Part shown: positions 1 through 32,419 of the stretch, piece by piece
Numbering within the stretch: the stretch's first letter is position 1
Layout of the letters: each line of letters starts with the position of its first letter
DNA from: Lentimicrobiaceae bacterium
GTDB taxonomy: Bacteria > Bacteroidota > Bacteroidia > Bacteroidales > SKPS01
DNA length: 32,419 nt
Reading direction: 5' to 3'
NCBI GenBank assembly: GCA_007119395.1
Contig: SKPS01000153.1
Span: forward strand, 1 to 32,419
The notes under the pieces: generated by a model
The model's database searches: none
Seen by the model: only the letters and a program-made list of their open reading frames with translations
Told to the model about the DNA's origin: nothing
Position numbers and translations under genes: made by a program

Positions 1-564
1 CCGGAGTCGATCGGGAAACTGCTTCCCGCACCATGGTCCGACGGCTTTGTAGCCATTGTGACTGGCGGTCGTTATGCTACAAAAATCTACCCCGCAGATC
101 TGCTGGCCGAGGTGGTGCGTCAACTACCCCTGCCCGTGGTTCTGTTGGGTGGACCCGAAGACCAACAAAGGGCTCAGGAAGTAACCAATGCCGCCCCGAA
201 ACAAAAGGTGCTGAACGGCTGCGGCTCTTTCTCCCTGCACGAATCAGCTATGGTCGTATCAAAAGCAAAACTGGTCATCACCAATGACACCGGATTGATG
301 CATATCGCCGCCGCCTTCGGGAAAAAAATAATCTCTGTCTGGGGAAACACTGTGCCTCAGTTCGGCATGTACCCCTACATGCCCCATAAACCTTCACACT
401 ACAGTAAAATCGTCGAAGTAAAGGGGCTCCCCTGCAGACCCTGCAGCAAAATCGGATACCAACAATGCCCCGAAAAACACTTCAGTTGCATGCATGAAAT
501 CAAACCCAACACCATCACAGAAACCGCATTACAGATGCTGGGCCACAAGCATGAACACCCGTGA
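1..564 (+). CDS. Glycosyltransferase family 9 (ADP-heptose:LPS heptosyltransferase-like), C-terminal part; 5' end outside window
   Basis: Frame 1 is open from base 1 (PESIGKLLPAPWSDGFVAIVTGGRYATK...). Typical GT9 motif TNDTGLMHIAAAFGKKIISVWGNT. The GTG start at 58 in the ORF track is internal. Confidence 0.85.
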   Translation, partial: PESIGKLLPAPWSDGFVAIVTGGRYATKIYPADLLAEVVRQLPLPVVLLGGPEDQQRAQEVTNAAPKQKVLNGCGSFSLHESAMVVSKAKLVITNDTGLMHIAAAFGKKIISVWGNTVPQFGMYPYMPHKPSHYSKIVEVKGLPCRPCSKIGYQQCPEKHFSCMHEIKPNTITETALQMLGHKHEHP

Positions 565-591
565 CCTCAACAGATTGATGGCACTTCCTGA

Positions 592-1230
592 CTATAAAAA
601 TGAATTGTTGAGCCGCTCGAATCCAATGGTTGACTTTGGGCCATGACCGGGGTAGATCACGTAATCATCATCATATACCAATACCTTCTCCCTCACCGAA
701 CGTAACAATACCTCCAGACTACCGGTTGGCAAATCGGTTCTCCCGATGCTGAGCTGAAAGAGCAGGTCGCCGGTAACAATCCACTTCCCCGCTTCATGCA
801 CCAGACATACGCTGCCGTCGGCATGACCCGGAGTGTAGAGTACCCCTATCTTTTCACCTCCCAACATCAACTCATCTCCATCCTCAATAAACTCCTCAGG
901 GACAACCAGTTCATCGATTTCAAAACCGAACGAAAGGGCATGCGCAGCCATGTGATCGTAGAAAGGAAGCCCTGCCCGATGAATAACAGGCTTGAGTCCA
1001 TACTTACGATACATAAAACCAGTGCCCAGCACATGGTCAACGTGGCTGTGTGTGTTCACAATCCGCTCTACATTCAAACCATTGTCGGCTAAAAAGGCGG
1101 CGAGATGGTTTTGTTCCTGTTGCGAATAACACGCAGGATCCACCACAATACACTTACCCTTATCATCATAAATGACATAGGTGTTTACTTGAAAAGCATT
1201 GTAAACCAATGTTTTAATATTTAACGCCAT
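592..1230 (-). CDS. MBL-fold metallo-hydrolase (glyoxalase II-like)
   Basis: Motif THSHVDHVLGTG, then TPGHADGSVCLV, VTGDLLF, YPGHGP; 212 aa. Confidence 0.9.
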   Translation of the reverse strand: MALNIKTLVYNAFQVNTYVIYDDKGKCIVVDPACYSQQEQNHLAAFLADNGLNVERIVNTHSHVDHVLGTGFMYRKYGLKPVIHRAGLPFYDHMAAHALSFGFEIDELVVPEEFIEDGDELMLGGEKIGVLYTPGHADGSVCLVHEAGKWIVTGDLLFQLSIGRTDLPTGSLEVLLRSVREKVLVYDDDYVIYPGHGPKSTIGFERLNNSFL

Positions 1231-1331
1231 AGTGTGTTAGTTTGAGCACAAGGTATAAAAAAAAAGAAAAAGTATGGTTTGCATCAGATAACGGTTTACA
1301 TTTGTAGGAAAGAAATAAACAAAACACGGTT

Positions 1332-2045
1332 ATGTCGAAGAGGGATGCATTTTTTAAGATGACGTATGGCTTGTACCTGATCAGTTGTACTGATGGTGAG
1401 GAGCACAATGCCTACATTGCAAACACGGCGTTTCAGGTTTCCAGCCAACCACCCCGATTTGCGATCAGTTGTCACAAAGAGAACTACTCATCACCTATGA
1501 TTGAGCGGGGCAAGGCGTTTGGTATATCGGTACTTCAGCAGGATACGCCATTGGAGTTTATCCAGCGTTATGGTTATCAGAGTGCCCACAAAGAGAAGAA
1601 GTTCGGTAGGTTGAATTACAAGCGTGGCAAAACGGGTGTGCCGGTGGTATACGATTATTCAGTGGCCTATTTCGAGTGTCGTTTGGTTGAGCAGGTTGAC
1701 GTTGGCACCCACTGGTTATTCATTGGGGAGTTGGTTGATTATGGTATGTTGAGCCGACTGGATGAGCCGTTGGATTACGCTTGGTACCGCAGGGAGCACA
1801 AAGCAGCCTCACCTTCGAAGGCGCCCACCTATGTGCCTGAAGAGGGGGAGGCGATGCCAGGTTCTGAGGTTCTGCAAGGTGCACCTTACGCTTGTGGGGT
1901 ATGTGAATATGTGTACAACCCGGCACGTGGTGATGTGGCGGCCGGTGTGTCTCCGGGTACTCCCTTTGAAGACCTTCCCCACGACTGGGTATGCCCCGTT
2001 TGCGGCGCAGGGAAGATGGTCTTCACAGAGACGGCTGTAGGTTAG
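1332..2045 (+). CDS. Flavin reductase-like FMN-binding domain fused to C-terminal rubredoxin (high-molecular-weight rubredoxin/Hrb type)
   Basis: N-terminus [19 protein letters not shown]...[23 protein letters not shown] is flavin-reductase-like. C-terminus [16 protein letters not shown]...[15 protein letters not shown] is a rubredoxin with CxxC...CPxCG. Confidence 0.88.
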
Positions 2046-3262
2046 TCGGTCAGCCCGTTTTTGGTCACAATGCTCAGGGTGTCACGCGCAATCACCAGCT
2101 CCTCATTGGTGGTGATCACCATGGCTGTTTTGGCCGAACCGGGCCTGGTGAGAATCTCATCCTTGCCGCGCATTCCATGATTCTTCTGTGTGTCAAAGTC
2201 AATGCCCAGGTATGTAAGCCCTGTGGCTACCTTCTCACGTACCCCTGAATCGTTTTCTCCAATACCACCGGTAAAAATCAACAGGTCTACACCATCCATC
2301 ACCGCGGCATAAGCACCTACATACTTTTTCACCCGATGGCAATACATATCTTGTGCAAGCGTTGCCTGTGGATCTGCTTCCTTCTCAATGGCCGTCTCAA
2401 TGTCACGCATATCATAGGAAATACCATAGATACCCAGTACTCCGCTCTTTTTGTTGAACAGATTGTTCACCTCCTGAATGGAGAGGTTCTCTTTTTCCAT
2501 CAGATAGAGCACAACCCCGATATCGAGGTCACCGGTACGGGTACCCATCATCAACCCTTCAATGGGGGTAAAGCCCATGGACGTCTCAACAGATTTCCCT
2601 TTGTCAATGGCAGCAACCGATGCTCCATTGCCAAGGTGGCAGGTGATAATCTTTAACTCCTCCCAGTTTTTCCCAAGGATATCGCATGCTTTCTGGGCTA
2701 CGAATTTATGGCTGGTTCCGTGGAAACCATAACGGCGGATGTTGTACTTTTCGTAATACTCGTAAGGAATGCCATAGAGATAGGCATGTTTTGGCATGGT
2801 CTGGTGGAAGGATGTGTCGAACACAGCTACCTGAGGCACTTCCGGAAGAATTTCATCGATGGAGAGGATCCCTTTAAGGTTAGCCGGATTGTGTAATGGA
2901 GCCAGCTCACAACACTTTTCAATGTCTTGTTTGACCCGTTCGTTCACGCGAACGCTGCTCTTGAAGTTTTCACCACCATGAGCTACACGATGACCTACCG
3001 CTGTGATTTCCTCCTTGGCTTTAATGACGCCTTGTACAGGGTGGACAAGGATTTCCAGGATGAGGTTGATACCTGTTTGGTGATCGGGAATATCTTTCAC
3101 CATGTTGAACTTGTCGCGGTTCTTTGCCCTGTGGTTCAGTTCAGCGCAATTCATGCCAATTCTTTCCACGATCCCTTTGGCAAGCAAATCTGCTTCGTGC
3201 GACATATCGATCAATTGGTACTTGATAGAAGAGCTGCCACAATTCAGTACTAAGATTTTCAT
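2042..3262 (-). CDS. ackA: Acetate kinase
   Basis: [60 protein letters not shown]; 406 aa. Confidence 0.97.
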
Positions 3263-3306
3263 TTTTTCTGTTTAGGTTTACTGATATAATTTTGTGAAGG
3301 ATTGTT

Positions 3307-4311
3307 TTATTTTCCGGCGGCTTGGTTTGCCGTGATGGCAACTAAGTTTACGATATCGTCAACGGAACACCCTCTGGAGAGGTCGTTGATGGGTGCTGCC
3401 ATCCCTTGCAGTACGGGGCCTACAGCCTCTGCACCTGCAAGGCGTTGCACCAGTTTATAGGCGATATTTCCCACTTCCAGGGTGGGGAATACCAGCACAT
3501 TGGCTTTTCCGGCAATCTGGCTCTCGGGGGCTTTGCTTTTTCCAATTTTTTCCACGATCGCTGCATCAGCTTGCATCTCGCCATCAATCAGCAGATCGGG
3601 CGCCATTTCGCGTGCTATTTTTGTTGCTTCCACCACTTTGTCAACCATGGGATGGGAAGCGCTGCCCTTGGTGCTGAAACTCAGCATGGCAACCCTGGGC
3701 TCAATACCTGCAATGGCCTGTGCTGTACGTGCTGTGCTTACAGCAATCTGCGCCAGCTCGTCAGCCGTAGGATCAGGATGAACAGCACAGTCGGCAAAAA
3801 CCAGGATGCCCTGCTCACCCCATTGGGCATCGGGAAGTATCATGATAAACGCCCCTGATACCACACTGATGCCGGGGAGTGTTTTTACAATTTGAAATGC
3901 CGGCCTTAAAACATTGCCTGTGGCATTGGCAGCACCTGCTACTTCACCATCAGCATCACCGTTCTTGATCAACAGGGTGGCCAGATACAAAGGATCCTCC
4001 ACCTGCTGCAAGGCAACCTCACGTGTCATCCCCTTCTCCTTGCGTATGCCGTACAGCATGTCAGCATAAAACTCCTTCTTCGGATGATCTGCAGGGTCAA
4101 TGATCTCTGCAAGATGGATATGTGCCAAACCATGTGCCGCTGCCAAACCGTGAATCTCATCACGGTTACCCAGCAAAATAATCCGGGCAATCCCCTCGCC
4201 CAAGATAATATCAGCCGCTTTTAAGGTGCGTTCTTCTGTGCCTTCGGGTAATACAATACGTTTGTTTTGTGATGTTGCCCGCTCTCTGATGTCTTTTAAT
4301 AATTTGATCAT
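3307..4311 (-). CDS. pta: Phosphate acetyltransferase
   Basis: [33 protein letters not shown]..., [34 protein letters not shown]; 334 aa, directly upstream of ackA. Confidence 0.95.
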
Positions 4312-4489
4312 ATCTCTTGTGTTTTATCAACCGACTGTCGGCTGCACACAAGAAGAGGTTCAGCGCGATGGCCGGGGGTGAAAAGAATCAATCTTTCAAT
4401 AAGTTGCGACATGCTGCCACAACACTCAATCGCACGGCAAAAATAGGCTGATTCTATGAATGTTCCTAATGAATTGAGGGATAAATTTC

Positions 4490-4553
4490 AAAAAAAAACA
4501 CCGGACACCGGCTGCACCCATTGAAAGGGGTGGCTTGAAGCCGGTGTCCGGTG
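4490..4553 (-). terminator. Rho-independent terminator downstream of the DUF2807 protein
   Basis: Perfect 15-bp inverted repeat CACCGGACACCGGCT (4499-4513) / AGCCGGTGTCCGGTG (4539-4553). A smaller CACCC/GGGTG hairpin lies in the loop. A run of T follows on the minus strand. Confidence 0.85.
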
Positions 4554-4589
4554 GCAATCACTGTGGTTTTGCCACTTATGATGTGTTGA

Positions 4590-6014
4590 TTAATTGAACC
4601 CGGTGAGCACAATGCCGAACGATGCAGCATAGACCTCCGGTCCTTTGTCTTTCTCGAAGAAGGGTAGCAGATTGTATTCGGCGAAAAAGTTGAGTCTGCC
4701 AAAGCCAATTCTGCCGGCTGCAGCTACACGGTAAGGGTTGAGATTGTACCTGTCTCGGGTCCGCTCACGAATGGTGGCACCGCCATCAGAATACTTCACC
4801 CGGGCAGAAGTACCCAAACGCAGTCCGAGGTTTACACCACCGGCAATATGAAATCGCTGACGGACAGGCCCTTTATTGGTCTGGAACTCCAGCATAAACG
4901 GAACCTTCAGGTAGGTTGCAGTTAGCTTGTTGCGCGATAGTTCAATGTCGTCGGAATGGTGCTGTATTACGGTTTTGCCATCCTTTTTTGCCAACCTGAT
5001 ATTCTCTTCAAAATGGTAGTTGTTGAACTCAAAGCCCATACCTGTAACGATGCCGAACTGCTGACGGATCAAAGGCAGATTGGTTTGAAGCAGGTTTACA
5101 TTCCATACCCGTGATGAAGGGATGTTCAGTGCAAGGGATTTGGCCTCCCCTTCAAGATTGAAACTCCCTTTGGAGGTCATAAACGTATTGATACCCAGTT
5201 CAAAACCCTCAAAATGACCATTAAATTTTCCTCTGCCCGACTCTCTGGTTTTTCTCGCTTCTTTTACCACTTCACGCACTTCCATCTCTTTGGCTTCACC
5301 TTCTATGGTCACGTCAATGGTTTCGTTCAACACCTGACTCAGACCGGAGGCCATGGAGGTTACATTCACTTCGTTGATGACAGGCTCTGAAACAAACACT
5401 ACCGAAGCCATGCCTGATACTCTGCCCTCAACCTTCTCTGTGACATTGAGCCTGCCTAATGTAGCACCTGTAAGTCTGATAGATGCCCGATTGATAACCA
5501 GACTATCGAAACGGGCCTGAGAAGCTCCGCCCAGCTCCAAAGTTAGGATCTCAGCAGTGCCCGATACAGTGGCTGTGGCAGCCCCCGTAAGCTTGGCTGT
5601 AAGGTCGGTGCTAACAATTGACATCGTTACGGTTGCAGCCCCTTTCGACTCTAAATGAAATGTGTCAGCAACAAAAGTGCCGATGCCAAGTGCTGTGGAC
5701 GCATCCTGAACTACAAGATGTTCCAGCGAAGGTGTGGTGATGCGCACCAACGCATCGTTGTCGCCACGCGCCGATAACCTTAACGACCCGTCTTGAACAG
5801 CACCTACCACTACACTTTTGCGGTCAGCCTCAGTCCCTTCCACTTGAAGCAAATATGACGAACCCTGGTGTAGCTCAACATTCAATGTGCCGGCAATGGT
5901 CAAACGACTAAATGGTGATACCTCATGCTCCTGCATATCCACCTGTGCGTAACTGGCAGTACCTATCAGTGTGAATAGCAATGAAACGATTAAAAATCTT
6001 ACTGTTGTTTTCAT
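4590..6014 (-). CDS. Secreted DUF2807 (GIN, head) domain plus C-terminal outer-membrane beta-barrel-like protein
   Basis: Signal peptide MKTTVRFLIVSLLFTLIGTASYAQ. Beta-repetitive FSRLTIAGTLNVELHQGSSYLLQVEGTE... is typical of DUF2807. C-terminus ends ...AASFGIVLTGFN, like a beta-barrel. Confidence 0.75.
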   Translation of the reverse strand: MKTTVRFLIVSLLFTLIGTASYAQVDMQEHEVSPFSRLTIAGTLNVELHQGSSYLLQVEGTEADRKSVVVGAVQDGSLRLSARGDNDALVRITTPSLEHLVVQDASTALGIGTFVADTFHLESKGAATVTMSIVSTDLTAKLTGAATATVSGTAEILTLELGGASQARFDSLVINRASIRLTGATLGRLNVTEKVEGRVSGMASVVFVSEPVINEVNVTSMASGLSQVLNETIDVTIEGEAKEMEVREVVKEARKTRESGRGKFNGHFEGFELGINTFMTSKGSFNLEGEAKSLALNIPSSRVWNVNLLQTNLPLIRQQFGIVTGMGFEFNNYHFEENIRLAKKDGKTVIQHHSDDIELSRNKLTATYLKVPFMLEFQTNKGPVRQRFHIAGGVNLGLRLGTSARVKYSDGGATIRERTRDRYNLNPYRVAAAGRIGFGRLNFFAEYNLLPFFEKDKGPEVYAASFGIVLTGFN

Positions 6015-6210
6015 CTTTGTTGTTTTTTTGTTGATTTATTTTCTCCTGAACGGATTCTAATTTTTCCGTGATAACCTGTTTTGTTTTTGTCGATGGTATG
6101 ACGGAGAAAGATCTTTTTTGTTACAGGAGATGAAAAAAAAATGAAGATTGGTGAAAAAATGAGGAGTATAGCCTCTTTGGTTATGTTGATTTTCCTTGGG
6201 CAATAAAAGA

Positions 6211-6258
6211 ATCGGGATGTGTTTGGGTAGTGTTTAAACCACTCACTCACATCCCGAT
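6211..6258 (-). terminator. Probable terminator hairpin downstream of the oadA-like gene
   Basis: Perfect 11-bp inverted repeat ATCGGGATGTG (6211-6221) / CACATCCCGAT (6248-6258), followed on the minus strand by TCTTTTATTG. Confidence 0.6.
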
Positions 6259-6350
6259 CAATGCCAGCCGTGTTTCAATATTGTTTGCAGTCCATGATCA
6301 CAAAACAGGCAATAGGTGTACTACCGTTTATGCCCCTGCAATCAGTGCAG

Positions 6351-8057
6351 TTAATCGTCGGTGCTCCAGTTATAACTGTAAAGGCCATCCAGCAGACGTT
6401 TCTTTTTCTCTTCATCAGAGAGCTTGTCGAAGGCTGCCTTTTCGGCGAGATGAGCTTCCACTTTCTTCATCTCTTCCTCATGAATCATTGCCCTGTACTC
6501 GCTCTCTTTCAGTTCTTGCAGGAACGTGGTGGCTACCTGAGGGAAAAGATCAAGCAACAACTCCTCTTTTTCGTTCTCTGCAAGTAACCTGTCACCGGCC
6601 TGATCCAGTTCGGGGTTTTCTGGCTTCTTGTAATTGTCAACGTTATAAGGGGTCTCTTCTCTGACACCACAAATCATCTCCCTGAAGTCGGGATCTATCT
6701 CTATGGGTGTTTTCCCATATTCACCTTTGACCAGGCTTACAAACTGATTGTTTTTGGTGGTGTAGGGCTTCTGCTTTTTGTTTTCGTCGATAACATAATT
6801 AACGGCCTGAACACCAACAATTTGAGAGGTTGGGGTTACCAATGGGGGGCACCCTGCAGCCAGTCGCACCACTGGTACCACTTCAAGAACCCTTGACATG
6901 AGATGATCGAGCTTGAGTTGTTTGAGCTGTGATATCATGTTGGTGTACATTCCACCGGGTATTTCTGCTTTTTTTACCTCTTCGTTGGGTTCGGGCAGGC
7001 CAAACCAACGTTCAATTGCCTGGGTAGCTTCCAGCAGCTTCTCTTCGTCATTTTTTCCGGCAAATTCTATTGCCTGGTCGAACAGTTGGTCTATTTCCGG
7101 GGGCAGTGTGTCTTTGGTAAGATCGAAGGTGCGGGGCAATTCGTAGTTGTCAATGTCTCCCATCTCTTTGCGGATCTCGCCGAGTTGTTCGTTGATGGTA
7201 GCGATCACGTTAACATTCACGCCGGTATCAACGCCCAATTTATTGCAGAAGAGTTGTATTATTTCGAATGATGGGGCAGCGGGGCCTCCGCTGAAGTTAA
7301 GGATGGATGTGTCAACGATATCTACTCCATTCATGATGGCCACCAGAGTGGATGCCAATCCGTAGCCGGGCGTACAGTGGGTGTGAAAGTCGATCGGGAT
7401 TTTCAGTTCCGCTTTCATTCTGGAGATGATTTTGGCTGCCTGACGCGGAGGAACGAGGCCTGCCATGTCTTTGATGGTGATCATATCGGCACCCATTGCT
7501 TCCAGCTCTTTGGCTTTGTTGACAAAGTAATCGGTTCGGAAGATTCTGCGGGGCACCTTTTTCATCTGCCAGAAGGCTTTTGCTCTTTCGCGCAGTGTGA
7601 ATTTGGGGTCAATGGTGTAACAGACACAACAGTCGGCAATACCTCCATTCTCTTTCACATATCCAATAGTTGACCGGATATTGCTGGTGTCATTGAGTGC
7701 ATCAAATATTCGCATGATGGAAATGCCTGATTGCACTGCATGACGGTTGAACCCCTCAATTACGCTTTCGGGATATGGATTGTATCCAAAGAGGTTTCTG
7801 CCTCGGGATAAGGCGGTTAGTTTGCTGACGCTTCCCACTTCACGATGAATGCTTTCGAGCCGGTGCCAGGGGTTCTCCTTCAGGAACCGCATAATGGCAT
7901 CCGGTACTGCGCCACCCCATACTTCCATGGCATAAAATCCTGCTTCCTTATAATAGGGCAACACACGGTCAACCTGATTCTGATTCATTCTGGTGGCAAA
8001 CAACGACTGCTGCCCATCCCTCAGTGTCAAATCCCTTATTTTTAATGTTTTGTTCAT
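6351..8057 (-). CDS. Biotin-dependent carboxyltransferase alpha subunit (oxaloacetate decarboxylase alpha / pyruvate carboxylase subunit B / transcarboxylase 5S type), without a biotinyl domain
   Basis: MNKTLKIRDLTLRDGQQSLFATRM...YAMEVWGGAVPDAIMRFL; KDMAGLVPP; FHTHCTPGYG. Ends ...LLDGLYSYNWSTDD with no MKM biotin site. Start taken at MNKTLK rather than at 8087. Confidence 0.9.
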   Translation of the reverse strand: MNKTLKIRDLTLRDGQQSLFATRMNQNQVDRVLPYYKEAGFYAMEVWGGAVPDAIMRFLKENPWHRLESIHREVGSVSKLTALSRGRNLFGYNPYPESVIEGFNRHAVQSGISIMRIFDALNDTSNIRSTIGYVKENGGIADCCVCYTIDPKFTLRERAKAFWQMKKVPRRIFRTDYFVNKAKELEAMGADMITIKDMAGLVPPRQAAKIISRMKAELKIPIDFHTHCTPGYGLASTLVAIMNGVDIVDTSILNFSGGPAAPSFEIIQLFCNKLGVDTGVNVNVIATINEQLGEIRKEMGDIDNYELPRTFDLTKDTLPPEIDQLFDQAIEFAGKNDEEKLLEATQAIERWFGLPEPNEEVKKAEIPGGMYTNMISQLKQLKLDHLMSRVLEVVPVVRLAAGCPPLVTPTSQIVGVQAVNYVIDENKKQKPYTTKNNQFVSLVKGEYGKTPIEIDPDFREMICGVREETPYNVDNYKKPENPELDQAGDRLLAENEKEELLLDLFPQVATTFLQELKESEYRAMIHEEEMKKVEAHLAEKAAFDKLSDEEKKKRLLDGLYSYNWSTDD

Positions 8058-8158
8058 GATAAACTTTAATTGGTTTAACAGTTCCAATGATTCTGTGCCG
8101 CCCCCGTATTAACGGCACAGAGGCAAGAGGCATCAAAAAAAGCCTTCTTTACCAAGTG

Positions 8159-8189
8159 CAAAGATAAGATAATCAAATATACAATTCAA
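8159..8189 (-). promoter_or_regulatory. Candidate Bacteroidetes-type promoter for the oadA-like gene
   Basis: On the minus strand, TTG then 20 nt then TATCTTTG (matches TAnnTTTG) at 8166-8159, upstream of the 8057 start. Confidence 0.45.
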
Positions 8190-8205
8190 GTAATAAATTG
8201 TTTAA

Positions 8206-10221
8206 TCACTCACCGGGTAAGTCTGTGCCGGTGTTCAGGGGATTTTGTATTGGAGGTATGTGGTGTTTTTTGCCCAGCCAACGGATTATGCCATAAGCGA
8301 TGGCTGTTGAAATGGCAAATGCCGCCAATGGGTGTAATCCATATGATGTGGGGATGATTCCTGCTGCCATTGCGATGGTTCCGGTAGTGAGCGCGTAGGG
8401 CAACTGTGTTTTCACGTGGTCGATATGGTTGCATTGGGTGGCCAGCGAGCTCAATATTGTAGTATCGGATATGGGTGAGCAGTGGTCACCCATGACGGCT
8501 CCTGCGAGCACTGATGCCACGGTAGCATGGAACAGCATCATGGATGTGGGTTGATCCAACTGAAATTCGAAAAACAGGTTCCAAGAGGTGGGGAGCAGGA
8601 GTGGGAACAGGATGGCCATTGTACTCCACGAAGAGCCGGTGCTGAAGGCGACGCCGGCGGCCAGCAAAAAGGTGAGCAGCGGGATAAGGCGTGGGGTGAT
8701 CTCAGATGCGATCATCACATGCGACAAGTATTCGGCTGTGTGCAGATGCCTGGTGACCATGGCCAGTGCCCAGGCCAGTACCAGAATCAGCATGGCATGC
8801 AGCATCGTCTTGAACCCCTCTACCATCCCTTCGGTCACCTTCTGTAGCGAGAGCAGCTTTTGTGACACTGTGAGCAGGATGGCAAGAAGCAGTCCGCTGA
8901 AAGATGCCCAAAGCAACGCCCTGAAGGTGTCGGCCTGACCAATGATTTCTGACAGATTGGAGGCCAGTCCGAGTTGTGGCTGCCAGGCAGTGTGCTCCAT
9001 TCCTGTGATAATCAGTCCTGTAAAAGCTCCGGTAATCACCGTTATAACGGGCAACAGAGCATTCACTGCGCGAGGTTTGGAGTGCTTCGCTTCACCCATC
9101 GCTGTTGCCGGGTTATGATGGGATGCGGGGTCTTCTTCGGCAGATGATTCCGGTGTTGTCTGAAGGAGTGTTCGCTGTTCGGCATGGTACATGGCTCCAT
9201 AATCACGGCCACTCCATATCAGCATCACCACAAACAGCAACGTGAGGAATGGGTAGAATGCGTATCCCAATGAGCCCATAAAGATGGCATAGGGGCTTGC
9301 TTCTATGGCGGGGGCCGTTCCTGCGGCAATCACCTCCAGGGCATCTTTGATATAGCTTAGTTCGGCGCCGATCCAAGTGGTGATAAAGGCCACTGCGGCC
9401 ACCGGTGCAGCAGTTGAGTCAACCACATAGCTCAGCTTTTCCCGTGAAATACGCATCCGGTCACTCAATGGGCGCATGGTGTTGCCAACCACCAACGTAT
9501 TGGCATAGTCATCAAAAAAAAGAACCAGCCCCATCAACCAAGTCGACAAAAGGGTTGAGCGCCGGGTGCCGGCAACCTTCATTATGAGCAATACCACCCC
9601 TTTCATTCCGCCATTCAGGGTGATGACATGAACCATTCCTCCGATCATCAATGAGAAAACGATGATTGAGACATGGTCGCTGCTGGTCATGGTAGCCACG
9701 ATGTAGGTGTCTATGATGCGTAGCAGTCCGACGCCTGCTGCTGTAATGATCGTGTGGCCGCCATACCATGCGATCATCCAGGTGCCTGATAACAGTCCCA
9801 GAATCAAGGCAGAAAACACCTCTCTGAAGAATAGAGCCCACGCAATCGCTAACAGGGGTGGTATCAGCCCGTACCAGAGAGGGATGGCTCTTCCGGTGGA
9901 GGAGTGGTGTGTGTTGTTTACGATGATGGTCACCGGTTGATGTGCTGCTGGAATGAAAGGGATGAGGTGAGCACTGAGTGTGGAGTCTGCGGCGATTTCA
10001 AAGGCATCCTCACCAACGATCACGGAAAAGTGCCCATGGTATCTATCGGGTGTCAGAACCTCTGCCGCTGTTTCAACACCGGCAACCATGATGGCGGGGA
10101 ACAGCACCTCATGCTTCTCTTGATATTGGTTCGAGGGGGGCGTTCCACACGAAGAGAGGACGATGAGAACCGTTATGATGAGAGCCAATGCCGGCAGAAG
10201 CCTTGACACGTTGGGTCTCAT
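8206..10221 (-). CDS. NhaC-family Na+/H+ antiporter with lipobox-like N-terminus and extra extracytoplasmic segment
   Basis: Polytopic core GRAIPLWYGLIPPLLAIAWALFFREVFSALILGLLSGTW..., FFDDYANTLVVGNTMRPLSDR, MGDHCSPISDTTILSS. N-terminus LIVLSSCGTPPSNQYQ. Confidence 0.85.
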   Translation of the reverse strand: MRPNVSRLLPALALIITVLIVLSSCGTPPSNQYQEKHEVLFPAIMVAGVETAAEVLTPDRYHGHFSVIVGEDAFEIAADSTLSAHLIPFIPAAHQPVTIIVNNTHHSSTGRAIPLWYGLIPPLLAIAWALFFREVFSALILGLLSGTWMIAWYGGHTIITAAGVGLLRIIDTYIVATMTSSDHVSIIVFSLMIGGMVHVITLNGGMKGVVLLIMKVAGTRRSTLLSTWLMGLVLFFDDYANTLVVGNTMRPLSDRMRISREKLSYVVDSTAAPVAAVAFITTWIGAELSYIKDALEVIAAGTAPAIEASPYAIFMGSLGYAFYPFLTLLFVVMLIWSGRDYGAMYHAEQRTLLQTTPESSAEEDPASHHNPATAMGEAKHSKPRAVNALLPVITVITGAFTGLIITGMEHTAWQPQLGLASNLSEIIGQADTFRALLWASFSGLLLAILLTVSQKLLSLQKVTEGMVEGFKTMLHAMLILVLAWALAMVTRHLHTAEYLSHVMIASEITPRLIPLLTFLLAAGVAFSTGSSWSTMAILFPLLLPTSWNLFFEFQLDQPTSMMLFHATVASVLAGAVMGDHCSPISDTTILSSLATQCNHIDHVKTQLPYALTTGTIAMAAGIIPTSYGLHPLAAFAISTAIAYGIIRWLGKKHHIPPIQNPLNTGTDLPGE

Positions 10222-12155
10222 AAATTGACAGCTTTTGATACAGGGTGAATTTTTGCTTCACGGTACCAGGTGAGTGCTGCCTGGTAAATGTCTTCAGCAT
10301 GAAAACCACACTCACGGTAGAGGGCATCGGGAGAACCATGTTCGATAAACTGGTCGGGGATACCGAGCCGTATCACCTGTGCGGTATGGTTGTGGTCGCT
10401 TTTAAACTCTGTCACAGCTGATCCGAACCCACCCTGGATGGTACCGTCTTCCACTACGATGAGGGCATTGTATTCTGTAAACACTTCATGAAGCAGTTTT
10501 TCATCCAGAGGTTTCAGGAACCGAATATCGAAATGTGCAGGTTTAAACCCTTTTTGTTCGAGTCGGTCTATGGCAGAGGAGGCGAAGTTCCCTGTATGTC
10601 CGATGGTTAGAATGGCGAGGTCTTCCCCATTTCTGATTCTTCGCCCTTTGCCTGGTTCGAGGCGTTTGAAGGGCTGTTTCCAGTTGGCTGTCACCCCGCG
10701 CCCTCTGGGGTATCGGATCACCCATGCCCCCATGTTGTCGAGCTGAGCTGTGTACATCATATTCCGCAATTCCACCTCGTTCATGGGTGCTGCAATGGTC
10801 AGGTTGGGGATGCACCGGAAGAAGGCCAGATCAAATGCACCATGATGCGTTGCACCATCTTCACCCACCAGCCCCGCCCTGTCGAGACAGAACACCACAG
10901 GCAGCTTCTGCAGAGCCACATCGTGTATTACCTGATCGTAGGCACGTTGCATAAAGCTGGAGTAGATGTTACAGAAAGGGATCATGCCTGAAGCCGCCAG
11001 ACCTGCTGAGAAGGTCACGGCATGTTGCTCTGCTATGCCTACATCAAAGGTTCGTTCAGGCATTACCGTCATCATCATATGCAGGGAGCACCCTGAAGGC
11101 ATAGCAGGTGTAATGCCTGTGATGCGGGGATTGGCATGAGCCAGTTCAATGATGGTTTTGCCGAATACATTTTGGTATTTTGGGGCATAGGCTGCGCAAG
11201 GCTTTGTTATCCTATTGCCCGTTTGCTTGTCAAATTGCCCCGGTGCATGAAACCGTGTTTGTTGTTTTTCAGCATGAGCATACCCTTTGCCTTTCACGGT
11301 GATACAATGCAGGATCTTGGGCCCCGGGATCTCTTTCAGGTCACGCATAAGGTGCACCAGTCGCTTTACATCGTGACCATCAACGGGCCCGAAGTACCGA
11401 AAGCCCAACGATTCGAACAGGTTACTCTTTGACAAGATGGTGGTTTTTACCGCTTTCTCAATCTGCTTGAGGATATTCCGGGTATTGGGGCCATATCTTG
11501 TTTTTCCGCCGGTAAGGTTCCAAATGGTATTTCGAAAGCGGTTGTATGTTCTGGAGATGGTGATGTCTGTTAGATACTCTTTCAGGGCGCCCACATTTTG
11601 GTCGATGGCTATGCCGTTGTCGTTGATCACGACCAGCAGATTGGATTTGACCCAACCGGCATGGTTCATCGCTTCAAAGGCCATTCCTGCCGTGAGGGAT
11701 CCATCTCCTATTACGGCAACGTGGTGCTTGTCTGTTTCACCTTGCATCGCACTGGCTTGTGCCATTCCCAGCAATGCAGAGATAGAGGTTGATGAGTGCC
11801 CCACCCCAAAGGCGTCGTACTCACTCTCTGCCATCTTCGGGAACCCACTGATGCCACCATATTGCCGGTTGGTGTGAAACCTGTTTTTTCTACCGGTGAG
11901 GATTTTGTGGGCGTAAGCCTGATGCCCCACATCCCAGATCAGCTTGTCGTAAGGGGTGTTGTACACATAATGCAATGCTACAGCCAGCTCCACCGCACCC
12001 AGGCTCGCACCAAAATGGCCCGGGTTAATCGATACCGCATCAATGATGAAATCACGCAGCTCACTGCACAATGATTCCAGCTGATCCTCTGCTAACCTTC
12101 GAAGGTCCTCAGGCAGATCAATCCCTGAGAGTATGGGTCCTTGTAAAATCGTCAT
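10218..12155 (-). CDS. dxs: 1-deoxy-D-xylulose-5-phosphate synthase
   Basis: LIWDVGHQAYAHKILTGRK, VIGDGSLTAGMAFEAMNHAG, DVGIAEQHAVTFSAGLA, DRAGLVGEDGATHHG; 645 aa. Confidence 0.97.
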   Translation of the reverse strand: MTILQGPILSGIDLPEDLRRLAEDQLESLCSELRDFIIDAVSINPGHFGASLGAVELAVALHYVYNTPYDKLIWDVGHQAYAHKILTGRKNRFHTNRQYGGISGFPKMAESEYDAFGVGHSSTSISALLGMAQASAMQGETDKHHVAVIGDGSLTAGMAFEAMNHAGWVKSNLLVVINDNGIAIDQNVGALKEYLTDITISRTYNRFRNTIWNLTGGKTRYGPNTRNILKQIEKAVKTTILSKSNLFESLGFRYFGPVDGHDVKRLVHLMRDLKEIPGPKILHCITVKGKGYAHAEKQQTRFHAPGQFDKQTGNRITKPCAAYAPKYQNVFGKTIIELAHANPRITGITPAMPSGCSLHMMMTVMPERTFDVGIAEQHAVTFSAGLAASGMIPFCNIYSSFMQRAYDQVIHDVALQKLPVVFCLDRAGLVGEDGATHHGAFDLAFFRCIPNLTIAAPMNEVELRNMMYTAQLDNMGAWVIRYPRGRGVTANWKQPFKRLEPGKGRRIRNGEDLAILTIGHTGNFASSAIDRLEQKGFKPAHFDIRFLKPLDEKLLHEVFTEYNALIVVEDGTIQGGFGSAVTEFKSDHNHTAQVIRLGIPDQFIEHGSPDALYRECGFHAEDIYQAALTWYREAKIHPVSKAVNL

Positions 12156-12187
12156 CAGCTTACAAAAAACTTCTATGCCTTATTTGG

Positions 12188-12195
12188 CAAAATTA
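12188..12195 (-). promoter_or_regulatory. Candidate -7 box for dxs
   Basis: TAATTTTG on the minus strand (TAnnTTTG), about 33 nt upstream of the dxs ATG. Confidence 0.4.
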
Positions 12196-12237
12196 TGTAT
12201 TTTTCCTGTAGCATAAACGATCGTAACGGTGCGAATG

Positions 12238-12267
12238 TTGACGGAGCTCCAAAGATTGTTACTTTTG
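12238..12267 (+). promoter_or_regulatory. Candidate Bacteroidetes-type promoter for murI
   Basis: TTG (12238-12240), 19 nt, then TACTTTTG (12260-12267), upstream of the 12296 ATG. Confidence 0.5.
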
Positions 12268-12295
12268 TGCCTTCAAAGTAATGTGATTTCAGGCC

Positions 12296-13090
12296 ATGAA
12301 AGAGAGGCATTTCATAGGGGTTTTTGATTCGGGTATGGGAGGATTGTCTGTATTGCAGAGTTTGCTGGAGCTACTGCCAGGTGAGTCGTTTCATTATTTT
12401 GCCGATTCGGCCTGGTGCCCTTATGGTAACCGGAGCACAGAGGAGATTATCGCGCGGGCTGATGCCATCACGACCCATTTTCTGGCTGGTGGTGCGAAGT
12501 TGGTTGTAGTAGCGTGTAATACGGCGACTGCTGAGGCCATTGATCATTTGCGCAGCCACTACCCGGTTCCGTTCGTGGGCATTGAGCCTGCCATCAAGCA
12601 GGCGGCTTATCACACCGCATCAGGGAAGGTGGGTGTGTTGGCTACCAGAAATACCATACAGGGCAGACTGTTCCGGGAAACTTCAGCACGGTATGCCTCC
12701 GGGAAAGACATCATGATCCAGGTAGGGGAAGGGCTAGTTGAGGTGGTTGAGGAGGGTCGTATTGAGACCCCGGCGGCCATGGCACTGCTGAAGAGATATA
12801 TCACCCCCATGATTGAAGCGGGTGTAGACCAGGTTGTGCTTGGATGTACACACTACCCGTTTCTTATCCCTGCCATTCAACGTATAGTGCCGCCCGATGT
12901 GGTGATACATGACCCTTCTCCGGCTGTGGCACGACAAACCGCTGCTGTGTTGAAATCCAATAACCTGGAGGCAGTCACCGGAACACCTGTGCTACACCAG
13001 GCTGAGACAACAGGCAACAGAGAGCAACTGCTTGGCATGATACAACACCTGGGACTGGATATTTCTGACGTGACCTTCTCTTCGGTCTGA
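12296..13090 (+). CDS. murI: Glutamate racemase
   Basis: IGVFDSGMGGLSVLQSL, VVACNTATAEAIDHLR, LGCTHYPFL; 264 aa. Confidence 0.96.
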   Translation: MKERHFIGVFDSGMGGLSVLQSLLELLPGESFHYFADSAWCPYGNRSTEEIIARADAITTHFLAGGAKLVVVACNTATAEAIDHLRSHYPVPFVGIEPAIKQAAYHTASGKVGVLATRNTIQGRLFRETSARYASGKDIMIQVGEGLVEVVEEGRIETPAAMALLKRYITPMIEAGVDQVVLGCTHYPFLIPAIQRIVPPDVVIHDPSPAVARQTAAVLKSNNLEAVTGTPVLHQAETTGNREQLLGMIQHLGLDISDVTFSSV

Positions 13091-13975
13091 TCAATAGGTT
13101 TTGGTTACCCGGTTGTTGACAACCAATACAAAGTCAGCCCTGCCGATGTAAGTGCTGTCCAATTGGTCAACCTGCGATTGCTCCACCGTAGAGATCGCCA
13201 TCATGTTTAACCCGGGCTTGTAGTGACGCAGATACCATAGTATACCCTCGTCGTTGTCGGAGTGATAGCTGCCATTATAATGGAGAAACCTTTGCCCCGG
13301 TTTCCAGTACTCAGCGATTGACCATGCCATGGTAGCATCTTTGATGGCCTGTGCTTTCGGAAGGTTGGGGCCTGCATGCATGGCGGGGCTGCCTTCTCCT
13401 GCCATGGCTGCATAACCGGGCAGCGTTGGGTCGTATGGAACAGGGAGTGGGGCCACATAACGTTTCGCTTCGTCGGAGAGCTCTTCCAACCCCTCGAACC
13501 CACGTGCATGAACCAACGCTGCGTACCTGCGGGGTATATTGGTGGCTATGAATGGAATGCCGTGCTCATGGGCAAAGCTTACCAGTGGCTTGTAATCGGT
13601 ACGGTAGTTTCTCCATAACCGTGCTTCCGACTCAAAATCCCGTTCCCGGATTAACCCGGAAAGATACTCGTTGATTATTAACTGGTTATCTCTTTCAAAC
13701 ATCTCAGCACCCAGTATCAAAGCGGTGGTGTCAACGTGATACAAGTCAATGGTGAGCTCCAGCTGTAACCAGTGACTGATGGCGTTGTTGTGCAACTCTC
13801 CGAAAAAGATCACATCAGCTTCTAACAGTTGCTCCGCCATGGTGGCATAATCAACCGGCTGCCCGTTTTTGTCAAACAACTGCCAGGCTCGCTTCTCAGG
13901 GAAGTCAAAACTGGTTGATAGCATTAAAACCGTTGTCAATGCCAGCAACGTTAAAATGGAATTCTTCATTTGCAT
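13091..13975 (-). CDS. ChaN-family (DUF399) secreted/lipoprotein-like protein
   Basis: DVIFFGELHNNAISHWLQLELTIDLY, LGAEMFERDNQLIINEYLSG, FIATNIPRRYAALVHARG; N-terminal signal sequence. Confidence 0.85.
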   Translation of the reverse strand: MQMKNSILTLLALTTVLMLSTSFDFPEKRAWQLFDKNGQPVDYATMAEQLLEADVIFFGELHNNAISHWLQLELTIDLYHVDTTALILGAEMFERDNQLIINEYLSGLIRERDFESEARLWRNYRTDYKPLVSFAHEHGIPFIATNIPRRYAALVHARGFEGLEELSDEAKRYVAPLPVPYDPTLPGYAAMAGEGSPAMHAGPNLPKAQAIKDATMAWSIAEYWKPGQRFLHYNGSYHSDNDEGILWYLRHYKPGLNMMAISTVEQSQVDQLDSTYIGRADFVLVVNNRVTKTY

Positions 13976-14053
13976 AATCTATTGATTTGGTTCATTCATT
14001 TCAGGTATAACAACGAGGGCTGGGATAGGTTTAACAGAACTGGGGCATTTTTT

Positions 14054-15661
14054 TTACTGATTGGTTGCAGTATCGGGCATTGGCTCCTTAGCTTCTGTGT
14101 TTTGAAACAATCTGAGGCTGTAGAAGAAAACGAAGAATGACACACCCACCTGTGTTTCCAGGGTATCTTCCACCAGCATGGAGAATAGTACGATGACGAG
14201 GAAGGCCATGTACACGGTGTCTATTTTGTTTTTTCTGATCATCAGGGGCAGGATGATGGCAGCGAGGAAGAGGATCAGTCCGGGCAGTCCGAAGGTGATA
14301 AGGATGGTAATGAATTGGTTGTGTGCTCTCAGCGGGGTTCCTGCAAGGGGTGATTGTTGGCGATGCAGTTGTTCTGCAAATTCGTCTTTCAGGTCACCGG
14401 TGCCAACCCCTGTAGCCAGGTTTGTGCGTGCCAGAGAGAGGCCTGTTTGCCAAAGCTCTATTCTTTGGAGGAGGGAATGGCCCCGGGAAGATCCACCTTC
14501 AAGGTAATTCCAATACTCCCATTTCAACTGGTCGATTCTGCGTCGCATGCCACTCCATTGATCGTACCGGTAATTGGTGATACCCCGTTCAATGGCACTG
14601 ATCTCTTCGTCGTCAAGTGATGCAACGCCTTCGGCATCTTTTCGCAGACCTTTTGAGGTGAGAAACCTGAGCAGCACGTCGGCGATTCTTCCGCCACCGG
14701 GCAGTTTTGCATCAAACGCGAGATGGCTTCTTTCTTCCCAGGCTTCCTCCATCTCTTTGAGGTTTACATAGATCCACACCAGGTGACCGTTTTCATTCAC
14801 CGGCATCGAAAGGTCATGGTAGTATGGGTTGCCCAGCGCAGTAACACTGTCGAGATCGGCATAGGTGAGGCCGTGATCAGGGTTGAACTCTCTGCTTGTT
14901 TCAGAGATAAGCCAAATACCTGTAACTGATAGGATCACCAATATGGCAACGCTTCCCCAGGTGATCAATCTGCTTTTCCCACTGAAGATGCCTTTTGCGA
15001 GCAGCATCCCCAATATCAAAATAAAGGAGAGCATGCCGGTGAGTGATTCAAGCATCACCAGTGCCACGAGGAACCATGCTGCGAGGACAATCAGGATTGT
15101 TTTGACAAGGTTATTCTTTTCTGCGGTGAGTGCCAGGTGTGCTGCGGCCACTGCCGCCAGGCACAGCATCATGCTGAACCGTATATGGGAGATGAATGGG
15201 GTAAGGTCGCGGGCATCGGGTGGCTGCAGGAAAAGCTGACGGTAGAGTGCCACCAGAGAGACTGCCAGCACTGCTATCAGAAACGTTTTCATGACACCTC
15301 TCTCCTGTCGTTCCTTTAAAGGGGGAGCGGTGATCATAAAGAGTGGAATGATCAATAGAGGAAGCTTGATTCTCAGATCTTTCAGGGCATATTCAAAATC
15401 AGAGGTGTAGAGTAACCCCACAAGATGTATCACCACAATCAACATAAAGAAAGCGAAAGCGGCACCTCTCCCTTTGCGAAGCGTAGGAAAATGACGATAC
15501 CCCTGCCCTAGCAGGAAATGAATGGCAAGCAGCAGCAAAGCCAGAGACATCACCGTTTTGGAAAGGGGTAGCCCAATGGCAAAAAGCATCAGCCCGGCAA
15601 GATATACATGCCGGTATCTGTCCCGCTGTAAAAACGATATTACACGCTGACCACTCATCAT
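14054..15661 (-). CDS. O-antigen ligase / Wzy-family membrane protein
   Basis: Polytopic protein with a large extracytoplasmic loop. C-terminal TGVGTGDLKDEFAEQL...PLRAHNQFITILITFGLPGLILFL is typical of the WaaL/Wzy superfamily. Confidence 0.8.
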   Translation of the reverse strand: MMSGQRVISFLQRDRYRHVYLAGLMLFAIGLPLSKTVMSLALLLLAIHFLLGQGYRHFPTLRKGRGAAFAFFMLIVVIHLVGLLYTSDFEYALKDLRIKLPLLIIPLFMITAPPLKERQERGVMKTFLIAVLAVSLVALYRQLFLQPPDARDLTPFISHIRFSMMLCLAAVAAAHLALTAEKNNLVKTILIVLAAWFLVALVMLESLTGMLSFILILGMLLAKGIFSGKSRLITWGSVAILVILSVTGIWLISETSREFNPDHGLTYADLDSVTALGNPYYHDLSMPVNENGHLVWIYVNLKEMEEAWEERSHLAFDAKLPGGGRIADVLLRFLTSKGLRKDAEGVASLDDEEISAIERGITNYRYDQWSGMRRRIDQLKWEYWNYLEGGSSRGHSLLQRIELWQTGLSLARTNLATGVGTGDLKDEFAEQLHRQQSPLAGTPLRAHNQFITILITFGLPGLILFLAAIILPLMIRKNKIDTVYMAFLVIVLFSMLVEDTLETQVGVSFFVFFYSLRLFQNTEAKEPMPDTATNQ

Positions 15662-17338
15662 CTATAACGGTCTGTATCCTCCTGCAAGCATCTTGAGATA
15701 GCTCTCACGGTCGTTAATTATTCGATAGGCTTCCTGTAGTTCAGGGTCATGGGCCAGTCCATGCTTAATCAACCCTTTATCGAAATAGTAGCGGTAGATG
15801 ATCTCTCGCTGTAACAGTCGTGATATCTCTTCTCTGTTACGTTCCAGGTCATCCTGCTTCAGTCGTTGCATGGTTGCCGACACTGCATTGATCTCTTCTT
15901 GAAGGTATGTTTTATACCCCTCCTCTTCAGCGGCCGCCATCAGTTCAGTCAGTCTCTCTTCTGAAGCGGTACGGTATGAGAATCCTTCCCTGTTTAGGAA
16001 TTCCACGAAGGCATTCCAAATCTGGTGTGTGATATCGAAGCTTTCGGGGGGAGCCACAGAGTCGTGTTGTGTTCTGTACCAGGTGGCAAAGTCGAATATT
16101 TGGTAGCTGTTCATCAGGGCACGGCCTATGGGGCTGAGATCCGGTCGGCCGGTGTGTATGTCGGGAATAATCCCTTTTCCATCAAATACCGTTCTGCCAT
16201 TGCGTGTTGTAAACGGTGTGATCAGTGAATCGGGGATCGGATCGGTTGTGCCGGGCAAGTATTCAGCCTGAATACATCTTCCGCTGGGAATGTAGTATTT
16301 TGCAATGGTTACTTTTAATTGTGAATTGTAGACCAGTGGCACAACATTCTGTACGGTTCCTTTTCCGTAGGAGGTTTTTCCGATCACAATGCCACGGTCA
16401 AGGTCTTGCATTGCCCCTGCAACGATTTCAGAAGCGGAGGCACTTTGTTCATCGATCAGGATCACCACCGGCATCTCCATATCCATGGGAGAGGAGAAGG
16501 TGCGGTATACACGGTTTCGGTCACTGATACGCCCACGGGTACTGGCAATTACTTCATTTTGTCTGACAAAAAGATTGGCAATATTCACAGCTTCCAGCAA
16601 CAACCCTCCACCGTTTCCGCGAAGATCCAGGATCAGACCATTTACATCGTTTTCGGAAGTGAGTTGCACAAAAGACTCTTTCACATCCCTGCCGGCGTTT
16701 TGAAGAAAAGTGCGCAGGCTTACGTAGGCAATACCCTCTCTGGGCATCCCTGACCAGGGGATCAGCTGCTCACGGATGTTGGCGCGTTCCAGTTGACGAT
16801 TCAGCATCTCCTCTGTATATGGGCGCTGCAGTTTTACCCTTACCCTGGTGCCCGTTTGCCCATTCAGCAGGTAGTTCACCTCCTCTGCCGACCGACCCTC
16901 AACAGATAATCCATCCACCTCAAGCAACACATCGCCAACGAGCAACCCTTCGTTCATGGCCGATGAGTTGTTGTTGATGGTGATCACCACATGACGCCCC
17001 TGACGCAACTGCACAGCAAAACCGGCACTGCCGGCATGGGTAGCTTGCATCATACGGTAATCCTCAATGTCAGCTTCAGGGATGTATTCCGTAAAAGGAT
17101 CCAGCGATAACAGCATGGCATCAATGGCTACCTTCGTGAGCTTTCCCGGATTGATCTCTTCAACATAGTTTGTGTTGAGCTGACGAAACAATGTGGCGAA
17201 AATGTCAAGGTTTTTTGAGATCTCAAAATCGTTGTGGATCACACTGCCTAAAGAGACGACCGCTGCAATGGCCAACCCCAGCAACCAATAGGTTCCCTTT
17301 TTAAGCCTGTTTTTAAAAAATGATTTCATATACACCAA
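15662..17338 (-). CDS. S41-family C-terminal processing peptidase with PDZ domain
   Basis: GSAGFAVQLRQGRHVVITINNNSSAMNEGLLVGDVLLEVDG (PDZ); GLILDLRGNGGG; DEQSASASEIVAGAMQDLDRGIVIGKTSYGKGTVQ (catalytic Ser/Lys). Confidence 0.93.
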   Translation of the reverse strand: MVYMKSFFKNRLKKGTYWLLGLAIAAVVSLGSVIHNDFEISKNLDIFATLFRQLNTNYVEEINPGKLTKVAIDAMLLSLDPFTEYIPEADIEDYRMMQATHAGSAGFAVQLRQGRHVVITINNNSSAMNEGLLVGDVLLEVDGLSVEGRSAEEVNYLLNGQTGTRVRVKLQRPYTEEMLNRQLERANIREQLIPWSGMPREGIAYVSLRTFLQNAGRDVKESFVQLTSENDVNGLILDLRGNGGGLLLEAVNIANLFVRQNEVIASTRGRISDRNRVYRTFSSPMDMEMPVVILIDEQSASASEIVAGAMQDLDRGIVIGKTSYGKGTVQNVVPLVYNSQLKVTIAKYYIPSGRCIQAEYLPGTTDPIPDSLITPFTTRNGRTVFDGKGIIPDIHTGRPDLSPIGRALMNSYQIFDFATWYRTQHDSVAPPESFDITHQIWNAFVEFLNREGFSYRTASEERLTELMAAAEEEGYKTYLQEEINAVSATMQRLKQDDLERNREEISRLLQREIIYRYYFDKGLIKHGLAHDPELQEAYRIINDRESYLKMLAGGYRPL

Positions 17339-17370
17339 TGGTTAATTCAATGAGGTGAACATATTATTTG

Positions 17371-17601
17371 TTAAGGTACCGGATCGTATCCACTGCCTCC
17401 CCAGGGATTACATGACAGGAAACGGCGCAAGGTGAGCCATCCGCCACGAAAAGGGCCATGTTTTCTGATCGCTTCGATACCGTATTGAGAACAGGTTGGA
17501 CTGTACCGGCATGATGGAGCAAAGTAAGGGGATATGGCACCCTGGTAGAACCTGATGAGCAAGAGCATCAAGCCGGAGAGAATTTTGTTAACCCACTTCA
17601 T
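17371..17601 (-). CDS. yidD: Membrane protein insertion efficiency factor
   Basis: [62 protein letters not shown]. Confidence 0.96.
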
Positions 17602-17623
17602 CCACGCCTTTTTTCATGATTGT

Positions 17624-18025
17624 TCAGCCACTTTCCAGCCGGTTCACAATATCGTGTAAAAGTAGCACTATTTTCTTTTCCAGTACCTGCCAGGTAACCG
17701 TTTCATCACCTATATAGGTAATAATGAACGACAGCCGGAGCTTATGATTGTGCAAAGCATCAAAAACAATGTGTTTGTTCCGTCGGTATGCCTCTTTGAT
17801 CTGGCGACGTCTTCTGTTTCGGTGGATAGCGAGTGGTATTTTCTTTTTGGAAATGGCCACCATGATCTCAGCGCGTGGTTGTGTTCCCTTATCCGCTTCT
17901 GTTGGTTCTGTAAGATAGCTGTATCTGAATGGGTAGATAAATCCTGTTGCTCCCGATTGGTACAGCTGACGTATGGTCTGGTACGACCTCAGACGTTGTG
18001 TCTTTGGAAGGGTGTGGCGTATCAT
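17624..18025 (-). CDS. rnpA: Ribonuclease P protein component
   Basis: LPKTQRLRSYQTIRQLYQSG; KKKIPLAIHRNRRRRQIKEAYRRNK; next to yidD. Confidence 0.93.
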   Translation of the reverse strand: MIRHTLPKTQRLRSYQTIRQLYQSGATGFIYPFRYSYLTEPTEADKGTQPRAEIMVAISKKKIPLAIHRNRRRRQIKEAYRRNKHIVFDALHNHKLRLSFIITYIGDETVTWQVLEKKIVLLLHDIVNRLESG

Positions 18026-18039
18026 TGTATATGCATCGT

Positions 18040-18813
18040 CTAGCGGCGCTTGTTGCGAACTTCCAGGAACTGATCTATTGCCATTGACATGGAGGGTGCT
18101 GATGCTGTAGGGGCCTCAATGTTCAGGGTAAAGCCGGCATCGGTCACCGCCTTGCATGTTGCAGGGCCAAAAGCCCCGATCACGGTGTCGCCTTGCTTGA
18201 AATCGGGTTTCCCTTTCTGCAAAGCCTCTACTCCGTAAGGGCTGAAAAACACGATCATGTCAAAGCTGTCGATATCCACATCACTCAAATCATTAGGTAC
18301 TGTACGATATAAAGTGGCACGTGTGAAGTTGATCTTGTTCGATTCAAGGTCATCGATCAGGCCACCTTTGTTGAGGTCTGTACATGGAAGCAGAAAACGT
18401 TCGTCCTGGTGCTTGATGATGAGCTTGATCAGGTCATCATGCTTTGGATTGGCGAAGAAGATCTTCCGCTTGCGGTATTGAATGTAACGTTGCAGATAGA
18501 GTGCCGTAGATTCCGTGGTACAGAAATACTTCATGTTGTCAGAAACCTCCACCCGCACCTCTTTGCAAACCCTGAAGAAGTGGTCTACCGATTGCCTGGA
18601 TGTGAAAATTACAGCAGTGTGTTTTGGGATACTAATACGCTCTTTTCGGAATTCACGACCCGGAATCCCTTCAATGGCAATGAACTTGAAGAAATGGAGG
18701 TTTACACCATATTTTTTCTGAAGCTCTCCGTAGGGCGATTTTTCGATACTAGCCGGTTCCGGTTGCGAAATGAGAATGTTTTTGATCTTCATTAGTTTCC
18801 ACTCCTTTTTCAT
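18040..18813 (-). CDS. hemD: Uroporphyrinogen-III synthase
   Basis: ILISQPEPASIEKSPYGELQKKYGVNLHFFKFIAIEG; AVIFTSRQSVDHFF; FFSPYGVEAL; IGAFGPATCKAVTDAGF. Start placed at MKKEWKLMKIK; the longer ORF would overlap the upstream gene. Confidence 0.85.
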   Translation of the reverse strand: MKKEWKLMKIKNILISQPEPASIEKSPYGELQKKYGVNLHFFKFIAIEGIPGREFRKERISIPKHTAVIFTSRQSVDHFFRVCKEVRVEVSDNMKYFCTTESTALYLQRYIQYRKRKIFFANPKHDDLIKLIIKHQDERFLLPCTDLNKGGLIDDLESNKINFTRATLYRTVPNDLSDVDIDSFDMIVFFSPYGVEALQKGKPDFKQGDTVIGAFGPATCKAVTDAGFTLNIEAPTASAPSMSMAIDQFLEVRNKRR

Positions 18814-18826
18814 CAAATACCCACCT

Positions 18827-19675
18827 TTAAGATCCTGCCAGGAAAAAATGCACTCCTTTTCCGGCAAGAACCAAAGGAATTATTTCGAGGGTGCAAAAAT
18901 ACAAAATATTGTGGAGAAACGAAAAAGGGGTGAGCATCATCCCCAGCCTCAGTGTTCTGAAAAGCCGTACCATCAGTAGTGAAAGCATCAGAAGAAGTGT
19001 TATATATAACGGTATGGCTGAAGAGGAGAATGCATCCACCACCACCAGTGGGGTGATGATAGCGGCTGAGGTGAAGGCAGAGAGCAGCAAGTGATCGCGG
19101 TAGCTTTGCCCTGCTTCAGGGGTTTGAAAGACTTGGTCAACCACCCATGACAATGCGATCTTGGCAGAAAGCAAGGCAATGAAACCGGCGGCAAAAAGAA
19201 AGAACAGAATAGGTTCGTGTGATAGGTGGATAAGGTTGTTGGCGTGGAGTAACGCAGCAACCGATAGCGCCAGCAGGCTGAAAGCGATACCATAGATAAC
19301 CATGAAAATCACAGAAAAACTGTTGAAATAAAACCCAAAGACCCGGTTCTCTCCTGTAGGGGTGGATGGGAAAACCATGGCCCTGAACAGAACGGCAATC
19401 TGTTGACGCCAGGTAAGACGTAACACCACAATCAGCAATAAAAGAAGTGCAAAGCCTCCAAGTAGCCAGTCATTATCAACTTCGTAACGCAAGGCGGGTT
19501 CCTGTTCCGGCTCTTTTCTCTTGGTGGTGGAGAAAAAGGATATGGGGAGTGGTGTTTCATCCACTTCAGCCTCCGATAGGGTATCAGGGGGTAGTCCGAT
19601 ATGAGCGTCGAGGGTGTGCCACACAGGTTGCGTGGTATCGGAACTGATAAACCGGGTTGGATCTGTTTTGCTCAT
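18827..19675 (-). CDS. DUF4271 integral membrane protein
   Basis: Position directly upstream of hemD. N-terminal soluble region followed by about seven hydrophobic segments (WLLGGFALLLLLIVVLR...). Confidence 0.7.
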   Translation of the reverse strand: MSKTDPTRFISSDTTQPVWHTLDAHIGLPPDTLSEAEVDETPLPISFFSTTKRKEPEQEPALRYEVDNDWLLGGFALLLLLIVVLRLTWRQQIAVLFRAMVFPSTPTGENRVFGFYFNSFSVIFMVIYGIAFSLLALSVAALLHANNLIHLSHEPILFFLFAAGFIALLSAKIALSWVVDQVFQTPEAGQSYRDHLLLSAFTSAAIITPLVVVDAFSSSAIPLYITLLLMLSLLMVRLFRTLRLGMMLTPFSFLHNILYFCTLEIIPLVLAGKGVHFFLAGS

Positions 19676-19754
19676 GAAGGGGACAAAGGTACAAAGGAAT
19701 TGCTTTTTTGGTATTTTTGCATGCGGATATATAATATGAATTAAGAGAAAAGCG

Positions 19755-20498
19755 ATGTCAGGTCATAGTAAATGGTCAACCATTAAACGGAAGAAAGGGG
19801 CATTGGATGCCAAGCGAAGCAAAATATTCACCAAGATCCTGAAGGAGATCTCTATTGCTGTGAAGGAAGGTGGAGGCGACCCTGAAAGCAATCCCAGGTT
19901 GCGACTGGCCATTGCCAACGCCAAGGGGGCGAATATGCCCAAAGATAACATTCAACGTGCCATTACCAAGGCGGGCGACAAGAACAGTTCAAACTTCTCT
20001 GAGGTGACGTACGAGGGGTATGCTCCTTATGGAATTGCTATGTTTCTTGAATGCACAACAGACAACATTCAGCGCACAGTGGCCAACATCCGCTCCTACT
20101 TCAACAAGCACCAGGGTGAGCTGGGAAAGAACGGGTCATTGAGCTTCCTGTTTGAAAGGAAAGGTATCTTTTCGATTCCACAGGCTGATATTGACCGCGA
20201 TGAGTTTGAGCTTGCGCTGATTGAGGCCGGTGCTGAGGAGATTGAGTTGGAGGATGAGTACTACAGTGTCACAACCGCTATGGAAGACTTTGGGGCAATG
20301 ATGAAGAAGCTGGAAGAGCTCAACATCGCCCCTGAAAGTGCCAGGCTTGAAAGGATACCCAATGATACCAAAGCCCTGGGGCTTGAAGAGGCAAAAAAAG
20401 TGCTGAAACTGATCGATTTATTTGAAGATGATGATGACGTACAGAAGGTATATCACAATCTGGAGTTGACAGATTCTTTGCTGGCATCGCTTGAATAG
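19755..20498 (+). CDS. YebC/PmpR-family DNA-binding regulatory protein
   Basis: MSGHSKWSTIKRKKGALDAKRSKIFTKILKEISIAVKEGGGDPESNPRLRLAIANAKGANMPKDNIQRAI. Confidence 0.97.
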   Translation: MSGHSKWSTIKRKKGALDAKRSKIFTKILKEISIAVKEGGGDPESNPRLRLAIANAKGANMPKDNIQRAITKAGDKNSSNFSEVTYEGYAPYGIAMFLECTTDNIQRTVANIRSYFNKHQGELGKNGSLSFLFERKGIFSIPQADIDRDEFELALIEAGAEEIELEDEYYSVTTAMEDFGAMMKKLEELNIAPESARLERIPNDTKALGLEEAKKVLKLIDLFEDDDDVQKVYHNLELTDSLLASLE

Positions 20499-20552
20499 AT
20501 AGAAAAAACAGGGAGAAGTCAGCAGCAACAGATTGGAAAGATCGTCTGAAAA

Positions 20553-20587
20553 AAAACGGTCAATGTCTTAAAGGCATTGACCGTTTT
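20553..20587. terminator. Convergent (possibly bidirectional) intrinsic terminator
   Basis: Perfect 13-bp inverted repeat AAAACGGTCAATG (20553-20565) / CATTGACCGTTTT (20575-20587) between the convergent yebC-type and oadB genes. Confidence 0.85.
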
Positions 20588-20616
20588 CTATATGAGGCAG
20601 ACGATTAAACGCCGTT

Positions 20617-22233
20617 TTACATCAGGAAGCTCAGTAGGATACCTGCGGCCACTGCTGAGCCGATCACTCCTGATACATTGGGTGCCATTGCGTGCATCAG
20701 CAGGTGGTTGTTGGGATCGTTCAGAAGCCCTTCATGTTGTACAACCCTTGCGCTGTCGGGTACTGCCGATACGCCGGAGGCACCAATCAATGGGTTGATT
20801 TTGTTCTCCTTGGTCAGGAACAGGTTCATCAATTTGGCAGAGAGGAGGCCTCCGATGGTAGCCACCATAAAGCTAACGGCTCCTAGTACGAAAATCAGCA
20901 CCGACTCTTTGGTGAGGAACACATCGGCCTGTGTTGAAGCACCCACTGTTAGTCCAAGCAAAATGGTAACAATATCCACCATGGCATTTCTGGCTGTTTC
21001 AGCCAATCGACGTGTTACACCACTCTCTTTAAGGATGTTGCCAAAGAAGAGCATGCCCAGAAGTGGCAGTGCACTGGGTGCGATAAAGGTGGTGAGGAAG
21101 AGACCCACAATCGGGAACAGGATTTTCTCCAGTTTCGATACAGAACGTGGTGGTTTCATCCGGATGAGTCGCTCTTTTTTATTTGTCAGCAGTCTCATAA
21201 ACGGAGGCTGAATAACAGGAACAAGCGCCATGTATGAGTAAGCGGCAATCGCAATGGGGCCAATCAGGTTTTTGACGATGATGGGATCACCGGCTGCTGT
21301 ATAACCGATTACATTGATCCCGTTGGCTAGCTTTGAGGAGATAAAAATGGCGGTAGGGCCGTCGGCACCTCCGATAATACCGATAGCAGCAGCCTCAGGT
21401 GGAGCAAACCCCAGATAGAGGGCACCAAGGAACGTAGCGAAGATACCGATTTGTGCGGCCGCTCCCAACAGCATCAATTTGGGATTCGACATCAGCGATG
21501 AGAAGTCGGTCATCGCACCAATACCAAGAAAAATCAACGGGGGATAAATACCTGCTGTTACTCCAAAGTACAGGTAATTCAGCACACTGCCACTTTCGTA
21601 GATACCCAGCTCCAGATTGAACCCTTCGGCCTGGAAAAACGGGATATTCCCCATGATGATCCCTGTTCCGATCGGTATCAACAGCAGCGGTTCGTAATCG
21701 TATTTGATGGCAAGGTAGATAAAGATCAACCCCACAATAAACATAATCAGGTGACCTGGTGTAGCATTGGGGAATCCTGAAAATTCGATAAAGTTCAACA
21801 ATCCGGCAACCGAAGTGGAGTGTCGTTTGTAGACGTCATTACCAATCACCAGGTGTCCATCCTGGTCGACAAATCCACGCTTGGTGGATAGCTCCACCGG
21901 ACCATGCGTTGCAAACTCCAGTACAATAATGTTGTCATCTACCTTCCAGCTACCGATAAATCGTTGTTTGGCAGAATCGAGGGCAAAAGCGCCGTCATCC
22001 TCAAAGAACAGCATTTTGTAGCGTTTCACCGTAGCACTGTCATCAGCACGTAAACGGTAGCCGTCGCTTTTGTTCAGCCATTTCCCCCTTGCAAGGTGAT
22101 CTTTCAATTCTGCTTTCGTTTTCTGCCCCGGAATGGAGGTAGAAATATCCTCCTGCACATAGTTGCCCATAAACAGGGCAGATAGGATGGACAGGAATAT
22201 TATGATCCCGATAAGGGTTGTCAATCTCTTCAT
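20617..22233 (-). CDS. oadB: Sodium-ion-translocating decarboxylase beta subunit with an extra N-terminal extracytoplasmic domain
   Basis: Core IGAMTDFSSLMSNPKLMLLGAAAQIGIFATFLGA...IIGGADGPTAIF...GVSAVPDSARVVQHEG...NVSGVIGSAVAAG. About 140 extra residues sit between the first TM segment and the canonical core. Start at MKRLTT. Confidence 0.92.
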   Translation of the reverse strand: MKRLTTLIGIIIFLSILSALFMGNYVQEDISTSIPGQKTKAELKDHLARGKWLNKSDGYRLRADDSATVKRYKMLFFEDDGAFALDSAKQRFIGSWKVDDNIIVLEFATHGPVELSTKRGFVDQDGHLVIGNDVYKRHSTSVAGLLNFIEFSGFPNATPGHLIMFIVGLIFIYLAIKYDYEPLLLIPIGTGIIMGNIPFFQAEGFNLELGIYESGSVLNYLYFGVTAGIYPPLIFLGIGAMTDFSSLMSNPKLMLLGAAAQIGIFATFLGALYLGFAPPEAAAIGIIGGADGPTAIFISSKLANGINVIGYTAAGDPIIVKNLIGPIAIAAYSYMALVPVIQPPFMRLLTNKKERLIRMKPPRSVSKLEKILFPIVGLFLTTFIAPSALPLLGMLFFGNILKESGVTRRLAETARNAMVDIVTILLGLTVGASTQADVFLTKESVLIFVLGAVSFMVATIGGLLSAKLMNLFLTKENKINPLIGASGVSAVPDSARVVQHEGLLNDPNNHLLMHAMAPNVSGVIGSAVAAGILLSFLM

Positions 22234-22270
22234 CTGGTGGAAACCTTTCTTGTGCAACACTTCTTTATTC

Positions 22271-22702
22271 TTATTCCATTTCGAGCAAAACTGCTCCCTG
22301 TAATACATTGTCTCCCGCCGAGACCTTGATTGATTTCACAACACCATCTTGTTCAGCCTGGATATTGTTCTCCATTTTCATGGCCTCCATCAGCAAGAGC
22401 TTATCGCCACGTTTCACGGCATCACCGGGTTTGACAAGGATCTGCAAAATGGTACCCGGCAGGGGTGAGGTTACGGGAATGGCTACCCCTCCACCTGCAG
22501 GAGGAGGTGCAGCTTCAGGAGAAGATGGAGCCGCTTTTACAACCGGACGCTTGATCTTAGGGGTTTTGGTGGCAGAGTCCTTGTGTGTTACCTCCACCTT
22601 GAACGGTGTGCCGTTCACCTCTATATCAGCTACATTGTCTGCATATTCCTTGATCTCAACTGCGTATTCAAGTCCGTTTATTACAAATTTATACTGCTTC
22701 AT
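22271..22702 (-). CDS. Biotin carboxyl carrier protein (biotinyl subunit of decarboxylase/transcarboxylase)
   Basis: LLLMEAMKMENNIQAEQDGVV biotinylation motif, preceded by the Pro/Ala linker AAPSSPEAAPPPAGGG. Confidence 0.95.
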   Translation of the reverse strand: MKQYKFVINGLEYAVEIKEYADNVADIEVNGTPFKVEVTHKDSATKTPKIKRPVVKAAPSSPEAAPPPAGGGVAIPVTSPLPGTILQILVKPGDAVKRGDKLLLMEAMKMENNIQAEQDGVVKSIKVSAGDNVLQGAVLLEME

Positions 22703-22741
22703 ATTGTTTCCGGTTTTTCCTCAAAAAATTTCTTCACTCAT

Positions 22742-23104
22742 TTACCAGTTCTTGCGATTCAGGGTGTTCAAACCGTAAATCTTTGAACTCCACGGGGAGT
22801 AACTCCGGGATACCTTTCTGATGGTAATCACATTGCTCTCTTCGTCGTGTATTTCACTGAAAAAGAGATGTAGCGCCATAGAAATGGCTGCGTTCTCCTC
22901 TCCGCTCACTTGTGTGGGTTCTTTCTGTTGTGACACATCCACCCCCTTTTTCTTCAGCCTGTTACGTGCCTCAATGGAAAGGATTTTGGGGAGGTTGTAG
23001 AACAGGGTTACCAAACTTACCAATACAGTAAATACGATAATATACCCCACAAGCGCAATAGTAATGTGTTCATTGGTAATATGTTCAAAACTTGCCAGGA
23101 TCAT
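22742..23104 (-). CDS. OadG-family decarboxylase gamma subunit
   Basis: Single N-terminal TM (ITIALVGYIIVFTVLVSLVTLFYNLPKIL) in a small 120-aa protein, between the carboxyltransferase and biotin carrier genes. Confidence 0.82.
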   Translation of the reverse strand: MILASFEHITNEHITIALVGYIIVFTVLVSLVTLFYNLPKILSIEARNRLKKKGVDVSQQKEPTQVSGEENAAISMALHLFFSEIHDEESNVITIRKVSRSYSPWSSKIYGLNTLNRKNW

Positions 23105-23122
23105 AGCTAAACTGTTGATAGA

Positions 23123-24682
23123 TTATAGAGGGATGTTACAATGCTTTCTCGGAGGGTTGGTGTCTTTTTTGGTTGCCAGTGCCTGCAGTGCTCTGATGAC
23201 CCTGAAGCGGGTGTTTCGGGGCTCAATGACATCGTCAATATATCCGAATTTGGCAGCCTCATAAGGGTTGGCAAACTTGTCTTTGTACTCTTGTTCTTTC
23301 TCAGCGATGAATCGTTTTTTCTCCTCTTCATCGGTTATCTCAGCCAACTCTCTACTTCTGAGCACCTCAATGGCACCTTTGGGTCCCATAACTGCAATCT
23401 CAGCAGAAGGCCAAGCATAATTGATGTCACCTCGTAACTGTTTGCTGCTCATTACATCGTGAGCACCACCATATGATTTCCTCAGGGTGATGGTCACCTT
23501 TGGTACCGTTGCCTCACCATAGGCAAACATCAGTTTGGCTCCATGAAGAATGATGCCACCGTACTCCTGTTGGGTGCCGGGAAGGAAACCGGGTACATCT
23601 ACCATCGTGACCAATGGTATATTGAAGGCATCGCAAAATCTTACAAAGCGTGCTGCCTTACGTGATGCATCAATATCTAGCACACCTGCCAGGTAGCTGG
23701 GCTGATTGGCCACAACGCCCACAGGCATTCCATCAAACTTGGCAAAACCAGTTACAATGTTTTTGGCATAATGACGATGCACTTCCAGAAACTCGTTGTC
23801 ATCTACTACAGCGTAGATAATGTCTTTTACGTCGTACGGTTTATTGGGGTCTGAAGGGATAAAATAATTCAGTGAGTCTTCCAGTCTGTCGATGGGGTCG
23901 TTGCACTGTACCATGGGTGGGTCTTCCAGGTTATTGGAAGGCAGGTACGAGAGCAGCTTGCGAATCATCATCAGCCCCTCTTCTTCTGTTTCAGAGATAA
24001 AGTGGCTAACACCTGATTTGGCGGCATGCACATGAGCCCCACCCAGTTCGTCAACCGTAACCACTTCGCCGGTTACTGTTTTCACCACCTTAGGGCCTGT
24101 AACAAACATGTAACTGTTGCGCTCACTCATCAGGATGAAATCAGTAAGGGCAGGTGAGTAAACAGCTCCTCCGGCACATGGGCCGAAGATAGCAGAGATC
24201 TGTGGTATCACACCGGATGCATTGATGTTGCGCTGAAAGATCTCGGCATAACCCGCCAGGCTTTTCACACCTTCCTGGATTCGTGCACCACCACTGTCGT
24301 TCAAACCAATCACCGGAGCACCTACTTTCATGGCCTGGTCCATCACCTTGCAGATCTTTTTGGCATATGCCTCTGACAGGGATCCACCGAAAACAGTGAA
24401 ATCCTGTGAGTAAACATACACAATACGACCATCAATGGTACCATAACCAGTTACTACACCATCAGACAAAATACGTTGCTTTTCCAACCCAAAATCGTGG
24501 GAGGTGTGGGTGACAAACATGTCAAACTCCTCAAAACTTCCTTCGTCTAACAGAATTTCAATACGCTCACGGGCTGTGAGTTTGCCCTTTTTATGCTGTG
24601 ATTCAATTCTGGCTATTCCACCACCGAGCCTCGCTTGCTCGCGCCTCGCCATGAGGTCCTTAATTTTGTCTTCTATCGCCAT
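23123..24682 (-). CDS. mmdA: Acyl-CoA carboxyltransferase (methylmalonyl-CoA decarboxylase alpha / transcarboxylase 12S type)
   Basis: [87 protein letters not shown]. Start set at MAIEDK. Confidence 0.93.
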
Positions 24683-24703
24683 TTTGATCAATATCTGTAT
24701 GGG

Positions 24704-25123
24704 TTATTCCTTTACTTTCTTGTCTTCGCAAAACTCAGTCAACACACCAAATGTGCTTTTCGGATGTAAAAAGGCAATATCGAGCCCTTCAGCTCCGCGA
24801 CGGGGCACGGAGTCAATCAGTGAGACCCCATGCTCTTTGGCAGCCTCTAGGCATTGCTCTATCCCTTTCACTGCAAACGCTATATGATGAACTCCCTGGC
24901 CACGCTTCTCGATGAATTTTCCAACCGGACCCTCAGGATCTGTAGACTCAAGCAACTCTATCTTGGTGTCACCCACCTTGAAAAAAGCTGTGCGAACCCG
25001 CTGATCCTTCACCTCTTCAATCGCATAGCAGGTGAGACCCAATACCTTCTCGTAATAGGCTATGGCAGCATCCATGTCCTTTACCGCAATCCCAATGTGT
25101 TCAATGTGCGTTGGCTTCATCAT
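24704..25123 (-). CDS. mce: Methylmalonyl-CoA epimerase
   Basis: THIEHIGIAVKDMDAAIAYYEKVLGL; KIELLESTDPEGPVGKFIEKRGQGVHHIAFAV. Confidence 0.95.
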   Translation of the reverse strand: MMKPTHIEHIGIAVKDMDAAIAYYEKVLGLTCYAIEEVKDQRVRTAFFKVGDTKIELLESTDPEGPVGKFIEKRGQGVHHIAFAVKGIEQCLEAAKEHGVSLIDSVPRRGAEGLDIAFLHPKSTFGVLTEFCEDKKVKE

Positions 25124-25300
25124 TTATTATCATTTGGTTTGTTAACACATGTTGCAAAATACCATCAAAACCAACCAGCCCTGTAAAGGGACAATCGGCC
25201 ACCTTATCCTCATGTAACCACAGCAGAGCCTCAACCAAAGGCAGGCCCATAGTAGTTCCTATGAAACGGAGCGGGTGTGTGCAACGGCAAAATTGCGGTG

Positions 25301-25308
25301 CAAAGGTA
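25301..25308 (-). promoter_or_regulatory. Candidate -7 box for the mce-mmdA-oadG-BCCP-oadB operon
   Basis: TACCTTTG on the minus strand (TAnnTTTG), about 180 nt upstream of the mce start. Confidence 0.4.
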
Positions 25309-25354
25309 CAACGAAAGAAGTTGATAAAAAAGAATTTTGCAAAAAATCGATTCG

Positions 25355-26065
25355 CTATACAATGGTTTTTACCCTGTTTCTCTCCTGAATGTATTGTTCA
25401 TATTTCCCTTCAAAGCGGATTCTCGCAGCCACTACAGTATCAAACTGTTTCAGGCTGGCAATCAGCAATTCACACACCTCCCTCAGCGCCATATTTCCCC
25501 CTGTAGAGCCGGTGATATAATCAGCCAAACGGTGTTCCAATACATATCGTCTGGTAAGGGGAGCTGCCGGCTGGTTAAAAAACAGCCTCAGCCCGCACCG
25601 CTGAGCCAAGGTGAAATCAATGATGTCATCAAAAAAAAATGCTGTCTCTTCCGGTACCACTGCATGGTCACGTGACAGAACAGAAAGCGCTTCATCCTTA
25701 CGCTTCACACCTGTCATTACCATATTAAAGTGCTCACGGGTTGCAAACTGCTTCGCTGTTTTATTGTCAGCACCCGACACGATCGCAGTAATGGGCATCT
25801 CCCCCTTGTTTTGTAGCCAGATGGCAAAACGGAGCATGTTCACCCCCATTGAGTCAGCCTCCGTGAAGCCACTTCCGTCGAGATGGGTCTTATGGCCATT
25901 GTTGAATACACCGTCCCAGTCGAATACCAAAGCCCTGACACGCGCTAAACGCCCGGCAAATGATGCATACCCCTCAGGAAACTCACCCCCCAACTCTTTG
26001 AAAGGGGTGATGAGCGCGCTGTCAAACCCAGGCTGTTGTTGTGGATCGTGATGCATGTTGTTCAC
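25355..26065 (-). CDS. HAD-superfamily phosphatase, divergent KdsC/YrbI-like
   Basis: ALVFDWDGVFNNGHKTH, TAIVSGADNKTAKQFA, FFFDDIIDFTLAQRCGL, GGNMALREVCELLIA align with KdsC motifs. GTG start overlaps the upstream stop by 4 bp; ATG at 26056 is an alternative. Confidence 0.75.
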   Translation of the reverse strand: MNNMHHDPQQQPGFDSALITPFKELGGEFPEGYASFAGRLARVRALVFDWDGVFNNGHKTHLDGSGFTEADSMGVNMLRFAIWLQNKGEMPITAIVSGADNKTAKQFATREHFNMVMTGVKRKDEALSVLSRDHAVVPEETAFFFDDIIDFTLAQRCGLRLFFNQPAAPLTRRYVLEHRLADYITGSTGGNMALREVCELLIASLKQFDTVVAARIRFEGKYEQYIQERNRVKTIV

Positions 26066-27084
26066 GGCCTGCCGTTTTTAAAGAGATCATGGATGTCCAT
26101 GATGCCGATTGGCTTACCATCTTTGGTAACCACAATGTTATCGATTTTCTTTTTCCTGAACAACAATGAAGCATTGTGCAGTGACTCCTCTGCATCGATG
26201 CAGACAGGTGTTTTCACGGGCATGGTATCGAGCTTTTTACGAAGAATTCCTTCCCCTTGTTGCTCAAGCATTCTACGCAGGTCTCCATCGGTGAAGATTC
26301 CTATCAGTGCTCCGTTGTCGTCTGTGATGCTGACGGCGCCAAACTGTGAAGTGGTCATAATGACCAGTGCATCCAGGATGGTTTTATGATGGCTTATGGT
26401 GGAGGGTGCATCTGAGATCACCTGGTGAACCTTAAGGGTGATGAGTCTGGTGTGCTCAAAGAACTGCTGTGTGCCAATGTCGGTGAAATGGTTTTTGAAC
26501 AATTGCTTCATCACCTTCCAGGGAATGGTACAGGCATGTACGCCAAGGTTCAATGCGTTGCGAACGTGTTCTGAATGCCTGACGGATGAGAACATAATTT
26601 TCGAAGGATATCGGTACCTGTCGGTGATCTCAACACATTGCCTGATGAGCCCCAGTGCGTCGTGCCCTTCGTCCTGCAATCGGCCTACCAATGGGCACAC
26701 ATAGGTGGCCCCTGCCGACAACGCCATATAGGCCTGCTGAATCGTATAGACTAGATGTACGTTCACCATCAGCCCTTGATCAATCAACTGCCTGCACGCC
26801 TTTATGCCGTCGGTGCTGACAGGGATTTTAAAGACTGTTCGTGACGGGTCGAGGCCCAATCCGATCAAACGATGCGCTTCAGAACAGATCTCCTCAGCAT
26901 CTTCTCCCAGTGCTTCCACCTGCAAAACAGGCACCCTGGTGGAGAGCTGAAGAATGGTGCTGTTGATGTCTGTGATACCATCACGGTGCATAAAAGTTGG
27001 TGTGGTGGTAAGCCCCGCAAGGATGCCCAATGACGCGGCCTCTTCAATCTCTTCAATATTGGCTGAATCAAGGTATAATTCCAT
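26062..27084 (-). CDS. FSA/transaldolase-family aldolase fused to a KdsD-type CBS-domain pair
   Basis: N-terminus MELYLDSANIEEIEEAASLGILAGLTTTPTF...TVFKIPVSTDGIKACRQL...AGATYVCPLVGRLQDEG is FSA/transaldolase-like, with the Schiff-base Lys in FKIP. C-terminus GALIGIFTDGDLRRMLEQ...KPIGIMDIHDLFKNG is a CBS pair like that of KdsD. Start at MELYLD. Confidence 0.88.
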   Translation of the reverse strand: MELYLDSANIEEIEEAASLGILAGLTTTPTFMHRDGITDINSTILQLSTRVPVLQVEALGEDAEEICSEAHRLIGLGLDPSRTVFKIPVSTDGIKACRQLIDQGLMVNVHLVYTIQQAYMALSAGATYVCPLVGRLQDEGHDALGLIRQCVEITDRYRYPSKIMFSSVRHSEHVRNALNLGVHACTIPWKVMKQLFKNHFTDIGTQQFFEHTRLITLKVHQVISDAPSTISHHKTILDALVIMTTSQFGAVSITDDNGALIGIFTDGDLRRMLEQQGEGILRKKLDTMPVKTPVCIDAEESLHNASLLFRKKKIDNIVVTKDGKPIGIMDIHDLFKNGRP

Positions 27085-27964
27085 GTTCGTTTTTGTATTG
27101 GTTGATCGTGTTATGTATCTCAAGCAGTGGTTTTAAAAACATTTCCAAGTGTTGGGTATGCATTTGGCTTGCTGCATCGCACAACGCTTTGTCTGGTGCT
27201 GTGTGGGTTTCAATGAAAAGTCCGTCAATGCCTGCTGCCACGGCACTTCGTGCCAGTACACTCAAATATTCACGGGAACCGCCGGCTGGGTTGGAGCTTG
27301 GAATTCCATATCGTCTTACTGAATGTGTAACATCAAATACCACCGGGCATCCGGTTCGTTGCAGATGGTAAAAGCTCCGTGGATCAACCACCAGGTCGTT
27401 GTAACCAAAAGAGTAACCTCGCTCGGTTACCAGGATATTTCTGTTCCCTGCAGCCTCCACCTTGGCAACAGGCTTCAACATCTGTTCCGGTGCCAGAAAC
27501 TGACCTCGTTTGATGTTGACGACCTTGTTCGTTGAGGCCACCTTTTCCAATAGCTCGGTCTGCATGCATAGGTAGGCTGGTATTTGCAATACATCCAATA
27601 CAGCTGCCGCCTCATCAACGTGTTCGGGATAGTGCACATCCGATAACACAGGGAAGCCAAAATCGCCTCTGATCCGTTCCAGAATCCGCAACCCTTTTTC
27701 AAGCCCGGGGCCACGGTAGTAATTGGCAACACTGCGGTTGTCTTTGAGGAAAGAGGATTTGAAAATCACAGGTATGTTTAATCTGGCTGAAATACCTGCC
27801 AGTTGCTCAGCTACCTGCATCATAAGAGGCTCCTCTTCAATCACACAAGGGCCTGAAATTAAAAAGAGGGGAGGTGCTCCGCATACCAAGTCACCTATCA
27901 CCACCTGATGCTTTGTGCGTGACAGGTGACGATCGATTGGCCTAAGGTTGTTTTTCGTAGTCAT
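27068..27964 (-). CDS. KdsA-like 3-deoxy-octulosonate-8-phosphate synthase family protein (divergent)
   Basis: FLISGPCVIEEEP, FKSSFLKDNRSVANYYRGPGLEKGL, LQIPAYLCMQTELL, VNIKRGQFLAPEQM, TERGYSFGYNDLVVDPRS, VVFDVTHSV, LFIETHTAPDKALCD. Start at MTTKNN. Confidence 0.85.
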   Translation of the reverse strand: MTTKNNLRPIDRHLSRTKHQVVIGDLVCGAPPLFLISGPCVIEEEPLMMQVAEQLAGISARLNIPVIFKSSFLKDNRSVANYYRGPGLEKGLRILERIRGDFGFPVLSDVHYPEHVDEAAAVLDVLQIPAYLCMQTELLEKVASTNKVVNIKRGQFLAPEQMLKPVAKVEAAGNRNILVTERGYSFGYNDLVVDPRSFYHLQRTGCPVVFDVTHSVRRYGIPSSNPAGGSREYLSVLARSAVAAGIDGLFIETHTAPDKALCDAASQMHTQHLEMFLKPLLEIHNTINQYKNEHGIIP

Positions 27965-27978
27965 ATCTGCATTGCTGG

Positions 27979-29769
27979 TTAAAAACTGATTTCCCAAACT
28001 ACCTCTTCCTCCCAGTTGGCTCGCAAAGAGACGGCACTGGGGATCACCTTCACTTTTTCGGGTTGTATTCTTTTCCAATAGTCACCGGTATCCCACCTGC
28101 CATTGCCATTGCTGTCGAGAATCGCTTTCAGGTAGTACTGTCCGGCAGGCAGGTATGGGAAAGTGATGGCCCCATCCTCAGAGAGGTTGCCACGGGTTAT
28201 CTCATTCATTCTTTCATCTGTGAGCAGCACAATCACTGAGGTTGCCTGCTCACCTTCCAATCCTGAAATCAACGTAAGGGTTCCAAAGTCTTCGCTGCGT
28301 GCCGGTGTAAAATGATAGCGGATGGTATCGTTGTTTGTGCCATCCCAGCCTGTAATCATTCCGGCGGGAATCATCAGGGTATACTCTGTGCCCTGTTCCA
28401 GGGTATTGGTAATTGCGAAGCGTATGGGTACCAGGGAGTCGATCACCTGAAGCTGCAGCGGGATAGTGTCTTCAGAAGTGGAGAGTGTGCTGCTGGTCAG
28501 GTCTATATGGCTCAATGGTGACGAGAAGGTAATGATGGGGTCACGTGCTGGCCTCAAAGAGCCACCGCGAGGCACATTCATCGACAGGGTGGTGGTGGGT
28601 TCCCGTAACCTGGTTCGGCCGGTACCGGTGGGCTGCCGAAGAGCAGTCCGCAGCGTGTCTGCGAAATAGGGTGTGTCAACAATAGCAAGCGGCAATGCTT
28701 CAAAGGTGTGTTGCTGTAACCATACCCACAAGGTGTCACGACCGGGCGTTAATTGCCATAGCATGATGGAGTCGAGACCCGGCTCAGGAGAAAAGATGTC
28801 AGGTTGCTGAACCGGATAACGGAATGCTACATACGCTTTGTTCCTGCCGTCTGATCGCGATGTAACCACTCTTTGGACACTGTCCTCTCCAACGAACATA
28901 CGCAATACAAAAGGTTCAGAATGTGTGGTGACTGTGTCTGTTCCATTTTCTGTGAGCGTATCCAATGTTGATTCATCGGTGGTGATAACAGCCGAGAGTG
29001 TATCGGAGAGCCCGGCGTTGCTCAAGGTGTCAGGATCGTCCGGTGGAGGCGACGGCATCCGCCATGGTCTCACAGGCTCGCTGTGAAAGGCCACCCCTTC
29101 GGTGAGGAGGTCGTAACGCATGTTGTTGTTCAGGTCAGCCAAGGCAAACAAATGATACAGCGTGTCAGCAATGTGTTGAAATTCAAAATGGCCGTTTTGG
29201 TCAGGGCGCGTAACATACCGCGGCTTCTCCAGGGCCACGGCTGAATCGCTCATGGGGAGCTTGTAGAGCATCACCAGGATGTTCTCTTCAACCTCCTGAT
29301 CCCACGCATTGAACACCCTCCCTTTAATGGTGTGCTGATCGATCTGCGGACCGGTTGAAAAGTAATAGGTATATGGTGGCAGCGGGTTCCCTTCGGTGAT
29401 GTCTTTGATGGCATCACCAAAGAAAAAGGCATAGGTTGCATTGGAGATTAAAGTGTCATGGAACCTGATGGTAAGATTTCTGCCACGAAGTCTTATCTCT
29501 ACCGGATTAGCAAGAGGTGGTGAAACGAGGAGCTGTTGCTGCAGGTTTCCGGTTTGAATGAACTCACTAAAGCGCAATGTAAAGCTGTTCTCTGTGAAAT
29601 CGACACCACCGGAGGGGGGTGTCTCCAGGATCACTTCCGGCGGAGTGGTATCACGCGGGCCACCCGTGGGAGATACAATGTTAGCACAACCGGCAGTCAA
29701 CAATGCAAGCAGATAGATGATCCCCCTTTTCGGCACGGCCGAAGTGATCTTGTGTCGCAGGTTCTGCAT
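27979..29769 (-). CDS. Ig-like-domain (SbsA-Ig/Big-type) lipoprotein
   Basis: Lipobox LLTAGCAN followed by IVSPTGGPRDTTPPEVILETPPSGGVDFTENSFTLRFSEFI. Start taken at MQNLRHK. Confidence 0.78.
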   Translation of the reverse strand: MQNLRHKITSAVPKRGIIYLLALLTAGCANIVSPTGGPRDTTPPEVILETPPSGGVDFTENSFTLRFSEFIQTGNLQQQLLVSPPLANPVEIRLRGRNLTIRFHDTLISNATYAFFFGDAIKDITEGNPLPPYTYYFSTGPQIDQHTIKGRVFNAWDQEVEENILVMLYKLPMSDSAVALEKPRYVTRPDQNGHFEFQHIADTLYHLFALADLNNNMRYDLLTEGVAFHSEPVRPWRMPSPPPDDPDTLSNAGLSDTLSAVITTDESTLDTLTENGTDTVTTHSEPFVLRMFVGEDSVQRVVTSRSDGRNKAYVAFRYPVQQPDIFSPEPGLDSIMLWQLTPGRDTLWVWLQQHTFEALPLAIVDTPYFADTLRTALRQPTGTGRTRLREPTTTLSMNVPRGGSLRPARDPIITFSSPLSHIDLTSSTLSTSEDTIPLQLQVIDSLVPIRFAITNTLEQGTEYTLMIPAGMITGWDGTNNDTIRYHFTPARSEDFGTLTLISGLEGEQATSVIVLLTDERMNEITRGNLSEDGAITFPYLPAGQYYLKAILDSNGNGRWDTGDYWKRIQPEKVKVIPSAVSLRANWEEEVVWEISF

Positions 29770-29783
29770 TATACAAAGTTCTT

Positions 29784-31010
29784 TCATAGTTTGAATTCTA
29801 CTACATCAGGTGACAACCGTCGTACCGGCAGCCAGGCAGCCAGCAAACCAATGGTCATCACCGAGAAAAATATCAGCACAAAATCAGCCCAATGAATCTT
29901 TACGGGATAAGTATCGAAAACCAGGGTATCCGCTACCCCAATGCCAATGAGACCAAACTGTTGCTGTATCCAGGCCAGCAACCCTCCGATAAAAAGGCCC
30001 GTGACAACACCCACGAAAGAGATCTGTAGCCCCTCGAGTAAAAAGATTCTGCGGATGATGCGGTTGCTGGCTCCCATTGCCTGCAAAATGGCGATGTCTT
30101 TCTTTTTCTCCAGAATCAGCATTGTAAGAGACCCGACAACGTTGAAGATGGCCAGTAACAGAATAAAAGAGAGGATGGCAAAGATCGCCCATTTCTCTGA
30201 TCGTATGATTCTGTATAAAAGCTCCTGTTGCTCAAACCGGTCTTGAATCACATATTTCTCTCCCATCAATTGCTGCAACTGCTCTTTGATTCGACGTGTT
30301 GATGCGTTGGGCTTCAGGCCGAGTTCCAGTGAAGTGATTTCGTTGTCGTATGCCATCAGGTCACGCATAAGGTCTATGGGTACCAAAACATACCGGTTGT
30401 CGATCTCTTGTTGCACGGAAAACACCCCTGATGGCCACATCTCTCTGGTGGTGAAAGCCGAAAGTCTGTCGCCGGGTGAAGCAAACCGGTTGGCCATGTA
30501 CACCTCTACGGGGTGTTCAGCCACATCGATGATGGCACCCAGCCTGAAAGCAACACCCGATCCAAAGACTGCACGCGGCATCCTTCCGGGTGCCACCACA
30601 AAGTTGCCCGCATAGACCATGGTGTCCAACCCTGTCATCTCATCGTAATAACCGCTAACACCTTTTAGTGTTGCCAAATGCTGCTTTTCACGGAAACGCA
30701 ATAAAGCGTTCTCTTCGATCACCTCATGGTAATGAACAATCCCTTCCACACCTCTGATCTCCTGAGCCATATATTCGTCGATCTCAAAGGTCTTCCCTTC
30801 AGCAGCCGTAACCCTGATGTCAGGGTGAAAAGCATTGAACAGAGAAAGCACCACCCCTTCAAATCCATTAAAAACAGACAATACCAAAATAAACGCCATG
30901 CTGCCACCCATCACCCCAATGGCCGAAATCGCAGAAATCAGGTTGATGGCATTGTGCTTCTTTTTTGAAAGGAGGTAACGCCTGGCTATATATAATGGAA
31001 AGAGATTCAT
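29784..31010 (-). CDS. LolC/LolE-type (FtsX/MacB-like) ABC transporter permease
   Basis: MNLFPLYIARRYLLSKKKHNAINLISAISAIGVMGGSMAFILVLSVFNGFEG; C-terminal AIFNVVGSLTMLILEKKKDIAILQAMGAS. Confidence 0.9.
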   Translation of the reverse strand: MNLFPLYIARRYLLSKKKHNAINLISAISAIGVMGGSMAFILVLSVFNGFEGVVLSLFNAFHPDIRVTAAEGKTFEIDEYMAQEIRGVEGIVHYHEVIEENALLRFREKQHLATLKGVSGYYDEMTGLDTMVYAGNFVVAPGRMPRAVFGSGVAFRLGAIIDVAEHPVEVYMANRFASPGDRLSAFTTREMWPSGVFSVQQEIDNRYVLVPIDLMRDLMAYDNEITSLELGLKPNASTRRIKEQLQQLMGEKYVIQDRFEQQELLYRIIRSEKWAIFAILSFILLLAIFNVVGSLTMLILEKKKDIAILQAMGASNRIIRRIFLLEGLQISFVGVVTGLFIGGLLAWIQQQFGLIGIGVADTLVFDTYPVKIHWADFVLIFFSVMTIGLLAAWLPVRRLSPDVVEFKL

Positions 31011-31348
31011 TCCTGCAATAACCGGTCAATGTTGTCGATATAGTCCAATGAATCATCTTCATAAAACTCTAACGCAGGAATCACCCTTAACTGATGTCGC
31101 ATGGCACGCCCCAGTTGAAACCGGATTTCACCCCCCTTTTCACGGATCTTCTCCACCAATAACGATTTGTCAGTTGTGCCAAATATACTCAGGTACACTC
31201 TGGCTATCTGCAAATCTTTCGTAATGCGTACTCCGGTTACCGTAACCAAAGCACCACTCCCCCAGATACCCTGACCCTCGCGCTGAAACAGCTCTCCCAT
31301 CTCCTTCTGTATCTGCTTTGAAACACGTTGTTGTCTGACAGAATCCAT
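31007..31348 (-). CDS. rbfA: Ribosome-binding factor A
   Basis: MDSVRQQRVSKQIQKEMGELFQREG...VTVTGVRITKDLQIARVYLSIFG...LRVIPALEFYEDDSLDYIDNIDRLL. Confidence 0.93.
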   Translation of the reverse strand: MDSVRQQRVSKQIQKEMGELFQREGQGIWGSGALVTVTGVRITKDLQIARVYLSIFGTTDKSLLVEKIREKGGEIRFQLGRAMRHQLRVIPALEFYEDDSLDYIDNIDRLLQE

Positions 31349-31374
31349 CGTTGTGCATTTATCGGTTGTGATGT

Positions 31375-31407
31375 GGCAAAGATAACGTTTCATCCGTTAC
31401 CTTTGCC
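31375..31407. promoter_or_regulatory. Divergent rbfA / YhbP-like promoter region with inverted repeat
   Basis: Minus-strand TATCTTTG (31384-31377) and plus-strand TACCTTTG (31398-31405), inside GGCAAAGATAACG...CGTTACCTTTGCC. Confidence 0.4.
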
Positions 31408-31509
31408 GAACTGTTTTATAAATGTGTTTGTTATACATTCACACCGTTATTAACATCCAGCGGTTTTTATTCACAGTGTATATTGTATCTATAACAAAAA
31501 CAAATTGTT

Positions 31510-31989
31510 ATGCCAAGGCATATCCAATGCAATACCCCAACACCTGACCCGCGTATGGTCACCTTTGTTCGTGAGCACCATGTGATGACCCTCGCTACCA
31601 CCGATGCATCGATGACCCCATGGTGCGCATCGTGCTTTTATGTGTATATGCCCAAAACAAACCAATTCGTCTTTACCACAGATGAAGAGACACGCCATGG
31701 CCGACAGATGATCGACAATCCGGTAGTAGGTGCATGTATCGCTTTGGAAACCAATATTACAGGCAAAATTCGGGGGGTCCAAATCACCGGTGTGGTAAAA
31801 AAAGCCACAGGCAAAGAACACTTCAGGGCCTCTTTGGCTTTCCTTAGAAAATTTCCGATCGCAGCCCTGAAAAAAACCACCCTGTGGATCCTCGAACCAC
31901 ACCATATTAAAATGACCGATAACCGGCTTGGTTTCGGAGTAAAACTGCTGTGGGACCAACCTGTATCATCGGACAGTAGCACAACATAG
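31510..31989 (+). CDS. YhbP-like / pyridoxamine 5'-phosphate oxidase-fold protein
   Basis: FVREHHVMTLATTDASMTPWCASCFYVYMPKTNQFVFTTDEETRHGRQMIDNPVVGACIALE...IRGVQITGVV. Confidence 0.8.
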   Translation: MPRHIQCNTPTPDPRMVTFVREHHVMTLATTDASMTPWCASCFYVYMPKTNQFVFTTDEETRHGRQMIDNPVVGACIALETNITGKIRGVQITGVVKKATGKEHFRASLAFLRKFPIAALKKTTLWILEPHHIKMTDNRLGFGVKLLWDQPVSSDSSTT

Positions 31990-32147
31990 CCGATACCAGA
32001 CAGATGGAGCATGTGTTTATAATATTGATTTAGAACAAATTAACATAATCAAGGGGTCGTTACGGATTTATTACGGTTTTTTGTGCTCTTATGCAGTGTG
32101 TTAAGTCGTCACGTTGAAAACTCCATCGGATTGTTAAAAAAAAAGTG

Positions 32148-32177
32148 TTGCCCACAGCGAGTTGTCGGGTTATCTTC
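32148..32177 (+). promoter_or_regulatory. Candidate promoter for the truncated right-edge gene
   Basis: TTG (32148-32150), 19 nt, then TATCTTCG (32170-32177), close to TAnnTTTG. Confidence 0.4.
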
Positions 32178-32273
32178 GTTAGCGAAAAACTGCCTGGGAT
32201 TTATTTTTACAGTGTGTTAAAAACCAAGCTATTAAAGAAAACGTTACGATAATTTTTTTTGAAAGGAAGAGGG

Positions 32274-32419
32274 ATGGAAGTTAAATCAATGACTGACGTG
32301 AACAAGGCGTCTGAGGCTACTAACAAAGAGAAAGAGTTGTACGACGTGCTGAAAGACCGGGTGAGGCCGTCGTCGTCAGAAAAGGAGGTACACATGGAGG
32401 AGAGCTCCGACAGGAACCA
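32274..32419 (+). CDS. N-terminus of an unidentified protein, truncated by the window edge
   Basis: ATG preceded by the purine-rich GAAAGGAAGAGGG; open to the edge: MEVKSMTDVNKASEATNKEKELYDVLKDRVRPSSSEKEVHMEESSDRN. Confidence 0.6.
   Translation, partial: MEVKSMTDVNKASEATNKEKELYDVLKDRVRPSSSEKEVHMEESSDRN

Follow-up and report, generated by a model that had tools for sequence, protein, structure and literature searches.

Fusion of a transaldolase-type barrel with a KdsD-type CBS pair, a candidate source of arabinose 5-phosphate for Kdo synthesis

Gene layout and encoded proteins

The window, that is, the whole analysed stretch of 32,419 nucleotides, is contig SKPS01000153.1 (assembly GCA_007119395.1) from a Lentimicrobiaceae bacterium. 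Three minus-strand genes with overlapping ends were found as open reading frames where the original prediction had placed them. The overlaps between KdsA and the fusion and between the fusion and the KdsC-like gene are 17 nt and 4 nt, respectively. The features are as follows (TAL, transaldolase; FSA, fructose-6-phosphate aldolase).

27068..27964, minus strand: KdsA (Kdo-8-phosphate synthase), ATG start; NCBIfam PRK05198 342 bits, TIGR01362 329 bits; cassette-specific clade
26062..27084, minus strand: fusion of a transaldolase/FSA-type barrel and a CBS pair, 340 aa, ATG start; PF00923 and PF00571
26455..27084, minus strand: TAL/FSA-type barrel domain of the fusion, residues 1-210, by family profiles, alignment and structure match
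26827..26829, minus strand: codon of the Schiff-base lysine K86 of the fusion, by alignment to TAL/FSA and codon check; invariant in 81 sequences
26071..26436, minus strand: CBS pair of the fusion, residues 217-338, by C-terminal matches to TIGR00393, PRK10892 and PRK11543; PDB 4o9k best
25355..26065, minus strand: KdsC-like HAD phosphatase of a divergent subfamily, GTG start; PRK09484 53 bits (cut-off 208); E. coli KdsC 2r8e

By Pfam scan, PF00923 covered residues 3-201 of the fusion (121 bits against a cut-off of 27) and PF00571 was matched with 61 bits. Matches to TIGR00393 and the KdsD models were confined to the CBS part (model positions 154-267 of 268), and in the same profile scan the SIS catalytic domain of KdsD was absent from the fusion. 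The CBS pair alone, which carries the FTDGDLRR signature of KdsD/KpsF, gave as its best PDB match 4o9k, the CBS pair of an arabinose-5-phosphate (A5P) isomerase; its likeness to KdsD is one of sequence, seen against that isomerase. The original prediction, a KdsD-like CBS pair with a transaldolase-type barrel in place of the SIS domain, was thus borne out by both Pfam families, the coverage of TIGR00393 and the 4o9k match. On this likeness, the CBS pair on balance probably binds CMP-Kdo and would thereby throttle the fusion.

An AlphaFold2 model of the fusion, built from 62 sequences, had a mean pLDDT of 90, and the nearest PDB fold of its barrel was B. subtilis transaldolase 3r8r (TM-score 0.91, 38% identity). 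The fusion stayed below the FSA equivalog cut-off (TIGR00875, 171 bits against 245.95), and NCBIfam contained no model whose cut-off was reached by the fusion or the KdsC-like protein. Since full-length fusions exist in other genomes at 53-77% identity, a chance origin of the fusion is excluded.

The KdsC-like protein, weakly similar to KdsC and short of the PRK09484 cut-off, gave no Pfam match. It keeps the HAD motifs D49-x-D51, K123 and D146-D147, and is extended at the N-terminus by about 38 residues; from these features it may be assigned to an unnamed KdsC subfamily with a putative function as Kdo-8-phosphate phosphatase.

The KdsA of the trio passed its equivalog cut-off (TIGR01362, 329.3 bits against 314). 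K-x-N-R-S and the metal ligands C40, H214, E252 and D263 are kept, with K-D-N-R-S and an R217-x-Y-G-I-P loop as the signature of the cassette type. Compared with canonical KdsA, the fixed changes are A75D (in KANRS), R134M, K153H, Q217R together with a one-residue insert in YGIP, and S262C; Q217R sits in the loop that follows the metal-binding His. In the tree, the KdsA sequences of fusion genomes formed their own clade (SH-aLRT 100, stem of 1.26 changes per site); this separate clade and its altered active-site residues were not part of the original prediction. The changes may have evolved together with the fusion or the KdsC-like protein. A second, divergent KdsA-like open reading frame (199.7 bits) was observed on contig C329 of the same genome (L154, positions 4554-5315); it ends at the contig edge and was set aside as the true KdsA of the genome, being cut by the contig end and devoid of K-x-N-R-S.

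Active site of the fusion

In the alignment of 81 fusion sequences, D6, E57, K86, N108, R135, S167 and R169 were invariant, as in transaldolases, so that Schiff-base chemistry and the binding of a phosphorylated aldehyde would be expected. Compared with transaldolases, the same 81 sequences carry the changes N28T, T110H, S130C (Thr in six), F132L and D137Q. At the switched positions, all 21 solo transaldolases compared, which come from the same order, kept the original residues, Asn28, Thr110, Ser130 and Phe132 of the solo enzymes being replaced in the fusion by T, H, C/T and L, respectively. In TAL/FSA, these four positions lie on the donor side or at the catalytic water, with the roles of the residues transferred from family knowledge. 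Gln59 (acid-base) and Tyr131, which we take to be the residues of E. coli FSA, correspond to Glu57 and Leu132 in the fusion, both invariant. Ser at the position equivalent to 130 favours dihydroxyacetone in FSA (A129S) and TalB (PMC3962226), and the loss of this Ser fits a donor other than dihydroxyacetone. In the tree, the fusion barrels formed one clade, separate from the solo enzymes.

Distribution, operon linkage and relation to KdsD

The full-length fusion was present in 8 of 148 genomes of relatives and in 6 of 398 genomes sampled across the phylum. A pattern-based scan of species genomes yielded more than 550 fusion relatives, mostly from Bacteroidota; the best 80 of these were full-length matches at 58-77% identity from several Bacteroidota orders, together with metagenome-assembled genomes labelled as Desulfobacterota/Deltaproteobacteria, Ignavibacteriae (Ignavibacteria) and SAR324, some of which labels may be wrong. 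Cultured bacteria that carry the fusion include Flexithrix dorotheae, Thermonema rossianum, Raineya orbicola and Thermoflexibacter ruber.

For the same best 80, linkage was counted only at loci whose contigs leave room on the relevant side. KdsA lay directly upstream of the fusion at 56 of 73 such loci and the KdsC-like gene directly downstream at 66 of 77, with both neighbours together at 53 of 70. KdsB was found within the cassette at 16 of the best 80 loci, and WaaA adjoins KdsB in L102 and L112, the two loci annotated in detail. The order in L102 (Desulfobacteraceae) is WaaA-KdsB-KdsA-fusion-KdsC: the Kdo operon is complete, and the fusion stands at the place expected for KdsD. Clustering of all neighbours at the 80 loci gave no further gene conserved to a similar degree. 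The survey of architecture and neighbourhood proposed with the original prediction thus found the KdsA/KdsC linkage conserved across phyla.

As a side observation, a DegT-type aminotransferase and an iron-type alcohol dehydrogenase adjoin the cassette at 12 of the 80 loci (e.g. L112, positions 2758-5059; also L187, positions 7766-10115). This pair presumably recalls KdnA/KdnB of 8-amino-Kdo synthesis; NCBIfam gave general family matches only.

The genome search that had been suggested for a SIS-type KdsD gave none in the source genome (assembly 86% complete), in which the other SIS proteins were GlmS-like and GmhA-like only, and KdsD was also absent from the congener (98% complete). A hidden KdsD in the source genome was rejected on this SIS inventory, as far as an 86% complete assembly allows, and on the congener. 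Among the 148 relatives, the SIS domain of KdsD was found in 0 of 8 fusion genomes and in 123 of 140 others (Fisher p = 2e-7), 17 genomes having neither the fusion nor KdsD, and in the 398-genome phylum sample KdsD was found in 0 of 6 fusion genomes and in 287 of 392 others (Fisher p = 4e-4); both p values overstate independence, the genomes being related. When distinct fusion genomes were searched directly, KdsD was detected in 4 of 54.

The rest of the Kdo pathway was retained. KdsB and one TIGR01362-type KdsA (about 310-345 bits) were present in 23 of 23 fusion genomes tested, the source genome having KdsB, and WaaA in 22 of 23, the exception being the source assembly (86% complete), in whose congener WaaA is present. 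By comparison, 15 genomes devoid of both KdsD and the fusion were tested, and 14 of them also lacked KdsA, so the absence of KdsD as a mere loss of Kdo is contradicted, fusion genomes keeping KdsA and KdsB. KdsA was found in 3 of the 17 relatives without KdsD and fusion.

Two further groups of genomes were observed. KdsB and WaaA were present in G013, G036, G066, G107, G118 and G140, in which KdsA, KdsD and the fusion were not found; these perhaps use another unrecognised route or another sugar. KdsA was present in G011, G047 and G141 (83-94% complete) and in G170 (rated complete), in which KdsD and the fusion were not detected.

Cassette-type KdsA occurred in the 398-genome sample in exactly the six fusion genomes and in one more, G397. 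The cassette of G397 consists of a KdnA/KdnB-like pair, the cassette-type KdsA, KdsC and KdsB, with no fusion between KdsA and KdsC; this KdsA is the only one in the genome, and KdsD is encoded elsewhere. From this arrangement, KdsD would be able to substitute for the fusion with the same type of KdsA, and the replacement suggests that the fusion and KdsD both deliver A5P, for which it is the best available evidence. Among the four genomes with both the fusion and KdsD, G573 and G576 have two KdsAs each, one canonical and one of the cassette type.

Taken together, the genome comparisons strongly support a place of the fusion in the Kdo pathway, in which it very probably replaces KdsD functionally. 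The route put forward in the original prediction, to A5P or another aldose phosphate for a 3-deoxy-ulosonic acid, gains support, and the replacement in G397 favours A5P.

Proposed reaction and comparison with known systems

The best explanation of the whole, which we hold to be somewhat more probable than its rivals together, is that the fusion works as a class I aldolase and so supplies A5P to KdsA in place of KdsD. For FsaA and FsaB, a preference for glycolaldehyde as the donor was reported, with glyceraldehyde-3-phosphate (G3P) as acceptor and A5P as product (PMC6298115), and in E. coli FsaA was employed in vivo as an aldolase that makes A5P (PMC9947464); the fusion is, on the former ground, most simply taken as a natural A5P aldolase. 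Glycolaldehyde would be bound as an enamine by Lys86 (class I, Schiff base), and this enamine would attack G3P, held by the retained phosphate site of R135, S167 and R169, to give A5P. KdsA would then add PEP to A5P and the KdsC-like phosphatase would take off the phosphate, after which KdsB and WaaA would act, whose genes lie in the same operon or at another site. That the reaction is indeed glycolaldehyde + G3P to A5P stands at about an even chance.

Glycolaldehyde supply is the weak point of the aldolase reading: the conserved neighbourhood of the cassette showed no dedicated source, and the known sources, e.g. folate synthesis, seem too small. Also counted against the best explanation are the four fusion genomes that retain KdsD and the fixed KdsA changes A75D, R134M, K153H and Q217R, which could point to a different aldose.

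The main rival, in our judgement unlikely, is that the barrel makes A5P from ribose-5-phosphate (R5P) by epimerisation at C2, with a Lys86 Schiff base at C1 and either a retro-aldol step to bound glycolaldehyde enamine and G3P, which are rejoined on the opposite face, or deprotonation and reprotonation of C2 aided by the new invariant His110. All evidence for A5P supply fits such an epimerase equally, free glycolaldehyde would be unneeded, which removes the supply problem, and at the catalytic-water site all 81 sequences have His110 and Leu132 in place of Thr and Phe/Tyr. L-Ribulose-5-phosphate 4-epimerase, an aldolase-family enzyme that epimerises via retro-aldol chemistry, is a precedent; we know of no Schiff-base pentose-phosphate 2-epimerase in the transaldolase family, which counts against this rival. 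Ketose-aldose isomerisation of ribulose-5-phosphate on Lys86 was rejected on chemistry, as a C2 imine cannot yield a free aldose at C1.

Less probable still, and rather doubtful, is the synthesis of a different 3-deoxy-ulosonic acid by the trio, in which another aldose phosphate would be formed by the fusion and used by the diverged KdsA. The separate, long-stemmed KdsA clade with its fixed changes in KANRS and in the post-His loop, and the diverged KdsC-like protein, are in keeping with it, but the same KdsA type is used without the fusion in G397, a genome that has KdsD; KdsB and WaaA belong to known Kdo families; and the K-x-N-R-S motif and metal ligands of A5P-using KdsA are retained. It is very improbable that the fusion serves the pentose phosphate pathway as an ordinary transaldolase or fructose-6-phosphate aldolase and lies by chance in a cell-envelope operon: its fold, lysine and phosphate site are as in B. 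subtilis transaldolase, but several fusion genomes have a separate solo transaldolase, residues universal in the solo enzymes are switched and fixed, the fusion sequences are one clade, and linkage to KdsA/KdsC and exclusion with KdsD are strict. The alternative raised with the original prediction, an ordinary enzyme in a genome with a complete canonical Kdo pathway and no conserved linkage, accordingly disagrees with the missing KdsD and the conserved KdsA/KdsC neighbours.

Whether by aldol synthesis of A5P or by 2-epimerisation of R5P, it is quite likely that A5P and Kdo are made in nature by a second route, and a widespread one. In it, KdsD would be replaced by a dedicated enzyme of class I aldolase fold with a CBS sensor of the KdsD type, which would move across several phyla in a cassette together with KdsA and KdsC clades of its own, and whose physiological reaction has so far not been assigned to the transaldolase family. 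Lipopolysaccharide has Kdo as its conserved inner sugar, and the KdsD reaction, which forms A5P, is regarded as the entry into Kdo synthesis and as a target for drugs. In the open-access literature no description was found of the fusion or of a transaldolase-like protein that makes up for an absent KdsD. If the A5P route holds, a hidden gap in the annotated Kdo pathway of many Bacteroidota and other lineages would be filled, a physiological role would be added to the transaldolase family, and the origin of free glycolaldehyde or of an R5P-derived two-carbon unit would become a question. It would also represent a regulatory domain retained while the catalytic domain was swapped, and offer a natural A5P aldolase for the engineering of one- and two-carbon assimilation, where E. 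coli FSA serves today.

Among known systems, the small transaldolases of subfamily IV (B. subtilis 3r8r, T. acidophilum 3s0c) share with the fusion the fold, K86 and the other invariant residues (D6, E57, N108, R135, S167 and R169), from which the fusion differs by N28T, T110H, S130C, F132L and D137Q, the CBS pair and the Kdo operon context. FSA is, to our knowledge, not known to serve Kdo synthesis. E. coli FsaA and FsaB are alike in family and in the reported formation of A5P from glycolaldehyde and G3P (PMC6298115), but have Gln as acid-base residue, Tyr at 131/132 and no CBS pair, whereas the fusion has Glu, Leu and a CBS pair. All other steps of the canonical KdsA-KdsB-KdsC-WaaA pathway are present by homology, but the organisms with the fusion generally lack KdsD and have cassette-specific KdsA and KdsC clades, with the cassette occurring in several phyla. 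KdsD, GutQ and KpsF (SIS + CBS) resemble the fusion in the type of the C-terminal CBS pair (4o9k) and in the presumed place between the pentose/triose phosphate pool and KdsA, and their occurrence is mutually exclusive with it; their catalytic domain is SIS, whereas that of the fusion is unrelated, a TIM barrel bearing a Schiff-base lysine, for which a different chemistry would be expected.
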